A stretch of 64,000 nt of DNA from Sporosarcina sp. ANT_H38. GTDB taxonomy: Bacteria; Bacillota; Bacilli; Bacillales_A; Planococcaceae. The notes under the pieces were generated by a model. The model saw nothing but the letters and a program-made list of their open reading frames with translations. It had not been told where the DNA came from and made no database searches. The DNA is taken from NCBI RefSeq assembly GCF_008369195.1, contig NZ_VOBC01000004.1:329998-393997 (forward strand). The letters run 5' to 3'. Made by a program: the position numbers and the translations under genes. Shown here in pieces: positions 1 to 64,000 of this stretch; the stretch's first letter is position 1; each line of letters starts with the position of its first letter.

Positions 1-560
1 GGCGTAGCGGCGTTCTTTGCCGCATAGCTGGATCGACTTATGCCCCAAGCGGCTGGCGCCTGAAGCCTAGACACAATGAAAAGCGTAAGCGCCTTGGTAG
101 ACCCGAAAAGCGCTGGAGGGCCTAAAGATAAAGGCGTCCTTTGCCTTAATCTTTAGGACTGAAGCGACTCGAGGGGCTAGGCGCTGGAGTCTAGACAGTA
201 ATGAAAAGCGCAAGGCGTCTAAAAGGAACGCAGCTTAAGTGCGCCACTTCCTGTGGCAACAGCTGCATGACCTACATCCTGTAGGCCCGCGACAGGCATA
301 AGTCAATCCAGCGACGTGGCGCTCTTTGCCCGGGAAGGATGCAGTTCAATCCTTCCTAGTTGGATTGCTTATGACCCTAGCGGCTGGCGTCTGGAGCCTA
401 GACAATAAGAAAAGCGCAAGCGCCTTGTTAGACCCGAAAAGCGCTGGCCGACTAAATTCGCCACGTCCTGTGGCAACGTCGGCACTAGTACGTCCTGTAC
501 GTCGGAGGGCCTAAAGAGAAAGGCGCCCTTTGCCTTTAACTTTAGGACTGAAGCGACTCG
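1..560. repeat. Array of diverged hairpin repeats (AAAGCGCAAG family)
   Basis: No gene is supported here. About four diverged units share the blocks AAAAGCGCAAGCGCC, GGCTGGCGCCTGAAGCCTAGAC and CGACTCGAGGGGCTAG. They contain small hairpins with a pentaloop of the form NTCCT, for example GCCAC-GTCCT-GTGGC near 460-475 and GTAC-GTCCT-GTAC near 490-505. The same blocks make up the tandem array at 14084-14573 and an inverted copy at 43580-43690. Short open frames here are by-products of the repeats. Confidence 0.8.
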
Positions 561-625
561 AGGGGCTAGAGCATAGAGTTTCTTGATTACTTTCAGCAAA
601 TATTATGCATCAAATCACAAAAAAG

Positions 626-870
626 TGACACTTCTTTAAAATAAATAGGAAAAAACCATTGAGAAAGCATCAGCCCCAAAATTGCATCTTTGTGTCCTTA
701 TGCATTTTGAGCGCGACGGATGAAGGACAATCATACGATTAGCGAAAATGTGTGTAGGGATGCGACAAAGTCGCATTCCTACACATCCAGACTTCTCGGT
801 AATCGTACTTGAAGTCATTCAATCCAAAGCAATCCAAAAGCGCAAATACACAAGTAGCGGACAAGGGGTG
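626..870. repeat. Partial M1 plus complete M2 hairpin repeat
   Basis: 625-690 matches part of the M1 module seen at 46422-46735 and 59031-59342. 690-865 matches the M2 module at 46741-46905. M2 folds as one long hairpin. The outer arms are 734-745 and 796-807. The inner 15-bp arms are 752-766 and 770-784, around an AAA loop. No protein is supported. Confidence 0.8.
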
Positions 871-944
871 ACTAATTTTTTTACTGGCTACTTTGGTTAA
901 TCAAAGGAACGCAACCTAAGTACACATGTCCTAAAACCTAGCGA

Positions 945-2465
945 TTAGGCATCAAATTGTGGTAAATACTCAATCAATTCTCCGACGTACTTTGTCAGCG
1001 TCGGGACAGATACACCAAATTCCTTTGCAATCGCTGTTTTTGTCACATCCGGATAACGGGATGACTGGAACATATAATCAGCTGCGGCTGCAAGTGCAGC
1101 CGGATTTCTAAACAAATAAGAACGACCTAATGCAGTCTCGCATAAAGTAAACCACATTTGAAACAGATGGGATGCTTGTTTATCGAGCGGACAATATTTG
1201 TTGTAAAGTAAGTCCGTCGTTTCAAGCGCCCGCATAAATGACTTATCAAAGTTAGTTTCCGGCATGAACTCATAATCGAGGCCACTTGCCAAAAAAAGTC
1301 GCTCATAATTACTCAGCTTTTCGATTTCAATATAGGATGGATGTGAAATGATTTCCTGCTTATGACCTGACTTCCCTAGAAGATAGTAGCCAAACATTCT
1401 TTCGCTTCTGTAGGTGTTAGTGATCTTACTCAGCAAAAATCCTCTATCCTGTTCGAGTGAATCAGACTTGATAATCTCTTGGACATCCTTCCAAGGCTCG
1501 TAACCAGCCTTCTTCGGATCCAGTTCTATCAATTTCGCATATGCTTCGCGAGCCACATTTTCATGTCCAGAGAAATAAGCTGAATGGGATAGCCAGAAGT
1601 AGTAGCCTGCATCCCCTTCAAACCCTCTCTTTTGAAGACTCTTGAGCCATGTATAGGCCTCTTTATGCCTACCAATGAGCGCAAATGTCGCACCAAGTTT
1701 ATAGCGATTTTCAAATTGATACGGTTTGATTTTTACGAGTAAAGCAAGTAAGGACTCTAATTCCTCTTCCTTTTTTTCATAATAATAAAAGACCGCCAGA
1801 TTACAAAGTGCATGGATATTACCTTTATTACGATTTAAAACATCATGCAGTAGTTTAGTAGCCCGCTCGTTTTCCCCGATATAAAAATAAGCAAGCGCTA
1901 AATTATTATAAGCCGCCCAAAAGTCAGGATAATCGACAATAATCAACTCAAGTAATTTGATAGCCGCCTTGAAATCCCCCGATTCCATAAGTCGACGTGC
2001 TTTTTCCTGAAGAAAATACACTTCCCCATCCGGCATTTCATCGTCATTAAATGACTCTTCCTGTTCTGCAAAATCAATAATTTCTATTGAATCATCAGCA
2101 AATGGACCGTCTGGATCAATTGATATGTATTTTTCAGCATACATTTTTGCATCTCGCAGCATACCAAGATGGGCATGAACCTCCGCCAAATAGAAAATAA
2201 TTTCCTCTTCAGTAGGTGCTAATGAATTTGCAGTCATTAGCAGTTCATGCGCTTCCTCAAAACGTCCTTCTTCCATGACGAGCACACCATATTCCATAAG
2301 AATTTTCCAATCCTCAGGACTAAGTTCAGATGCTCTTTTCAAATACCGCTGGGCATCTTCATAACGATCGCGTTGCATCGCCTGAATCGCTTTATTATAA
2401 TAAAATTCACCATCTGGAATGAACGAAATAATTTTTTTATCTTGCTTCTCACGTAGATTATCCAA
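945..2465 (-). CDS. Tetratricopeptide repeat protein with C-terminal helix-turn-helix (YvcD-like)
   Basis: This is a 506-residue soluble protein, probably a cytoplasmic scaffold or regulator. The N-terminal two thirds is a run of TPR helices (for example residues 20-110 and 150-235, with the usual A/Y/L/P spacing). The last 40 residues read as a helix-turn-helix (TKTAIAKEFGVSVPTLTKYV). TTG at 2465 is the start, because GGGGGA lies 6 nt upstream. The gene is downstream of the hprK operon but is separated from it by a terminator, so it is probably a separate transcript. The B. subtilis hprK region also has a TPR protein nearby. The partner and exact role are unknown. Confidence 0.85.
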   Translation of the reverse strand: MDNLREKQDKKIISFIPDGEFYYNKAIQAMQRDRYEDAQRYLKRASELSPEDWKILMEYGVLVMEEGRFEEAHELLMTANSLAPTEEEIIFYLAEVHAHLGMLRDAKMYAEKYISIDPDGPFADDSIEIIDFAEQEESFNDDEMPDGEVYFLQEKARRLMESGDFKAAIKLLELIIVDYPDFWAAYNNLALAYFYIGENERATKLLHDVLNRNKGNIHALCNLAVFYYYEKKEEELESLLALLVKIKPYQFENRYKLGATFALIGRHKEAYTWLKSLQKRGFEGDAGYYFWLSHSAYFSGHENVAREAYAKLIELDPKKAGYEPWKDVQEIIKSDSLEQDRGFLLSKITNTYRSERMFGYYLLGKSGHKQEIISHPSYIEIEKLSNYERLFLASGLDYEFMPETNFDKSFMRALETTDLLYNKYCPLDKQASHLFQMWFTLCETALGRSYLFRNPAALAAAADYMFQSSRYPDVTKTAIAKEFGVSVPTLTKYVGELIEYLPQFDA

Positions 2466-2487
2466 TCATATTCCCCCGAAAAAATAA

Positions 2488-2515
2488 GAAGGAACGCAAA
2501 GCACGTTCCTTCTCG
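2488..2515 (-). terminator. Rho-independent terminator after yvoF
   Basis: The arms AGAAGGAACG and CGTTCCTTCT flank a 7-nt loop. On the minus strand the stem is followed by a T-rich run. It lies between yvoF and the TPR gene and probably ends the hprK operon. Confidence 0.8.
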
Positions 2516-2549
2516 TATTATTCCCATTATACCATAAGATACATCAGCA

Positions 2550-3074
2550 CTATCCGTTTACATTTTTTTCTTGTCGCTCGACCATTTGCTCTTGTGTAAA
2601 GATAATTTTAACCGGATTGCCAGCCGCGAACACGCCTGGCGGAATATCACGATTCACAAGGGATGCAGCGGAAATAATTGCCCCGTCGCCAATTTCGACT
2701 CCAGGAAGAATCGTCGTATTCGCTCCAATCAATACGTTCTTTCCAATAATGACATCTCCTATACGATACTCATCTATCAAGTATTCATGCGCAAGAATTG
2801 TCGTATTGAAGCCAATGATTGAATTATCGCCAACTTTTATCCGCTCCGGAAACATGACATCAGGCATCACCATAAGGGCGAAAGATGTCTTGTCACCCAC
2901 TTCCATTTTCAAAAACGTACGAAACAAAAAGTTCTTCATTGGGATGAAAGGTGTATACCTCGATATTTGGATAACCACAAAGTTTTTTGCCACTTTAAAA
3001 AACGGGACGGTTTTGTAAATATGCCAAAGAGAATTTGCTCCGCCACTTACTACATGCCTTTCAGTACGTCTCAA
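2550..3074 (-). CDS. yvoF: Left-handed beta-helix acetyltransferase YvoF
   Basis: This 174-residue acyltransferase is of the hexapeptide-repeat class (CatB/LacA/NodL type). Hexapeptide turns run from about residue 75 to 155 (IKVGDNSIIGFNT, IGKNVLIGANTTILPGVEIG, DGAIISAASLV). They end in the usual GNPVKII segment. It probably O-acetylates a sugar or envelope substrate, but the acceptor is not known. The start overlaps the ppaX stop by 4 nt (ATGA), so translation is coupled. It is the last gene of the hprK-lgt-yvoD-ppaX-yvoF operon, the same order as in B. subtilis. Confidence 0.88.
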   Translation of the reverse strand: MRRTERHVVSGGANSLWHIYKTVPFFKVAKNFVVIQISRYTPFIPMKNFLFRTFLKMEVGDKTSFALMVMPDVMFPERIKVGDNSIIGFNTTILAHEYLIDEYRIGDVIIGKNVLIGANTTILPGVEIGDGAIISAASLVNRDIPPGVFAAGNPVKIIFTQEQMVERQEKNVNG

Positions 3075-3724
3075 CCTTTTTCACCTTTAACGATATGGAG
3101 TAGATCCGAAATATGCTGCAACATATAATCTGGGTTGAATGTTTGTAAAAAAGCTTCTCCTTTTGCCGACCATGCAACACCCGCTGTACGAACGCCCGCG
3201 TTTTGTCCGCCTTCTATATCATGGTAGTTATCCCCTATCATTAGGGCTTCATCCGCGGTAACTCCTAATCGCTCGAGAGCTAGTAAAATCGGTTCTGGAT
3301 CAGGCTTCGTTTTCGTTACATCGTCCCTTGCTATGATTTCGTCAAAGACACCTTCTACATCAAGAAGTTCTAACCCTAACATCACCATATCTTTTCTCTT
3401 TGTAGAGACAATCGCCATTTTCATGCCCGCTGCCTTCAACAACTTCATCGTTTCGGACACACCGTCAAACTCGATAGAAAGCTCATCATGCATCGATTTA
3501 TTCCATAATCTATATTCATCAATCAGTTGTTCCGTCTTTTCAATATCAATCGAACCGAATGATTCATGCAATGTTGGTCCTAAAAACGGGAGTATATCGA
3601 TTCGATCATATTTACCCGGGTAATGATTTCCAAGGACGTGTTGGAATGTCTGGATGATCAGTTCATTCGTATCCAGTAATGTTCCGTCAAAATCAAATAG
3701 TAATGTAGTAATTGGTTTAGCCAT
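3071..3724 (-). CDS. ppaX: Pyrophosphatase PpaX (HAD family)
   Basis: This 217-residue HAD phosphatase hydrolyses the pyrophosphate released when HPr kinase/phosphorylase dephosphorylates P-Ser-HPr. HAD motif I is LFDFDGTLLDT near the N terminus, motif II is the S/T in AIVSTKRK, and motif IV is MIGDNYHDIEGG. The ATG at 3724 is chosen over an upstream in-frame start because AAGGAGGT lies just ahead of it, and because 217 residues matches the B. subtilis protein (216). The gene overlaps yvoD by 8 nt and yvoF by 4 nt. Confidence 0.93.
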   Translation of the reverse strand: MAKPITTLLFDFDGTLLDTNELIIQTFQHVLGNHYPGKYDRIDILPFLGPTLHESFGSIDIEKTEQLIDEYRLWNKSMHDELSIEFDGVSETMKLLKAAGMKMAIVSTKRKDMVMLGLELLDVEGVFDEIIARDDVTKTKPDPEPILLALERLGVTADEALMIGDNYHDIEGGQNAGVRTAGVAWSAKGEAFLQTFNPDYMLQHISDLLHIVKGEKG

Positions 3725-4661
3725 CTGCAACCGGAACCTCCTTCTTTTTCTGTTGTTCAGCCCGTTTCCAGACATAAGCGACAATGATCGTCAACACAAA
3801 AGCTGTTACGACCCGAATAATAAGTAATGGCAGAATGGGAATGCCTAGTGGGATAAAGATCAGTGTATCTTCAATAACTGCGTGACAGGCAACGAGAAAG
3901 ATGAATGCCAGTGTCGCATCCTTCTTGCTCACACCATCCTCTTGTACAGCCTGTATCATAACGCCAGCGCCATAAGCGAGACCGATAACTAGACCTGCAA
4001 CAAGTGTAGTTGAAGCATTCGGTTGTACGCCAATTACTTTCGTAAATGGTGCCACTTTCGCCGAAAATTTTTGCAAATAATTACGATCCTTTAATAACTG
4101 GACAAAAATCATAAGTGGAATGACGATTAAGGCTAGTTGTAAGATGCCGAATGATGCTTTCTGTACACCAAGCAATCCAATTTCAAACCATCCATCCGGT
4201 ATAGCCGTAATTTGCGGAGCCATACCGTATTGCGCCGTCTCCCCTCCGCCTTTCCATAACAAGTTGATGACAATACCTGACATAATAGCTAGCCCATACC
4301 GAACAACAACCACGATCCACAGCTTCACGCCGACTTTCAGTGCAACGCCTGTTTCAATGAATATATTATGCGAAAACGACAGCATGACAGCAATGATGAA
4401 TACTTCCTTCACAGTCATTTCTAACGATAAAATACCAGCTATTGCAGCATATAAATTAAGCATATTGCCAAGTACTAATGGAATTGCAGCTTCTCCACTT
4501 AAACCGAATATCCCCATAAACGGCGCAACAAGTTTAATAAGCCACGGCAACACGGGTGTATGCTGTAAAATGACAACGAGTACCGTGATTGGAAAGATGA
4601 TTTTCCCCAGTGTCCACGTTGTCCGAAGTCCTGCCTTTAATCCATTTTGAAGCGTCCCCAT
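3717..4661 (-). CDS. yvoD: Nucleoside recognition/gate domain membrane protein YvoD
   Basis: This 314-residue integral membrane protein has about eight hydrophobic segments and two Gate (nucleoside-recognition-like) halves. Similar loops occur near residues 55-75 (GEAAIPLVLGNMLNLYAA) and 210-245 (LVAGLVIGLAYGAGVMIQ). The family resembles spore maturation SpmA/SpmB proteins, and its substrate is unknown. It lies 15 nt downstream of lgt and overlaps ppaX, inside a conserved operon. Confidence 0.85.
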   Translation of the reverse strand: MGTLQNGLKAGLRTTWTLGKIIFPITVLVVILQHTPVLPWLIKLVAPFMGIFGLSGEAAIPLVLGNMLNLYAAIAGILSLEMTVKEVFIIAVMLSFSHNIFIETGVALKVGVKLWIVVVVRYGLAIMSGIVINLLWKGGGETAQYGMAPQITAIPDGWFEIGLLGVQKASFGILQLALIVIPLMIFVQLLKDRNYLQKFSAKVAPFTKVIGVQPNASTTLVAGLVIGLAYGAGVMIQAVQEDGVSKKDATLAFIFLVACHAVIEDTLIFIPLGIPILPLLIIRVVTAFVLTIIVAYVWKRAEQQKKKEVPVADG

Positions 4662-4676
4662 TCCCCAAGCCCCTTT

Positions 4677-5486
4677 TTATTTATCTTGATACTTCACATT
4701 TACTTTCTGAACATACCTTCTCATTATGAATACCACGATTGCCACAAGGATTGTGATGACCGATACTAGCTGTGCCGCCCGAAGTTCACCGATGACATAT
4801 AAGCTGTCCGTTCGCATCCCCTCGATGAAAAATCGGCCAGCAGAATACCAAACCAAGTAGAAAAGAAACGTTTCGCCACGCTTCAAGTTCACCTTGCGCA
4901 ACAAGATAATTATGACAAGCCCCACAATATTCCACATGGATTCATACAGGAAAGTCGGGTGATACGTCACGCCTTCAATTGTCATTTGGTTCATAATCCA
5001 CTCTGGAATAATTGTTGTTTCAAGGAATTTTTCAGAAACAGGCCCTCCGTGTGCCTCCTGATTCATGAAATTACCCCAACGGCCAATGATTTGACCTATC
5101 AACAGTCCAGCTACTGCAATATCGGCCACTTTCCAGAATGAAATACCTCTCTTTTTCGTGAAGAAGTACGTCGTAATGAAGGCACCAATTAACGCGCCAT
5201 GAATGGCGATACCGCCTTCCCAAACTTGAATAATTTGTCCAGGATGGTCCTTATAATAATCCCACGAGAAAATAACATAATAGATTCGCGCACTAACAAT
5301 CGAGATTGGGACAGCCCAAATGAGCAAATCCGTCAAAAAGTCCGGATGCATCCCACGCTTCACCATTTCCTTTTGAACAACGATGAATGCAAGTACAATC
5401 CCCAGCGCGATTAAGATTCCGTACCACCTGACTTCAAGCGGACCTAACGAAAATGCAATCGGGTTTATTGCCAATAAATCAAACAT
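4677..5486 (-). CDS. lgt: Prolipoprotein diacylglyceryl transferase
   Basis: This 269-residue membrane enzyme transfers diacylglycerol from phosphatidylglycerol to the lipobox cysteine of prolipoproteins. Seven hydrophobic segments are visible. Family motifs include the GGIAIHGALIGA block, the signature GRWGNFMNQEAHGGP (residues about 136-150) and YESMWN. It lies 34 nt after hprK. PrsA, encoded at 19804 in this window, is a typical substrate. Confidence 0.96.
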   Translation of the reverse strand: MFDLLAINPIAFSLGPLEVRWYGILIALGIVLAFIVVQKEMVKRGMHPDFLTDLLIWAVPISIVSARIYYVIFSWDYYKDHPGQIIQVWEGGIAIHGALIGAFITTYFFTKKRGISFWKVADIAVAGLLIGQIIGRWGNFMNQEAHGGPVSEKFLETTIIPEWIMNQMTIEGVTYHPTFLYESMWNIVGLVIIILLRKVNLKRGETFLFYLVWYSAGRFFIEGMRTDSLYVIGELRAAQLVSVITILVAIVVFIMRRYVQKVNVKYQDK

Positions 5487-5520
5487 GTATCAACCTATCC
5501 TTTCTCTCTCCATCAATCAT

Positions 5521-6447
5521 TTACTTGCGATTCCCTTTGATTTCTGCAGCCAGTTTTTGCGTAAACTCCTCTGCTGCATTAACACCAAGCTTTTTCATTC
5601 GATAATCCATTGCTGCAACTTCAATAATGACAGACAAGTTACGTCCAGGTCTTACTGGCACAGTCAACTTCGTCAATTCCGAATCCATAATTTTCATCTT
5701 TTCTTCATCAATACCAAGTCGGTCATAAATCTTATCCTGATCCCACAATTCAAGATCCACTATGATTAGAATCCGTTTATCACTCTTCACTGCGCTGGCT
5801 CCGAACAATGTCATCATATCAACAATTCCGACTCCGCGGATTTCAAGCATATGTTCAAGAAGTTTCGGTGCATTTCCAATCAACACATTTTTGGCTACCT
5901 GCCTAATTTCAACAAGATCATCAGCCACAAGTCGATGGCCCCTTTTCACAAGTTCGAGAGCTGTTTCACTTTTCCCCACGCCACTCTTGCCCGTGATTAG
6001 TATTCCAATTCCATAAACATCTACAAGCACCCCGTGCATAGCTTTCATTGGTGCAAGTCTACCGCTAAGATAATTCGTCAGCATACCCGAAAATCGCGTC
6101 GTTGGAATATCGGTTTTTAAGACAGGAATGCCACTATTTTCTGCTGCTTCAATTAATTCAACTGGCACTTCCATTTCATGTGCCACAATGATGGCCGGTG
6201 TGGTTTCTGAACAAAGTCTCTTCATCCGATCTACCCGTTCCACTTCGGTTAAATTTGCGAAAAACGACAGTTCTGTCTTACCAAGAAGTTGAACGCGATC
6301 CGCCAGGTAGTAATTGAAATAACCAGCCATTTCAAGGCCTGGTCTTGAAATATCACTCGTATGTATTTGACGCTCGATTCCCATTTCGCCTGCACATAGT
6401 TCAAGAAAAAGTTTTTCTTGAACGTTCTTTACTGTTACATAAGACAT
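5521..6447 (-). CDS. hprK: HPr kinase/phosphorylase
   Basis: This 308-residue bifunctional enzyme phosphorylates and dephosphorylates Ser46 of HPr and Crh in carbon catabolite control. The Walker A is [14 protein letters not shown]. The family signature around [20 protein letters not shown] follows, and the C-terminal [20 protein letters not shown] region is intact. It is the first gene of a five-gene operon with lgt, yvoD, ppaX and yvoF. PpaX removes the pyrophosphate made by the phosphorylase reaction. Confidence 0.97.
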
Positions 6448-6555
6448 TAACTCGCCCCTTTTCTTTATATTCCAACGTCTATAAACTATTTTACCATGCC
6501 CATTTTCAAATGAAATGATTTAGTGCCGAAACTGTCCATGTCGACAATATTGGTT

Positions 6556-7109
6556 GATGTGAGGCCCGGGCCCGAGACAGCAGGAAAACGTTCAACGGAT
6601 GGGATACTACGAGAATTCAGCTTTAATAGCACCGTAGCGGATCTTGTAAAATAATATCTTATCGAAGAAGGTTTTACAGTCATTTTCGCACATAAAACAC
6701 AAGAAGCTGTATCACTTGTCACAGGGATAAAGCTTGCAAATAGCATGAACGTTGATGCTTTTGTATCTATCCACGCAAATGTGTTTGATAGTGATTGGAA
6801 CAGCGCCAACGGAATCGAAACATTGGTTTATTCGGCAGCAAGAAAAGAGACCATGACAATTGCCTCCCTCACACAAAATGCACTTATTGCAGCTTGCAAT
6901 AGAGTAGACCGAGGCGTGAAGAAAGTGAACTACGCTGTCTTACTAGAAACTAAGATGCCTGCAGTTCACAAAGCATGGGCTTTATGACGAACCCTGAAGA
7001 AGCTACGTTATTAATAAGGAAGGCCTATAGGATGGCAGTGCGCGAAAGCGATTTCTTTCGCAGTATCCGCTTGGATTTTACGAGGCAAGAAATGAGTAAA
7101 CTTTTTTGA
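6556..7109 (+). pseudogene. Degraded N-acetylmuramoyl-L-alanine amidase (Amidase_3) gene
   Basis: Amidase_3 pieces occur in order but in different frames. ILREFSFNSTVADLVK lies near 6600-6648, followed by a stop at 6652. EEGFTVIFAHK and NSMNVDAFVSIHAN run from 6664, with the catalytic-region SIHAN still recognisable. GFMTNPEEATLLIRK follows after a frameshift near 6975. There is no intact start. It is a relic of a cell-wall hydrolase on the strand opposite the flanking genes. Confidence 0.8.
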
Positions 7110-7237
7110 TAGGGCATGATTAAATGTCCTGGTAGATAATAAAACTGTAAGGGCTATCTGCTGGATTATTGCAGCAAGCAAAACTGATTTTGGTTAATAA
7201 CCAGATGTGATTTTCTTATCTCTTTTTAAAAAAGAAC

Positions 7238-7269
7238 TGCTCCAACACCGATTTCCCGGCGTTGGAGCA
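7238..7269 (-). terminator. Terminator of the yvlB-like gene
   Basis: The arms TGCTCCAAC and GTTGGAGCA form a stem with extra inner pairs. On the minus strand it is followed by a run of T. Confidence 0.8.
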
Positions 7270-7290
7270 ATTCCTTATATTTATTATACT

Positions 7291-8481
7291 TTATTCCTTT
7301 TTCGCATTATAACAAACAATAACGGAACCCGTTTTCGCTTCACCAAAAATGTGCAGCGGAGATGTATTTCCTTCTATGTCCTTATTAAAACGGATGGTCC
7401 GTTGAAGTAATTGTTCTTGCTCGATAGAACGATCAACATCATCAAGCTTCAAGTCCAATTTACCCATATTGGATGCAATTTCACCTGATAGAGCAACTCC
7501 TGCTGGAATGTAAATTTCAACTGAACCGCTCATTGTTTTCGCTTCAATCTTTTCAGCTGCCGGATCTGTCGTCGTCACAACGACATGTCCGTTTAACGAT
7601 TGTGCTTCCACATTCTTCACAGCCCCATCAATGTACACGCGCCCGTTCAAAGTTTCTGCTTCAATCGAAGTAGCAGTCACTCCATTAAGACCAATCGAGC
7701 CATGCACTGTTTCGAACTCACCTTTTTCGAACGTCAATCCAGCAATTTCAATTTTCCCGTTTGCAGTCTTCACTTTTACTGTTTCTGCTGTTGCGTCTTC
7801 CATCTTAAACGAGCCGTTCAGCAAACGTGCAGAAATTTTGGCGTAGTCCTTTTTCGGGATGAATAATTCAACATTTACTTGAACCATTTTCAAATCGCTT
7901 GAAATTCTTATTTTCCCTTCGTCATTAACAAACAATAACTTTTCAAGAAAATCTTTTTTCGCTTTTTCTTCGGACTCACTATTAAAGACTTTCACTGTGA
8001 AGTCAGCACGTACTTCTTCTGTTTCTCCCGTATGGAGTGTTACTTTACCATTGTCGATATCGATGATTACTTCTTCGATTCCAGCTGCCGGTTTGGTAAT
8101 TGTATGATTAAACGTAACTGCGTTGCCAAAAGGCGAATCAAAGTCGAATGATTTCACTCTTTGAACAGCAGTCTGCATGAATTGCATGAACCGGTCTCCT
8201 ACATTGCTAAAATCCTTACTCAAATCTTCAAGGAATTCATCCATAGAAGGTTGATTTTGATCCTTTTCTTCGATAATAGGCTCCGCCTTTTCGAATGGAT
8301 CTGCTTTTGCTTGTTTTTGTTCATTATATTGTTGTTGCCCTTCTTCAGTTACCTGTTTAGCTTCAGTGTTTTTTTCCACTTGACTTGTTTTTCCTAATGT
8401 TTCTAGAAGTGTCAATGCTTCCTCGGTCGTGATTGTACCATTTTCCAGCATTGCTAAAATCCGTTTCCGTTCATTTTGCAT
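7291..8481 (-). CDS. yvlB: DUF4097 beta-repeat protein, YvlB-like
   Basis: This 396-residue protein has two parts. The N-terminal 30-residue helical segment (ERKRILAMLENGTITTEEAL) is of the SHOCT/YvlB type. After an acidic, glutamine-rich linker, residues about 125-390 form a DUF4097 beta-solenoid with repeated G-x-V/I turns (KVKTANGKIEI, ETVHGSIGLNG, EAETLNGRVYI, EAQSLNGHVVV). There is no signal peptide. B. subtilis yvlB lies near uvrA and hprK and belongs to a cell-envelope-stress group. Two adjacent ATGs follow the GGGGG ribosome site. The second (8481) has the better spacing. Confidence 0.8.
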   Translation of the reverse strand: MQNERKRILAMLENGTITTEEALTLLETLGKTSQVEKNTEAKQVTEEGQQQYNEQKQAKADPFEKAEPIIEEKDQNQPSMDEFLEDLSKDFSNVGDRFMQFMQTAVQRVKSFDFDSPFGNAVTFNHTITKPAAGIEEVIIDIDNGKVTLHTGETEEVRADFTVKVFNSESEEKAKKDFLEKLLFVNDEGKIRISSDLKMVQVNVELFIPKKDYAKISARLLNGSFKMEDATAETVKVKTANGKIEIAGLTFEKGEFETVHGSIGLNGVTATSIEAETLNGRVYIDGAVKNVEAQSLNGHVVVTTTDPAAEKIEAKTMSGSVEIYIPAGVALSGEIASNMGKLDLKLDDVDRSIEQEQLLQRTIRFNKDIEGNTSPLHIFGEAKTGSVIVCYNAKKE

Positions 8482-8540
8482 CATTACGCCCCCTAGTATT
8501 GTGGTGTTTCAGATTTCTCGATAATTTTATTTCTAACTAA

Positions 8541-8712
8541 ATTGGTTGAAATAAAGAAACCCATCGAATTCGCTACGGCGCTAAGGGATACATTTCACCA
8601 TAAGACAGGTAGCTACGCAACCAGTCTTATGATTTCAGCTGCCCCTTGTAAGGCGCCTTCACACAGTTTATCTAGGTTTTCATTTGTTCAACGTATATAT
8701 ATATACGAGTGA
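8541..8712. mobile_element. MITE-like element, copy 1
   Basis: The left end reads GGTTGAAATAAAG then GAATTCGCTACGGCGC. The right end reads AAGGCGCCTTC then CATTTGTTCAACGTATATA. Both ends match the element at 28993-29217 nearly base for base, while the centre differs. It has no coding capacity. It fills the gap between the yvlB-like gene and uvrA. Confidence 0.7.
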
Positions 8713-8726
8713 ATGTGGGAAAGGTT

Positions 8727-11600
8727 TCATTTAGAAACTTTTTCTGCATCTTCAATCATCATTTTCATTCTTTTTCGTTCACGCTCAAGAACTGGTTTTA
8801 AATAATAACCGGTATATGAAACTGTAGATTCCGCCACTTTCTCTGGAGTACCTGATGCGATAATTTGGCCGCCATTATCGCCTCCTTCAGGTCCTATGTC
8901 GATAATGTAATCTACGGTTTTAATGACGTCCAGGTTATGCTCAATAACAAGTACAGTATTTCCCGTATCGACTAGGCGCTGCAGGACGATTAGTAGTTTG
9001 CCAATATCGTGGACATGTAGACCTGTCGTCGGTTCGTCAAGAATATAAAACGACTTGCCATTGGAGCGTTTGTGCAACTCAGAAGCAAGTTTCACACGTT
9101 GCGCTTCACCGCCTGATAATGTTGTTGCCGGCTGGCCTAAATTAATATAACCTAGTCCAACATCAACAATCGTCTGGAGCTTACGGCTAATTTTAGGTAT
9201 ATTTTCAAAAAACACGAGTGCATCATCTACTGTCATAGCAAGTACGTCCGCTATGTTTTTTCCTTTATAGGTTACTTCTAGTGTTTCTCTATTATATCGT
9301 TTCCCATGACAAACTTCACAAGGTACATAGACGTCCGGTAAGAAGTGCATTTCGATTTTAATGATTCCATCGCCACGACAAGCTTCACAACGGCCACCCT
9401 TTACGTTAAAGCTGAAACGACCTTTTTTATACCCGCGAACTTTAGCTTCGTTAGTAGAAGCAAACATATCCCGTACATCATCAAACATGCCTGTATAAGT
9501 CGCTGGATTGGATCTTGGTGTACGCCCAATTGGAGACTGGTCGATTTCAATGACCTTTTCAAGTTCTTCAAGACCTATTGCTGATTTATACTGACCCGGT
9601 TTTTGCTTAGATCGATTCAGTTTCTGAGCAAGCACTTTGTAAAGAATTTGATTGATAAGTGTACTTTTCCCTGATCCTGAAACACCCGTTACAGCTATGA
9701 ATTGACCAAGTGGAATATCTACATTTACATTTTTTAAATTATTTTCTGATGCACCTTTAATGACGATTTTACGTCCATCCAGTTTGCGTCTTTCCATTGG
9801 AAGTGGGATAAACTTCTTGCCGCTCAAATATTGACCGGTCAGTGATTTTGGATCATTCATTACTTGGTCAGGTGTACCTGCCGAAACGATTTCTCCCCCC
9901 GCGACACCAGCGCCCGGTCCGATATCAATTAAATAATCGGCTGCCATCATCGTATCTTCATCATGTTCAACAACAATCAGTGTATTACCTATGTCGCGCA
10001 TACTCTTCAACGTACCTATGAGCCGGTCGTTATCTCGTTGATGAAGTCCAATAGATGGCTCATCTAAAATATATAGAACCCCTGTTAGTCTTGAGCCAAT
10101 TTGTGTGGCCAATCGAATGCGTTGTGCTTCTCCACCAGAAAGAGTTCCCGCCGCCCTAGATAATGACAAATAATCAAGTCCAACATTAATAAGGAATCCG
10201 AGCCGCTCTTCAATTTCACGCAAGATGAGTTTCGCAATTTGTGTATCTTTTTCAGATAGTACAAGGTTTTTGAAAAAATGGTCTGCTTCAGTAATAGACA
10301 GTTCCGTCACTTTCCCAATATGGACGCCATTCACTTTTACAGCGAGCGACTCTTCCTTCAAGCGATATCCAGCACATGTTGGACACGGACGTTGCGACAT
10401 ATACTTTTCCATTTGTTCACGGATATAATCCGAAGAAGTTTCTTTAAAACGACGTTCTACATTTGCCAAAACACCTTCAAAATGAATATTGTTATCCCGC
10501 GTACCCCCAAATTCATTCGTGTAACGGAATCGAATCTTTTCATCCTTCGAGCCGTTTAATATTTTGTCAAGTTCGTCGTCCGGCAATTCACTTATCGGTA
10601 CATCCATTGATATACCAAAGTGATCTGCAACAGTTTTTAAGAGCTCCGGATAGTATTGAGAACTTGTCGGTTCCCATGGCGCAATCGCATGATCTTTTAA
10701 TGACAGTGTTGGATCTGGCACAACCAATTCCGGGTCTACCTCGCGCTTCGTCCCTAGCCCATCACACTCCTGACAAGCACCAAACGGACTGTTGAACGAA
10801 AACATTCGTGGCTCGAGTTCTCCAATTGAAAAACCACAGATCGGGCAAGCATGATGTTCACTGAACAGGATTTCTTCCCCATCCATGACGTCGACCAAAA
10901 CGGTCCCATCCGCAAGACGAAGAGCCGATTCAAGTGAGTCGCTCAGGCGTGGCGCAATATCCTCCTTCATAACAATCCGATCGATGACAACTTCTATCGT
11001 ATGCTTCTTGTTTTTGTTCAATTCAATATTGTCGTCGAGATCTATAATTTCACCGTTGACACGTATTCGGACATACCCTTGTTTCTTAATATCTTCGATT
11101 AATTTCACATGCGTTCCTTTACGCCCCGAAACAATCGGTGCCAGAACTTGAATACGCGTACGTTCCGGTAATTTCATAAGGCGGTCAACCATTTGCTCAA
11201 TCGTTTGGGACGAAATTTCCGTTCCGTGAATCGGGCAGATTGGTTTGCCAACACGTGCATAAAGAAGACGGAGATAGTCGTATATTTCCGTGGCAGTTCC
11301 AACCGTCGAACGAGGATTGCGGCTCGTCGTCTTTTGATCAATTGAAATTGCCGGCGATAGCCCTTCAATGATATCTACATCTGGCTTGTCCATCTGACCT
11401 AAAAACTGTCGCGCATAAGAAGATAATGATTCAACGTACCTTCGCTGCCCTTCCGCGTAAATTGTATCGAAAGCGAGGGAGGATTTCCCTGACCCTGAAA
11501 GTCCTGTCATGACGACCAATTTGTCACGAGGAATATTTATATCAATGTTTTTCAAATTATTCGCACGTGCGCCTTGTATGATAATTTCTTTATTCTTCAT
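8727..11600 (-). CDS. uvrA: Excinuclease ABC subunit A
   Basis: This 957-residue nucleotide-excision-repair damage sensor is an ABC ATPase with two nucleotide sites. The Walker A motifs are [14 protein letters not shown] and [13 protein letters not shown]. The signatures are [12 protein letters not shown] and [12 protein letters not shown]. Zinc-binding cysteines are visible at CPICG...CQECDG and CEACRG...CEVCHG. The length equals that of B. subtilis UvrA. It starts 7 nt after the uvrB stop, in one operon. UvrA2 loads UvrB on damaged DNA. Confidence 0.98.
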
Positions 11601-11607
11601 AAATACC

Positions 11608-13590
11608 CTACCTCTCAGCCTTCAATTCCATGATTGTATCCCTTAGTTCAGCAGCTCGTTCGAAGTCGAGCGCTTTCGCGGCCTCTTTCATCTCTTTTTC
11701 CAAAGTTACAAGAAGCGTTGCTTTTTCGTCTTTAGTCAATTTCTTGCCGTGTGTTACTTTTTCTAAATAGGAAATCGCTTCTTCCGATACTGCCGTTGCA
11801 CGAATCACATCACGGATTTCTTTATTAATTGTCGTCGGTGTTATGCCATGCTCTTCATTATATTTTCGTTGAATATCCCGACGACGCTCCGTTTCACCTA
11901 TTGCTTTCGCCATAGAGTCCGTTATCCTATCAGCATATAAAATTACATGTCCATTGGAGTTACGGGCAGCGCGACCCATCGTCTGAATAAGTGCTCGCTC
12001 AGAACGAAGAAATCCTTCTTTATCTGCATCCAAGATCACAACAAGCGATACTTCAGGAATGTCTATCCCTTCCCTTAAGAGGTTAATCCCTACTAGGACA
12101 TCAAATGTCCCTATTCGCAGTTCCCGTAAAGTTTCAATTCGTTCAAGTGTTTTAATATCAGAATGAAGGTATTGAACTTTTATACCAATTTCTTTCAAGT
12201 AATCAGTCAAATCTTCGGACATTTTCTTTGTTAACGTTGTAATTAGAACACGTTCATTGTTTTTCGTCCGTTCTCTTATTTGGCCTATCAAATCATCAAT
12301 CTGCCCTTCAATCGGACGAATTTCAATTGTCGGATCTAGTAGACCAGTCGGCCGGATAATCTGTTGAATCATCTCGGGAGTATGCTCAATTTCGTAAGGG
12401 CCTGGTGTCGCAGAAACATAAATCGCTTCGTGGACATGGTCTTCGAATTCTTTGAATGTGAGCGGCCTGTTGTCGAGTGCTGAAGGTAGACGGAAACCAT
12501 GGTCAACAAGTACGTTTTTACGTGCCTGGTCACCGTTATACATACCTCGTATTTGTGGCAACGAGACATGACTTTCATCTACAATAATGAGAAAATCATC
12601 TGGGAAATAGTCAAGCAGTGTATACGGAGTCGCCCCAGCAGGACGGAGCGTTAAATGACGGGAATAGTTTTCAATACCTGAACAGAAGCCCATTTCCCTC
12701 ATCATTTCAAGATCATAACGTGTCCGCTGTTCAAGACGTTGCGCTTCCAACAGCTTGTCCTGAGCACGAAATTCTTTCAAACGTTCTTCCAGTTCAATTT
12801 CAATGTTTTCAATTGCTTTCACCATTTTTTCTTCGCCAGTAACAAAGTGAGAAGCTGGGAATATGGCAACGTGTTCACGTTCACCAAGGATTTCGCCTGT
12901 CAGTGAATCTACTTCGCGAATCCGTTCAATTTCATCACCGAAAAACTCGATACGTAAGCAATGTTCATCCTGGGATGCTGGCAAAAGTTCAACAACATCG
13001 CCGCGTACCCGGAACGTACCCCGAGTGAAGCTTATGTCATTCCGCTCATATTGAATATCTACAAATCTGCGTAGCAGTTCATTACGTCCTATTTCCATGC
13101 CTGGACGCAGAGATACAACATGTGCGCTGTATTCTTCTGGGGAACCTAGACCATAAATGCAGGAGACTGAGGCAACAATGAGCACGTCATTCCTTTCAAA
13201 TAAGGAAGATGTTGCAGAGTGACGTAATTTATCAATTTCGTCATTGATGCTTGAGTCTTTTTCAATAAAGGTGTCAGTATGAGCGATATAAGCTTCTGGC
13301 TGATAATAATCATAGAAACTCACAAAGTATTCAACTGCATTGTCAGGAAAAAACTCTTTAAATTCACTATATAATTGACCCGCTAATGTTTTGTTGTGCG
13401 CGATAACGAGAGTCGGTTTGTTAATTTCCGTCAATACATTCGAAACGGTAAATGTTTTTCCAGTCCCGGTTGCACCAAGCAGAGTTTGGTGCTTCTCACC
13501 TCGGTTATGTCCTTCTAATAATTGTGCGATTGCAGACGGCTGATCGCCTTGTGGTGTATAAGGGGCTTGCAAATTGAATTTTCCGACCAT
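11608..13590 (-). CDS. uvrB: Excinuclease ABC subunit B
   Basis: This 660-residue DNA-dependent ATPase/helicase-fold protein hands damaged DNA to UvrC. It has Walker [10 protein letters not shown], the beta-hairpin [11 protein letters not shown], helicase motif [19 protein letters not shown] and a C-terminal UVR domain ([16 protein letters not shown]) that contacts UvrC. ATG at 13590 is preferred because AGGAGGT lies 7 nt upstream. The in-frame GTG three codons earlier lies inside that ribosome site. uvrA follows directly. Confidence 0.97.
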
Positions 13591-13703
13591 CAGAAGCACC
13601 TCCTCTATCAGTTACATCTATCTTATCACTTTACCCATCTTTTGACGAGCAAAAAGCGAACGTACGTTTTTTCACTAATTTCCCCTTTTATAAACACACA
13701 GAG

Positions 13704-13740
13704 AAAAACGCTGCATGTCTATTCAACATGTAGCGTTCTT
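13704..13740 (-). terminator. Terminator after the IDEAL-domain gene
   Basis: The arms AACGCTGCATGT and ACATGTAGCGTT form the stem. The minus-strand side continues as TTTTTCTC. It separates this gene from uvrB. Confidence 0.75.
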
Positions 13741-13747
13741 TCATTTT

Positions 13748-13984
13748 TCAATCATTCTCTTCAAGTTTACCAAGTCTTTCGGAATACATTAGGAATGCGC
13801 TTTCATCCCGACAATCAAGCGCAACATCAATTAACCTCATGATTCTACTCTTTGTTTGCTCTCTGTGTAAATGTTTCAAAAAAAGGTCCAAATAAATTTC
13901 ATTCAGCAGTTTTTCCGCTTGGAGCGAAGAACTGTTTTTCCCTACAGCTTTCAAGAACTCGGCATATGAATAATTATTCTCCAT
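13748..13984 (-). CDS. Small IDEAL-domain protein
   Basis: This 78-residue acidic protein has a C-terminal segment (LIDVALDCRDESAFLMYSER) that fits the IDEAL domain, a short helical motif found in small Bacillus proteins such as ComK-binding regulators and YpiB-like factors. The start is ATG at 13984, with AGGGGTG upstream. An in-frame GTG at 13993 is less likely. It is monocistronic between a terminator and a repeat array. Its partner is unknown. Confidence 0.7.
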   Translation of the reverse strand: MENNYSYAEFLKAVGKNSSSLQAEKLLNEIYLDLFLKHLHREQTKSRIMRLIDVALDCRDESAFLMYSERLGKLEEND

Positions 13985-14083
13985 CCCTATCACCCCTGAT
14001 GCCTTTTATTTAGTATATCTAATTTCAGAGATAAGTTGCAACGTTTATTGGAATATTCTATATTTTTATTTAGTCATATTTAA

Positions 14084-14573
14084 CAAAGAAAAGCGTAAGT
14101 CGCCGTTTAGCCCCGACAAGCATAAGACAGACCTGCGAAGCGGCGTTCTTTGCCGCACAGTAGGGCTGACTTATGACTCGAGGGGCTGGCGCATGGAGCC
14201 TAGACAAAGAAAAGCGTAAGGCGCCGTTTAGCCCCGACAAGCATAAGACAGACCTGCGGAGCGGCGTTCTTTGCCGCACAGTAGGGCTGACTTATGACTC
14301 GAGAGGCTGGCGCATGGAGCCTAGACAAAGAAAAGCGTAAGGCGCCGTTTAGCCCCGACAAGCATAAGACAGACCTGCGAAGCGGCGTTCTTTGCCGCAC
14401 AGTAGGGCTGACTTATGACTCGAGGGGCTGGCGCATGGAGCCTAGACAAAAGAAAAGCGTAAGGCGCCGTTTAGCCCCGACAAGCGTAAGACAGACCTGC
14501 GGAGCGGCGTTCTTTGCCGCACAGCGGGGCTAACTTAAGTCTCGAGAGGCTGGCGCATGGAGCCTAGACAAAG
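14084..14573. repeat. Four tandem copies of a 121-bp hairpin repeat
   Basis: Copies begin at about 14084, 14205, 14326 and 14448, with a period of 121-122 bp, and differ at only a few positions. Each unit is itself an imperfect long hairpin. AGCCCCGACAAGCATAAG pairs with CTTATGACTCGAGGGGCT around a central GCGGCGTTCTTTGCCGC. Overlapping repetitive reading frames are by-products. The sequence is the same family as 1-560 and 43580-43690. Confidence 0.95.
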
Positions 14574-14603
14574 AAAAAATATATTCCTTTATTATAAAGA
14601 AAT

Positions 14604-14633
14604 GTCCCGCCTGCAATTGATTGCAAACGGGAC
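14604..14633 (-). terminator. Terminator of ecsAB
   Basis: GTCCCGCCTGCAAT pairs with ATTGCAAACGGGAC. The minus-strand side then runs into a T-rich stretch. It lies just past the ecsB stop. Confidence 0.75.
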
Positions 14634-14641
14634 GACTTTTG

Positions 14642-15853
14642 TTATTCATATTCTTTTTTCTCTCCAGTCAATCTGATCGTTGCCTCGGAGATAATAAGGA
14701 TGACAGCCCCTAAAAGTAAAGGAGTTACAGACATTCCGTAAAGGTACAGTGCAGCACAAATAACTACCGCCGCCTGAATCCACTGGACTGCTCGAACGGT
14801 TCTATTAATCGCAACAGTACGGGTGTTTTCCTTTTCAGGAAACAGCACATCCATCCTGAAATCGTCCCCCGCCCGCAATGCATGAATAAGTTGGACGGCA
14901 GAGGCAAATGCAAGCGCTCCTGCAAAAATGAAAACGACAATCGGGAACGGGATGAAAATCGCTCCTAGTGCTGATAAAGCAGTGAGCCTTACCCATAACC
15001 AAAAAATATCATCTGTGCGTATAAATGTGCGTCTGATTAAATACGTTTGTGCACCAGGCTTACCGAAATTCGGGGATCCCATCGCAAAACCGAGCCATGC
15101 TCTTCTGCTAACGGAACCTTTCAAATGTGGGACGTCTGTGAAGTAGTTAGCAAAACGGTAAAAACGCATCATCCGATTTTGTTCGAGTGAAATGAAGTGA
15201 TCGTAAGGGAATGGTTTTAGCATCCTCTTTTTTCTCCAATAGAAGTTGTACATTATAATGAGTACGCCAATAATCGGAAGAATAAGAGGACTTCCTACAA
15301 GACCCGCATAAACTACGAATCCCGCCAATAAAAACCGAACCGTTCGATCTAGCCAAATCCATTTTCCATCCAAAGCATGTCTTAAATTATATTCGGACTC
15401 GATGAATATCCACTTAATGAGCAACATGAAAATGGCAAGGATGATATACTCCATCTTCGATCCGGTACCGGTAGCCGAAAGTAATGGCAACGCTACAATG
15501 TATAAAATAAATGGTAATGGCAATTGTGAATAGAAGCTCCAACTCAATGACCGTTTCATATACGTCATAAGTTTTTGTTCCAGTGGCAGGAAATAAACCG
15601 TATCCGCCGGTTTCAATAGTGTCACCGGTGGCGAATAGGCGAGCGCTAGTCCAAGTATGATAGCCGTCAGTAGCGCCGCTGGGAACTCTGCTGGTACTTC
15701 CTTCAACCATTCACTGTACGTATAGCCCCCCGCTCCAATTGTGAAAACGAGAACGATTGCCAAATGGCCTGTAAATACATATTTTAAATACTTTTGGAGC
15801 TCGGTTATATAATGGACAAACCGGGTTCCCCATATTTCACGCAAATTGTTCAT
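14642..15853 (-). CDS. ecsB: ABC transporter permease EcsB
   Basis: This 403-residue polytopic protein is the membrane partner of EcsA. Hydrophobic pairs fall at about residues 25-65, 100-150, 165-205, 290-335 and 350-390. In B. subtilis, EcsAB affects RasP-dependent regulated proteolysis, secretion and competence. The coding region starts inside the last codons of ecsA. ATG at 15853 is placed 9 nt after AGAGG, and another in-frame ATG two codons earlier is possible. Confidence 0.9.
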   Translation of the reverse strand: MNNLREIWGTRFVHYITELQKYLKYVFTGHLAIVLVFTIGAGGYTYSEWLKEVPAEFPAALLTAIILGLALAYSPPVTLLKPADTVYFLPLEQKLMTYMKRSLSWSFYSQLPLPFILYIVALPLLSATGTGSKMEYIILAIFMLLIKWIFIESEYNLRHALDGKWIWLDRTVRFLLAGFVVYAGLVGSPLILPIIGVLIIMYNFYWRKKRMLKPFPYDHFISLEQNRMMRFYRFANYFTDVPHLKGSVSRRAWLGFAMGSPNFGKPGAQTYLIRRTFIRTDDIFWLWVRLTALSALGAIFIPFPIVVFIFAGALAFASAVQLIHALRAGDDFRMDVLFPEKENTRTVAINRTVRAVQWIQAAVVICAALYLYGMSVTPLLLGAVILIISEATIRLTGEKKEYE

Positions 15854-16586
15854 TGTCATGTTCCTCTGTCATCGCGATATATAAGTCATCTAGTGATGCT
15901 CCTGGACGCCCGAATGCTTTTCTTAAGTCATCCATCGTCCCTTCTGCTCGCACCCGTCCTTCATGCAGTAAAATGATTCTGTCGCAATGTTTTTCAGCGG
16001 TCGACAATACGTGCGTTGACATGAGAATTGAAGCCCCGTTTTCTGTTCTTTGCGTCATTTGCTCTAAAAGTGATTTAATGCCGATTGGATCGAGACCGAC
16101 AAATGGTTCATCGATAATGTATAAAGAAGGGTTAACAAGGAAGGCACACATGATCATTACTTTTTGACGCATCCCTTTTGAAAAATGTGCCGGGAACCAG
16201 TTTAATCGCTTCTCCATCCGGAATTCTCGCAATAACTCATCCGAACGCGCTTCAAACACTTCTTTATCAAGGTCGTATGCCATCGCAGTCAGTTCAAGAT
16301 GTTCCCTAAGCGTCAACTCTTCATAAAGTATCGGCGTTTCAGGAATATAAGTGAACGCTTTCCTATACTTTTCTGGATTTTCACTGAATGTCACACCGTT
16401 GACACGGATTTCTCCTTTATGAGGATTCATTAATCCGATAATATGTTTAATGGTTGTACTTTTCCCTGCTCCATTTAGTCCGATAAGACCAACTAACTCA
16501 CCATGTCCGATGTTAAATGATAAATCATACAGAACGGGTTTACGTGTGTAACCGCCTGTTACGTCTTGTAATTCAAGAATTTCCAT
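15837..16586 (-). CDS. ecsA: ABC transporter ATP-binding protein EcsA
   Basis: This 249-residue ATPase has Walker A GLNGAGKST, signature FSKGMRQKV, Walker B LYIIDEPFVGLDP and the switch STHV. ATG at 16586 has GGAGG 6 nt upstream. An ATG two codons earlier abuts that site and is unlikely. It overlaps ecsB. hit lies divergently upstream, as in the B. subtilis ecs locus. Confidence 0.95.
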   Translation of the reverse strand: MEILELQDVTGGYTRKPVLYDLSFNIGHGELVGLIGLNGAGKSTTIKHIIGLMNPHKGEIRVNGVTFSENPEKYRKAFTYIPETPILYEELTLREHLELTAMAYDLDKEVFEARSDELLREFRMEKRLNWFPAHFSKGMRQKVMIMCAFLVNPSLYIIDEPFVGLDPIGIKSLLEQMTQRTENGASILMSTHVLSTAEKHCDRIILLHEGRVRAEGTMDDLRKAFGRPGASLDDLYIAMTEEHDNEQFA

Positions 16587-16647
16587 ATCCATCCTCCATT
16601 CTTCTATTCATATTAGCAAAAAATGGCTCAAAAAGCTTTTCCCTTCA

Positions 16648-16798
16648 TACAACTATATAGATTGAATGTAGGATTGCATTGAATAACGCTTGGGCCTACA
16701 GGACGCCGTGTAGCGAACTAAGACTGCCTTCCTTTACCTGTATTGCGCCTACGCTAGTTTATATACCGCCTTCAATATTTCAACCTATATCTGAAATT
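16648..16798. mobile_element. MITE-like element, copy 2
   Basis: A diverged copy fills the ecsA-hit gap. The left end is CAACTATATAGATTGAA, then GCATTGAATAACGC. The right end is GCGCCTACGCTAGTTTATATA, then TTTCAACCTATAT. Its interior holds CTACAGGACGCCGTGTAG. It has no coding capacity. Confidence 0.55.
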
Positions 16799-16837
16799 AT
16801 GCTACACTTGTCCCATTCATGAAAAGGAGTGTTGAAA

Positions 16838-17263
16838 ATGACTGAATGTATTTTTTGTAAAATCATTGAAGGAACGATACCTAGCGTAAAAATCTACGAA
16901 GATGAGCATGTACTCGCCTTCATGAATATTGCGCCTGTAACGAAAGGGCATGCCCTTCTTATCCCGAAAACACATCGTGAAAATATATATGATTTAACTG
17001 CAGAAGAAGCAGCTCAGCTGTTTTCTGTCGCACCACAAATCGCCAATGCCCTTAAAGATGAATTCGCACCAGCAGGTATGAATCTTCTTCAAAACAATGG
17101 TACACATGCAGGTCAAGCCGTTTTCCACTACCATCTGCATTTCATCCCGCGTTACGATGAGACTGATGGGTTCAAACCGACATTTGAGACGATGGAATCC
17201 GAATCAAGTTCTGAACGCATTCAAGAAATCGCAGTTGGTATTCGTGCAAAGTTACAAAAATAA
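16838..17263 (+). CDS. hit: HIT-family nucleotide hydrolase
   Basis: This 141-residue histidine-triad protein is of the Hint type and hydrolyses nucleotide phosphoramidates. It has CIFCKI at the start and the triad motif HYHLHFIPR (consensus HxHxH) near residue 98. ATG at 16838 has AAGGAGTG 6 nt upstream. It is divergent from ecsAB, as in B. subtilis. Confidence 0.95.
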   Translation: MTECIFCKIIEGTIPSVKIYEDEHVLAFMNIAPVTKGHALLIPKTHRENIYDLTAEEAAQLFSVAPQIANALKDEFAPAGMNLLQNNGTHAGQAVFHYHLHFIPRYDETDGFKPTFETMESESSSERIQEIAVGIRAKLQK

Positions 17264-17322
17264 GCTTGCTAATTGTCTGAATACCGTGTAAAATTAATAA
17301 TAAGTTTTTCGCTGTCGATCAT

Positions 17323-17379
17323 GAGGATACGATAGGAGAAACTCAAAATACCTGACGAGCTGAGGAGAGATTAGAAATG
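17323..17379 (+). promoter_or_regulatory. Candidate TRAP (MtrB) binding site over the trpP ribosome site
   Basis: GAG at 17357, GAG at 17362, GAG at 17367 and TAG at 17372 are spaced exactly 5 nt apart. They run into the ATG at 17377. Three more triplets lie upstream (GAG 17323, TAG 17333, GAG 17336). TRAP binds (G/U)AG repeats with 2-3 nt spacers, and in B. subtilis it represses trpP translation this way. Whether this organism has mtrB cannot be seen here. Confidence 0.5.
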
Positions 17380-17901
17380 AAAACGAAAAGTCTTGTGTTA
17401 ATGTCTTTATTAACTGCAGTAGGTGCTGCACTGTATCTGATTATTCCCCCGATTGCTGGAGGAATGAAACCGGATTTCATGCTGACAATGATGTTTATCG
17501 GGATATTACTGTTTCCTGAAGTGCGCAATGTATTTTTACTTGGAATGACAACAGGTCTGCTTTCGGGAATGTTTTCATCCCTACCAGGAAGTTTAATTCC
17601 AAACGTCATTGATAAACTAATCACCGCTTTCGTAATCTATGCGATTATCATCACATTTAAAAAGATTGCTGGAAACCTAGTTGCGGCTTCTGTCGTTGCA
17701 GGGCTAGGTACGTTATTATCGGGGAGCATCTTCCTTTCCGTTGCAATTTTTATATTCGGTATAAACTTGCCGTTCAAGGCATTATTCCTGTCAGTTGTAC
17801 TTCCTGCTGTTGCGCTAAACGGAATTGCATTTTTCTTGATTTACCCAATTGTTACCGGCTTGGTCAAACGATCATCGTTTAAAACTGCATTATCCAATTA
17901 A
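17377..17901 (+). CDS. trpP: Tryptophan transporter TrpP
   Basis: This 174-residue membrane protein has five or six hydrophobic segments (residues about 5-25, 35-75, 80-100, 105-130, 135-165). It carries the conserved N-terminal PPIAGGMKPDFMLTMMFI. It imports tryptophan. The position between hit and hpr matches B. subtilis trpP (yhaG). The leader carries (G/T)AG triplets that suggest TRAP control. An AGAG ribosome site is embedded in those triplets. Confidence 0.9.
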   Translation: MKTKSLVLMSLLTAVGAALYLIIPPIAGGMKPDFMLTMMFIGILLFPEVRNVFLLGMTTGLLSGMFSSLPGSLIPNVIDKLITAFVIYAIIITFKKIAGNLVAASVVAGLGTLLSGSIFLSVAIFIFGINLPFKALFLSVVLPAVALNGIAFFLIYPIVTGLVKRSSFKTALSN

Positions 17902-17910
17902 TATTACGGT

Positions 17911-17945
17911 TAAAGCTTTCCGTCTCCATGAGGAGAGCTTTTTTG
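17911..17945 (+). terminator. Terminator of trpP
   Basis: AAAGCT...CTCC pairs with GGAGAGCTTT, and the stem is followed by a T run. Confidence 0.7.
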
Positions 17946-18025
17946 ATTGCTCAGGCTTCTATTAAATGTTTTAATTAAACTATAATAAGGAATACTGTTC
18001 ACAAGAGAAAGGAGTGCTTAAGACA

Positions 18026-18388
18026 ATGAAAGCATCTACATTTTTCATCGGACTTGCGGCTGGTTCAGTTGCTGCCGCTGTTACGGTATTGTATTCAACT
18101 CCCCAATCAGGAAGCCAACTTCGGACATCCGTCAAGGACGCATCAAGCGACATGAAGGAAATGTTCAAAGAAGTGAAAGTAAAAGTCGATGATTTAAAAG
18201 AATCCATCTCTCACCTTACAAAAGAAGCAAAAGAAACTGTTCCTACAGCAATCGAAGATATTAAAGGTTCAGTTGAAAAGTGGCAACAATCTACAGAATC
18301 AAATAAGGAACGAATGGAAAAAGAAATTGCAGCAATCCAAACTGCCCTTGAGGAGCTCGAACAGAACATCGCAGCCCATCAGAAATAA
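18026..18388 (+). CDS. yhaH: YtxH-domain protein YhaH
   Basis: This 120-residue protein has an N-terminal membrane segment (FFIGLAAGSVAAAVTVLYS) followed by the YtxH-type TPQSGSQLR turn and a long charged coiled-coil tail. This family is linked to general stress in Bacillus. ATG at 18026 is about 9 nt after GGAGTG. The neighbours trpP and hpr match the B. subtilis order. Confidence 0.85.
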   Translation: MKASTFFIGLAAGSVAAAVTVLYSTPQSGSQLRTSVKDASSDMKEMFKEVKVKVDDLKESISHLTKEAKETVPTAIEDIKGSVEKWQQSTESNKERMEKEIAAIQTALEELEQNIAAHQK

Positions 18389-18416
18389 ATTTAATAGCAA
18401 ATGCGATCCACCTTTT

Positions 18417-18494
18417 GGAATGCAGTCAACTTCCCACTAAAATGCCTACACTAAATAGGTTGTCATAAGTGGAAAGGACTGCATTCCTTATTTT
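18417..18494 (+). terminator. Long-stem terminator between yhaH and hpr
   Basis: GGAATGCAGTC (18417-18427) pairs with GACTGCATTCC (18477-18487). Inner pairs such as CCCACT/AGTGG extend the stem, which is followed by TTATTTTT. Confidence 0.75.
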
Positions 18495-18618
18495 TATGCC
18501 AACTTTTAATTCAACATCATTATTGAATTGCAAGCTTTTTTGCAATTCTTACTTTTCTCTTCTTTGCTTTCCTGCTATAATAAAAGAAACGGAAAAATAT
18601 AGAAAGAAGGTGTTTCCA

Positions 18619-19227
18619 ATGTCAGAGCAAAAGTACTCTCCAAAAGAAGCAATGATTTTCAGTCAAAGGGTTGCTCAGATGTCTAAAGCGCTTTGGAAAG
18701 CAGTAGAAAAAGATTGGCAGCAGTGGATAAAACCTTATGACTTGAATATTAATGAGCATCATATTTTATGGATTTCTTACCATCTTCAAGGTGCCACTAT
18801 TTCTGACATAGCTAAATTTGGAGTTATGCATGTTTCGACGGCATTTAACTTTTCTAAGAAATTGGAAGAACGCGAGTATTTACGTTTTTATAAAAAAGAA
18901 GATGATAGAAGAAATACATATGTAGAAGTTACAGAGAAAGGCGAGAAACTGTTATTGGAAATGAACATGAACTACTACGATTCCAATCATGGTGTTTTGG
19001 AGGGCTCACTCCCTATTAAAGACCTTTACGGAAAATTCCCGGAATTTCTTGAAGTTATGTCCGTTGTACGCAATATTTATGGGGAAGATTTCATGGAAAT
19101 ATTTGAACGAGGTTTTGAAAACATAAAAGAAACATATGATGACTCAACAGGTGAAATGATTGCTATAGTTAATACACCAAGTAATGAAGAACCTAAAATC
19201 CTGGTATCTATCGCAGAGGAAAAATAA
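18619..19227 (+). CDS. hpr: Transition-state regulator Hpr (ScoC), MarR family
   Basis: This 202-residue winged-helix regulator represses protease, peptide-transport and sporulation genes in B. subtilis, where it is 203 residues. The HTH lies near residues 60-105 ([20 protein letters not shown]) with a following wing ([18 protein letters not shown]). The start at ATG 18619 follows AAGAAGGTG. A longer in-frame extension upstream lies across the terminator and is not used. prsA follows on the same strand. Confidence 0.95.
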
Positions 19228-19287
19228 TTTCATTTTAGAAGGACTTCTGCTATGATTGCCTTGGTAAGTCAAAGAGGAGGAATAGAT

Positions 19288-19473
19288 TTGATCCTTGTAA
19301 TTACAATTCTGTTCTCGTTATTATATCTGTTTCAAATCAATAAAATGACATATGCACTATGCGAATCTAAGGAAATACCCGAAGAGAAGCAGCAGAAAAT
19401 ATACACGACCGTTAACGTTCTTGTAACCATTTTAATTGTGTCATTTTACGTCGAGATTCTGTTACAAGTATAA
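19288..19473 (+). CDS. Small two-helix membrane protein
   Basis: This 61-residue protein has hydrophobic segments at residues 2-20 (ILVITILFSLLYLFQI) and 40-60 (VNVLVTILIVSFYVEILL), separated by a charged loop. TTG at 19288 is chosen because AGAGGAGG lies 7 nt upstream. An in-frame ATG at 19252 has no good site. A terminator follows. It is not recognised beyond 'small membrane protein'. Confidence 0.65.
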   Translation: MILVITILFSLLYLFQINKMTYALCESKEIPEEKQQKIYTTVNVLVTILIVSFYVEILLQV

Positions 19474-19475
19474 AA

Positions 19476-19513
19476 AAGTCCATTCCCTTTTTATGGGAAA
19501 TGGACTTTTTCCA
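19476..19513 (+). terminator. Bidirectional terminator
   Basis: AAAAAAGTCCATTCCC pairs with GGGAAATGGACTTTTT. Confidence 0.85.
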
Positions 19514-19556
19514 TTATCGAAGCTTAGGGCGCCAGACGCCTTGAGCTTTTCTTTAA

Positions 19557-19658
19557 TTAATTCAGGAAGGCTGCACCGACAATGATTAATAGAATGAACA
19601 AAACAACAAGCAACGCAAATCCCGAAGAACCATGGGAACCTTGGCTATATCCGCTCAC
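19557..19658 (-). CDS. YjcZ-family sporulation peptide
   Basis: This 33-residue peptide reads MSGYSQGSHGSSGFALLVVL, followed by a short hydrophobic tail ending GAAFLN. A glycine/serine-rich head plus a single membrane segment is the hallmark of the YjcZ family of spore-associated peptides. It starts at GTG 19658 after GGGGGTG. It lies divergently upstream of prsA. Confidence 0.8.
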   Translation of the reverse strand: MSGYSQGSHGSSGFALLVVLFILLIIVGAAFLN

Positions 19659-19803
19659 AGGAGCACCCCCTCTCTCTCTATTTATCCTATGCGACTTGAT
19701 TGATTCGTTGTAGGCAGTTTATCTGAGGGGATCCTTTTTGTTTTAATGGAATTTTGTGTTATAATGTCTACTGTTGCACATAAAAGTTAGGGGAGATTCT
19801 AAA

Positions 19804-20685
19804 ATGAAAAAAACGATTTTAGCACTTACAATGGCCGCATCTGTTCTTGCACTTTCAGCGTGCAGCGATAAGAACACCGGTGATGAAGAGATCATCGCAA
19901 CTTCTAAAAATGGTGATATTACAAAAGCAGATCTATATGTTGAGATGAAAGAAGCAATCGGTATCCAAGTTGTTGAAAACCTAATTCTTCAACAAGCGAT
20001 TGAAAGTGAATATAAGGTTACTGATAAAGAGTTGAAAGATGCAATTGCAGCACAAAAGGAACAGTATGGCGAAAGCTTTGACATGTACCTTATGCAACAG
20101 GGGATAACAGAGAAATTTTTCGAAAAAAATGTAAAATCTCAATTGATCCAACAAAAAATGATTGAATCATTGAAAGTTACTGATGAGGAAATCAACGCTG
20201 GTATCGCAGATATGAAAAAAGAAATCAATGCTCGCCATATCTTAGTGGCAGATAAGAAAACAGCTGATGAAGTACTTGCGAAATTGAAAAAAGGCGAAGA
20301 CTTCAAAGCACTTGCGAAAGAGTATTCTACTGAGCCAGCTGCTCAGGAATCAGGTGGAGACCTAGGTTGGTTCGGTCCTGGTAAAATGGTAGCGGAATTC
20401 GAAAAAGCTGCATTCGCACTGAAAAAAGGTGAAGTTAGTGAACCAGTTAAATCAAGCTTCGGATACCATGTAATCGAATTGGTTGATACACGTGAAGCTA
20501 AACTTGAACAAACTGATGAAGAACTAAAAGTAACAGTTACAGACACTCTTAAGAAAGCCAAATTCGAAGAGAAACTTGTCAAACTGTTGAAAGCATCTGA
20601 TATAGACATTAAATCTGATGAGTTTAAAGGTGCACTTGAAGGCTACCTTCCAGCTGCAGAAACTGCTAAAACTGACAAAAAATAA
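19804..20685 (+). CDS. prsA: Foldase lipoprotein PrsA
   Basis: This 293-residue extracellular peptidyl-prolyl isomerase lipoprotein helps secreted proteins fold. The lipoprotein signal is KKTILALTM..VLALSAC with the cysteine at about residue 20. The parvulin domain runs from NARHILV (about residue 140) to SSFGYHVIELVD, with the family blocks GGDLGWFGPG and FEKAAFAL. ATG at 19804 follows AGGGGAG. It is monocistronic with its own terminator. Lgt at 4677 would lipidate it. Confidence 0.96.
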   Translation: MKKTILALTMAASVLALSACSDKNTGDEEIIATSKNGDITKADLYVEMKEAIGIQVVENLILQQAIESEYKVTDKELKDAIAAQKEQYGESFDMYLMQQGITEKFFEKNVKSQLIQQKMIESLKVTDEEINAGIADMKKEINARHILVADKKTADEVLAKLKKGEDFKALAKEYSTEPAAQESGGDLGWFGPGKMVAEFEKAAFALKKGEVSEPVKSSFGYHVIELVDTREAKLEQTDEELKVTVTDTLKKAKFEEKLVKLLKASDIDIKSDEFKGALEGYLPAAETAKTDKK

Positions 20686-20690
20686 TACAC

Positions 20691-20731
20691 AAAAAGCTGT
20701 CCCTTTGTATAAAGGAGACAGCTTTTTTTTG
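20691..20731 (+). terminator. prsA terminator
   Basis: AAAAGCTGTCCCTTT pairs with AAAGGAGACAGCTTTT and is followed by T residues. Confidence 0.9.
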
Positions 20732-20768
20732 CATATTACCAGTAAGTCCTCCAAGTTAGAGATTTACT

Positions 20769-21707
20769 TTATTCAATTGAAGGTTTATAAAACGATCTGT
20801 TATCGAGAGGGAAAATTCTTTCCGTGAATTCACCAGGAGCTGTCTTACCAAGTGCTCGATCCAACATATTCATCTTCGCATCTATGTTATCGATGTAGTG
20901 AAGAATTTCCGCTTCTTTCAGCATTGGACGTTTCGGGCTTCCCCACTCTTCCTTACCGTGGTGGGATAAAACCATATGTTGCAACAGCATAACTTCTTCG
21001 CCAGAAATTTCAAGTTCGTCAGCTGCTTTTGATATTTCATTGACCATAATTGTAATATGACCTAGCAGATTCCCCTCGACCGTGTATTGCGTTGCAATTG
21101 GACCTGAAAGTTCAATTACTTTCCCAACATCATGCAAGATAATTCCTGCGAACAGTAAGTCTTTATTGAGTGACGGATACAGATCCGCTAGTGCTTTCCC
21201 AAGCTTCAGCATTGAAACAACATGATCGATAAGGCCTGATACATAATCATGATGATTTCTTGTCGCAGCAGGGTACGTCATGAAAGCAGTCTGATGTTTT
21301 TTCAATAAATGACGAGTAATTCTTTGAATTTGCGGATTTTGCATTTCAAAGAAATACTGCATCAACTCTTCGTATAATACTTCTTTACTTGTTGCCGATG
21401 ACGGAACTAAATCAGCAATCGCCACTCCCTCATCCTCTTTTACGGGACGAATACTTTTGATGCGCAGCTGATTTTTCCCACGGTATTCATGTACTTCCCC
21501 GCCAACTTTGACGATCGATGCTGCAGCATATGTCTGCGCGTGCTCATCAGTCGTATCCCAAAGCTTCGCTTCAATATCACCGCTTTTATCTTGCAAGATA
21601 AGAGTCATAAACGGTTTACCTTGTGTAGTAACTCCTTTTGTAGATTGCTTAACGAGCAAGAAAAGATCAAGCGGTTCACCTGCATTATATTCTGCTATTT
21701 TCTTCAT
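20769..21707 (-). CDS. yhaM: 3'-5' exoribonuclease YhaM
   Basis: This 312-residue nuclease has an N-terminal OB fold ([19 protein letters not shown], residues 33-51) and a C-terminal HD domain ([13 protein letters not shown], then [10 protein letters not shown]). ATG at 21707 gives 312 residues, close to the 314 of B. subtilis. It overlaps the yhaN stop as ATGA. Further in-frame codons upstream lie inside yhaN and are not used. It is the last gene of yhaO-yhaN-yhaM. Confidence 0.94.
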
Positions 21708-24604
21708 AAGACCATCGCTCCCCGTTCGCTTCCGATTTCGGAAACGTTTAGTATTGTTGCCTCCCGCCATTTATCCTTCATCGCTCCGTGGCATGTGAAA
21801 TAAATGAACTGATGCTTGTTTTGTAAATTGTCTAGTAGTTCAATCATACGCGAAAGTCGCTCTTCGTCAAAGTGAACGAATGGATCGTCCAACATTAATG
21901 GGAAAGGAGCCGTACTCTCTATTGATGCCGCAAGCGCAAACCTAAGCGCAATATAGGCTTGCTCTTTTGTGGCCTGACTCAGTTCTACAATTGGATAACG
22001 CATTCCATTTTTCGCTAATACTTCGAAATGCCCCGTCTCCGTTACGCTAAGTGATTCATAATTCCCGCCCGTCAGTTCACAGAACAATTTTTCTGCTGCT
22101 TCAAGCACTTCAGGCAATTTCTTTTCTTTCAACTCCGACATTGTCCGACTGATTGCTTCAGTAATTGCTTTTCGTTCAGACCATTTTTTGGCGAGTTCTG
22201 CAAGCTCCGATTTTTTCATTTCGAAGAGTTGCAGTTTACGACCATAATTTTCATCTGAAAGTAGTCGTTCCGTTTTGTTAACAAGAGCGGCCTTTTCATT
22301 GATTAAGTCATTTTGCCTTTCGCTAATCGACGAAAGTGTTGCGCTATTATCATCCACTTTTTTCCGCAGCTCATCATCCATAACCATGCCAGGCAATTCA
22401 AGCGGTCCATGTGATGCTAATTGAGCATCGACATCCTCAAGTTGCCCCTTTAGACGAAACGCTTCCTGGTGGCTATTATATGCTGCGTAAAAGGCTTCTT
22501 CAGTTTCTGCTGCCGATTCAGCAAACAGAGCCTGCACTTTTTCCAGCAAGGAGTTTGCAAGGCTGGTTGTTTCTTTCAGCGCAGATTCTTTGCGTTCAAA
22601 AACAGCTGTCAATGACTTGATTGTTTCTGCTTGTTCATTCAGCTGTATGAATTCCCTTCTTAGCATCTCATAAATCATTGCTTGCGGTGCAGATTTCCTT
22701 ATTACTTTTTCAGCTTCTGCTAACCGTTCAACAATTTGCTGCTGAATCGTTTGCAGCCGTATCACAGCATCATTCAACTCTCTAGTAACTTCCTGAACTT
22801 CTCGAATCATACGGAATAATTCCGGGATAATCCCGGTTGAAGGAATTTCATTGAAACCATAAAGCGCTAAAAATCCGGCCAATTCTAATTCAATTTGCCG
22901 CCGATTGCTATAGACATTCTCAAGCTCGGTTGTCAGCGTTTGGTATTTTCTTTCAAGTATCATAAATACTTCATGCAACTCTTCCTTCTTGCGCTTGTAC
23001 ATGCCAATTCGCTCTGAAAGTTCTTCCATTTGGCGCTCATTCCCATCATATGCGGCAATGATTTTTTCCATCTGCTGCAGTTTCGATGAAACGGGCGTTT
23101 GATGCTGTTTCTTTGGATACATCAGGATACCTAATCCTAAAACGATAACACCAGCTATAATTATGAGCCATTCAGTTTGGATGAAACCGAAAACGATGAA
23201 CGCCAGAGCAAGTACGACAAGAAGTGCAGGTATCATCAGTGATTTCTGTTCTGCTTGTCGTCCACTTAATGAAACATAAGCTTTCGCTTCAGCAAGTTGC
23301 TGGCGAATTTTGGGCCACTGCTTTACCCGTTCTAATTCCTCTACGGTAGGGGCAATGCGTTCGATTCCACCAATTTGAGTTTCCGTATCAGCTAACTCAT
23401 TTTCCACTTGGATGAGTTGGCGATTTACAAAGCCAATTTGCTGATCGTCTTCGGTGAGTTCTCGAATAATTTTGTGCATCTGTTCTTCCTTTTGGATTGA
23501 AACATCAGCCTCTAAAATAGTGTTTTCTGCTTCAAACCCTTTGACACCAAGTCTATCGAGCAGACGTCTCTTAGAACTGGTTAGCTGACTCATGTTATCT
23601 TCTTCAAAAGAAACTGCTGTTTGCCATCTATGCCACTCAGTTTCTTTCGACAGCAAAATTTCAAGTTCAGCAATGCGTTCGAATTCAAACTGTTCAGGCA
23701 ATCGTGTCAGTATCTCCGCTAATTCTTCTTCCAACAGTTGTTTAGTAGCTTTGGCTTCTGTTAACTTCCCAATAAGCATTTCATAGCGCCGGATACCATC
23801 TGCCGGAAAAGTTATTGCATTTAATTGTGACATTCTTGCATCCAATACTTGTTTTTTTTGATGGAGGGGCAGCAACTGTCGTACGAGAGCGAGCTTCTGT
23901 GAACCTTGTATAAGTTCTTTTTCCTGTTCTCGCAACTCTATAAGCAAGTTATCGATTTCCCCTATTCTTTCAATTGAAGGTGCATATTCCCCTACTTTTT
24001 CCTGCTCGTCTTTCAGCTCTATTTCCAATTCCCGAAGTTCCATGATTTTGACGTTCATCTCCGGAATTCTCCCCGACTTTTTGAACAAATCTCCCAGTTC
24101 TTTTTCCATTCGGTTTCCAAGCTGTAACAATGAGTCAACGCCAGTGGTTCCCGAAGCAAGAAGTGTCCTGCTTAAATCCTCTTCACCCATTTTTTCAAAT
24201 CCCTGTAACTGTAACAGGGAGAATGAGAAAATGGATTCGAATGAAGCGCGGTCATACTGGCGAAGTAGCGTGTTCAATTGCTCTTCTCCACCCTTAGTTC
24301 CATCCTCGAAATAGACAGTAACATCACCAGCAGATTTCCCACGAATCCGTTCGACGATGCATTTCCCATATGTCTCATCTTCAAGATGCACTTGCCCGCC
24401 ATACTTGCCGCCTGATTTCGGTTCGTAGCGTAAAAGCGCATTGTTTTTTGGCGGAAATCCAAATAAAATATGCAGGATGAACTGCTGAATAGTCGTTTTC
24501 CCTGCTTCATTCAATCCATAAACTACAGTGATACCTTGTCCAAAATCCACGGTGACATTTTCATGTTTTCCAAATCCATAAATGTTTAATTTTTCGATTT
24601 TCAT
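21704..24604 (-). CDS. yhaN: SMC-like AAA ATPase YhaN
   Basis: This 966-residue SbcC/Rad50-like ATPase has Walker [15 protein letters not shown] near residue 30. Long coiled coils run from about 160 to 800, with two hydrophobic segments in the middle (about residues 450-500, [14 protein letters not shown]). A degenerate signature ([19 protein letters not shown]) and Walker [16 protein letters not shown] follow. The membrane hairpin inside the coiled coil is a trait of YhaN. It starts 9 nt after yhaO, its nuclease partner, and overlaps yhaM. A role in DNA end processing or repair is likely from the family. Confidence 0.92.
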
Positions 24605-24613
24605 TTAAACACC

Positions 24614-25834
24614 TCATTCCATTCCTGACATTTCCGTAGCCAACAATACTGTTGCTCCGACTTTCACTTCATCAATTTCATCTTCAGTCAGAACGTCTAA
24701 GTATTTGACGCCTCGTGCATGTTGGTAAACATCTTTTAACACATCTTTCCAGTCCTCTTTTGTCCAATCATCAATCATCCCAGCTACTGATTGCATTAGT
24801 GCACTTGATGCAATAGAGAGATTCACCTGACTTGCAAATGTGATCTTCTGCACCCAGACAAAAGGTTCGCTTTCACCCGCAAAGTCACGCAGGACCTCCA
24901 ACCATTCTTCCATCGGCGATTGACTGAACAAATTCGCAGCTTCACTGTCGATATCAGTCATCAATAGCTCCACAATTCCTGCTCCATTATGCTCTTTGAA
25001 TGACTCTAGCGATTCCGAACATGCCGTCAGCCACTCATTCGCATGGCTCATTCCTCTACAAGACAATTCGAGTCTATCAAAAACAATTGCTGATGCTGGG
25101 ATGAAATGAAGTGATGCTTTTGTTTTCGAGAGCTCAACTTCATAAAATCCTTTAGTACCACGCTCATTGCGATGACGTCCCTGCAAATTTCCCGGGTAAA
25201 TGATTGGAGGCGATTCATGTAGCTGTTGCCTTACATGGATATGCCCAAGCGCCCAGTAATCATAATGCTTAGCAAGCAACTCACTTTTTGTAAATGGCGC
25301 ATAAACTGCATGTGTTTCATCTCCCGCCAAACTGCCATGTAGCATTCCAATATTAAATGCTTCTTGACCTTCAGCAACAAGATAACGGTCAATCACTTTA
25401 TCGCGGATATGCCTTTCCTTATAACTGAAGCCATGGATTAATACCTCCTGATCACCCACGTTCAGACGAACTGCTTCAACGTTCTCATCGAAAACATGCA
25501 CATTCGGCGGTAAATCAAACCGTGTCCATCTTCCACCAAGATGATCATGGTTGCCATGTGAAATGAATACTGGAATACCTGCCACATCCAACTTCACCAT
25601 TCCTTCTCGGAACTTCATCTGTGTGCGTAAACTCCTGTCTTCCCCATCGTAAATATCACCAACGATTAAGACGAAATCCGGTTTCGTTTTGACTGCGTGC
25701 TCAATTAATTTATTGAACGCTGCAAAGGTACTATCTCGTAAACTGTTCAGACGATCTGTCGGCAATCCTGTCATACCTTTGAATGGGCTGTCGAGATGCA
25801 AATCAGCTGTGTGGATAAATCGAATTGTAGACAA
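24614..25834 (-). CDS. yhaO: SbcD/Mre11-like metallophosphoesterase YhaO
   Basis: This 406-residue calcineurin-type nuclease has the metal-binding motifs FIHTADLHLDSPF, LIVGDIYDGED, SHGNHDH and ALGHIHVRQQL. TTG at 25834 is the start, because AAAGGAGGGG precedes it by 5 nt and 406 residues fits the family. The pair with yhaN resembles SbcD-SbcC. Confidence 0.92.
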   Translation of the reverse strand: MSTIRFIHTADLHLDSPFKGMTGLPTDRLNSLRDSTFAAFNKLIEHAVKTKPDFVLIVGDIYDGEDRSLRTQMKFREGMVKLDVAGIPVFISHGNHDHLGGRWTRFDLPPNVHVFDENVEAVRLNVGDQEVLIHGFSYKERHIRDKVIDRYLVAEGQEAFNIGMLHGSLAGDETHAVYAPFTKSELLAKHYDYWALGHIHVRQQLHESPPIIYPGNLQGRHRNERGTKGFYEVELSKTKASLHFIPASAIVFDRLELSCRGMSHANEWLTACSESLESFKEHNGAGIVELLMTDIDSEAANLFSQSPMEEWLEVLRDFAGESEPFVWVQKITFASQVNLSIASSALMQSVAGMIDDWTKEDWKDVLKDVYQHARGVKYLDVLTEDEIDEVKVGATVLLATEMSGME

Positions 25835-25881
25835 GTTTGCCCCTCCTTTATTCAACGAATACTTGTTCTTATTTTATCATA

Positions 25882-25919
25882 AATGAAAAGACTCTGCGAA
25901 TTAATTCAGAGTCTTTTCA
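25882..25919. terminator. Terminator between yhaP and yhaO
   Basis: AAAAGACTCTG pairs with CAGAGTCTTTT. It can serve the minus-strand yhaQP transcript. Confidence 0.85.
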
Positions 25920-25927
25920 AATCTCAC

Positions 25928-27193
25928 TTATTCTTTTCCGAGCTGAATTGCCTTTTTAATATCTTTCAAAGACCGAGATGGTCCGTACATAAGAACGCCG
26001 CCACGGTAAACGCGTGCTCCGAAGAAGCCAAGGATGAAAATTGTCACGAGCATGATTATTATTGACAATATTGGTTCCCAAGCGGGTAAGTCGAGCATTC
26101 CAACGCGCAAGAACATTACGAGCGGTGCAAAGAACGGGAAAAACGAAGCATATTTTATATATGCCATTTCAGGATTTCCGAGCCCGGTTGCTGCAATCAT
26201 GAACCCTGCCACGATTAGCAACGTCATTGGCATAATGATTTGCTGGACATCTTCCGTTCGGCTAACAAGTGAGCCCAGAAGAGCCGCTAATGTAGCGAAG
26301 AGGAAGTACCCCAATAGGAAGAAGACTAGTGCATAGACAAGCGTTCCTACATTCATAGTCGAAAAGCCGAAGACGGAAAAGAAACCGTCTGCCATCTCAG
26401 ATGCTGTTGTTTTCAATGCAATATACCCCGCCAGCCCCAACAATACCATTTGTAAAAGACCGAGCGATCCAATGCCAAGTACTTTTGCAAACATGTGTTT
26501 AACAGGTGATACACTTGAAATAAGAATTTCCATCACACGTGATGACTTCTCTGCCGCAACTTCTGTTGCGATCATACTCGAATAAACGATGACTGCAAAA
26601 TAGATAAGAAACATGAGTACATAGACAAGACCACGCGCTTGACTCAATTCTTCTTGAGATTTTGCTGACGAAGATACCGATTCCTGCTCAAATTGAATGG
26701 GTGCGAATAGAGTCTCCACCTGTTCGCCAGACAATGATAACTCTTCCGCTTTCATTTCTGTTTGTATCGCTTGAAGTGCATCTTGTAACATCATTGGAAG
26801 CGTTAACTCCATAGCACTCATGGAGACATAGTTCGCTTGAATTGTATTCGTATTATCAAGTGCAAGCGTTACGAACGAATCGATTTCTCCTTCTTTCACT
26901 TGATCCGTAAGTACCTTTTCCGATTTGCTGGACAGTTCTACTTGAACGTCTGATTCATTTGTCTCGAACTGCATCTTTAACCGATCTGCGAGAACGCCGC
27001 TTTCATCGAATACTTGTAGCACTTCCGCCGAATCACTTTCTCCACCCGTCGCACTTTTAACTGTATCAATAATTTTCTCCATGTTTGCAAAAAGGAAAAC
27101 CGCCGCAATCATGATAGATGTCGTTATGATGAACGATTTCGTTTTCGCTTTTGTCATAAATGCCTGTTTAAAAATGATCATGAATTCACGCAT
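25928..27193 (-). CDS. yhaP: ABC-2 type exporter permease YhaP (NatB-like)
   Basis: This 421-residue protein has an N-terminal membrane segment (residues 18-36), a large extracytoplasmic domain (about 40-200) and five or six C-terminal membrane segments. This is the ABC2/NatB layout of Na+ or drug exporters. ATG at 27193 follows GGTGGGG and overlaps yhaQ by 8 nt. The substrate is unknown. Confidence 0.88.
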   Translation of the reverse strand: MREFMIIFKQAFMTKAKTKSFIITTSIMIAAVFLFANMEKIIDTVKSATGGESDSAEVLQVFDESGVLADRLKMQFETNESDVQVELSSKSEKVLTDQVKEGEIDSFVTLALDNTNTIQANYVSMSAMELTLPMMLQDALQAIQTEMKAEELSLSGEQVETLFAPIQFEQESVSSSAKSQEELSQARGLVYVLMFLIYFAVIVYSSMIATEVAAEKSSRVMEILISSVSPVKHMFAKVLGIGSLGLLQMVLLGLAGYIALKTTASEMADGFFSVFGFSTMNVGTLVYALVFFLLGYFLFATLAALLGSLVSRTEDVQQIIMPMTLLIVAGFMIAATGLGNPEMAYIKYASFFPFFAPLVMFLRVGMLDLPAWEPILSIIIMLVTIFILGFFGARVYRGGVLMYGPSRSLKDIKKAIQLGKE

Positions 27194-28085
27194 TTTGCTT
27201 CCCCACCTTTTCGATGAAAATATCTTGCAGCGAAGGTTCTTCAATTCCAAAATGACGAATCGGGCCCGACTTTAATGCCGCTGTCAGCAATTCATTGGCA
27301 ACTTGTTCAGTTTCAACTTGGTAAAGTGCGCCTTCAATCGATTTCTGTACAGATGTAACACCTGCAATTGTTGCCAAATGCGCTAAATCATTGTCCGAAT
27401 TTATGCGTACATTCTGCTTGCCAAATGACCGCTTTACATCACGAAGTGTACCGCTCACAATTTGCTTCCCTTTATCGATAATACTTAGTTGCTCACATAA
27501 TTCTTCGACGTGGTCCATGCGGTGACTTGAGAATACAATCGTTGCGCCATCGTTACGGAATTGAAGTATTGCCTCTTTCAACATTTCAACGTTTACTGGG
27601 TCCAACCCTGAAAATGGCTCGTCAAGAATTAACAGTTGAGGGTTATGCATAAGAGATGCAACTACTTGGATTTTTTGCTGATTCCCTTTTGATAGTTCTT
27701 CAACTTTTTTATTGGCATAATGAGTGATTTCCATTCGTTCTAGCCATTTATTCATAGCCACCTTTGCATCGGACTTTTTCATGCCACGCAATTGTGCTAG
27801 AAAAATCAGTTGCTCTTCCACTTTCATTTTCGGATAAAGCCCTCGCTCCTCCGGCAAATAGCCAATCTCAGGACTCGTCGCATAAGAAATCGGTTTCCCA
27901 TTCCATGTAATCCGTCCTTCATTAGCGTTCAATAGACCAAGAATCATCCGAAACGTAGTCGTCTTACCTGCACCATTCGCCCCAAGAAACCCGTACATCG
28001 TGCCTTTTTCAACAGACAGCGTCAAATCATCTACCGCTGTGAAGTCCCCAAATCTTTTTGTTACATTTTCAAGTAGTAATGACAT
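27186..28085 (-). CDS. yhaQ: ABC transporter ATPase YhaQ (NatA-like)
   Basis: This 299-residue protein has Walker A GANGAGKTT, signature LSKGNQQKIQ, Walker B LLILDEPFSGLDP and switch SSHRMD. It carries a C-terminal extension (DUF4162-like) common to NatA-type ATPases. ATG at 28085 follows AAAGGGGT. It is translationally coupled to yhaP. Confidence 0.92.
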   Translation of the reverse strand: MSLLLENVTKRFGDFTAVDDLTLSVEKGTMYGFLGANGAGKTTTFRMILGLLNANEGRITWNGKPISYATSPEIGYLPEERGLYPKMKVEEQLIFLAQLRGMKKSDAKVAMNKWLERMEITHYANKKVEELSKGNQQKIQVVASLMHNPQLLILDEPFSGLDPVNVEMLKEAILQFRNDGATIVFSSHRMDHVEELCEQLSIIDKGKQIVSGTLRDVKRSFGKQNVRINSDNDLAHLATIAGVTSVQKSIEGALYQVETEQVANELLTAALKSGPIRHFGIEEPSLQDIFIEKVGKQNA

Positions 28086-28146
28086 TTCGTTACCCCTTTC
28101 TCTTTCCATTATTAACTATACGTATCTGGTACTCTGAAGTTTCAAG

Positions 28147-28458
28147 TTAATTCTTTTTATCTACAATAGCGGATGCAACTCCGTAAGAAACCATAGCAAT
28201 TACATATAACGCAGTGAACAAAAAGAAAGAAAGACCGGGTCCTTCAAAAATAATGACGATTGCCCATGCAATAATAATAGCCAACACTGTAACTGCCCAG
28301 GAGAGCGACTTTGCTTGATCCTGAATCCTCTTATAGCGCTCGTCATATCGTCGTTCCTTCTTCCCTTTTTTCCATACGAAGTACCACACGGCTAATGCTA
28401 CTCCAAGTCCAGCGGGCAAACCTAGCATGAAAGCGAGTAAGTGGAACTCCTCACGCAT
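28147..28458 (-). CDS. Small integral membrane protein
   Basis: This 103-residue protein has three hydrophobic segments (residues about 8-28, 55-72, 75-96) and a basic loop (KKGKKERRYDERYKRIQDQ) after the first. It begins 2 nt after the XRE regulator stop, so the two form an operon. Such HTH/membrane-protein pairs are common in Bacillales. The function is not known. Confidence 0.75.
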   Translation of the reverse strand: MREEFHLLAFMLGLPAGLGVALAVWYFVWKKGKKERRYDERYKRIQDQAKSLSWAVTVLAIIIAWAIVIIFEGPGLSFFLFTALYVIAMVSYGVASAIVDKKN

Positions 28459-28460
28459 CT

Positions 28461-28658
28461 TTATTCCTCCTCCGGTTTAAAAATATCTTCAATACGACAC
28501 TCGAATAACTTAGCGATCTTAAACGCCAAAACAAGTGATGGGTTGTATCTACCTTTTTCAAGAGAGATAATTGTCTGCCTCGAAACTTCCAGCTTCTCCG
28601 AGAGATCATCTTGCGTTAACCCCATCGCAGTGCGCATTTCCTTTATCAAGTTATTCAC
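28461..28658 (-). CDS. XRE-family HTH regulator (65 aa)
   Basis: This is a minimal HTH-only repressor. The HTH spans residues 11-32 (GLTQDDLSEKLEVSRQTIIS), followed by LEKGRYNPSL and the tail CRIEDIFKPEE seen in YgzD/YvaO-type regulators. It is upstream of and coupled to a small membrane protein. Three tandem inverted repeats at 28681-28740 lie directly upstream and are the likely autoregulatory operators. Confidence 0.88.
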   Translation of the reverse strand: MNNLIKEMRTAMGLTQDDLSEKLEVSRQTIISLEKGRYNPSLVLAFKIAKLFECRIEDIFKPEEE

Positions 28659-28680
28659 TTCAATGCTCCCCCTTTCAATA

Positions 28681-28740
28681 GTAAAGGTAGCTTTACGTAA
28701 AGGTTACTTTACTATATTCAGGATGTCAAGCAACCTTTAC
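28681..28740 (-). promoter_or_regulatory. Triple operator upstream of the XRE regulator
   Basis: GTAAAGGTAGCTTTAC (28681-28696) and GTAAAGGTTACTTTAC (28697-28712) are adjacent perfect inverted repeats (GTAAAG-N4-CTTTAC). A third, imperfect copy (GTCAAG-N4-CTTTAC) lies at 28725-28740. A minus-strand TTGACA at 28724-28729 falls inside the third site, consistent with repressor occlusion of the promoter. Confidence 0.7.
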
Positions 28741-28802
28741 AAATTTCCTTTTAGAATCTTTCATAGTATAATGAATGAAATAGAGCGGAAAGGGTGAATT
28801 AT

Positions 28803-28988
28803 ATGAAAACATATAAACTAACAGCCTTCGAACCAACAGGAGCATTAATTACAGAAGAAACATTCACAGCCGAAACAGACGATGCAGCAAAAGTAAAAGG
28901 CCAAATAATGCTTGAAGAGAAAAGTCTACTCAAAAAAACACACCGCCTTGCTTCACCAGCTGGTAAGTTGTTATTGTTCCATTCTTGA
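28803..28988 (+). CDS. yhzD: YhzD-like small protein
   Basis: This 61-residue soluble protein reads MKTYKLTAFEPTGALITEET at its start and ends in SPAGKLLLFHS. The start block and the THRL-SP-GKLLLFHS ending are the pattern of B. subtilis YhzD, which is of unknown function. ATG at 28803 follows AAAGGGTG. It is divergent from the XRE regulator. A MITE-like element begins 5 nt after the stop. Confidence 0.8.
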   Translation: MKTYKLTAFEPTGALITEETFTAETDDAAKVKGQIMLEEKSLLKKTHRLASPAGKLLLFHS

Positions 28989-28992
28989 ATAA

Positions 28993-29217
28993 ATTTACGC
29001 TTATATATGTTGAACAAATGAATACCTATATTAACTAAGCGGAGGCGCCTTAAAGGGGTAGTCGAAGCCAACCGAACTGCGAAGGGTTCGGTTTGTATAA
29101 TTTCTGCGTCCTTTGCAGGAATTATACAATAAATGCAAAAGAGTAACTGGTAGGGCGGGAGGCATCCCCGAGCGCCGTAGCGAATTCAATGGAATACTTT
29201 ATTTCAACATATATAGA
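28993..29217. mobile_element. MITE-like element, copy 3 (best ends)
   Basis: The terminal inverted repeats are TATATATGTTGAAC on the left and TTCAACATATATA on the right. Next inward, GGAGGCGCCTTAAAGG on the left and GAGCGCCGTAGCGAATTC on the right match copy 1 (8541-8712) in inverse orientation. The centre includes a GGTTCGGTTTGTATAATT / AATTATACAATAA arm. No reading frame is supported. Confidence 0.75.
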
Positions 29218-29289
29218 TGATCACTTATTCTGTAACCATAAACATAAAACAGGCCATTTCCATCATACAAATAGACGGGGTGTTGAGAA

Positions 29290-29694
29290 GTGAAAATCGC
29301 ATTAATTGCCCATGATGAAAAGAAAAATGAAATGGTGAATTTCACAATCGCCTACGAACACATCTTTTCGCAATACACATTATTTGCTACCGGTACAACT
29401 GGAAAAAGAATCATGGATGAGACTAATTTATCTGTAACACGACTTAATTCGGGACCTTTAGGTGGTGATCAGCAAATTGGTTCAATGATTGCAACTGGCG
29501 AACTGGACTTAATCTTATTTTTCCGAGATCCACTAACTGCTCAACCACATGAACCTGACGTCAGTGCTTTATTACGCCTTTGTGATGTCTTTGGTATCCC
29601 GCTCGCAACGAATATTGCAACGGCTGAGCTGTTAATCCGCGCTGTGGAAAAAGGATATTTTTCATGGCGTGAAATGCTGGATAAGTATAAATAA
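29290..29694 (+). CDS. mgsA: Methylglyoxal synthase
   Basis: This 134-residue enzyme converts dihydroxyacetone phosphate to methylglyoxal and phosphate. Motifs are [32 protein letters not shown] (with the catalytic aspartate) and [14 protein letters not shown]. The start is GTG 29290. It is a stand-alone gene with a strong terminator. In B. subtilis mgsA is in another locus, so the placement is local. Confidence 0.95.
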
Positions 29695-29707
29695 CTTCAA
29701 ATTCAAA

Positions 29708-29763
29708 TAAAAAATACCAAACATGTATCCGACTATGCAACGGATACATGTTTGGTATTTTTT
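29708..29763. terminator. Bidirectional terminator after mgsA
   Basis: A 17-bp stem, AATACCAAACATGTATCC with GGATACATGTTTGGTATT, is followed by T residues on both strands. Confidence 0.92.
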
Positions 29764-29767
29764 ATAA

Positions 29768-29929
29768 ATGAAAGCGTTGGATCAAATGTATACGTCCGTT
29801 CGTTATGACCGCCATGGAGCTTGTTATGCTCGCCACGGGTGCAGTTATGATCGGCATGAGCTCTATTATGCTCGGCACGGTTTCAATTATGATCGGCATC
29901 AGCCGTTTTATGACCGCCACATGTTTTAA
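29768..29929 (+). CDS. Possible 53-aa heptad-repeat micro-ORF
   Basis: The frame begins ATG AAA GCG and after 12 residues carries six seven-residue repeats of the form Y-D/A-R-H-x-x-x, ending in TAA. Within the repeated 12-nt core three of four variable positions are synonymous third positions, which would fit coding. Against this, there is no Shine-Dalgarno sequence, and the ATG lies 5 nt beyond a terminator. It is listed as possible only. Confidence 0.3.
   Translation: MKALDQMYTSVRYDRHGACYARHGCSYDRHELYYARHGFNYDRHQPFYDRHMF
29804..29926. repeat. Six tandem 21-bp repeats
   Basis: Units start at 29804, 29825, 29846, 29867, 29888 and 29909. Each has a conserved 12-nt core TATG[AC][CT]CG[CG]CA[CT] and a variable 9-nt part. 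Confidence 0.92.
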
Positions 29930-29966
29930 TTGCATAATAACCTTCGTTTAACTTATCTAATACAAA

Positions 29967-30024
29967 AAAGGCACTGATTCAGGATGGCGTAAAAAACTCA
30001 GCTTCCTAAATCAATGCCATATCA
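29967..30024 (-). terminator. Terminator of yhaR
   Basis: GGCATTGATTTAGGA pairs with TCCTGAATCAGTGCC on the minus strand, followed by TTTTTTG. Confidence 0.8.
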
Positions 30025-30032
30025 CTCAATAA

Positions 30033-30812
30033 TCATTTACCAATAAATTCAGGCTTACGTTTCCCTACAAATGCCTGAATACCTTCCAGGTGATCTGCTG
30101 TTTTACGCATTGCCACTTGTGCTTCGCTTTCCATTTCTAAAATACTTTCAAGTTCCTTCGTTTTTTGTGCGTGTAAAATATTCTTCGATGCAATCATTGC
30201 TGCAATTGGTGACGCTAGCAGTTTATGAGCAAACGCTTCGCCTCGTTCAGCACCTTTACCTTGCGCAGTCACTTCATCGATTAGTCCTTTTTCAAGTGCT
30301 TCTTGACCATTCATCACTTTTCCTGACCAAATGAGGCTTTTCGCTTGAGGCACACCCACGCGTTCTTTTAAAAAGAAATGACCTGCCCCGTCTGGAATTA
30401 GACCAATGCCAATGAAGTTCATCGCAAGTTTACTCTCTTCTTCCGCAATAATATAATCACATCCGAGTACAAGGCTAAACCCAAGTCCTGCCGCCGCGCC
30501 ATGGACGACCGCAATCGTAACTTGCGGTAATGTATAAAGTGCTTTTGCAAGGCGTGAAACGTCTACCATCACTGTACCAATATCCATTGGGCTATTCGGA
30601 TCTAGCATCGCTTTAATATCCCCACCCGCAGAAAATGCACGACCGGCCCCTTGGATAATCAAAACTTGAACTGACACATCACTTTTCAATTCTTCAAAGA
30701 CATCTGCAAGTTCCTTCATCATGACATTATCCATCGCGTTCATCGACGCAGGCCTATTCAAGGTAAGATGTGCTAGACGTCCCTCTTTTTTTAATTCGAC
30801 AGTTGAATACAT
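30033..30812 (-). CDS. yhaR: Enoyl-CoA hydratase/isomerase family protein (YhaR-like)
   Basis: This 259-residue crotonase-fold protein has an oxyanion-hole segment (AGRAFSAGGDIKAM, residues about 55-68) and the second glycine block GAAAGLGFSLVLGCDYIIA. One acid/base position lies in FIGIGLIPDGAGHFFL, as in PaaG-type isomerases. The reaction is probably enoyl-CoA hydration or isomerisation, substrate unknown. ATG at 30812 follows AAGGGGTG. It lies 71 nt downstream of hemZ, as in B. subtilis. Confidence 0.85.
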   Translation of the reverse strand: MYSTVELKKEGRLAHLTLNRPASMNAMDNVMMKELADVFEELKSDVSVQVLIIQGAGRAFSAGGDIKAMLDPNSPMDIGTVMVDVSRLAKALYTLPQVTIAVVHGAAAGLGFSLVLGCDYIIAEEESKLAMNFIGIGLIPDGAGHFFLKERVGVPQAKSLIWSGKVMNGQEALEKGLIDEVTAQGKGAERGEAFAHKLLASPIAAMIASKNILHAQKTKELESILEMESEAQVAMRKTADHLEGIQAFVGKRKPEFIGK

Positions 30813-30883
30813 AAAAAAACACCCCTTCGCAGAAAATGAATTACCATTCACTTCTTAGATTCGGTGTTTTTTCAATAAACCCT

Positions 30884-32392
30884 TTATTTATTTACTGTCT
30901 CCGGAAATATCGCGTCAAGATGAGCAAGTTTCTTCACGATGGAATCTTCATACGTCAGGATATAAGCTGCTGGATCTTTCGGATTATAGAACTGCGTAAT
31001 TTTCCCCGTTTCAGGGTCAATGAACTTACTTGAAGCCCCGCATCCTACTCCAATGATTGTCTGTACCTCTTCCATAATAATAATATTATAGATACTTTCT
31101 TCACCGGGCTTTGCGTAGCCGACATTTTCTAAGTTACCTAAAATATTCTTTTGGCGGTACAAGTAGTATGGTTCATAGCCATTTGCAGCGTTCCACTCTT
31201 CTCCAAGCTTCATCATCTGCTCGACTGTTTCACGATCGGCGACTTTGTATTTATCTTTATTGCGGGTCATTTCAGAAGCCCGTTTGAATGATAATGTATG
31301 AACTGTCAGCGATTCAGGTTGCATTTTTTCAGTCTCAGCAAGTGAATGCTTGAATTCTTCCATTCCCTCATTTGGCAAACCAATGATGAGATCCATATTG
31401 ATATTTTTCATCCCCATATCGCGGGACAGCCAGAACTTATCGACTGTTTCTTGGACAGTATGATGACGACCGATTGCTTTCAGTGTTTCATCTGTGTAGG
31501 ATTGTGGATTGACACTTATCCGGTCAATTCCCCATTTTTTCAGCACATCGATTTTCGCAGGCGTAATCGTATCAGGACGACCCGCTTCTACCGTAATTTC
31601 TCTGACTTTATCCATGTTCGGGAATGAAGCGTACATAGTTTCATACAGTGCGTCCATTTCTTCCGCCTCAATAGATGTTGGTGTTCCTCCACCAAAGTAA
31701 ATCGTCGTAATGGCCATGTCTCGCTCTGTTAGCCATTTCCCCATTTCGCGGATTTCGTCATGCAATCCATCTAGGAATGTTTCAACTCGTCCACTTTTAC
31801 GATTAATTGCATAGGCTGGGAACGTGCAATATGCACATTTCGTTGGGCAAAATGGAATACCGATATAAATACTTACTTCATTTTCTAATTCATGTAAATC
31901 AGGCACAGTTCGTAACTGTACATTCGCTATTTTTGCTAGAAGTTTACTTTTTTCATTCGACAGTCGATGGCTATCCATTAGTAGCTGCTGAGCCTCTTCC
32001 GAACTGTGTCCTTCACGGCGATATTTATGGTACAGTTTCATCGGACGGATCCCTGTTAAAATTCCCCAGGATTGACGCATCCCCGTAGCCTGTTCAAGCG
32101 TTTCAAGGAAGACGTGTGAATAAATTCGCTTTAACTGCCGAGTTATTACTTTATCATCGTCGGTTTCTTCTTTCTCAGAAAACTCAGCAGAATATTCAAC
32201 GCCATCCCACATTAGGATTGCCTTCCCGACAAGTTGTCCATCTAGCGTCCGATCCAACGTCAATTTTGCTTGGATCGCTCCCTCTTCATCCTCATCAACG
32301 ATTTTTGATTGTTCAAAGAAAAGGTTTGCAAGATGCGTAAACATCCTAATCCAGCCCTGTTCAAAGTTTTCTTTCATGACGATTTTTTGCAT
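30884..32392 (-). CDS. hemZ: Radical SAM coproporphyrinogen oxidase-like protein HemZ
   Basis: This 502-residue radical SAM enzyme has the Fe-S motif CPTKCAYC at about residue 176, followed by the HemN-like stretch TIYFGGGTPTSIEAEEM, and VNPQSYTDETL and MDLIIGLPNEG. The family is the HemN-related anaerobic coproporphyrinogen dehydrogenases, but the exact substrate of HemZ proteins is debated. The length matches B. subtilis HemZ. The ribosome site ahead of ATG 32392 is weak. Confidence 0.9.
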   Translation of the reverse strand: MQKIVMKENFEQGWIRMFTHLANLFFEQSKIVDEDEEGAIQAKLTLDRTLDGQLVGKAILMWDGVEYSAEFSEKEETDDDKVITRQLKRIYSHVFLETLEQATGMRQSWGILTGIRPMKLYHKYRREGHSSEEAQQLLMDSHRLSNEKSKLLAKIANVQLRTVPDLHELENEVSIYIGIPFCPTKCAYCTFPAYAINRKSGRVETFLDGLHDEIREMGKWLTERDMAITTIYFGGGTPTSIEAEEMDALYETMYASFPNMDKVREITVEAGRPDTITPAKIDVLKKWGIDRISVNPQSYTDETLKAIGRHHTVQETVDKFWLSRDMGMKNINMDLIIGLPNEGMEEFKHSLAETEKMQPESLTVHTLSFKRASEMTRNKDKYKVADRETVEQMMKLGEEWNAANGYEPYYLYRQKNILGNLENVGYAKPGEESIYNIIIMEEVQTIIGVGCGASSKFIDPETGKITQFYNPKDPAAYILTYEDSIVKKLAHLDAIFPETVNK

Positions 32393-32482
32393 TGTGAATA
32401 CCCAACTTTCTATTAATAAATCCGAAATTTTTTCTTAAGAAGAACATAAAATCATTATAGCAAATTTACGCAGTTAAAGAAG

Positions 32483-32506
32483 AAAAACCGGCCTAGGCCG
32501 GTTTTT
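32483..32506. terminator. Terminator after yheA
   Basis: AAAAACCGGCC-TA-GGCCGGTTTTT is a near-perfect palindrome with A and T tracts. It overlaps the yheA stop codon. Confidence 0.9.
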
Positions 32507-32852
32507 AGATGGATTCGTATAATTGTTGTACTGGTTTCATGAGTACACGGTTTACTTCTTCGATCAAACCGCTCAATTTCATTTCTGATTCAAGCATTTT
32601 CATAATTTTAGGGTTTTGCTGAGCAAGTTGTGCAGTTTTTTGAGCATATTCAAGTTCTTCAGCGACTGGTTCTTCACCTTGCATCTGTTTTTCCTGAAGG
32701 CTCAATTGGATTTTACGGAAGCTCTTGAATAACGCTAATGCATCCTCATCTGCTTTTACTTCTTCTACTGCTTGTTGTACTTCTAAAAATTCTTCCGTTT
32801 TCCGGAATGTTGCTTCCAATTTGTTTAAATCGTCATAGATATTCACTGTCAT
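32505..32852 (-). CDS. yheA: YlbF/YmcA-family protein YheA
   Basis: This 115-residue all-helical protein is of the YheA/YmcA/YlbF family (IYDDLNKLEATFRKTEEFLE, then heptads through LFKSFRKIQLSLQEKQ). Members bind each other and affect RNase Y, competence and biofilm. YheA itself is less studied. It starts 11 nt after yheB, with which it forms an operon. Confidence 0.92.
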   Translation of the reverse strand: MTVNIYDDLNKLEATFRKTEEFLEVQQAVEEVKADEDALALFKSFRKIQLSLQEKQMQGEEPVAEELEYAQKTAQLAQQNPKIMKMLESEMKLSGLIEEVNRVLMKPVQQLYESI

Positions 32853-32863
32853 TTAAAGTCCTC

Positions 32864-34012
32864 CTAGGATAAATTTGTTGCAAAGACGATAAGGCCCTGA
32901 ACAATTCCAATCAAACCGCCCAGAAATGCTCCAAGTATGGTGATCATCTTGAATTCGCGCCTTGAAATGCCAAGCACTAGATCTTCCAGTATTGCTACTG
33001 GAAACGCATCGACCTGCTCTCTAACCATATCATCTAATTTAAGTTTGTGAAGCGATATCTCCATTTGTTTTTCTGCCTGCTTGAATGCAAAGCTAGTCAG
33101 TGTCGGTGTCAGATTAACAGCTGTCCATTCCGCCCCTGCAGGCCAATAATCCTGTATTGTCTTATTCAAACGAGCTTCTAGTACAAGTTCTTTTTTTGCA
33201 TAAGATCGGACCGAATCGAATAATCCATCCCAATCAAATCCTCCAAGAAGTTCGTCAACGGGACGTTTTTGAAGCTTTTCCCATTCATTAAGTATAATTG
33301 TATTCACAAGATCATATGTCCCTGATGCAGCGACAAATTTCAGTGCTTCACGCTGGATTTTTCCAACAAGCGATTCAGACTCTCCAAAAAACATATTTAC
33401 CATACTTCCAAGTGTCCCTTTTGATGCTAGGAAATCATCAATCATTTTGCGGAACATTTCTTTTCCTTCATCTGATTCAAAGTAGGCTTCCGACCTGCCT
33501 AAAATGTAGGTTGTTATGGCTGGAATGCGCCCTGCAGCTTCTACCCGCCACTTTTGCGGTAGCACCTCTTCTACCGATCCCGTCGTCAGTTTTGCACGGA
33601 CGGCGTTAAGCTGGGTATCGAGTACTTCCAACACTTTCCGCTCTGCTTTCTCTGCAACATTCGTCGCGCCGGCAGTATCTAGCCAGTCATTCAATGTTTT
33701 TTCAGAGTGAAGGATATGCTGCTCAAGTTTTTGTTGGAGAAAATTCTCTGCTTTCTTTTCCATGTCAGGTGTCAAAAACTTCTTCCGGAACGTTTCCGGT
33801 GTTAATAAATAATTCGTTACCGTCTTACCGAGTTGCATTGCCAGTTCATCGCGCCGTTTTGGTATCAAACCCGGCGTGAATGGCACGCGCCATTTCCCGA
33901 TATATTTCGCTTCATGAGGCCTGAACAGCATTTTAATCGCTAGATGATTTGTAAGTCCACCGATTAGTGCACCAATTAAAGCCATGAATAACAATGTCCA
34001 TAAGAAACCCAT
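32864..34012 (-). CDS. yheB: DUF445 membrane protein YheB
   Basis: This 382-residue protein has a hydrophobic N terminus (LLFMALIGALIGGLTNHLAIKMLF) and a hydrophobic C-terminal hairpin (MITILGAFLGGLIGIVQGLIVFA) flanking a long amphipathic helical domain. The GGxTNxxAxxxLFxP block is the DUF445 hallmark. ATG at 34012 follows AAAGGTG. A GTG three codons earlier lies inside that site. The function is unknown. It is paired with yheA as in Bacillus. Confidence 0.9.
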   Translation of the reverse strand: MGFLWTLLFMALIGALIGGLTNHLAIKMLFRPHEAKYIGKWRVPFTPGLIPKRRDELAMQLGKTVTNYLLTPETFRKKFLTPDMEKKAENFLQQKLEQHILHSEKTLNDWLDTAGATNVAEKAERKVLEVLDTQLNAVRAKLTTGSVEEVLPQKWRVEAAGRIPAITTYILGRSEAYFESDEGKEMFRKMIDDFLASKGTLGSMVNMFFGESESLVGKIQREALKFVAASGTYDLVNTIILNEWEKLQKRPVDELLGGFDWDGLFDSVRSYAKKELVLEARLNKTIQDYWPAGAEWTAVNLTPTLTSFAFKQAEKQMEISLHKLKLDDMVREQVDAFPVAILEDLVLGISRREFKMITILGAFLGGLIGIVQGLIVFATNLS

Positions 34013-34084
34013 ACGCTTCACCTTTTTCCGTATCGTTAAGTCTTAATTATAACAGAACTAAACCGAACGGAAAAATCCAAAGGC

Positions 34085-34477
34085 TTATCTAAGCGCGTTG
34101 TACATTGTAGACATGCGAATAGCATGTTCCATTTCATCATTCATGGCGATGAAAAACGGATTGTAGGCCTGCTGAAATGGAACGGTCAGCAGCATTTCCT
34201 TATACGTTTCAACTCCCTCAAGCTCATTCACCAATGCCCGCTGAACACACTCTTTTAAGTTATAACAAGGCAACGGTCTCTTTGGATTTGGTACAAACGT
34301 CCCCGTCATCATATAATAGAGCTGTTGAAACATTTCATAATGGCTTTTTTCATCTTCATACATATGTTGAAGGAAATCTTGCCAAAGTGGATCATTCGTC
34401 ATACCGTGCATTGATTTATAAAAATAATAATCTCTGTACTCATCTTCGATGGCCTGCTTTAATTTATCAACAAACAA
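34085..34477 (-). CDS. Ferritin-like (rubrerythrin-type) di-iron protein
   Basis: This 130-residue four-helix protein places metal ligands in the ferritin-like pattern: E in IEDEYRDYYFY, ExxH in EDEKSHYEMF, E in VNELEGVETYKEM, and ExxH in NDEMEHAIRM. It is short compared with rubrerythrin and lacks a rubredoxin domain. Oxidative-stress or iron handling is inferred from the fold only. It is divergent from yheE. Confidence 0.75.
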   Translation of the reverse strand: MFVDKLKQAIEDEYRDYYFYKSMHGMTNDPLWQDFLQHMYEDEKSHYEMFQQLYYMMTGTFVPNPKRPLPCYNLKECVQRALVNELEGVETYKEMLLTVPFQQAYNPFFIAMNDEMEHAIRMSTMYNALR

Positions 34478-34548
34478 GTCAGCACCCTTTCGCTTTCTTT
34501 TATTGATATTATGCGGTCGGGTAGCGTCTTATGAGAGGAGTTAATGAC

Positions 34549-34752
34549 ATGCTGCAACATTTTAGCTTTAAACCGATGTTTGACAATACACAATTACCGG
34601 GCTGGACATTCTCATTTTTCTTCCGTAATACAAGGTACACCGGTGACTATTTACCTGAAGGTGTTATTGTTTGGACAGGAGAAACGCCACCCGAAGAAGA
34701 CAATTTAAAAAAAATGATTCATGAATTGATGATTTTTCATGTCTATGATTGA
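34549..34752 (+). CDS. yheE: YheE-family small protein
   Basis: This 67-residue protein has the conserved LPGWTFSFFFRNTRYTG and HELMIFHVYD segments seen in B. subtilis YheE. ATG at 34549 follows GAGAGGAG, and an upstream ATG is not used. The family function is unknown. Its position beside yheB fits synteny. Confidence 0.8.
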   Translation: MLQHFSFKPMFDNTQLPGWTFSFFFRNTRYTGDYLPEGVIVWTGETPPEEDNLKKMIHELMIFHVYD

Positions 34753-34805
34753 TTCGTGAAAACTTCGGGAATACTGTCCTTTATGACGTATTAAGGAGGC
34801 GCAGT

Positions 34806-34958
34806 ATGAATAAAGAAAAATCCCCTGAAGAGTTGCGTAAAGAAAAGGAACAGTTAAAAGTACAAGATCAGAAAACTGAAAATATCTTTGAAGATAAAAG
34901 CCGAGTTCCTAACGAGCAAAATGCTTGGAAAGAAACGCAATTCAAAAGAGGCGAATAA
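34806..34958 (+). CDS. Hydrophilic 50-aa hypothetical protein
   Basis: This highly charged protein (NKEKSPEELRKEKEQLKVQD near the start) has no hydrophobic segment and is probably disordered. ATG at 34806 has an excellent AAGGAGG site, and a strong terminator follows. This supports a real gene, but I do not recognise it. It follows yheE by 53 nt. Confidence 0.65.
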   Translation: MNKEKSPEELRKEKEQLKVQDQKTENIFEDKSRVPNEQNAWKETQFKRGE

Positions 34959-34998
34959 CAAAACTCCCTGCATCTCATATGCAGGGAGTTTTGTTATT
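34954..34998. terminator. Bidirectional terminator
   Basis: A stem of about 20 bp, AACAAAACTCCCTGCAT with ATGCAGGGAGTTTTGTT, serves both convergent genes. Confidence 0.92.
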
Positions 34999-35221
34999 CT
35001 ACTTTCCTCGTTTCCTCTATGCCAACCATGTGTCTTGTATCCTCTTCCAAATATTTGTTGCTGTTCGTGTCATTTGTTCCCCGCGTCATATCGTCATATG
35101 GCGTAAACATATTTCCCGATTTCTTCTTATTAAAAAGAGTCTTGTAGATTGAAATACCGATTAATAGCATACCTCCCAGTCCTAACGCAATGGAAACAAC
35201 AGCTACAATCGTAATGCCCAT
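34994..35221 (-). CDS. Small membrane protein resembling DUF3951
   Basis: This 75-residue protein has an N-terminal membrane segment (VAVVSIALGLGGMLLIGISI), then basic residues, a MFTPYDDMT motif and an acidic tail. DUF3951 proteins share this layout with a YTPFD-like motif. ATG at 35221 follows GGGAGTG. The reading frame stays open much further upstream but overlaps the neighbouring MFS gene, and that part is not used. Confidence 0.7.
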   Translation of the reverse strand: MGITIVAVVSIALGLGGMLLIGISIYKTLFNKKKSGNMFTPYDDMTRGTNDTNSNKYLEEDTRHMVGIEETRKVE

Positions 35222-35265
35222 AAGAACACTCCCTTTTTGCCCATTATACCACCAACAAATCAGAT

Positions 35266-36549
35266 TCATCTGACAGCTCTTTCCCCCGACAACTTTCTTC
35301 TGCCAAAAATGAAATAATAGTAAGTCGAAGAAACAACATAAAGACCAGCTGTGATAGTGAATGCATAGGCATATCCCCAATACGAACCACTCGCTATAAC
35401 GAGTCCTGCCGCAACAGGACCCATGGTTGCCCATCCAATATTAAACACAGTTTGGTTCACAGAGTTAGCAAGCCCTTTGTATTTATCTGCCACAATTTCC
35501 ATTGCGATAGCACTTTGAATCGGGTTCCCTGCATTCATAAGTGCTTGTCGCATTAGGAATCCGAGCGAAGCAAGAAAAAGTGATGTCGTATAAGCCGTTA
35601 ACAGCAAAAACGGAATCGACAGCACCTGGAATAGGATTAGTGCTTTCACTTTCCCTACCCTTGTTACGAGGGCTGGACCAATCAGCATAGCTACTGCCGT
35701 CATTGCAGATCCGAGTGATAGAATAAGACCAATATAAGCATTCGAAGCATCAAATCGGTTTGAGAAATATAAATTCAAGTACGGTACGACAAGACCAGAG
35801 CCGAATCCAATCAGTAAACTTGCAAATGAAAAGTGGAAAATAAGAACGATATTCCGTCTGAAGCTGCTGTCGACTTTCTCCACCTCTTGCTCTGCCGGTT
35901 CAAAAGTCGGTATCTTCACATGCACCCGTTCAGGTGGCTTATTTTGAAGTTTAAATAAGGGGAGTAAACCAATCATGAAAATAGTTGCACCGGTCAGCAG
36001 CGCCCAACGAATCGCTTCAGCTGCATCGAAAGCCAAAAATACTTCTAGTACATCTGCAATAACGCCACCTAGTAAACTGCCAATAACATTCGCAACCGTC
36101 ATTAGAGCAAAGTGAATACTGAACATGTGGACCCGCTCTGCAGACTTAGAATTTTCGGCAAGGAACGGAACGCCCGAAACTTGCACGAATGCCATGAATA
36201 ATCCAGTCAGGAACGCTGCATAAATAATTGGCGTTTCAGCAACGACGACACTTCGGTAAAACAATGTCATTCCTCCGAAAATTGCACCACCGACTATCAT
36301 CCATTTGCGACCGAACTTATCACTTAAAAATCCAGCTGGAACGAGCATAATTGCCGATGCCAGCGCTGTCATCGAGATGACCTTTCCGTTGATGGTTTCA
36401 GGCATACCAAGCTCTTTTATATAGAGATTGTACATGACCATAAATACACCCATCCCTATCTGGATGAGCACATTCGCAAGCATGAATAGCCTGACGTTTT
36501 TATTGAATGAAGAAATTTTCATCTTCCAATCCGCAAACCATTTCCCCAT
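35266..36549 (-). CDS. MFS transporter
   Basis: This 427-residue, 12-TM major facilitator has the A-motif-like loop GFLSDKFGRKWMIVGG between TM2 and TM3. A central cytoplasmic loop lies at about residues 195-225, after TM6. The substrate is not predictable from sequence, and drug or metabolite efflux is plausible. ATG at 36549 follows AGTAGGA. An ATG six codons earlier has no better site. Confidence 0.85.
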   Translation of the reverse strand: MGKWFADWKMKISSFNKNVRLFMLANVLIQIGMGVFMVMYNLYIKELGMPETINGKVISMTALASAIMLVPAGFLSDKFGRKWMIVGGAIFGGMTLFYRSVVVAETPIIYAAFLTGLFMAFVQVSGVPFLAENSKSAERVHMFSIHFALMTVANVIGSLLGGVIADVLEVFLAFDAAEAIRWALLTGATIFMIGLLPLFKLQNKPPERVHVKIPTFEPAEQEVEKVDSSFRRNIVLIFHFSFASLLIGFGSGLVVPYLNLYFSNRFDASNAYIGLILSLGSAMTAVAMLIGPALVTRVGKVKALILFQVLSIPFLLLTAYTTSLFLASLGFLMRQALMNAGNPIQSAIAMEIVADKYKGLANSVNQTVFNIGWATMGPVAAGLVIASGSYWGYAYAFTITAGLYVVSSTYYYFIFGRRKLSGERAVR

Positions 36550-36611
36550 GCTATTCCTACTTTCCATACGAGATACTTCGTCACTCTAAATATACGTCTT
36601 TCAGAATAGTT

Positions 36612-36768
36612 TTTCAACTACATAAATGTACAAATAAAATTCCATTCAACCCGCTCAGGCGCTTTGGGGATGCCTCCCGTCATAAGCCAGTCAGAAAACC
36701 ACTGCCAGTCTTATGGCTACGGCTGCCACTAAGAAGGCGCCTTCGCTAGTTCAGCTTAAGTATTTTAG
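36612..36768. mobile_element. MITE-like element, copy 4
   Basis: The left end is TTCAACTACATA, then CATTCAACCCGCTC and GGCGCTTTGGGGATGCC. The right end is AAGGCGCCTTCGCTAGTTC. The GGGGATGCCTCCCG block equals that of copy 3, and the interior CATAAG...CTTATG arm resembles copy 1. Confidence 0.6.
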
Positions 36769-36780
36769 CTAAATCAAAAA

Positions 36781-37162
36781 ATGAGTAGGACAAAGGAAGA
36801 TGAATTTGAGTTTAATAAAGATACGGGGATGTTTGTTTGTAAGGTTGGCCATATGGCGATTCGAAAAGCACATATTGGAAAGAAAAATGTAGTGAGAATT
36901 CAAAGTCAAACCTATTATTTTTCATGTAAATAAATGTAAAACTTATCCACTTCGTGAACATTGTTATAAAGAAGGTACGAAAAGTAAAACCTATTCCGTA
37001 ATGATTAAATCGACGAAACATAAGGAGTAAGAAGCGTTTCAAAATAGCGAGGAATTCAGAAAGAAGGCGAAGTCCCGCTATAAAATTGAAGCGAAGAATA
37101 GTGAGTTGAAACATAGACACAGGTATGCTGTAGCCACATCCACGGGTCTACTTGGTATGTAG
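36781..37162 (+). pseudogene. IS1182-like transposase relic (C-terminal part)
   Basis: The fragments FEFNKDTGMFVCKVGHMAIR, then REHCYKEGTKSKTYSVMIKS and KAKSRYKIEAKNSELKHRH, appear in the order found in the C-terminal third of IS1182-family transposases. They are broken by several stops and a frame change near 36935. The N-terminal two thirds is missing, and there are no clear ends. It is a dead insertion-sequence remnant. Confidence 0.85.
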
Positions 37163-37224
37163 ATACATGGGATCCCAAACGGATTATGACGTTAATGAGG
37201 AAATCGGAGTAAGGAATACGAAAG

Positions 37225-37270
37225 AAAAAGACGATATTTCGTTCAAAGTTGAACGTAATAGCGTCTTTTT
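37225..37270. terminator. Hairpin with A/T tracts downstream of bmrD
   Basis: AAAAAGACG pairs with CGTCTTTTT, enclosing GTTCAAAGTTGAAC. It may end the bmrCD transcript on the minus strand, or it may derive from the IS remnant. Confidence 0.6.
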
Positions 37271-37354
37271 CAATTTAGGCTCACTTATCGGATTTAAAAA
37301 AGCAAGTTTTTCAGTGGCCTCATTTACACAGAAGTCCCTTTTTTCTTATTATTG

Positions 37355-39109
37355 TTATTCAGCCTTCGTAATCGAAGTTCCCGCCTGCAATTTATACATT
37401 TGCGCGTACTGCCCGTCAAGTATGAGCAATTCATCGTGTGAGCCTTGTTCAACAATCTCGCCACGATCTAACACTAAAATACGATCAGCGTTTTTTATAG
37501 TAGAAAGCCTATGGGCAATGATAAATGTCGTACGTCCTTTTTTCAGTACGTCCATAGCATGCTGAATGATTTCTTCCGTTTCAGTGTCGATGTTGGAAGT
37601 TGCTTCATCTAAAATAAGAATTGCTGGATCGAACGCAAGTGCACGTGCGAATGAAATAAGTTGACGCTGTCCAGAAGAAAGCGTGCTCCCTTTCTCCACA
37701 ACCGGCTCGTCAATCCCACCAGGTAAATGTTTCAATACTAGTTCCCCGCCAACAGCATCGAGTGAATGTTGCACCTTTTCGCGTGTAATACGCGGGTCAC
37801 CTAAGCTGATGTTAGACTCGACTGTTCCACTAAACAAGTAAGGATCTTGCAAGACAATGCCCATATGATCACGTACCGTCTGGCGCGGCATGTCGCTGAT
37901 ATTTAGCCCATCAATCGTAATCTTCCCTTTCGAAGCGTCATAGAAGCGGAACAATAAGTTCATGATTGAACTTTTCCCCGATCCGGTATGTCCAACAAGT
38001 GCGACCGTTTCCCCTTGTTTTGCTCCGAATGTAAGATCTTTCAAGACATATTCTTCATCCTTATAGGCGAACCAAACATTCTCAAAACGCACATTTCCTT
38101 GGTAGCGGGCGATTTTGTCGTCGCTTACTGGCTCCCCTTCGCGGTCCAACAGTTTGAATACGCGTTCAGCTGCAACAAGCGAATGCTCAAGTCGTGCGAA
38201 CTGGTTAACAATACCTGTCACGGGGTTGAACAACCGTGTAATGTAGTCAACGAATGCATAGAGCATCCCGACTGAAATGACACTTTCAGTGGTAATCGAT
38301 GCACCACCGAAATACCAAATAAAGAACACAAAGGTCAATGACCGGATTATGTCGACAAGGTTATGTGACGTTGCAGCCTCTACCTTCAACAGTTTGTTCT
38401 GATAGCGGAAGTGTTCATCATTCAGCTCGCGGAATTCCTCCTCCATCTGTGTCTCACGACGGAATGCCTGAATAATTGTCATCCCATTGATCGATTCGTT
38501 GATCATCGCGTTCATATCACTCACTTTTCCACGTATGATATGATTCACTTTTGAAGCAAACTTCCTATACGTCTTCATCCAAATATAAAGTATTGGCAGG
38601 ACGAATAGCGTGATTGCACCCATTTTAGGTTCTAAGATGAACATCGCAATGAAAATCCCAGTAATGTACATCCCACTAATCGCAAACTGTGAAACGACCG
38701 TTACATATAAGTTACGTATCGCTTCCGTATCATTCGTAATCCTTGCAACTACTTTTCCGGCAGGTAAATTATCAAAATATCGAATTGGCAATGTCTGAAT
38801 ATGTTCGTACAGATCATTACGCATCTTCTGAATGATTCGATTTGCCGCCTTTTGCATCAATAAATACTGGAAATACCTTAGTATTGCAGTGACGACTGCG
38901 AGCCCGAAGAAGATGGCAAGTAGTTTAGCAATCGGATTGAAATCAATTCCCCCACCTGGAGCTCCTGCAATATGATCATCTATGATTTTCTTGGCAATCA
39001 TTGGTCCCATCAGATCAGCAGCTACTGCGAACGCGAGAAGAACAATACCTGTCAGTAACAATTTTTTATAGTCAAGTGCGTAATGAAGTAATCGTTTACC
39101 GGTACTCAT
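37355..39109 (-). CDS. bmrD: Heterodimeric ABC exporter subunit, BmrD/YheH-like
   Basis: This 584-residue half-transporter has six membrane segments (residues about 15-300) and then an ATPase. The Walker A is GHTGSGKSS, the Walker B ILILDEATSNID has the catalytic glutamate, and the switch is AHRLS. The ABC signature is degenerate (LSSGQRQ). Together with BmrC this gives one canonical and one degenerate ATP site, as in known heterodimeric exporters. B. subtilis BmrD is longer (673), so an extracellular insertion is absent. ATG at 39109 follows GGGGAGG and is 1 nt from the bmrC stop. Multidrug efflux is inferred. Confidence 0.85.
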   Translation of the reverse strand: MSTGKRLLHYALDYKKLLLTGIVLLAFAVAADLMGPMIAKKIIDDHIAGAPGGGIDFNPIAKLLAIFFGLAVVTAILRYFQYLLMQKAANRIIQKMRNDLYEHIQTLPIRYFDNLPAGKVVARITNDTEAIRNLYVTVVSQFAISGMYITGIFIAMFILEPKMGAITLFVLPILYIWMKTYRKFASKVNHIIRGKVSDMNAMINESINGMTIIQAFRRETQMEEEFRELNDEHFRYQNKLLKVEAATSHNLVDIIRSLTFVFFIWYFGGASITTESVISVGMLYAFVDYITRLFNPVTGIVNQFARLEHSLVAAERVFKLLDREGEPVSDDKIARYQGNVRFENVWFAYKDEEYVLKDLTFGAKQGETVALVGHTGSGKSSIMNLLFRFYDASKGKITIDGLNISDMPRQTVRDHMGIVLQDPYLFSGTVESNISLGDPRITREKVQHSLDAVGGELVLKHLPGGIDEPVVEKGSTLSSGQRQLISFARALAFDPAILILDEATSNIDTETEEIIQHAMDVLKKGRTTFIIAHRLSTIKNADRILVLDRGEIVEQGSHDELLILDGQYAQMYKLQAGTSITKAE

Positions 39110-39110
39110 A

Positions 39111-40850
39111 TTATTCAACCTCCCCAATCTGTTGGCGGTCGAATTGCTCTTTGTACCAGCCGTTCATTCCAAGTAAGCCCTCATGTGTGCCTTCTTCAAT
39201 AACACACCCATCGTCAAGTACGATAATCCAATCCGCATGCTGAACAGCAGATAGTCGGTGTGTTGTAATGATTGTGGTTTTTCCAGAACGCTCCGCTTGA
39301 ATGTTTTCTATAATTTTCGCTTCCGTTTTCGCATCAACCGCAGAAAGCGAGTCATCTAAAATAAGAATCTCTGGATTTTTCACAAGTGCTCTCGCAATGG
39401 AAATCCGTTGTTTTTGTCCACCAGATAATGCGACGCCCTTCTCTCCGACGAGCGTTTCAAGTCCTTGCGGAAGCATTTCAAGATCTTTTTCAAAATAGGA
39501 GAGGCGAATCGTTTCCGCAATGTCCGCTTCCGACGCATCCGGCCTTCCAAATAAGATATTCTCTTTGACCGAACGTGAAAACAGGACATGATCTTGCGGT
39601 ACATAACCAATCCAGTCCCTTACCTGATCTTTTGTCATAGACTGCATTGGTACTCCTGAGAAAACAATTTCTCCTTCACCGGATGGATATTCACGCAGCA
39701 GCTGTTTAACAAACGTAGTCTTTCCACTTCCGGTTTTCCCAACTATCCCTAGCGTATCACCACGATTTAAATGGAGTTTTATAGCATCCAAGTTGACCGA
39801 GTGCGACGTCGGATAAGTGAAAGTAACGTCCCGGAAACCTACGCTATCAGGTTGGTCAACGTTTACAGGTTGATCAGGATCCTTCACATCTTCTTCGTAA
39901 TCAAGGGTTTCTGTCACCCGGTCGAGTGATGCATTTCCCCGTTGTAAGACGTTAATTAGCTCACCGATTGCAAACATCGGCCAAACAATCATCCCAAGAT
40001 AGACGTTAAAGGTAACTAGTTTCCCGAGCGTCATATCTCCAATAGAGACAAGGTAAGCGCCGTAACCAAGACCAATCATATATGTCAAGCCCGTTAGTAC
40101 TTTTGAAATCGGCATGAACAACGCGTCGATCTTCTCAACGTGCATATTCTTCTGATAGACATCTTCCGTCATTTCAGCAAACCCTTTTTCAGTTGCACGC
40201 TCCTGAACGTATGCACGCACAACCCTTACACCCGCTACCGCTTCTAAGACATTATCATTCAAATCTCCAAATACCTGTTGAGCCGTCATGTATCTTTCGT
40301 GAATTTTCTTTCCTAGAACCTGCATGATATACGCCAAAATTGGAAGCGGTAAAATCGCCACAAGTGTCAACTCCCATGACACGAGAAAGCCCATCGTCAA
40401 AACGAGTGTCAGTAAATAGAGCGTGGAATCGACAAGCGTCATAATGCCGAAACCTGCCGTCTCAGAAATTGCCCGTAAGTCATTTGTCGATCTAGCCATT
40501 AAGTCGCCCGTCTTATTTTTCTCATAAAACGTTGGGGTCATTTTCAGGAAATGTTGCATAAGATTACCTCGTAATTGTCGCTCGATGACATAAGCCCCAC
40601 CAAACAACTGGTATTGCCAAACGAAGTTACTTGCATAATTGAAAATCATGATCAAAAACATGGAACCGATGAAAATAGTGAGCAATCTGGCTGTCAACGT
40701 CTGTGTATAAATTGAGTCAATCGCCTGCCCAATCAGCCAGGGGGGTATAACAACAAGAATATTCGTCACCATTAGCAGAATAAGCGCAACTGTGTACCTC
40801 TTCCGATTCTCTTTAAAAAACCATTTTAATTTAACTAAAACTGAAAACAT
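39111..40850 (-). CDS. bmrC: Heterodimeric ABC exporter subunit, BmrC/YheI-like
   Basis: This 579-residue half-transporter (B. subtilis BmrC 585) has six membrane segments and then an ATPase with Walker A GKTGSGKTT and a canonical LSGGQKQR signature. Its Walker B ends ILILDDSLSAVD, aspartate replacing the catalytic glutamate, so its own site is degenerate and complements BmrD. The locus beside yheA, yheB and yheE matches B. subtilis bmrCD, which is induced by translation-inhibiting antibiotics through a leader. A comparable leader is present here (40851-41382). The ribosome site (GAAGG) is weak and distant. Confidence 0.88.
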   Translation of the reverse strand: MFSVLVKLKWFFKENRKRYTVALILLMVTNILVVIPPWLIGQAIDSIYTQTLTARLLTIFIGSMFLIMIFNYASNFVWQYQLFGGAYVIERQLRGNLMQHFLKMTPTFYEKNKTGDLMARSTNDLRAISETAGFGIMTLVDSTLYLLTLVLTMGFLVSWELTLVAILPLPILAYIMQVLGKKIHERYMTAQQVFGDLNDNVLEAVAGVRVVRAYVQERATEKGFAEMTEDVYQKNMHVEKIDALFMPISKVLTGLTYMIGLGYGAYLVSIGDMTLGKLVTFNVYLGMIVWPMFAIGELINVLQRGNASLDRVTETLDYEEDVKDPDQPVNVDQPDSVGFRDVTFTYPTSHSVNLDAIKLHLNRGDTLGIVGKTGSGKTTFVKQLLREYPSGEGEIVFSGVPMQSMTKDQVRDWIGYVPQDHVLFSRSVKENILFGRPDASEADIAETIRLSYFEKDLEMLPQGLETLVGEKGVALSGGQKQRISIARALVKNPEILILDDSLSAVDAKTEAKIIENIQAERSGKTTIITTHRLSAVQHADWIIVLDDGCVIEEGTHEGLLGMNGWYKEQFDRQQIGEVE

Positions 40851-40884
40851 AATCTAATCAACCTTCTTCCTTATTCTCTTACAA

Positions 40885-40944
40885 CTATCCGCTTTCTAGA
40901 GATTCCTTTTTCAATAATTTTCTTTGCTGATTGATGATTAACAT
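40885..40944 (-). CDS. Candidate second leader peptide (19 aa) upstream of bmrC
   Basis: The frame MLIINQQRKLLKKESLESG then stops 34 nt before the bmrC start. It has a very good site (AAAAGGAGTG, 6 nt before ATG 40944), stronger than that of bmrC itself. It could couple translation to bmrC or act as a sensor. Short and inferred. Confidence 0.45.
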   Translation of the reverse strand: MLIINQQRKLLKKESLESG

Positions 40945-41149
40945 CGTCAACACTCCTTTTCCTATTATTTGTTCCTACTTTATCCTGCAATAAGAATCCC
41001 TAACATACTCAACTTCTTTAAGTGGAGTATGAACGACTTCTTATTGCCCGAATGGTTCGGCTATATTAAGTAGGAGAAAATCGCCCCCACTTAATAAGTC
41101 CAACTTTATGCAACACGCAATGCGTGGAAACACCGAATTTCGTTTACAT

Positions 41150-41195
41150 TGAAAAATAAAAAAGAGCACACGCCTCTTAACATAAGCGTGTGCTC
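41150..41195 (-). terminator. Attenuator-like terminator in the bmrC leader
   Basis: GAGCACACGC pairs with GCGTGTGCTC, followed on the minus strand by TTTTTTATTTTTC. It lies about 300 nt before bmrC and just after a leader peptide. An upstream hairpin (GGAGCGGC with GCCGTTCC, about 41200-41224) may compete or regulate. Confidence 0.8.
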
Positions 41196-41247
41196 ATAAA
41201 AAGGAACGGCATATCGCGCCGCTCCGGGTATATTTAGTTTTAGAAAA

Positions 41248-41310
41248 CTAAAATGCGGATAGGCACGGTTTCATTTTATTATTTTTTGTGAACATGAATA
41301 CTTTTTTCAT
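41248..41310 (-). CDS. Leader peptide upstream of bmrC (20 aa, BmrB-like role)
   Basis: The frame MKKVFMFTKNNKMKPCLSAF then TAG starts at ATG 41310, with AGGGAGGT 8 nt upstream. It begins close to a TTGACA promoter and is followed by an intrinsic terminator. B. subtilis bmrCD is preceded by the 54-codon bmrB leader, whose translation governs antitermination. This peptide is shorter and not evidently homologous, but occupies the same position. Confidence 0.6.
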   Translation of the reverse strand: MKKVFMFTKNNKMKPCLSAF

Positions 41311-41352
41311 TTTCCGTACCTCCCTTTCTATTTCGAGTATCTAACTATATCT

Positions 41353-41382
41353 AGGTTATCATTACCATTTCTAAGATGTCAA
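41353..41382 (-). promoter_or_regulatory. Promoter of the bmrC leader
   Basis: On the minus strand a perfect TTGACA (41377-41382) is followed, after 16-18 nt, by a TGATAACC-like -10 region. The transcript would start about 40 nt before the leader peptide. Confidence 0.55.
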
Positions 41383-41840
41383 TACTTTTTGAAAATATAA
41401 TCACTTTGGAAATATCAATAAATATATGAATGAATGGATGAAGTTATTCTTCATACAGCAGTAAAAGAACTTAGTCTAAAAGCCAAGCGTCTTGCGGCAG
41501 TAAGGCAGCATAAATCGAATATAATACCAACAACAGCATACAAATTGAAGAACAGCTGCTTGTATGGTTGTAATCGCAACGAGAACGATAAAAATTCAAT
41601 AATTATCCAGTGTCACCTCTTCAGATTCAACTCTAAAACATTCAATATATACCGAAGAGCGCCGAAAAATGTCACCTCCATTTCAATTTTGCCCGAACAA
41701 TTTCTATGCTCTTTCTAATAGCTTTTTTGATACTTCCCCCTCTATCTTCTTTCCTACAAACATACAATAGACAAGAGTATCTATTTGTTTTTTTCTTGTA
41801 AATAAATTATCATAGAGTTAACTAAGGATTTTACCACTAT
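41383..41840. other. Intergenic region with no recognised gene
   Basis: This is an AT-rich stretch between the bmrC promoter and the YhdP-like gene. Open frames on either strand (for example plus 41434-41718) lack ribosome sites and recognisable motifs. Confidence 0.5.
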
Positions 41841-41897
41841 AGGAGGTGTACACTTTGTTCTCCCCCTCATTTGGGTTTGGAACAAAGTAATTATTTG
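41841..41897 (+). promoter_or_regulatory. Hairpin between ribosome site and TTG start
   Basis: AGGAGGTG lies at 41841-41848. A 9-bp perfect stem (ACTTTGTTC 41852-41860 with GAACAAAGT 41880-41888) follows, and TTG lies at 41895. Folding would bring the ribosome site to about 9 nt from that TTG. Unfolded, the ribosome site instead faces TTG 41855, which opens an 11-codon frame ending at 41890. Confidence 0.55.
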
Positions 41898-43238
41898 GAT
41901 ATTGCCATACGATTGGCAGCATTTGCTGTCTTGATCGCTCTCACCGCATTTTTTGTTGCGAGTGAATTTGCAATTGTGAAAATTAGAGCAACACGGATTG
42001 ACCAACTGGTAGCGGAGGGTAACCCACGTGCCGTAACTGCGAGAAAGGTAATTAGTAATTTGGACGAATATTTGTCCGCGTGCCAATTGGGTATTACAAT
42101 TACTGCTCTCGGACTCGGGATGCTCGGGGAACCAACTGTGAAATTAATGTTAAAACCGGTTTTCTCTTATTACGAATTGACAGCTAGTACTTCCAGTATC
42201 CTTTCATTCATTATCGCATTCACTTCAGTAACATTTTTGCATGTTGTTATAGGTGAATTGGCTCCTAAAACGATCGCGATTCAAAAAGCGGAAGCCATTA
42301 CGTTATTATTTTCAAAACCGCTTATTTTATTTTATCGCCTCATGTACCCTATCATTAAAGGTATGAACGGTTCTGCACGTCTCTTCGTTGGACTGCTTGG
42401 CTTTAAATCAATTTCAGAATCAGAAGTCGCTCATACAGAAGAAGAACTTCGGATGATTTTATCGGATAGTTTAAAAAGCGGCGAAATCAACCAAGCCGAA
42501 TATAAATATGTGAATAAGATCTTTGAATTTGATGACCGAATTGCCAATGAAATCATGGCCCCTCGGACAGAAATGATAACAATTGAAAAAGACATGACAT
42601 TACGCGAAGTATTCGACGTGATGGGTGTCGAACAATATACTCGCTACCCTGTTACGGATGGCGATAAAGACCATATTATTGGTCTGGTCAACATGAAAAA
42701 CCTATTGACCGCCTTCATTAAGGAACCTGAAACAGCAGGCAATCAGACGGTTTTCAATTATATGAAACCGATTATACATGTCATCGATACGATACCAATC
42801 GCCGACCTTCTACTCAAAATCCAACGAGAACGCATTCATATGGCGATTCTAATGGATGAATACGGAGGAACTTCCGGCCTTGTAACTATCGAAGATATTT
42901 TAGAAGAAATCGTCGGTGATATTCAAGATGAATTCGATATGAATGAAATACCAGAAATCCAAAACCTCGGGGAAAACCATTATATTTTTGACGCCAAGAT
43001 GCGCATCGAAAATGTTAATGATATCCTTGGTACATCAATTGACGAAGAGGATATCGATACAATCGGTGGCTGGTACATGACCCAGCGCTTCGAAGCAATC
43101 CAAGGCGAAAAGATTATTGAACACGGGTTTGAATTCATGGTGAAAGACGTGGACGGCCATCATATTCTCTACCTGGAAGTCTTTAAATATGAAGAGGATA
43201 AAGCTGACGATACTTCAGAATTGTCAATGGAGTCCTAA
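41895..43238 (+). CDS. yhdP: CNNM/hemolysin-C family protein, YhdP-like
   Basis: This 447-residue protein starts LDIAIRLAAFAVLIALTAFF and has a DUF21 membrane domain (about 1-200), two CBS domains (about 205-330, MAPRTEMITIEKDMTLREVF and HMAILMDEYGGTSGLVTIED) and a C-terminal CorC/HlyC domain. The family handles Mg2+/Co2+ export. TTG at 41895 gives an N terminus like B. subtilis YhdP (MDI...). Other TTGs at 41871 and 41877 remain possible. The initiation region folds as a hairpin. Confidence 0.88.
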   Translation: MDIAIRLAAFAVLIALTAFFVASEFAIVKIRATRIDQLVAEGNPRAVTARKVISNLDEYLSACQLGITITALGLGMLGEPTVKLMLKPVFSYYELTASTSSILSFIIAFTSVTFLHVVIGELAPKTIAIQKAEAITLLFSKPLILFYRLMYPIIKGMNGSARLFVGLLGFKSISESEVAHTEEELRMILSDSLKSGEINQAEYKYVNKIFEFDDRIANEIMAPRTEMITIEKDMTLREVFDVMGVEQYTRYPVTDGDKDHIIGLVNMKNLLTAFIKEPETAGNQTVFNYMKPIIHVIDTIPIADLLLKIQRERIHMAILMDEYGGTSGLVTIEDILEEIVGDIQDEFDMNEIPEIQNLGENHYIFDAKMRIENVNDILGTSIDEEDIDTIGGWYMTQRFEAIQGEKIIEHGFEFMVKDVDGHHILYLEVFKYEEDKADDTSELSMES

Positions 43239-43242
43239 CAAA

Positions 43243-43273
43243 GAGCGTCTTCCTTATGGAGGACGCTTTTTTC
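43243..43273 (+). terminator. Terminator of the YhdP-like gene
   Basis: AGCGTCTTCC pairs with GGAGGACGCT, followed by TTTTTT. Confidence 0.9.
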
Positions 43274-43381
43274 GATTGATACGTTTCGAACTTCTCGTAT
43301 AGTGTTGTTTACTTCCGATAAAGCGTAGTCTTCTTCACTCATTGCATCTACCAACTTCCAGAATGGTCCGAAAAGTCTGTA

Positions 43382-43410
43382 TTGACTTTCTTCTCTTGTC
43401 TTGTTATTAT
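43382..43410 (+). promoter_or_regulatory. Sigma-A type promoter for a 23-aa gene
   Basis: TTGACT (43382-43387), a 17-nt spacer and TATTAT (43405-43410) form a near-consensus promoter about 33 nt ahead of the small ORF at 43443. Confidence 0.75.
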
Positions 43411-43442
43411 TAATTCAACTTACAGAAAGCAGGTGATGTTTT

Positions 43443-43514
43443 ATGGCTACTCTTATCGAACCTATTGCTAATTTGATCGGACCCATACTTTCACCTGCAG
43501 TGCTTCTATTATAA
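43443..43514 (+). CDS. 23-aa hydrophobic peptide gene
   Basis: The peptide begins MATLIEPIANLIGP and ends in LSPAVLLL. It is hydrophobic with one acidic and no basic residue, and could span or coat a membrane. Support comes from the whole unit: promoter 43382-43410, an AGCAGGTG ribosome site, ATG, a stop, then a terminator at 43543-43579. Size and layout recall type I toxins or small membrane peptides, but no family is recognised. Confidence 0.6.
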   Translation: MATLIEPIANLIGPILSPAVLLL

Positions 43515-43542
43515 GCATGCTTATTCTGTTATGCGTGTGAAA

Positions 43543-43579
43543 GTCGTGGTGTCCGACCAAAGGACTCACGGCTTTTTTT
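43543..43579 (+). terminator. Terminator of the 23-aa gene
   Basis: GTCGTGGTGTCC pairs with GGACTCACGGC (one bulge), followed by TTTTTTTA. Confidence 0.8.
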
Positions 43580-43690
43580 ATTGTCTAGCTCCAGGTGTCA
43601 GACGATCGGGTCATAAGCAATCTAGCTAGTAGGATTGAACTTATGTCTGCCGTGTCTAAGCGGACGCCTTGCGCTTTTCTAGAATGCACA
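43580..43690. repeat. Inverted copy of the AAAGCGCAAGG hairpin repeat
   Basis: TTGTCTAGCTCCAGGTGTCAG at the left and AAGCGGACGCCTTGCGCTTTT at the right are the reverse of the blocks in the 1-560 array. The centre pairs CATAAGCAATC with GATTGAACTTATG. Confidence 0.8.
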
Positions 43691-43708
43691 TAACAGGAGG
43701 AATATAAA

Positions 43709-44791
43709 TTGATTAATTTAAATGAGTACGGTTGGAATACATCCCACGAAGCAAATTGGGAAAGCTTAATAGATGGATTAAAAATGAAAGAATGCCTACC
43801 AGGACGTGTCACACTCGAACACAAAAGGATGTATCGAGTAGTCACTAGTGAAGGCGAGTGGCTATCTGTTTGTTCTGGTGCAATGCAGTACGAAGCTGAT
43901 GAACGGCGAGACTTCCCCGCTGTCGGAGATTGGGTCGTAGTAGAAAAAATGCCAGGTGAAGAACGTGGAATCATCCATGCCATTTTACCGCGTACATCTT
44001 TGTTCTCCAGGAAAGTTGCGGGTACAACGATTGCCGAACAAATTATCGCAGTAAATATCGATATCGTTTTCTTAGTCATGTCGTTGAATAAAGACTTTAA
44101 CTCAAGACGGCTCGAGCGTTATCTGATTGCTGCCTACGATTCAGGTGCAAGTCCCGTCGTCGTATTGACAAAGAAGGACCTATGCGATGACTCTTCCCAC
44201 TACATTGAAGAAGCAAAAAATATAGCAATGGGCGCAGATGTGTTTGCAGTGAGCAATATCACAGGCGATGGTATTGACGAACTGATTTCGTTGTTGAAAG
44301 GTGGAAAAACAGCGGCGTTATTGGGTTCTTCAGGTGTAGGAAAATCATCTCTTACAAACGCGATTTGCGGCGGTGAAACAATGGTTATTCAAAACATTCG
44401 TAGTGATGACGATAGAGGTCGACATACAACGACCCACAGAGAACTTGTAAAAATCCCAGGCGGCGGTGTACTGATTGATACGCCAGGGATGAGAGAATTC
44501 CAGCTATGGGACAACAGTGAGAGCCTAGATTCTGGTTTTAAAGACGTGGAAGCATTTGCAAATTCTTGTAGGTTCAATGATTGTCAGCACAACAACGAAC
44601 CAGGATGTGCCGTACAGGAAGCACTTGCTACCGGTAATTTGTCTGAAGATCGTTATGCAAGCTATCTGAAACTCAAAAAAGAGTTGGCATTCCTTGAACG
44701 AAAAATGGACGCCGCCGCTCAAGTCGCAGAACGGAATAAGTGGAAAAAGATAACGAAAAGTATGCGGAATCATCCTTCTAAGAAGAAATAA
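43709..44791 (+). CDS. rsgA: Ribosome small-subunit-dependent GTPase A (second-type RsgA)
   Basis: This 360-residue, circularly permuted GTPase acts in 30S maturation. After the OB fold, G4 (VVLTKKDL) precedes G1 (GSSGVGKSSLTNAI), then the GRHTTTHRE switch and DTPGMREF (G3). A C-terminal zinc knuckle reads CRFNDCQHNNEPGC. It is longer than the 298-residue B. subtilis RsgA and may be a paralogue. TTG at 43709 follows AGGAGG. It is monocistronic. Confidence 0.9.
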   Translation: MINLNEYGWNTSHEANWESLIDGLKMKECLPGRVTLEHKRMYRVVTSEGEWLSVCSGAMQYEADERRDFPAVGDWVVVEKMPGEERGIIHAILPRTSLFSRKVAGTTIAEQIIAVNIDIVFLVMSLNKDFNSRRLERYLIAAYDSGASPVVVLTKKDLCDDSSHYIEEAKNIAMGADVFAVSNITGDGIDELISLLKGGKTAALLGSSGVGKSSLTNAICGGETMVIQNIRSDDDRGRHTTTHRELVKIPGGGVLIDTPGMREFQLWDNSESLDSGFKDVEAFANSCRFNDCQHNNEPGCAVQEALATGNLSEDRYASYLKLKKELAFLERKMDAAAQVAERNKWKKITKSMRNHPSKKK

Positions 44792-44795
44792 TAAA

Positions 44796-44845
44796 AGAGG
44801 GCAGCTGATCAGTCAGTAATTTGACTGATCAGCTGCCCTCTTTCA
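44796..44845. terminator. Strong terminator after rsgA
   Basis: A long stem of more than 20 bp, GAGGGCAGCTGATCAGTCA with TGACTGATCAGCTGCCCTC, is followed by TTTC. Confidence 0.92.
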
Positions 44846-44849
44846 ATTA

Positions 44850-45300
44850 TTGAGTGGTCAGTACTTTCTCCAAATCTTTTCTTCCATAACGCATCCCCCT
44901 ACCACTAAAGCCTTGCGTAAAACTAAATTCTCTGCATCTTTTACATAAGCCGTTAATTGATTACGAATTGAAGACCTGTACGGGACCTACTTGTCGTTAA
45001 TGTAGGATTAAGTTTTTGATTTTAAAGATAGAATTCATCTTAAGAATTTCCAAATAGAAGGGATTTCGAAATTTAGGTAGAACAACTAATAATATTCCTT
45101 AGAATGATTGGAGGTCATATTTTGTTACTTTACTTTTGAAAGTGGGATTTGGTGATGCTTCCCTGAAACCTTTAATAGATGTTATCGAAAAGCATTTAAG
45201 CTTGTCGAAAAAATACTACAGTAAACTTTAAGTGTTTTTTACCTTGAAGTTCTATGGATTTATGTAAATTTCATTACAGAAAAACATATCGTTAATATTA
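44850..45300. other. Decayed intergenic region
   Basis: No intact gene is present. Two coding-like scraps remain: a minus-strand frame (about 44857-44990) reading NQLTAYVKDAENLVLRKALV before its stop, and a plus-strand frame ending at 45231 with GFGDASLKPLIDVIEKHLSL. Neither is recognised, and both lack starts. Confidence 0.45.
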
Positions 45301-45314
45301 GGAGAGTGGAACGA

Positions 45315-46070
45315 TTGGAAAAAACTGAAATGTTAAAGATAAATAAAAATTGTTGGGATTTAGTTGCTCCTAAATTTTTCGGAGTAGATTCGCTTCCTAA
45401 ATATGGACCCTTTACAGTTACAGAAGATGAAATTAATCTTTTCGATACTATAAAACATAGGAAAGTGCTTGAAATAGGTTGTGGGAGTGGGCATTCCCTT
45501 AAATATATGGAAGAAAACGGAGCTCAGGAACTTTGGGGTATTGATTTGTCTTCTTCACAAATTGAAATAGCTAAAGCCACATTAAAAGAACTTAAACCAA
45601 GGTTATTTTGTGCTGCGATGGAAGATGAAATTGGTATTCCAAAAGATCACTTTGATATTGTCTATTCTATTTATGCACTTGGCTGGACAATCGACCTTTC
45701 AAAAACATTAGAACTAATTTATTCATATTTAAAAAAAGACGGGAGCTTTATTTTCAGTTGGGAACATCCTATTTATCCTTATGTTAAATGTGAAAGTAAT
45801 TCATTGATTTTAAAAGGATCATATCAAAAAGAAGGTTATGAAGTTTGGGATTCTTTCAAAGGTGAAAATCTTCCTATAGTAATGCCAAGAAGGAAATTAA
45901 GTACATATATAAATAAATTAGTTGAAGCTGGATTTAAAATAGAAAAAGTAATTGAGGGTGAAGTATCCAGTGAATATGATGGTCAAAACGAGGATTTTTC
46001 TTCCAACTATTATTCACTTTATAAAACAAGAATAGTACCTAATACATTTATCATTAAGGCTAGAAAATAG
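45315..46070 (+). CDS. Class I SAM-dependent methyltransferase
   Basis: This 251-residue protein has the Rossmann motif I VLEIGCGSGHSLKYM (about residue 50), ELWGIDLSSSQI and IVYSIYALGWTIDL. The substrate is unknown. The gene is AT-rich compared with its neighbours and lies in a decayed region between repeats, which suggests acquisition. TTG at 45315 is preferred (AGGAG about 10 nt upstream). GTG 45306 and ATG 45330 are alternatives. Confidence 0.8.
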   Translation: MEKTEMLKINKNCWDLVAPKFFGVDSLPKYGPFTVTEDEINLFDTIKHRKVLEIGCGSGHSLKYMEENGAQELWGIDLSSSQIEIAKATLKELKPRLFCAAMEDEIGIPKDHFDIVYSIYALGWTIDLSKTLELIYSYLKKDGSFIFSWEHPIYPYVKCESNSLILKGSYQKEGYEVWDSFKGENLPIVMPRRKLSTYINKLVEAGFKIEKVIEGEVSSEYDGQNEDFSSNYYSLYKTRIVPNTFIIKARK

Positions 46071-46074
46071 TATT

Positions 46075-46281
46075 ATTTTGTAGCATGACAAACTGGCCGG
46101 TTAGTAATAGTGGGCTAAAATCCAATAGATCCATTAAGTAACTCGATTTCATAATGCGTATGTATATCTCAATCCATTTTTTCTTGTTCATATAGAATAC
46201 TTCGTTCATTACATTATCTTGATCACACGTCTGTTGATTAACCATTCGCATAAAAAACTGGTGAGAAGGATTTGATAACAT
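46075..46281 (-). pseudogene. Unrecognised coding-like fragment
   Basis: A minus-strand frame contains QQTCDQDNVMNEVFYMNKKK and a following amphipathic/hydrophobic stretch (SYLMDLLDFSPLLLTGQFVM). It has protein-like composition but no ribosome site and no known domain. It is probably the remains of a gene, and I cannot name the family. Confidence 0.35.
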
Positions 46282-46350
46282 CCATTTTCACTGGACCATC
46301 TTTGGAACGCTTTCGGCTAACTATTCATGACAGATTTACTGAGGGGTCCT

Positions 46351-46392
46351 AGTGTGGCTAGAAGTGACTCCGTCACTTCTAGCCACACTTTT
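46351..46392. terminator. Strong hairpin
   Basis: A 17-bp perfect stem, GTGTGGCTAGAAGTGAC with GTCACTTCTAGCCACAC, is followed by TTTTTTC. It could end a plus-strand transcript such as the methyltransferase mRNA. Confidence 0.8.
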
Positions 46393-46421
46393 TTCAGTAT
46401 TACTGTTACGAATCTTTCCCT

Positions 46422-46735
46422 GTTGCGCTCCTACAATGTTCAAGTGAAAAATGCGGTTGGTTTTGTAGAAAAGAATAGATGATTTTCTATAGAAAGTGTA
46501 AGTGCCCGAAGATGCAATTTCGGGCACTCTAGTACTTTGTACAATGTGTTCCTTGCTTACTTTTAGTGGAGATTATGCATCTAAACTTGTGTTGCCTATT
46601 AGAAAGTAACACTTCTCTAAAATAAAGAAAGAAAACACCATAGAGAAAGCATCAGCCGCCAAAATTGCATCTTTGGCGGCTTTTCTCCTGGTTAGAAGTC
46701 AGCTATTCTTTCGTCCCACAGAGCATTAGCACTCT
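46422..46735. repeat. M1 hairpin module, copy 2
   Basis: This roughly 310-bp module is about 85% identical by eye to the reverse complement of 59031-59342. It includes two hairpins: GTGCCCGAA...TTCGGGCAC (about 46501-46526), and GCCGCCAAA...TTTGGCGGC (about 46655-46680) followed by TTTTCT. No protein is supported. Confidence 0.8.
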
Positions 46736-46740
46736 GTGTA

Positions 46741-46905
46741 CTAATGTATTTGGAGCACGACGGATGAAGGACAAATATACGATTACCGAAAAAAACGTGT
46801 AAGGATGCGACAAAGTCGCATCCTTACACGTCAAGACATATCGATAATCGTACTAGAAGTCATTTAATCCAAGAGTGATCCAAAAGCACGACTATACAAA
46901 GTGTG
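46741..46905. repeat. M2 hairpin module, copy 2
   Basis: The outer arms are 46778-46789 and 46841-46852. The inner 15-bp perfect arms are 46797-46811 and 46815-46829 around AAA. It matches 690-865. Confidence 0.85.
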
Positions 46906-46967
46906 TCTTCCAGAAGCACTTGAATCACTCATTTCAGGGGTTTAATCCTTACCGTGGCTCTTCCCCA

Positions 46968-48512
46968 TCAGTCCTTCTTATAATCAATACTGTAAACATC
47001 ATGCCTTCTGTCTTTCAGTTGTTTAACCGTTCCGTCTTGACGCTGGCGTCGCAATATCTCTAGGTCAACATCCCCGATGAGCACCATTTCCAAATTGGCA
47101 TTTGTCTCGCCTACAATACCATCCCTGGCAAATTCGAAATCGGATGGCGCAAAAATAGCAGATTGTGCATATTGAATATCCATATTTGCAGTTTGCGGCA
47201 AGTTTCCGACTGTACCAGAAATTACTGTGTAAATTTGATTTTCAACGGCACGGGCTTGCGCACAATAACGGACACGGAGATACCCTTGGCGATCTTCCGT
47301 ACAAAATGGTGTAAAGATAATGTTAGCACCCATATCCGTCGCAATACGTGCTAATTCTGGGAATTCGATATCATAACAAATTTGGATTGCGATTTTCCCA
47401 CAGTCTGTATCGAATACGCGCACCGCATCTCCAGCACTGATTCCCCACCATTTTCGTTCGTTCGGCGTAATGTGTATTTTATATTGTTTTTCAATTGAAC
47501 CGTCACGACGGAACAAATATGAGATGTTGTAGATTTCTTCATTTTCTTCCTCGACAAAATGGGATCCACCAATGATATTCACGTTATAACGTACCGCGAG
47601 ATTCATGAACAGTTCAATATACTGTGGCGTATATTCTGTCATTTTACGCACCGCTTGACTCGGTGATGGTTCATTCAAAAAGGACATAAGCTGGGTCGTA
47701 AAGATTTCCGGGAATACGACGAAATCTGAGTTAGCATCAGACGCCACATCGACGAAGTATTCGCACTGATGAGCCATCTCTTCAAAGGAAGAAATCTTAC
47801 GCATTAAATATTGTACGACACAAATCCGTACTGGGTAGCTTGTCTTGAAATGACGCTTCGTGAGCGGTTTATAATCAACATTATTCCATTCCATCAAAGT
47901 AGCATATTTCTTAGACGCTTTATCATCCGGCAAATAGTTCGGATTAACTCGCATCAACGTAAAGTCATTCATTAACTGGAACGTCAGTACAGGATCATAG
48001 ATTTTATGGCGTGACACAGAATCTACATATTCACGCGGCGACATTTCGTCGGCAAACTTATGGTAGTTCGGGATCCGCCCACCAAGGATAATCGACTTCA
48101 AATTGAGCTCTCTTGCAAGTTCTTTACGTGCTTCATACAAACGCTGCCCGACTTTCATACGGCGGTAGCCAGGATGCACCATGACTTCGATGCCGTACAT
48201 ATTATAGCCGTCGGGATTATGGTTTGTAATATACCCTTCGTCTGTTACATCATCCCATGTATGACGATCGTCGTACTCGTCGAAGTTGATGATCAGACTT
48301 GAACACGAACCGATGATCTCCCCGTCTAATTCTGCAACCAGCTGTCCTTCCGGAAAAATCTCCAAATGACTTCTCAAATGACCTACTTCCCATGGTTCCA
48401 TTCCTGGAAAACACAATTCTTGCATACTTAAAAGTCTTTTTATATCATCAAAGTTCATCTGACGAATGACCATACTTATTTCAAACGTAGACAAATCAAA
48501 TTCTTCACTCAT
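46968..48512 (-). CDS. yhcX: Bifunctional GNAT acetyltransferase / carbon-nitrogen hydrolase (YhcX)
   Basis: This 514-residue fusion has an N-terminal GNAT domain (residues about 10-190, with the acetyl-CoA motif VHPGYRRMKVGQRLYEARKE). The C-terminal nitrilase-superfamily domain (about 220-505) has the catalytic Glu in DFVVFPEIFT, Lys in YKIHITPNERKWW and Cys in IQICYDIEFPE. Length and order match B. subtilis YhcX. ATG at 48512 follows AAGAGGTG. The amide substrate is unknown. Confidence 0.93.
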   Translation of the reverse strand: MSEEFDLSTFEISMVIRQMNFDDIKRLLSMQELCFPGMEPWEVGHLRSHLEIFPEGQLVAELDGEIIGSCSSLIINFDEYDDRHTWDDVTDEGYITNHNPDGYNMYGIEVMVHPGYRRMKVGQRLYEARKELARELNLKSIILGGRIPNYHKFADEMSPREYVDSVSRHKIYDPVLTFQLMNDFTLMRVNPNYLPDDKASKKYATLMEWNNVDYKPLTKRHFKTSYPVRICVVQYLMRKISSFEEMAHQCEYFVDVASDANSDFVVFPEIFTTQLMSFLNEPSPSQAVRKMTEYTPQYIELFMNLAVRYNVNIIGGSHFVEEENEEIYNISYLFRRDGSIEKQYKIHITPNERKWWGISAGDAVRVFDTDCGKIAIQICYDIEFPELARIATDMGANIIFTPFCTEDRQGYLRVRYCAQARAVENQIYTVISGTVGNLPQTANMDIQYAQSAIFAPSDFEFARDGIVGETNANLEMVLIGDVDLEILRRQRQDGTVKQLKDRRHDVYSIDYKKD

Positions 48513-48644
48513 CCGAAACACCTCTTCCCAACCTGTTACTCTCCATTATACCGCAGTGGCCTTACAGTTAATAATGTTTTACTTGTTTAATACGACACCC
48601 TATAATCAAATGTGTATGAAGTTAATCGAGCAGGAGATGATCGT

Positions 48645-49070
48645 ATGCAAAAACGACTGGAAAACAGTCTGATTCTTATTTGGACAGTTGCATTTGTCGC
48701 AACGCTCGGTTCGTTATACTTTTCGGAAGTACGCGGATATGAGCCCTGTACGCTCTGTTGGTACCAACGGATACTTATGTATCCCATCGTACTCATTTCA
48801 GGCGTCGCCCTGTTCCAAAAAAATGTACGAATTGCCTCGACTTTAGCTGTCTTCTCGATTGTTGGTGGAAGTATTTCACTCTATCATTATGGACTCCAAA
48901 AAATCACTTTTTTGAGTGAAAGTGCACCGGTTTGTGGGAATGTATCTTGCACTGGACAGTACATCAACTACCTTGGGTTTATCACAATTCCCTTCTTGGC
49001 ACTTACGGCATTTTTAATCATCTTAATAACAAGCCTTTTCATGATGAAATGGCAGAAGGAGTCGAAGTAA
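48645..49070 (+). CDS. bdbC: Thiol-disulfide oxidoreductase BdbC-like (DsbB family)
   Basis: This 141-residue, four-TM quinone-linked oxidase reoxidises a partner thiol oxidase. Its redox pairs are CTLCWYQR (residues about 37-40) and the extracellular CGNVSC pair near residue 98. ATG at 48645 follows AGGAG. The next gene, a membrane-anchored thioredoxin, starts 1 nt after its stop and is the likely partner. Confidence 0.92.
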   Translation: MQKRLENSLILIWTVAFVATLGSLYFSEVRGYEPCTLCWYQRILMYPIVLISGVALFQKNVRIASTLAVFSIVGGSISLYHYGLQKITFLSESAPVCGNVSCTGQYINYLGFITIPFLALTAFLIILITSLFMMKWQKESK

Positions 49071-49071
49071 C

Positions 49072-49551
49072 TTGAAAAAACTATTGATCATTGGCGGTAT
49101 CATTATCGCTATCTTCATCCTCATCATTGTCTTAACGAACCAATCGAACAATTCAAAGTTGAAGGATAATCCTTATGGAACGGACAACCTTTCTCAATCG
49201 ACGATTGCTTTGATTGGCAATGAAAACTACAGCAACATCGTCCAACCAGATGACCTGTTCAAAAAAATAGAAGCTGGTGACTCAGTAACGGCTTACTATT
49301 TCCACCCTGAATGTCAGTACTGCATGCAGATGACGCCTGTCATGATGCCTATTGCTACAGAAATGGACGTCAATGTACTGCAATATAACATGATGGAATA
49401 TGGGGATAAAGCCGGCATGAATACAGACTATAAAATTGAATCTTGGCCAGCACTTGTCCACTACAAAGATGGTAAAGAAGTAGGGCGGATGGTCGGCGCA
49501 CAGCCCGAAGAAAATATCCGTGCATTTTTCAATGAATTTGAAGGTAAATAA
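49072..49551 (+). CDS. Membrane-anchored thioredoxin-like protein
   Basis: This 159-residue protein has an uncleaved N-terminal anchor (LLIIGGIIIAIFILIIVLT) and an extracytoplasmic thioredoxin fold with the active site PECQYC and the cis-Pro segment ESWPALVHY. It probably works with BdbC in disulfide formation. TTG at 49072 follows AGAAGGAG. A BdbA/BdbD-like role is inferred from the pairing. Confidence 0.88.
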   Translation: MKKLLIIGGIIIAIFILIIVLTNQSNNSKLKDNPYGTDNLSQSTIALIGNENYSNIVQPDDLFKKIEAGDSVTAYYFHPECQYCMQMTPVMMPIATEMDVNVLQYNMMEYGDKAGMNTDYKIESWPALVHYKDGKEVGRMVGAQPEENIRAFFNEFEGK

Positions 49552-49603
49552 CAAAAGCGCAATCGCCTTAGATAATGGAACGCGACTGGAAGGAATGATT
49601 TGA

Positions 49604-50455
49604 ATGACGTTATTTCATTATAAAACATCAGAAGATAATATGACCGTTGAGTATTTACTCAAGGACAAATGGCAAGGTGGTAAAAAGACCGTTCACCTTA
49701 TGCGTATGGCCAAGAGTGTACTAGGTCAGGATGGCGAACCAGTGGATGATTGGCGCCTACCGCTTCCTGAAGGGACGGAATTAGTGTTCACTTTCCCTGA
49801 AGCAGCTTCAACATATATCTCAGATGAACAAGTTGAATTGACGGTACTTTTTGAAGACGAACATATCCTTGCAGTCGTAAAACCTGCTGGCATGTCAACA
49901 CATCCCGATGGTCCAAGGGACACAGGTACATTGATGAATGCTGTCATGGCACATATTAAAAAAAATGGCGGTGTCTACGCCGAGCATGTCCATCGTCTTG
50001 ATAAAGGAACTTCAGGTGCTGTTCTTATTGCAAAACATCCGATTGCGAAAGCACTCTTTGATCGCATGATTGAGAATAACGAAATCAAACGGAAATACAC
50101 TGCAGAAGTTGACGGTTACTTAAAAAGACCTAAAGGTACAATTAGACTTCCGATTGGAAAAGACCGTCATCATCCAGCCAAACGAATTGTTTCAATGTCT
50201 GGACAATCTGCTGTTACAAATTTCAGGCTTATTGAACGCAAAGATGAAACGTCAATCGTAGAAGCTGAACTAGAGACAGGCCGGACACACCAAATTCGTG
50301 TTCACTTATCACATCTTGGATACCCTGTTACAGGCGATACACTCTATGACGGTAGTGAAACAGAAGACGGTAATTATCGGTTAACTGCAACGACGTTATC
50401 GTTCATCCATCCATTTACAGAGAAACAGACGCTTATCGAAATGAGTACTATCTAA
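49604..50455 (+). CDS. RluA-family pseudouridine synthase (YhcT-like)
   Basis: This 283-residue protein has the catalytic signature VHRLDKGTSGAVLIAK (aspartate at about residue 131) and C-terminal GRTHQIRVHLSHLGYPVTGD. The target RNA is unknown. It has a short N-terminal region in place of a clear S4 domain. ATG at 49604 follows AAGGA. It has its own terminator. Confidence 0.92.
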   Translation: MTLFHYKTSEDNMTVEYLLKDKWQGGKKTVHLMRMAKSVLGQDGEPVDDWRLPLPEGTELVFTFPEAASTYISDEQVELTVLFEDEHILAVVKPAGMSTHPDGPRDTGTLMNAVMAHIKKNGGVYAEHVHRLDKGTSGAVLIAKHPIAKALFDRMIENNEIKRKYTAEVDGYLKRPKGTIRLPIGKDRHHPAKRIVSMSGQSAVTNFRLIERKDETSIVEAELETGRTHQIRVHLSHLGYPVTGDTLYDGSETEDGNYRLTATTLSFIHPFTEKQTLIEMSTI

Positions 50456-50456
50456 C

Positions 50457-50494
50457 AAATGCCCTGGAGAGTTGTATCTCCAGGGCATTTTTAT
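50457..50494. terminator. Bidirectional terminator
   Basis: AAATGCCCTGGAGA pairs with TCTCCAGGGCATTT and is followed by a T run. Confidence 0.9.
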
Positions 50495-50509
50495 TTTGTT
50501 CTTAAAACG

Positions 50510-51040
50510 CTAATCTACTTCTTTATCTTCAATATGGTCAAAAGTCAGATCATGTGCCTGCGTGAATAACTCTTTTGCACCCTGAAGTTCATATTTCACT
50601 AATTCGGATAACAGTTTCTGTTCTTCAATTATTTCTTGAATAGTACTGATGTCGCTTTGGCTTACTTTAATCGTACTTAGGATACTTTCAATTTTTGATG
50701 CAGTTACGAAACTAATTGAGACCCCTTTTTCAACGAGTTCAGCACCCTTCCTTATAGCTACAAGCGCCTGCTCGATTTCATCGCGATGGGAAGAAGTCAA
50801 CGCCTGGAAGTTTGCAGTACTATCGGATGCGCTTTCTGCAGTTTTTCGTACTTCTTGTGTAACAACTGCAGTCCCTTTACCAAGCTCACCAGCCCGTGCC
50901 GCCACAATTGGTGTATTCAATGCGAGCAAGTTTGTCTGCACTGCGCTATTTTCTATATCTAAATACGCCAATTTCAGACGATCCATTTCTTGTTGGAAAA
51001 TGTCGTCTCGGATACCTTTTCCATTTCCGAACATATCCAT
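50510..51040 (-). CDS. Soluble, truncated chemoreceptor-like signalling protein
   Basis: This 176-residue helical protein contains the hairpin tip of a methyl-accepting chemotaxis domain: QTNLLALNTPIVAARAGE, then GKGTAVVTQEVRKTAESA. It lacks membrane segments and a sensor domain. The consensus NAAIEAARAGE has become NTPIVAARAGE, so coupling to CheA/CheW may be altered. ATG at 51040 follows GGGAGG (5 nt). It may be a cytoplasmic scaffold or a degenerating receptor. Confidence 0.75.
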   Translation of the reverse strand: MDMFGNGKGIRDDIFQQEMDRLKLAYLDIENSAVQTNLLALNTPIVAARAGELGKGTAVVTQEVRKTAESASDSTANFQALTSSHRDEIEQALVAIRKGAELVEKGVSISFVTASKIESILSTIKVSQSDISTIQEIIEEQKLLSELVKYELQGAKELFTQAHDLTFDHIEDKEVD

Positions 51041-51168
51041 AAATTCCTCCCACATTCTTTTTCATCATACCAAAATATAGCTGTTTTCAATTTCAGTATT
51101 CACGATAAAAGTTGCAATACTACGCATAAAATAAAGACTTATGGGGACCCTTATGGACGTTGGCGATA

Positions 51169-51993
51169 TTAATACATATCCGGATTTGTTCCCGTTCGTT
51201 CATCTCTATTAAGCGAATTAATCAAGTTCATCTCTTCAGATAATAGTTCAAAATCGGCTACTTCACTATTTTCCCGAATTCGTTCAGGAGTCACTGATTT
51301 TGGAATGACAATAAGATTGTTTTGTAAATGCCAACGGATAATTACTTGTGCAGGTGTTTTACCGTATCGCTCACCGATTTGAAGAAGTGTCCGTTCTGCA
51401 AATAGTTTCCCACGTGCAAGCGGCGACCAAGATGTCACTGCAATGCCGTTCTCCTTGCAAAACGCGCGCAACGGTTCCTGCGTTAGATACGGGTGGAGTT
51501 CAATCTGGTTCACCATCGGCGCTACATTCGCTTTAACAAAGATTTTCTCTAGATGATAGGCATGATGATTGGAGACGCCTATGGTACGAATCAGTTTTTC
51601 ATCATATAGTCGTTCGATCGCTTTGTAAGTGTCGACATATTTATCTGATACAGGCCAATGTGTCAAATATAGATCCAAATAATCTAAGCCAAGTTTCTCC
51701 AATGAATTTTCGAATGCCCTAAGCGTCGCATCATAGCCTTGATCGGTATTCCAAACCTTCGATGTGATGAACAACTCTTCCCTCGAAACACCGGAATGAC
51801 GAACCGCTTCGCCTGTTTCGCTTTCATTCTCATAAATGGCTGCTGTATCAATTGCACGGTACCCAGTTTCTATTGCATATGTAATTGCTTCGACTGTTTG
51901 CTCGGGATCTATCATTTTGTAGACACCGAGACCTAATTGTGGCATTTTCACACCATTTGCAAGTTCAATTGTTCCCTTAAATAGTTTTGACAT
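51169..51993 (-). CDS. Aldo/keto reductase (YvgN/YtbE-like)
   Basis: This 274-residue NADPH-dependent TIM-barrel reductase has a catalytic tetrad visible as Asp in RAIDTAAIYENE (with Tyr), Lys in FITSKVWN and His in LDLYLTHWP. The NADPH motif is IPKSVTPERIRENSEVADF. Relatives reduce methylglyoxal and other aldehydes, and mgsA is encoded elsewhere in this window. ATG at 51993 follows AAAGGGG. Confidence 0.92.
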   Translation of the reverse strand: MSKLFKGTIELANGVKMPQLGLGVYKMIDPEQTVEAITYAIETGYRAIDTAAIYENESETGEAVRHSGVSREELFITSKVWNTDQGYDATLRAFENSLEKLGLDYLDLYLTHWPVSDKYVDTYKAIERLYDEKLIRTIGVSNHHAYHLEKIFVKANVAPMVNQIELHPYLTQEPLRAFCKENGIAVTSWSPLARGKLFAERTLLQIGERYGKTPAQVIIRWHLQNNLIVIPKSVTPERIRENSEVADFELLSEEMNLINSLNRDERTGTNPDMY

Positions 51994-52091
51994 AGTATAC
52001 TTCCCCTTTCGCCGCTTATATTTCCATTGTACAATCGGCATCCGAATATTACGAATTACCGGACTAGATTTCAGGGTTGAATTTTACCACA

Positions 52092-52136
52092 AAAACGAAT
52101 ATTATTGTAGATGCACTTCGTTTCGTTCGTATTTTG
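52092..52136 (+). promoter_or_regulatory. Candidate PurBox pair
   Basis: AAAACGAATATT (52092-) and, on the other strand, AAAATACGAACGA (52135 down to 52123) are inverted CGAA-centred boxes with about 18 nt between them. PurR in Bacillus binds inverted AWWWCCGAACWWT boxes 16-17 nt apart. The match is imperfect. Confidence 0.35.
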
Positions 52137-52150
52137 AGAGGAGAATTACA

Positions 52151-53452
52151 TTGTTTCATTTAAAAAAGAATAATACTACTGCAAAAACTGAAATATTAGC
52201 CGGAATGACTACTTTTTTGACAATGGCATATATCGTAATCGTCAATCCGATTATTCTTGCTGATGCAGGTGTACCATTCGAGCAAGTTTTCATTGCAACA
52301 ATTATCGCTGCTGTCGTTGGTACACTTTGGATGGCACTCTTCGCTAACTATCCAATTGCTATTGCGCCTGGGATGGGATTGAATGCCTATTTCACATCGG
52401 TTGTTCTCGCTTCTGACGGACAACTCGATTACATGACCGCTTTTTCTGCAGTATTTATAGCTGGACTATTATTCGTACTATTGTCCTTGACATCTTTCCG
52501 TGAAAAATTAATCGAATCTATTCCTGAAAGTTTAAAACTTGGAATTACTGCAGGAATAGGATTATTCATCGCTTTTATAGGTTTGCGCCTATCAGGAATT
52601 GTTGCTCCTCACGAATCAAATCTAGTTAAGCTTGGCGATCTCACTTCTCCACCTGTTTTGCTAGCATTATTCGGTCTTTTAGTAACGGTAATCCTTATGA
52701 CACTGAATGTCTACGGCTCGATTTTTATCGGAATGATACTGACTGGGATTATCGCAACAGTTACAGGTCAGCTCAAATTTGAAGGTGCCTTATGGAAACT
52801 GCCTCAATTGCCGGAAGGTATTCTTGTTTGGAATCCCATTACTGCATTTGGTGATGTCATTTCGCATGGTTTGTATGGCGTTGTCTTTGCATTCCTTATT
52901 GTTACCCTCTTCGATACGACCGGTACGATGATTGGGGTCGCGAAACAGGCTGGACTGATGAAAGGCAATAAGCTACCACGTGCACGTCAAGCATTGCTTG
53001 CAGATTCCGTTGCAACGGTCTTCGGATCCATGTTTGGAACGAGTCCAACATCAGCGTACGTCGAATCTTCATCCGGTGTTGCTGTAGGTGGCAGGACAGG
53101 ATTGACGACGCTGACTGTTGCTATTCTCTTTATTGGTGCAGCATTTTTCGGTCCGCTTGTCAGTACGTTGTCCAGTGTCTCTGCCATTACCGCTCCTGCT
53201 TTAATCATCGTCGGAAGCTTGATGATTGGCGTTGTCAAAGATATTGATTGGGATTCGTTTGATGAAGCATTCCCAGCCTTTCTTGTCATCTTGACAATGC
53301 CACTCACATCTAGCATTGCGACAGGAATCGCACTAGGTTTCATCACTTATCCATTATTAAAAGTTGTGAAAGGGAAAGGAAAACAAGTTCCTATCCTGCT
53401 CTATATTTTCGCAGTACTGTTCACCTACCAACTATTCTTTTTACCACATTAA
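52151..53452 (+). CDS. NCS2-family purine permease (PbuG/PbuO-like)
   Basis: This 433-residue membrane protein has 12-14 hydrophobic segments and the AzgA-type motifs AGMTTFLTMAYIVIVNP, APGMGLNAYF, TLFDTTGTMIGVA and GTSPTSAYVESSSGVA. It imports guanine, hypoxanthine or adenine with protons. TTG at 52151 follows GAGAGGAG. Candidate PurBoxes lie upstream. Confidence 0.93.
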   Translation: MFHLKKNNTTAKTEILAGMTTFLTMAYIVIVNPIILADAGVPFEQVFIATIIAAVVGTLWMALFANYPIAIAPGMGLNAYFTSVVLASDGQLDYMTAFSAVFIAGLLFVLLSLTSFREKLIESIPESLKLGITAGIGLFIAFIGLRLSGIVAPHESNLVKLGDLTSPPVLLALFGLLVTVILMTLNVYGSIFIGMILTGIIATVTGQLKFEGALWKLPQLPEGILVWNPITAFGDVISHGLYGVVFAFLIVTLFDTTGTMIGVAKQAGLMKGNKLPRARQALLADSVATVFGSMFGTSPTSAYVESSSGVAVGGRTGLTTLTVAILFIGAAFFGPLVSTLSSVSAITAPALIIVGSLMIGVVKDIDWDSFDEAFPAFLVILTMPLTSSIATGIALGFITYPLLKVVKGKGKQVPILLYIFAVLFTYQLFFLPH

Positions 53453-53492
53453 AAAAATGCCCTTCCGTTATTATTCGGAAGGGCATTTTTCA
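53452..53492. terminator. Bidirectional terminator
   Basis: AAATGCCCTTCCG pairs with CGGAAGGGCATTT. Confidence 0.9.
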
Positions 53493-53792
53493 TATATTTA
53501 TTCTACGTCTAGAGGTGATAGCTGACAAGACGAGCGCTCCTGCAGTTACTAGGTGCATGAACCAGCCGATGATCGGAATCGCACTCACTACGCTCGTCAC
53601 TAGACCTAGAATTGACGCTCCCTTGCCCTGCATGTCCCTGATTGATAGTAGTAATGTAATTGCATGTAAAACAAACATGACACCAAGTGCCGAATAACCG
53701 GAGCTTATGACAATGACTCCTCCAATGAGCGGAATTGCAAGAAAACCTTCCGCAATTGCCGTTACCCATTTCATTACTGTTGAATAATTCAT
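53490..53792 (-). CDS. Small four-TM membrane protein
   Basis: This 100-residue protein has four hydrophobic segments (residues about 8-28, 33-50, 58-75, 78-92) and a basic C terminus (SRRRINI). ATG follows TGGAGGAAATA. The family is not recognised. Confidence 0.7.
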   Translation of the reverse strand: MNYSTVMKWVTAIAEGFLAIPLIGGVIVISSGYSALGVMFVLHAITLLLSIRDMQGKGASILGLVTSVVSAIPIIGWFMHLVTAGALVLSAITSRRRINI

Positions 53793-53960
53793 CTATATTT
53801 CCTCCATATCATTTGAGCTATTGTGTTATATACGGACTAGCTAGCAGAAAGTTTCATTTTTCTCTGCTCTGTCATAACTTTTCTTGGCAGTCGTTTCAAT
53901 TCATTTAAAAATAGGGTATACTAAATTGAGCTACTAATGAATTTACAGGAGGTACCTATC

Positions 53961-54071
53961 ATGACAGTAATTCTGATTATAGGTGTGTGCTTTGCATTCC
54001 TATCTGCAATTTTCACAGGTGGATACGATGATAAACCCGGCAAGGTTAAGATACCTGGTCAAAGAAAATAA
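53961..54071 (+). CDS. 36-aa single-TM peptide
   Basis: The frame begins MTVILIIGVCFAFLSAIFTG and ends in a polar, lysine-rich tail (GYDDKPGKVKIPGQRK). It has an excellent ACAGGAGGT site 7 nt before ATG, and a terminator starts 8 nt after the stop, so it is likely real. Unrecognised; probably a membrane-anchored micropeptide. Confidence 0.65.
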   Translation: MTVILIIGVCFAFLSAIFTGGYDDKPGKVKIPGQRK

Positions 54072-54078
54072 TAACAAG

Positions 54079-54113
54079 TAAACGGGACATGCCTTCTGGC
54101 TGTCCCGTTCTTT
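54079..54113. terminator. Terminator between the 36-aa gene and trmL
   Basis: AAACGGGACA pairs with TGTCCCGTT, with flanking T and A tracts. Confidence 0.85.
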
Positions 54114-54586
54114 TAATTTATTCCCGGATAGGATTGCTGTCTGAGCGCTTCATATATAAGAATAGCGGCAGTGTTCGACAAATTAAGTGACCGTATGTTT
54201 TCGTTCATTGGGATTCTCAAACACCGTTCTTTATTCTCTTGTAAAACGTCATCAGGGAGACCGGTCGTCTCTTTACCAAAGACGAAAAATATATCCGTAG
54301 AAACATCAGAATAATCGAATGCTGTATGAGTCCTTTCACCATGCTTCGTTAAAAAGTAAAATACCGCTTCAGGATTCGCCGCAAATAGCTCTCGAATTCC
54401 TTCATGATAGGTAATGTCAACATGCTCCCAGTAATCGAGCCCCGCACGTTTCAACATCTTGTCATCCGTCGAAAACCCAAGTGGTTTCACAAGATGAAGT
54501 TTCGTTCCTGTTCCTGCGCATGTTCGCGCAATGTTCCCTGTATTTGCTGGGATTTGTGGTTCAAATAACGCTACATGTATGGCCAT
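54113..54586 (-). CDS. trmL: tRNA (cytidine(34)-2'-O)-methyltransferase TrmL
   Basis: This 157-residue SPOUT (trefoil-knot) methyltransferase 2'-O-methylates the wobble base of tRNA-Leu. Motif 1 is EPQIPANTGNIARTCAG, and the knot is FVFGKETTGLP with IRSLNLSNTAAILIYE. It starts 17 nt after queG. Both act on tRNA, and the pair is conserved. A tRNA-Leu(CAA) gene is in this window. Confidence 0.95.
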   Translation of the reverse strand: MAIHVALFEPQIPANTGNIARTCAGTGTKLHLVKPLGFSTDDKMLKRAGLDYWEHVDITYHEGIRELFAANPEAVFYFLTKHGERTHTAFDYSDVSTDIFFVFGKETTGLPDDVLQENKERCLRIPMNENIRSLNLSNTAAILIYEALRQQSYPGIN

Positions 54587-54603
54587 CTCAATGATTCCTC
54601 CAA

Positions 54604-55743
54604 TTAAACTTTTTCTTTCCAGTTATCCGATGCCTTTGTTAATTCAGCACGTACCTCCGGATCTTCCTCTATCACTAACGCTTCCATAATAGCTATATAG
54701 CCTTCTTCCAAACCGATTCGACTAAGTGCCCATGCAATCGTACCACGAATGACAGGCCTAGGATCGTTTTTTAACATGCTGATCAATTCAGGTACAGCAG
54801 ACTCATCCTTGAAATGTGCGAGTGCAATAATTGCATTTCGCTGAATCGGATTTTTTCCGCGCCATGATCCTGATACATGTCCAAATATCTCTTTGAATTC
54901 GCGATTTGACAACCTAAGAATCGGTTGAAGAAGCGGCTTAGCCAATTCAGGTTCCGGTTGGAAAGCTTGCTGATGCAAATTATGCTTTCCTTTATTTTTA
55001 GGGCACACCGTTTGACATGTATCGCACCCGTATACCCGATTACCAAACTCCGTACGAAATTCTTCTGGGATTGGCATTTTCGACTGTGTTAGAAAAGCAA
55101 TACAACGCTGCGCATTTAATTGCCCTCCTTGTATCAAAGCCCCTGTTGGACATACGTCAAGACAAAGTGTGCAATCCCCACATTCATCCTCCATGGGAAC
55201 ATCTGGAGCAAATGGGATATTAGTAATCATTTCACCGAGGTAAACATACGAACCGAATTCTGGCGTAATGATTGAACAGTTTTTTGCCGACCAACCGATG
55301 CCTGCCCGTTCTGCAACAGCGCGGTCTACAAGCTCCCCCGTATCGACCATTGAGCGAACTTTTGCCGCAGGTGCATGTTCCAGTATAAATTCTTCAAGCA
55401 GTCTCAGTTTCTCACGAAGGACCGTATGATAATCTGTTCCCCAGGATGCACGACAAAAAATCCCCCGCCGCTCACCTTTTTTCCCCCTAGGAGAATCTGC
55501 CATTTTGGACGGATAGGCTACAGCAATTGCAATAATACTTTCCGCTTGATCAAGCAATAAGGCAGGTTCTGTCCGTTTATCTAAATCTTTTTCTTCGAAA
55601 CCCGACTGATAGCCAAGTTCTTGCTGCCGCTTTAAGCGGTTTTTCAACTCACGAAATGGCGCAGCTGTTGTAAAACCAATTTTGTCGATGCCGATTGACT
55701 CCGCATAGTTCCTCACTGACTGTTGCAATTGAACAGCATTCAC
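54604..55743 (-). CDS. queG: Epoxyqueuosine reductase QueG
   Basis: This 379-residue, cobalamin-dependent iron-sulfur enzyme performs the last step of queuosine synthesis in tRNA. Two 4Fe-4S motifs are seen: CGDCTLCLDVCPTGAL (about residue 185) and CDTCQTVCPKN. The C-terminal 90 residues form HEAT-like repeats (VPELISMLKNDPRPVIRGTI). GTG at 55743 follows GGAGG. It shares an operon with trmL. Its substrate tRNAs (Asn, Asp, His, Tyr with GUN anticodons) are all encoded at 62084-63573. Confidence 0.95.
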   Translation of the reverse strand: MNAVQLQQSVRNYAESIGIDKIGFTTAAPFRELKNRLKRQQELGYQSGFEEKDLDKRTEPALLLDQAESIIAIAVAYPSKMADSPRGKKGERRGIFCRASWGTDYHTVLREKLRLLEEFILEHAPAAKVRSMVDTGELVDRAVAERAGIGWSAKNCSIITPEFGSYVYLGEMITNIPFAPDVPMEDECGDCTLCLDVCPTGALIQGGQLNAQRCIAFLTQSKMPIPEEFRTEFGNRVYGCDTCQTVCPKNKGKHNLHQQAFQPEPELAKPLLQPILRLSNREFKEIFGHVSGSWRGKNPIQRNAIIALAHFKDESAVPELISMLKNDPRPVIRGTIAWALSRIGLEEGYIAIMEALVIEEDPEVRAELTKASDNWKEKV

Positions 55744-55799
55744 ACTGTATCGCCTCCACTATGCTACTATTGAATTAAACTATATAAAGGGTGAAGTCA

Positions 55800-56492
55800 T
55801 TGATTATCGAAATGGATATGAAGCTGTTAGGTACCATACCCGGATTAAAATTGGGCATTAACCATTATACCAAAATTACAGTGTCAGAATCGCCTCAAAT
55901 GCTAAAAGGAAAATTACAATTATTCCAAGAGCAGCTTTTCTTTGAACTGGAGAACAAATCTGTCACCGAATTCCCCGGCATTAACGAATGGCGCACTGTA
56001 TGGAAAGCACTTGGCGCAGACCCTAATCGATACCGTCATTCTACAGAAGCACTTATGCGGCGGATTAAGAAGAACAACTACATCGATCCATTCCACAATG
56101 CTGTCGACTTGAACAACTTCTTTTCCTTACAACACCAAATCCCAATAGGTATTTACGATTTCGAAAAAATTGTCGGCGATGTTTTGGTAACTTCAGGCAT
56201 GGATGAGGATGGATACGAGGGATTGAACGGCCGTTTTAATTCATTACAGAACATTCTACTGCTAAAAGATGATTATAGCCCATTTGGCAGTCCATATGTC
56301 GACTCTATTCGCACCGCCGTAACAGAAGATACGACCGAAGCGTTGCATATCTACTTTTTACGTCCATCCATGGATGCTGCTGAAGCGTTTAAACTGACAA
56401 CAGCATGCGGAAATATGTTCACTAGTCTTAGCGGCGGAGACGTCCGTTCTTATGTTTTGCACGAAGGACAAACTTCTATTACAGTAGACTGA
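55800..56492 (+). CDS. B3/4 (tRNA-binding-fold) domain protein
   Basis: This 230-residue protein is similar to the stand-alone B3/B4 domains of phenylalanyl-tRNA synthetase beta (INEWRTVWKALGADPNRYRHS, then DLNNFFSLQHQIPIGIYD). Such proteins may act in trans editing or nucleotide binding, which is not proven. TTG at 55800 follows AAAGGGTGA. It is divergent from queG. Confidence 0.85.
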   Translation: MIIEMDMKLLGTIPGLKLGINHYTKITVSESPQMLKGKLQLFQEQLFFELENKSVTEFPGINEWRTVWKALGADPNRYRHSTEALMRRIKKNNYIDPFHNAVDLNNFFSLQHQIPIGIYDFEKIVGDVLVTSGMDEDGYEGLNGRFNSLQNILLLKDDYSPFGSPYVDSIRTAVTEDTTEALHIYFLRPSMDAAEAFKLTTACGNMFTSLSGGDVRSYVLHEGQTSITVD

Positions 56493-56527
56493 CATCGTTT
56501 ATAAATGGTTGAATATGTATATTTAAA

Positions 56528-56570
56528 AAAAGTAGTACAAACCAAGCTCTTGGTTTGTACTACTTCTATT
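56528..56570 (+). terminator. Terminator
   Basis: AAGTAGTACAAACCAAG pairs with CTTGGTTTGTACTACTT. Confidence 0.9.
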
Positions 56571-56608
56571 TGTATTTTCTTTTCCTAGCTGTTTTACATC
56601 TTTTAAAA

Positions 56609-57211
56609 TTACTTACGTATTGTATTTAATGCAGTTGTCCATGGGATAACTTGGTCTAACATTTGGTTTACAGAATCTGCTTGCACGGCAGCAGGTTTGA
56701 ATACCGTACCATTTTCGAAGTCAGTAAATAGTGATAATGCTGGATGTACACGAACATGCGCTACAAGCAATTCACTTAAAATACCGCGTAAATGTTCAGT
56801 TGCACGTGCCCCGCCTACTGAACCATATGATACAATACCAGCCGCTTTATTGTTCCACTCGTCACGTAAGTAATCTAAAGCATTTTTTAGTGCGCCTGTG
56901 ATTGAGTGGTTATATTCTTGAACGATGAATACAAATCCGTCGCAACCATTAATACTTGCTGACCAAGCTGCTGCGCCTGATGCATCGCCACCTGGTTCAC
57001 CTAATAGTGGTAATTTGAAGTCTGCGATGTCAATGATTTCGTATGAAGCGTCTCCGCGTTTGTCTGCTAGTTCTTTTACCCATTTCCCTACTTGTGGACT
57101 AACTCGTCCTTCACGTGTACTACCCAAAACAATCCCAATTTTCAACATGTCATTTCCTCCTGTTTGCTCTACATTTTCGTTTGATCCGAATAATTTTTTA
57201 ATAAAACTCAT
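56609..57211 (-). CDS. NADPH-dependent FMN reductase (azoreductase-like)
   Basis: This 200-residue flavodoxin-fold reductase has the FMN loop VLGSTREGRVSPQVGKW, then FVFIVQEYNHSITGALKNAL and the glycine-rich YGSVGGARA. Its ATG is 2 nt past the stop of the ring-cleaving dioxygenase, so translation is coupled. A second start (57148, ATG after AGGAGG, 179 residues) sits inside and is also well supported. Together with the upstream genes it suggests quinone or azo-compound detoxification. Confidence 0.88.
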   Translation of the reverse strand: MSFIKKLFGSNENVEQTGGNDMLKIGIVLGSTREGRVSPQVGKWVKELADKRGDASYEIIDIADFKLPLLGEPGGDASGAAAWSASINGCDGFVFIVQEYNHSITGALKNALDYLRDEWNNKAAGIVSYGSVGGARATEHLRGILSELLVAHVRVHPALSLFTDFENGTVFKPAAVQADSVNQMLDQVIPWTTALNTIRK

Positions 57212-57213
57212 TG

Positions 57214-58200
57214 TTATACCTCATATTCTTTTTGAATTTCAATTGTGCTTCTTACTGTATCAAACTGTCGTACTAACTGCTCAATTTGTGTGCGCTTTGG
57301 TTCTAAAAAAGGTGGTAATGATAGTTTTTCGCCAAGTGTTTCATATGGCTCATCACCCATAAATCCTGGTCCATCTGTTGCAAACTCAAATAAAATTTGT
57401 GGTGCAACGCGTACATATAGCGATTCAAAGAAGTGACGATCAACATAACCCGATGTTTGGAATCCAAATTCCTCAAGTCGTTGCGTCCATTCATCTAACA
57501 CTACACGATCCTCTACACGAAAAGCAGCGTGATGAACTGTACCATATCCTTGTCGTGCAATTGGTAATGTCGTATTATGTTCTACAATAATTTGAGAACC
57601 ATTTCCTCCCTCACCCCCTTCAAATAAATGAGAAGTTCCTTCTGAATTAATTTCTTTAAACAGCAAGACTTCTTCTAACATTTGTTTGAAATATGTGAAA
57701 TCCGAAATTCGAACAAAAATTGGGCCTAAACCAGTAATCGCAAACTCTAATGGAATTGGACCTTTTTGCCAAGCTGTACCAGCTGCGACACCTTCATTAA
57801 ATTCATCAGAAATTAGTTGATACTGCTGATCGTCAAAATCTACGAAAGACAGTGTCTTTTTACCAAACTGCTCCTTGATGCCAGTATGCTCAATCTTGAG
57901 TCGGTTAAAACGTTTTACCCAATAATCAAGTGCTACATCAGTCGGTACTCGGAATGACGTTTTGGCAATCTCATTTGTACCATGTATCCCCTTTGGAATG
58001 TTTGGGAAATCAAAGAACGTCATATCGGTTCCAGCACTTCCTTTGTCATCTGCAAAGAAGAGGTGATAGGTTTGTATATCGTCTTGATTGACCGTTTTTT
58101 TAACTAACCGCATACCCAATACATATGTGAAAAACTCGTAGTTCTTTTCTGCACTACTTGTAATAGCTGTTACATGGTGAATTCCTTTTAAATGATTCAT
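57214..58200 (-). CDS. Ring-cleaving dioxygenase of the VOC family (MhqA/MhqO-like)
   Basis: This 328-residue glyoxalase/extradiol-dioxygenase-fold protein has two VOC modules. Metal-site histidines appear in IHHVTAITSSAE and VHHAAFRVEDR. B. subtilis MhqA, MhqE and MhqO are repressed by MhqR and induced by hydroquinones. ATG at 58200 follows AAAGGGAG, and the upstream in-frame extension is not used. An MhqR-like gene is directly upstream. Confidence 0.9.
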   Translation of the reverse strand: MNHLKGIHHVTAITSSAEKNYEFFTYVLGMRLVKKTVNQDDIQTYHLFFADDKGSAGTDMTFFDFPNIPKGIHGTNEIAKTSFRVPTDVALDYWVKRFNRLKIEHTGIKEQFGKKTLSFVDFDDQQYQLISDEFNEGVAAGTAWQKGPIPLEFAITGLGPIFVRISDFTYFKQMLEEVLLFKEINSEGTSHLFEGGEGGNGSQIIVEHNTTLPIARQGYGTVHHAAFRVEDRVVLDEWTQRLEEFGFQTSGYVDRHFFESLYVRVAPQILFEFATDGPGFMGDEPYETLGEKLSLPPFLEPKRTQIEQLVRQFDTVRSTIEIQKEYEV

Positions 58201-58252
58201 TATTTCTCTCCCTTTCATTTCTATATAATCACTAATACTCAAATTAATAATT

Positions 58253-58267
58253 CTTCAATTCGAGATA
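58253..58267 (-). promoter_or_regulatory. Candidate MhqR operator ahead of the dioxygenase
   Basis: The minus-strand TATCTCGAATT followed by GAAG matches the left half of the MhqR palindrome TATCTCGAATTCGAGATA. It lies between the regulator gene and its likely target. Confidence 0.45.
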
Positions 58268-58280
58268 TTAATGAAAAAAA

Positions 58281-58709
58281 TTATAGTTTTTCTGCATGGT
58301 ATCCAATTTGTTTCAGAAGGTCAATTGTTTTAGTAATATCCTCATCTGTTAACTGTTCAAAAATCTGCTCAATTTTCTTTTGATGCTGAGAGAAATTTTT
58401 ATCCATAAACTCTTTTCCTTCACTCGTCATAACAGCATAAGTTACGCGACGATCATCTGGACACGCTCTACGAAAAATATAGTTCTTTTTTTCAAGCTTA
58501 TCTACGACATAAGTAATACTACTACTTGAAATAAGAATCTTTTTTCCAATAATTTGTATTGGCTGTTCCCCTTTATGGTACAACAATTCTAGAACAGCGA
58601 ATTCGGTTTGATTTAATCCGAATGTGGCTACACTTTTTTTATTAACTTCCTGAATCGATTGGGAAGCACGAAGTAAAACTGTAAATGCTTTTAACTTATT
58701 ATTTTCCAT
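58281..58709 (-). CDS. mhqR: MarR-family regulator, MhqR-like
   Basis: This 142-residue winged-helix repressor has recognition-helix region GKKILISSSSITYVVDKLEK and wing RRACPDDRRVTYAVMTSEG. B. subtilis MhqR senses quinones and azo compounds. Placement upstream of a ring-cleaving dioxygenase and an FMN reductase supports that role. It could autoregulate through a half-site at 58731. Confidence 0.85.
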   Translation of the reverse strand: MENNKLKAFTVLLRASQSIQEVNKKSVATFGLNQTEFAVLELLYHKGEQPIQIIGKKILISSSSITYVVDKLEKKNYIFRRACPDDRRVTYAVMTSEGKEFMDKNFSQHQKKIEQIFEQLTDEDITKTIDLLKQIGYHAEKL

Positions 58710-58730
58710 TCCTATTCCTCCCTTCCACTT

Positions 58731-58745
58731 TATCTCGGATTGACA
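58731..58745 (+). promoter_or_regulatory. Candidate MhqR half-site ahead of the regulator
   Basis: TATCTCGGATTGACA resembles the half-site TATCTCGAATT with one change, 22 nt upstream of the mhqR-like start. The second palindrome half is poor. Confidence 0.3.
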
Positions 58746-58859
58746 TATCTTTAATTTGAAATAAATTTACCATGTACTTCGTTACTTGTCAATCGTTTTA
58801 GATTTTTCAAGAATCTAGGAAGATAAAATCATATACGTCTCATGACTTTTGTTTCCGTT

Positions 58860-59022
58860 TTAAACAATACCAAACCAAGTGTAAAGGGCAATAATCACAA
58901 ATACGGTTACTGTTTTAATGATGGTAATCACAAATATGTCACCATAAGATTGTTTGTGTGTTAAGCCTGTAACAGCTAGTAAGGTAATAACGGCTCCGTT
59001 ATAAGGAAGTGTATCGTAATAC
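58860..59022 (-). pseudogene. 3' fragment of a GntP-family gluconate permease gene
   Basis: The minus-strand frame reads DTLPYNGAVITLLAVTGLTH, followed by a last membrane segment ending in YTWFGIV and a stop at 58860. This is the C-terminal end of a GntP gluconate/H+ symporter. The rest is missing, and sequence homology stops at the M1 repeat beginning at 59031, so the repeat marks the break. Confidence 0.8.
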
Positions 59023-59030
59023 TCTTTGCA

Positions 59031-59342
59031 CCTATAGCGGCACTTTGAAAGAATAGATGGCTTCTTACCTGGAGAAAAGCCGCCAAAGATGCAATTTTGG
59101 CGGCTGATGCTCTCTCTATGATTTTTTCTTATTTACTTTAAAGATGTGTCAGTTTCTAATAGGCAACACAAGCTTAGATGCATAATTTTTACTAAAAGTA
59201 AGCAAGGAACACATTGTACAAGATTGCCCGAAATTATATCTTCGGGCAATCACACTCTCAATAGAATATCATCTATTCTTTTCTTCCAAAACAACTGCAT
59301 TTTTCACTTGAACATTGTAGGGACGCGACAGACAAAGGCAAT
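59031..59342. repeat. M1 hairpin module, copy 3 (inverted)
   Basis: This is the reverse-complement match of 46422-46735. It carries GCCGCCAAAG...CTTTTGGCGGC-type and GCCCGAAAT...TTCGGGC hairpins. It abuts the gntP remnant. Confidence 0.8.
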
Positions 59343-59388
59343 TGCAATGGAAAACTCGAAATAGTATCGCCGGATTCCCTCTATGAAA

Positions 59389-59430
59389 ATCGTTTCTTTC
59401 TCTTCGGCGGTAAGGAGCGATTTTTTTAGT
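59389..59430 (-). terminator. Terminator of the sigma/anti-sigma operon
   Basis: AAAATCGTTTC pairs (with G-U pairs) to GGAGCGATTTT. On the minus strand the T tract follows. Confidence 0.7.
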
Positions 59431-60345
59431 TCAATTTTTGAATGGCTGTGTTTTCTCACCATCAATTAGTAATGTCCATGTTCCTTGCTCTGGAAATTTC
59501 AAATCCCCTTGATATTGATATATAAACGAACCTGCTACAGTAGCTTTTCCATTCTGAATAAAAACATGTTCCGAAATAATGTTCCCTTTCTTACTAAGCA
59601 CCTTAACTTCTATTTCCTTCCCACTTTCCTTCGAACTTTCAATATAGATTTCAGTTTTCTCATCTACTTTAAGTTCCATTGGATGATTAATCAAAGTATA
59701 ATTTTCAGTCTTAGGAAATGCGGGAAGGACTTCAATTACGAATTCCTCAAATAATTTATCATCCACATAGAAGGATAATTGCCAGTCTCCCTCTGTAGGG
59801 ATTGTTTCGAAACTCGTCACTATCTGTTGGATATTTTCGTCAAATAGAAAACCGTCGAAAGTCCCTTTAGAAATCACGATTTCTTCATTGTAAGTGTTCT
59901 TTGCTTCTACCCTATAATTTCTTCCTGCGAGTTCTGATGAATCCCCCCAAAAGTAGAGCATCATTTTAGCTCCTCTTCTCGCATCTTTGGCTACAAATTG
60001 CTCGTTAAATAACATCCCCACCTTATCTTCAATTCCAGTCACTTCTTGATTATTATGTGGTAGGTTAAAGATTTTGGCTTGTTGTGTAGTCAATTCTACT
60101 TGAGGCCGAAACGACTGCCTTAACTCACTAAACCAATTATTCCTTTCACTGTCACTTGATAGGACAAGGGCGAATACTGTTGCACATATCAAAGTTAGTG
60201 CAATGAAAGGTTTAACAAAGTCTATCCTCATTTTAGGCTTGATTTCCCTTTTCAAAGCTAGGCTGATGTTTTCCTTCTGTTCCTCATTCAATGTGTATTT
60301 AGGAAGTTTTTTCAGATTTTCTTGTAAGTTCTCCATTCTCTTCAT
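59431..60345 (-). CDS. Probable anti-sigma factor (membrane-anchored)
   Basis: This 304-residue protein has a cytoplasmic N terminus (residues 1-42, ENLQENLKKLPKYTLNEEQK), one membrane segment (about 44-61, FIALTLICATVFALVLSS) and an extracytoplasmic beta-rich domain ending in GTWTLLIDGEKTQPF. The start lies 47 bp inside the ECF sigma gene, the usual arrangement for a cognate anti-sigma. The signal sensed by the outer domain is unknown. Confidence 0.8.
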   Translation of the reverse strand: MKRMENLQENLKKLPKYTLNEEQKENISLALKREIKPKMRIDFVKPFIALTLICATVFALVLSSDSERNNWFSELRQSFRPQVELTTQQAKIFNLPHNNQEVTGIEDKVGMLFNEQFVAKDARRGAKMMLYFWGDSSELAGRNYRVEAKNTYNEEIVISKGTFDGFLFDENIQQIVTSFETIPTEGDWQLSFYVDDKLFEEFVIEVLPAFPKTENYTLINHPMELKVDEKTEIYIESSKESGKEIEVKVLSKKGNIISEHVFIQNGKATVAGSFIYQYQGDLKFPEQGTWTLLIDGEKTQPFKN

Positions 60346-60844
60346 AAGGAAATCCCCCCTCTACAAGAATCTCTCTTAGCTGCTTTAATGCTCGATGAAA
60401 CATGACATTCACATGATTCACATTACTTTTCATTACTTCGCTCACTTCTTTAGCTGTTAACTCCAAAATGCCTCTCAGGATAACTACTTCTTTATATTGT
60501 GGAGAAAGTTGATGGATTGCTTTATATAATTGATGAATCTCTTGATTAAGGATAGTTTGTTCTTCCAATTCATTTGAATATTTTGGCTCGCGGAGAACTA
60601 AGTGCTTGATCTTCTCCCATACTTTCCTTCTCCGGTAACCATCAACAACCTTATTTCTTGCAATAGAAATCAACCACGTTTTCGGATGAGATTGACCTCT
60701 GAACCCTGACATTTTTTTCATAGCAATCATAAAGGTTTCTTGTACAAGATCCTCGACGTCCATCGAGCCTATATAGTAAGTAAGGAAGCTTGTGATATCC
60801 CTTTCGTACAGTTGAAACCACTCCTCGATTTTATGGTTCGTCAC
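60299..60844 (-). CDS. ECF sigma-70 factor
   Basis: This 181-residue sigma factor has region 2 (DVEDLVQETFMIAMKKM, then PKTWLISIARNKVVDGYRRR) and region 4 (LSPQYKEVVILRGILELTAK, then VNHVNVMFHRALKQLRE). The GTG start at 60844 follows AAAGGGGGG. It overlaps its anti-sigma gene by 47 bp. A promoter of ECF type lies 24 nt upstream, suggesting autoregulation. The specific group is not assigned. Confidence 0.92.
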   Translation of the reverse strand: MTNHKIEEWFQLYERDITSFLTYYIGSMDVEDLVQETFMIAMKKMSGFRGQSHPKTWLISIARNKVVDGYRRRKVWEKIKHLVLREPKYSNELEEQTILNQEIHQLYKAIHQLSPQYKEVVILRGILELTAKEVSEVMKSNVNHVNVMFHRALKQLREILVEGGFPYEENGELTRKSEKTS

Positions 60845-60867
60845 ACGATTTCCCCCCCTTTGTTTAT

Positions 60868-60895
60868 TAGACGATTCACTATGTAAAATATTACA
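60868..60895 (-). promoter_or_regulatory. ECF-type autoregulatory promoter
   Basis: On the minus strand TGTAAT (60890-60895), a 16-nt spacer and CGTCTA (60868-60873) match the usual ECF pattern (TGTAAC/TGAAAC, about 16 nt, CGTC). Confidence 0.55.
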
Positions 60896-60965
60896 GATAA
60901 CTAAGAAGAGATATTACTTCAAGGTACAGTAAAAGAACTTCACCAATTTCTTCTCCTCCCAAAAA

Positions 60966-61013
60966 AACTCCTTTTACCAACTTAAAAGAAGTTTTGGTAA
61001 AAAGAGTTCTTGA
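60966..61013 (-). terminator. Terminator of the SRPBCC gene
   Basis: AACTCCTTTTACCAACTT pairs with AAGTTTTGGTAAAAAGAGTT. The minus strand continues with a T run. Confidence 0.8.
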
Positions 61014-61081
61014 TTTCAACTTATATAGTAGATACATTCAATACTTATTTATTAAGTCAACTTTTCTTGACGAAACACTCG

Positions 61082-61534
61082 TTACTCATTTTCTGCAATA
61101 TGTCTCAAGGCCCGTGCCCGACTCATGATGAAATTCCTCATATAACTTTCCAAAAACAACTTATCCGCAATAACACCAATCAATCCATATGGTGATGTAT
61201 ATTGAAATCTGTCAATCATTAAAGTGCCATTATCCATCTCAATAAACTCATGAATATGGTGAAAAGAGTGGAATGCCCCTTTCACCATTATGTCTTCAAA
61301 CTTATACGGTCTATCCATCACCGTTACTTTTGCAGTCAGTCGTTGTCTTATACCGAAATGGACGGCCTCCCATGTAACAACATCCCCGGCCAGTAATAAA
61401 CCTGTTGTAATCCCACCGACAGCCTTCTCTTTCGTCCCCTCTGTCGTACGTGTATGAACATCCACATCTCGTGCAAGATCAAAGCAACGTTCTACCGAGG
61501 CTTGAACAAACTCCTGGTGTTCAATTATTGGCAT
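61082..61534 (-). CDS. SRPBCC (polyketide cyclase/dehydrase-like) protein
   Basis: This 150-residue START-like ligand-binding fold begins IEHQEFVQASVERCFDLARD and ends in a long helix (ADKLFLESYMRNFIMSRARA). Relatives bind lipids or hydrophobic small molecules; the ligand here is unknown. It is monocistronic. Confidence 0.8.
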   Translation of the reverse strand: MPIIEHQEFVQASVERCFDLARDVDVHTRTTEGTKEKAVGGITTGLLLAGDVVTWEAVHFGIRQRLTAKVTVMDRPYKFEDIMVKGAFHSFHHIHEFIEMDNGTLMIDRFQYTSPYGLIGVIADKLFLESYMRNFIMSRARALRHIAENE

Positions 61535-61582
61535 ATCGGTTCCCCCGTTCTCTAGTCTTTTATCTAAACATGTGTTGAAGAA

Positions 61583-61675
61583 AAGAATTGAATTGCATTG
61601 AATACACTACGGTGCTATGGATAGCCATCGTAAGGCCCCTTCGCTCAATTAATTCAACTTATATAGTAGAAATTA
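61583..61675. mobile_element. MITE-like element, copy 5 (short)
   Basis: TGTTGAA at the left, GCATTGAATACACTACGGTGC inside, and AAGGCCCCTTCGCTCAATTAATTCAACTTATATA at the right match the ends of the other copies. The centre is almost gone. Confidence 0.5.
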
Positions 61676-61680
61676 AATAA

Positions 61681-61711
61681 AAAAAAACACAACCGAAGTT
61701 GTGTTTTTTCA
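61681..61711 (-). terminator. Terminator of the rRNA-tRNA operon
   Basis: AAAAAACACAAC pairs with GTTGTGTTTTTT just past the last tRNA. Confidence 0.9.
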
Positions 61712-61716
61712 TCTGA

Positions 61717-61797
61717 TACCCGAGGCCGGACTTGAACCGGCACGCCTTACGGCATCGCATTTTGAGTGCGACGTGTCTGCCATTCCACCACTCGGGC
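61717..61797 (-). tRNA. tRNA-Leu (CAA)
   Basis: Long variable arm; acceptor GCCCGAG/CTCGGGT; anticodon CAA. No encoded CCA. Last gene of the operon. Confidence 0.95.
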
Positions 61798-61841
61798 ATA
61801 CTAATATTCATTTCACCAACAATGATACATAAGAAAATTGG

Positions 61842-61912
61842 AGGCGGCAACCGGAATCGAACCGGTGGTAAGGGTGTTGCAGACCCATGCCTTACCGCTT
61901 GGCTATGCCGCC
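61842..61912 (-). tRNA. tRNA-Cys (GCA)
   Basis: Acceptor GGCGGCA/TGCCGCC; anticodon GCA; no encoded CCA. Confidence 0.95.
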
Positions 61913-61922
61913 ATATGAAATG

Positions 61923-61997
61923 TGGAGCGGAAGACGGGATTCGAACCCGCGACCCCGACCTTGGCAAGGTCGTATTCTACCACTGAACTACTTCCGC
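61923..61997 (-). tRNA. tRNA-Gly (GCC)
   Basis: Acceptor GCGGAAG/CTTCCGC; anticodon GCC; CCA encoded. Confidence 0.95.
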
Positions 61998-62001
61998 GAA
62001 A

Positions 62002-62073
62002 CTGGGGTAGCTGGATTCGAACCAACGAGTGACGGAGTCAAAGTCCGTTGCCTTACCGCTTGGCTATACCCCA
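62002..62073 (-). tRNA. tRNA-Gln (TTG)
   Basis: Acceptor TGGGGTA/TACCCCA; anticodon TTG; no encoded CCA. Confidence 0.95.
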
Positions 62074-62083
62074 AAAAGATAAA

Positions 62084-62160
62084 TGGGGCGACTGAAGGGA
62101 ATCGAACCCTCGAGTGTCGGAACCACAATCCGATGTGTTAACCACTTCACCACAATCGCC
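62084..62160 (-). tRNA. tRNA-His (GTG), copy 3 of 3
   Basis: Anticodon GTG with the extra 5' G typical of tRNA-His; CCA encoded. Identical to the next two genes. Confidence 0.95.
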
Positions 62161-62194
62161 ATGATATCTAATTTGTTTTCATTGATTATAAAAA

Positions 62195-62271
62195 TGGGGC
62201 GACTGAAGGGAATCGAACCCTCGAGTGTCGGAACCACAATCCGATGTGTTAACCACTTCACCACAATCGCC
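62195..62271 (-). tRNA. tRNA-His (GTG), copy 2 of 3
   Basis: Same 77-nt sequence as its two neighbours, with similar AT-rich spacers. Confidence 0.95.
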
Positions 62272-62306
62272 ATGATATATAATTTTGTTTTCATTGGATA
62301 TAAAAA

Positions 62307-62383
62307 TGGGGCGACTGAAGGGAATCGAACCCTCGAGTGTCGGAACCACAATCCGATGTGTTAACCACTTCACCACAATCGCC
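62307..62383 (-). tRNA. tRNA-His (GTG), copy 1 of 3
   Basis: First of three identical tandem tRNA-His genes in transcription order. Confidence 0.95.
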
Positions 62384-62408
62384 ATGATATTAGATTAAAC
62401 TAAAAAAA

Positions 62409-62482
62409 TGGCAGGGGCAGTAGGAATCGAACCCACATCAAAGGTGTTGGAGACCTCTATTCTACCGTTAAACTATGCCCCT
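62409..62482 (-). tRNA. tRNA-Trp (CCA)
   Basis: Acceptor AGGGGCA/TGCCCCT; anticodon loop CTCCAAC gives CCA; 3' CCA encoded. Confidence 0.93.
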
Positions 62483-62489
62483 ACAAAAA

Positions 62490-62574
62490 TGGTGGTGGGG
62501 GGCGGATTCGAACCGCCGAACCCGTAGGGAGCGGATTTACAGTCCGCCGCGTTTAGCCACTTCGCTACCCCACC
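62490..62574 (-). tRNA. tRNA-Tyr (GTA)
   Basis: Long variable arm; anticodon GTA; acceptor GGTGGGG; CCA encoded. Confidence 0.95.
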
Positions 62575-62587
62575 ATATTGGTGTAAA

Positions 62588-62663
<76 letters not shown>

Positions 62664-62676
62664 ACATATATTAGAA

Positions 62677-62752
62677 TGGTGGCTCAGGACGGAATCGAAC
62701 CGCCGACACAAGGATTTTCAGTCCTTTGCTCTACCGACTGAGCTACTGAGCC
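62677..62752 (-). tRNA. tRNA-Phe (GAA)
   Basis: Acceptor GGCTCAG; anticodon GAA; CCA encoded. Confidence 0.95.
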
Positions 62753-62811
62753 ACATATTTGGTTTACATTAAGCCGTTAGCTCTTTCTAAACCTTAAAGT
62801 ATTAATAAAAA

Positions 62812-62887
62812 TGGCGGTCCCGACCGGGATCGAACCGGCGATCTCCTGCGTGACAGGCAGGCATGTTAACCGCTACACCACGGGACC
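62812..62887 (-). tRNA. tRNA-Asp (GTC)
   Basis: Acceptor GGTCCCG/CGGGACC; anticodon GTC; CCA encoded. Confidence 0.95.
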
Positions 62888-62889
62888 AT

Positions 62890-62965
<76 letters not shown>

Positions 62966-63051
62966 ACAACAATATAAACTATTAATTTAATAATGAACTT
63001 GAATGTCTAATCAAAAACCAATTATGTAATTCACTGCTTTATGATTAAAAT

Positions 63052-63127
<76 letters not shown>

Positions 63128-63154
63128 ACAGTATTATTTATAGAGTAAATGTAA

Positions 63155-63230
63155 TGGTGGAGGATGACGGGCTCGAACCGCCGACCCCCTGCTTGTAAGG
63201 CAGGTGCTCTCCCAGCTGAGCTAATCCTCC
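63155..63230 (-). tRNA. tRNA-Val (TAC)
   Basis: Acceptor GGAGGAT/ATCCTCC; anticodon TAC; CCA encoded. Confidence 0.95.
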
Positions 63231-63305
63231 TGGGTAAAATTTTCTTCATCACGTATAGTGTGCGTTTATGAATACTCTTTTCAAAACTTCGTTTTAAAAA
63301 AGTAA

Positions 63306-63380
63306 TGGTGACCCCTACGGGATTCGAACCCGTGATACCGCCGTGAAAGGGCGGTGTCTTAACCGCTTGACCAAGGGGCC
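63306..63380 (-). tRNA. tRNA-Glu (TTC)
   Basis: Acceptor GGCCCCT/AGGGGTC; anticodon TTC; CCA encoded. Confidence 0.95.
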
Positions 63381-63402
63381 TTTATTATTATTTATGTGAA
63401 TC

Positions 63403-63494
63403 TGGCGGAGAGCAAGGGATTTGAACCCTTGAAACAGCGTTAGCCGCTTACATGATTTCCAATCATGCTCCTTCGGCCACTCGGACAGCTCTCC
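63403..63494 (-). tRNA. tRNA-Ser (GGA)
   Basis: Long variable arm; anticodon GGA; acceptor GGAGAGC/GCTCTCC; CCA encoded. Confidence 0.95.
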
Positions 63495-63498
63495 TAAA

Positions 63499-63573
63499 TG
63501 GCTCCGCAGGTAGGACTCGAACCTACGACCGATCGGTTAACAGCCGATTGCTCTACCACTGAGCTACTGCGGA
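63499..63573 (-). tRNA. tRNA-Asn (GTT)
   Basis: Acceptor TCCGCAG/CTGCGGA; anticodon GTT; CCA encoded. First tRNA after 5S rRNA. Confidence 0.95.
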
Positions 63574-63619
63574 ATAATAACAAAGATCATACAATGAGTA
63601 TGTTCTTTTGGACTAACAG

Positions 63620-63734
<115 letters not shown>

Positions 63735-63881
63735 CTATTTTCCACAAGACAAGATTAAGTATATCATATCTTGTTGGATCTTGCAAGCGTTTTTTACAAA
63801 ATAATTAATTTTGTTCGCTCAAAACTGAATAAAACAGACATTGTGCTACACAGAATCAGGGTAATCAAGCCCTTTTTCAAA

Positions 63882-64000
63882 ATTGGTTAAGTCCTCGATC
63901 GATTAGTATCCGTCAGCTCCACACGTCGCCGCGCTTCCACCCCAGACCTATCAACCTCATCTTCTTTGAGGGATCTTACTTACTTGCGTAATGGGAAATC
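63882..64000 (-). rRNA. rrl: 23S ribosomal RNA, 3' end (partial)
   Basis: The sequence GGTTGATAGGTCTGGGGTGG, then GTGTGGAGCTGACGGATACT and AATCGATCGAGGACTTAACC, is the terminal domain of 23S rRNA. The gene continues beyond the window. Confidence 0.95.

Follow-up and report, generated by a model that had tools for sequence, protein, structure and literature searches.

In Bacillus subtilis, the multidrug transporter genes bmrCD are preceded by the bmrB attenuator, in which, according to the accessible passages of its description, translation of a leader is needed for drug-induced read-through (Reilman 2014; PMC4191407). In these passages, blocked leader translation lowered expression and abolished induction by lincomycin. 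Excerpts of the B. subtilis work further describe that mutation of the bmrB terminator at positions 136 and 140 abolished control, that three different 50S drugs induce bmrCD, and that rare-codon changes in the leader left fold induction intact. They also describe an in-frame BmrB-GFP fusion giving fluorescence from a plasmid and none from the chromosome, and a leader start mutant in which alternative starts and ribosome sites were altered as well. Control of the same mRNA by decay is indicated by the title of Deves (2023; RNA 29:1108), which states that a cryptic ORF in the B. subtilis bmrCD mRNA is cleaved by Rae1, and by a passage citing Leroy (2017), where bmrC and bmrD are among seven candidates for direct decay by Rae1.

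The leader described here lies upstream of bmrCD in Sporosarcina sp. ANT_H38, within a stretch of 64,000 nucleotides that is referred to as the window. As far as the excerpts of PMC4191407 go, it resembles the bmrB attenuator in having the same transporter genes, a small ORF ahead of an intrinsic terminator, and alternative structures. It differs in that bmrB as annotated (162 nt, GTG start) contains the terminator, whereas the first small ORF of the window (ORF1) ends before both of its terminators, and in that terminator 2 and the second small ORF (ORF2) are separated by an inserted copy of a repeat. The available part of the description of the B. subtilis vmlR leader (Takada 2022; PMC9226507) likewise combines uORF-controlled attenuation, with anti-antiterminator, antiterminator and terminator structures, with a second layer of control; in vmlR, however, the uORF has three codons (MIN), a hairpin that sequesters the SD serves as the second layer in place of a second ORF, and the gene family is another.

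Our main reading, to which we give a probability of roughly two in three, is that the leader places two locks on bmrCD, both opened by translation inhibitors: transcription attenuation governed by ORF1, and cutting of ORF2 by the ribosome-associated nuclease Rae1. We place the leader as a well-conserved case of a known regulatory kind, to which the reading frame of the B. subtilis leader and a copied cassette add modest new leads. On this reading, attenuation and translation-dependent decay, which have been studied separately as controls of the same multidrug pump, would meet in a single leader that occurs across many Bacilli.

Organization of the bmrCD leader and its relatives

Re-reading of the sequence gave the order promoter, 20-codon ORF1, two terminator hairpins, 19-codon ORF2 and bmrC, all on the minus strand. 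A previous sequence-only reading had noted a bmrC leader with two small ORFs and attenuator hairpins, and this observation is confirmed: the TTGACA promoter, ORF1, the hairpin, the terminator, ORF2 and the gap of 34 nt to bmrC had all been placed correctly. Three features are additional to it, namely that hairpin 1 is itself terminator-like, that the 3′ end of ORF1 is a pairing partner of its SD, and that a repeat copy is present at 40974-41107.

The promoter (41353..41382, minus strand) consists of TTGACA (41382-41377), an 18-nt spacer and TGA-TAACCT; in register with the relatives, its −10 element (41358-41353) is a weak hexamer with an extended TG, and the promoter was not among the sites listed by a consensus promoter scan. 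A TTGAC(A/C/T) hexamer was found 5′ of ORF1 in all 32 Sporosarcina-like leaders, the counting script having used the last match, which is out of register in three of them (L017, L024 and L026). The genes 3′ of the leader encode BmrC/BmrD orthologues, the best matches among solved structures (PDB) being B. subtilis YheI for bmrC (39111..40850, minus strand, ATG at 40850; 805 bits) and YheH for bmrD (37355..39127, minus strand, with a listed TTG start that overlaps bmrC; 749 bits). The ribosome site of bmrC, AGAAGG at 40862..40867 (minus strand), is weak, as had been remarked earlier. A second BmrC-like half-transporter gene, 43% identical, is found elsewhere in the same genome (G000:C1:1173818-1175536).

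The leader folded better than all of 100 shuffles (z −6.1), and a terminator scan of both strands of 40500-42000 gave three terminator-like sites against 0.9 expected. No Rfam family was found over the leader at gathering score, the best weak match reaching 20.6 bits where the gathering score is 55, and none was found in four related loci. Two matches to Bacillaceae-1 RNA (Rfam RF01690) were seen at the left end of the window on the plus strand (219-285 and 436-501). The end of an rRNA operon, made up of the 23S end, 5S and many closely spaced tRNA genes, occupies 61717-64000 on the minus strand.

For comparison, the region 5′ of bmrC was extracted from 199 loci, drawn from genus, family and class searches, 80 named loci and the B. 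subtilis genus; judged by the last 200 nt, these comprise 160 distinct leaders. A close BmrC orthologue (63% or more) was present in 40 of the 61 genomes of the genus sample, in one of the 40 in two pieces. By BmrC, the nearest named relatives were Sporosarcina at 93-95%, in a sample from which records very near the window may be missing. B. subtilis itself is represented by locus L180 (genome G649), which matched the B. subtilis BmrC chain at 100% over 306 residues and whose bmrB (162 nt, GTG start, with 119 nt from its end to bmrC) is consistent with the accessible description (PMC4191407). The B. subtilis group comprises 27 leaders (L180, L150-L152 and L181-L203), with the same-genus loci L155, L156, L204 and L205 left out. 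In this comparison across relatives, which the sequence-only reading had proposed as a check, both small ORFs proved to be conserved, and the mutually exclusive pairings received comparative support from 32 Sporosarcina-like leaders.

ORF1 and the probable attenuator

ORF1 (MKKVFMFTKNNKMKPCLSAF; 41248..41310, minus strand), a translatable leader ORF with its own SD ahead of the intrinsic terminators, was present in all 32 distinct Sporosarcina-like leaders. Its residues are hardly conserved among these leaders outside the pairing region; structure is kept instead, and CCGTGCC-like letters in the 3′ end of ORF1 pair with ORF1's own SD region. Region 1 (41309..41325, minus strand) comprises the SD, GGGAGG (41324-41319), and the next bases, and region 2 (CCGTGCCTATCCG; 41256..41268, minus strand), the 3′ end of ORF1, can take either region 1 or region 3 as its partner. 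For pairing 1:2, 98.2% of cells were paired in the 32 leaders, with C-G replaced by U-A in two rows, and at most 55.8% when the arms were slid. Since shuffled columns already give 97.1%, the support for this pairing is mostly conservation plus a few changes, and two of five covariation measures did not exceed those of the shuffles (both-side changes, 59/500; pair types, 497/500). Against dinucleotide shuffles, the 1:2 duplex had a mean z of −2.54, with 23 of 32 leaders below −1.64. Among the 128 other distinct leaders, ORF1 was found in 115, and the mean z of 1:2 was −2.36 (111 below zero, 70 below −1.64); the remaining 13 lacked ORF1 by the SD patterns used, and because of such misses and of picks that may be wrong ORFs, the rate is not to be read as a prevalence.

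The antiterminator joins region 2 to region 3 (CGGAGCGGCGCG; 41215..41226, minus strand), which overlaps terminator 1 at the 5′ arm and the loop. Both terminators were given by the terminator scan: terminator 1 (41203..41225, minus strand) is followed by T5, and terminator 2 (41164..41195, minus strand), followed by T6, is the better conserved hairpin (98.1% vs 89.8% of cells paired). For pairing 2:3, 83.6% of cells were paired, with 22 cells changed on both sides, and none of 500 shuffles was as high, either on cells paired or on covariation score. At most 43.6% were paired when slid, a control that favours the 2:3 register somewhat because the register was taken from a duplex search and then counted on the same 32 sequences. 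Leader by leader, the 2:3 duplex had a mean z of −1.6, being below zero in 31 of 32 and below −1.64 in 14. The comparison of leaders thus provides a precise, testable antiterminator. A first antiterminator register, CCGUGCC:GGAGCGG, had fair counts (89.5% of cells paired; 4/500 shuffles on covariation score) and was rejected for a constant mismatch and an ensemble mean probability of 0.00-0.04.

In the first lock, two partners would compete for region 2: region 1, with the SD of ORF1, and region 3, at the 5′ arm of terminator 1. With no ribosome loaded, 1:2 would form and terminator 1 could form; with a ribosome at the stop codon of ORF1, region 2 would be covered and terminator 1 would form. 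Only a ribosome held early in ORF1 would leave region 2 free for region 3, so that terminator 1 would be delayed. This logic looks like that of a classic attenuator, with read-through expected only from an early, slow ribosome. It agrees with the effects of blocked leader translation in B. subtilis, and we infer that transcripts terminate here in the cell and that drugs relieve this termination.

In predicted folds of the window's nascent RNA, the antiterminator was the predicted structure at 118 nt with a ribosome on the start codon (−20.7 kcal/mol). A ribosome on the stop codon excluded the antiterminator, terminator 1 being formed at 127 nt; in ribosome-free RNA of at least 127 nt, the minimum was SD:anti-SD plus terminator 1. 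The 118-nt RNA had the antiterminator as its minimum in the absence of a ribosome as well, and once 127 nt were transcribed the minimum was again terminator 1, even with the ribosome at the start; the switch of the window must therefore be kinetic, by folding order. Of the 32 leaders put through an ensemble test, which had been set up for another antiterminator register but scored terminator 1 itself, 9 showed a clear effect of start versus stop on this terminator in the expected direction, and 2 showed the reverse. By comparison and folding, and more weakly in the ensemble test, antiterminator and terminator 1 come out as mutually exclusive, with the position of the ribosome predicted to set which of them forms.

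None of the conserved pairings found competes with terminator 2, the better conserved hairpin, which weighs against the first lock. With a ribosome placed at the start, part of the 5′ arm of terminator 2 was paired in the window fold. The pairing of terminator 2 with early ORF1 codons seen in this fold was not kept in L004 and was dropped as a candidate. Two terminators in series, and an antiterminator that makes no contact with the second, are what might be expected if the leader were non-regulatory, bmrC transcription starting 3′ of the terminators and the hairpins ending an unrelated small transcript. We hold this to be very improbable, as the exclusive pairings and the ORFs are conserved, B. 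subtilis offers a precedent, and a coarse consensus scan gave no promoter-like site on the minus strand between terminator 2 and bmrC.

The sequence-only reading had proposed that ribosome stalling on the first peptide prevents termination under translation inhibitors. Comparison and folding support ribosome-controlled attenuation on ORF1; since ORF1 residues are unconserved beyond the needs of pairing, a general sensor of slow ribosomes is a likelier function than drug-specific arrest. Most characterised drug-sensing leader peptides act by drug-specific arrest, and ORF1 as such an arrest peptide would follow the typical mode. Set against this are the poor conservation of its residues among the 32 leaders and, in B. 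subtilis, induction by three different 50S drugs and the fold induction kept after rare-codon changes, and we consider drug-specific arrest by ORF1 quite improbable.

ORF2 and Rae1

ORF2 (MLIINQQRKLLKKESLESG; 40885..40944, minus strand) has 19 codons, is preceded by the SD AAAAGGAG, ends in KKESLESG-TAG and has its stop 34 nt 5′ of the bmrC ATG. A peptide-blind picker, which required an SD of 4 nt or more, a length of 10-40 codons and a stop 10-60 nt 5′ of bmrC, gave a candidate in 144 of the 160 distinct leaders, and in 119 of the 160 the candidate ends like L-E-(S/G)-(G/D), by a regular expression that was composed after the sequences were seen. On shuffled leaders, the same picker gave on average 52.8 candidates and 0.35 motifs, with at most 2 motifs in 20 rounds. 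The 25 candidates without the motif include ORF2-like ends (LEGE in L030, AEGG in L034, DPD in L105, KEGG in L125 and L127) and loci at which the picker chose another frame (L180 and kin, L106). In 16 leaders the picker found no candidate, among them two Kurthia loci (L113 and L116) and one Paenibacillus locus (L115). The motif was found in, among other genera, Sporosarcina, Paenisporosarcina, Planococcus, Viridibacillus, Psychrobacillus, Lysinibacillus, Niallia, Geobacillus, Neobacillus and Metabacillus.

Pairwise codon differences among the 26 distinct Sporosarcina-like ORF2 strings were 606 synonymous to 260 non-synonymous, against 39:669 and 112:643 in the shifted frames; judged by these differences, ORF2 is conserved as a protein-coding frame. 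All 26 of these strings stop with TAG, as do 86 of the full set of 103 distinct strings, counts that do not represent independent cases because the rows are related; by comparison, TAG closes 3 of the window's 36 long open frames. Also considered as a feature of ORF2, a slippery AAAAAAG was dropped, the corresponding letters being AUCAAG in Paenisporosarcina.

A small hairpin, CACGC-ATT-GCGTG (41114..41126, minus strand), lies 5′ of ORF2 and co-occurs with it in the leader comparison: of the 28 Sporosarcina-like leaders that have ORF2, 27 carry the hairpin, and none of the 4 that lack ORF2 does. Its stems vary with pairing kept (CACGT/ACGTG, CACAG/CTGTG, CACGG/CCGTG). In the four Sporosarcina-like leaders L023, L024, L025 and L029, ORF1 and both terminator hairpins are kept, and ORF2 and the small hairpin are jointly absent.

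In the B. subtilis locus L180, a second ORF of 26 codons, with a GTG start and the end KIEGG-TGA, has its stop 17 nt before bmrC, inside the 119-nt gap between bmrB and bmrC. The cryptic ORF cut by Rae1 is reportedly called bmrX and is said to have 26 codons and to lie between bmrB and bmrC; its cutting is said to depend on translation and frame and to remove leaked transcripts. The ORF of L180 fits this. The layout with two peptides had been taken to set the present leader apart from a single bmrB leader. This does not hold: given the second ORF in L180 and ORF2, by the picker, in 119 of 160 distinct leaders, the two-ORF layout is common to B. subtilis and most of the leaders sampled, and is not new.

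ORF2 resembles the cryptic ORF in being a small ORF between attenuator and bmrC, in its C-terminus (LESG in the window, KIEGG in L180) and in the presence of Rae1; it differs in having 19 codons and TAG, against 26 codons and TGA in L180, and in that its cleavage is predicted. The small ORF between attenuator and bmrC was recognised in the window by position, coding conservation and spread, its translation likewise being predicted. Rae1 (YacP) is encoded in the same genome (PF05991, 190.6 bits; G000:C3:239587-240075). It was found in 40 of 41 genomes tested, of which 25 have ORF2 and 16 do not, as sorted by eye and by the picker (two of the 25, G398 and G610, are without the motif). The sole genome without Rae1 also lacks ORF2, and 15 others have Rae1 and no ORF2; since Rae1 occurs both with and without ORF2, its presence says little. 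Another target of Rae1 is S1025.

From the match in position and length to the B. subtilis cryptic ORF, together with Rae1 in the genome, we read ORF2 as a second, decay-based lock and as the probable counterpart of that ORF. In this lock, translation of ORF2 would allow Rae1 to cut there, removing transcripts that escape the first lock, and such cleavage is what we would expect in this Sporosarcina species. The leaders collected here also offer a large natural alignment of ORF2 for reading what Rae1 recognises.

It had also been suggested that the second peptide may couple or gate the translation of bmrC, ribosomes that finish ORF2 opening or feeding its weak start site. The layout agrees with this, as bmrC has a weak SD and starts a short way past the stop of ORF2 (34 nt in the window, 17-44 nt in the motif rows checked). 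The conservation of ORF2, however, falls on its final codons and its stop, neither of which a coupler would need; the length of the gap varies, and four Sporosarcina-like leaders do without ORF2. A hairpin of the ORF2 end with the bmrC SD was present in some leaders only and was dropped as a candidate. We therefore consider a coupler unlikely, and a site of decay by Rae1 the more likely role of ORF2.

Residues conserved just before the stop, and a stop codon that is TAG far more often in ORF2 than in the long frames of the window, would also suit an arrest peptide, whose C-terminus pauses the ribosome at the stop, alone or with a drug, and so protects or opens the bmrC message. The stops of the B. 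subtilis group are nevertheless TGA or TAA, the residues vary (SG, GG, GD, DG), and to our knowledge the C-terminus holds no known arrest motif, so that arrest on ORF2 seems quite unlikely. It may coexist with cutting by Rae1, which could need a paused ribosome.

The leader frame in B. subtilis

The terminator that was mutated in B. subtilis, by the accessible description, corresponds to nt 118-141 of bmrB in L180 and by order matches terminator 2 rather than terminator 1, a further point against the first lock. The annotated bmrB frame is poorly conserved in the B. subtilis group: of the 27 leaders, 8 keep it open over at least 45 codons, and 9 have a GTG at that place. An ATG ORF with a strong SD, in another frame and 16 nt 5′ of the bmrB start, was present in all 27. 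This ORF of L180 makes a better counterpart of ORF1 than bmrB as annotated, an indication that the frame annotated for the B. subtilis leader peptide is not the right one. The start mutant, as excerpted, cannot separate the two frames because alternative starts and ribosome sites were changed too, and the plasmid fluorescence of the BmrB-GFP fusion argues for some translation of the annotated frame. A literature search, with most subscription papers outside its reach, found no paper making this point about the frame.

Extra leader copies and a dispersed repeat

A degenerate DNA pattern for the end of ORF2 was searched for in the 61 genus genomes and gave 26 places in 23 genomes, with none for a reversed control; 23 of the 26 places are at bmrC by position. 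In three genomes the whole leader is duplicated (L235, L254 and L260 in G057, G014 and G039), the extra copies carrying ORF1, both terminator hairpins, the small hairpin and ORF2. They precede two small ORFs of 40 and 65 codons, neither of which had a Pfam match.

A bolder reading, which we regard as doubtful, joins these observations. The leader would be a portable two-lock cassette of Bacilli, with the B. subtilis sensor being the 23-codon ORF with a strong SD in another frame and not the 53-codon bmrB; the end of ORF2 (approximately L-E-S/G-G-UAG) would act as a nascent-chain and stop-codon signal for Rae1; and the cassette would have been copied before an unrelated small operon in three Sporosarcina-like genomes. 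If this were true, the copied cassette would give the small operon the same drug-opened control.

The repeat copy between terminator 2 and ORF2 (40974-41107, minus strand) is about 130 nt long, with two hairpins, and is MITE-like. A copy was present in 7 of 28 measured leaders; by the distance measure used, 22 loci gave no value, being duplicates or without ORF2, and the value for L025 is meaningless. A covariance model built from the 7 leader copies found no copies in 14 of 21 genomes, including all 8 outside the genus. With the same model, 8 copies were found in the window's own genome and 25, 16 and 15 in three relatives, and the repeat is perhaps, as a guess, of an IS200/IS605-like kind.
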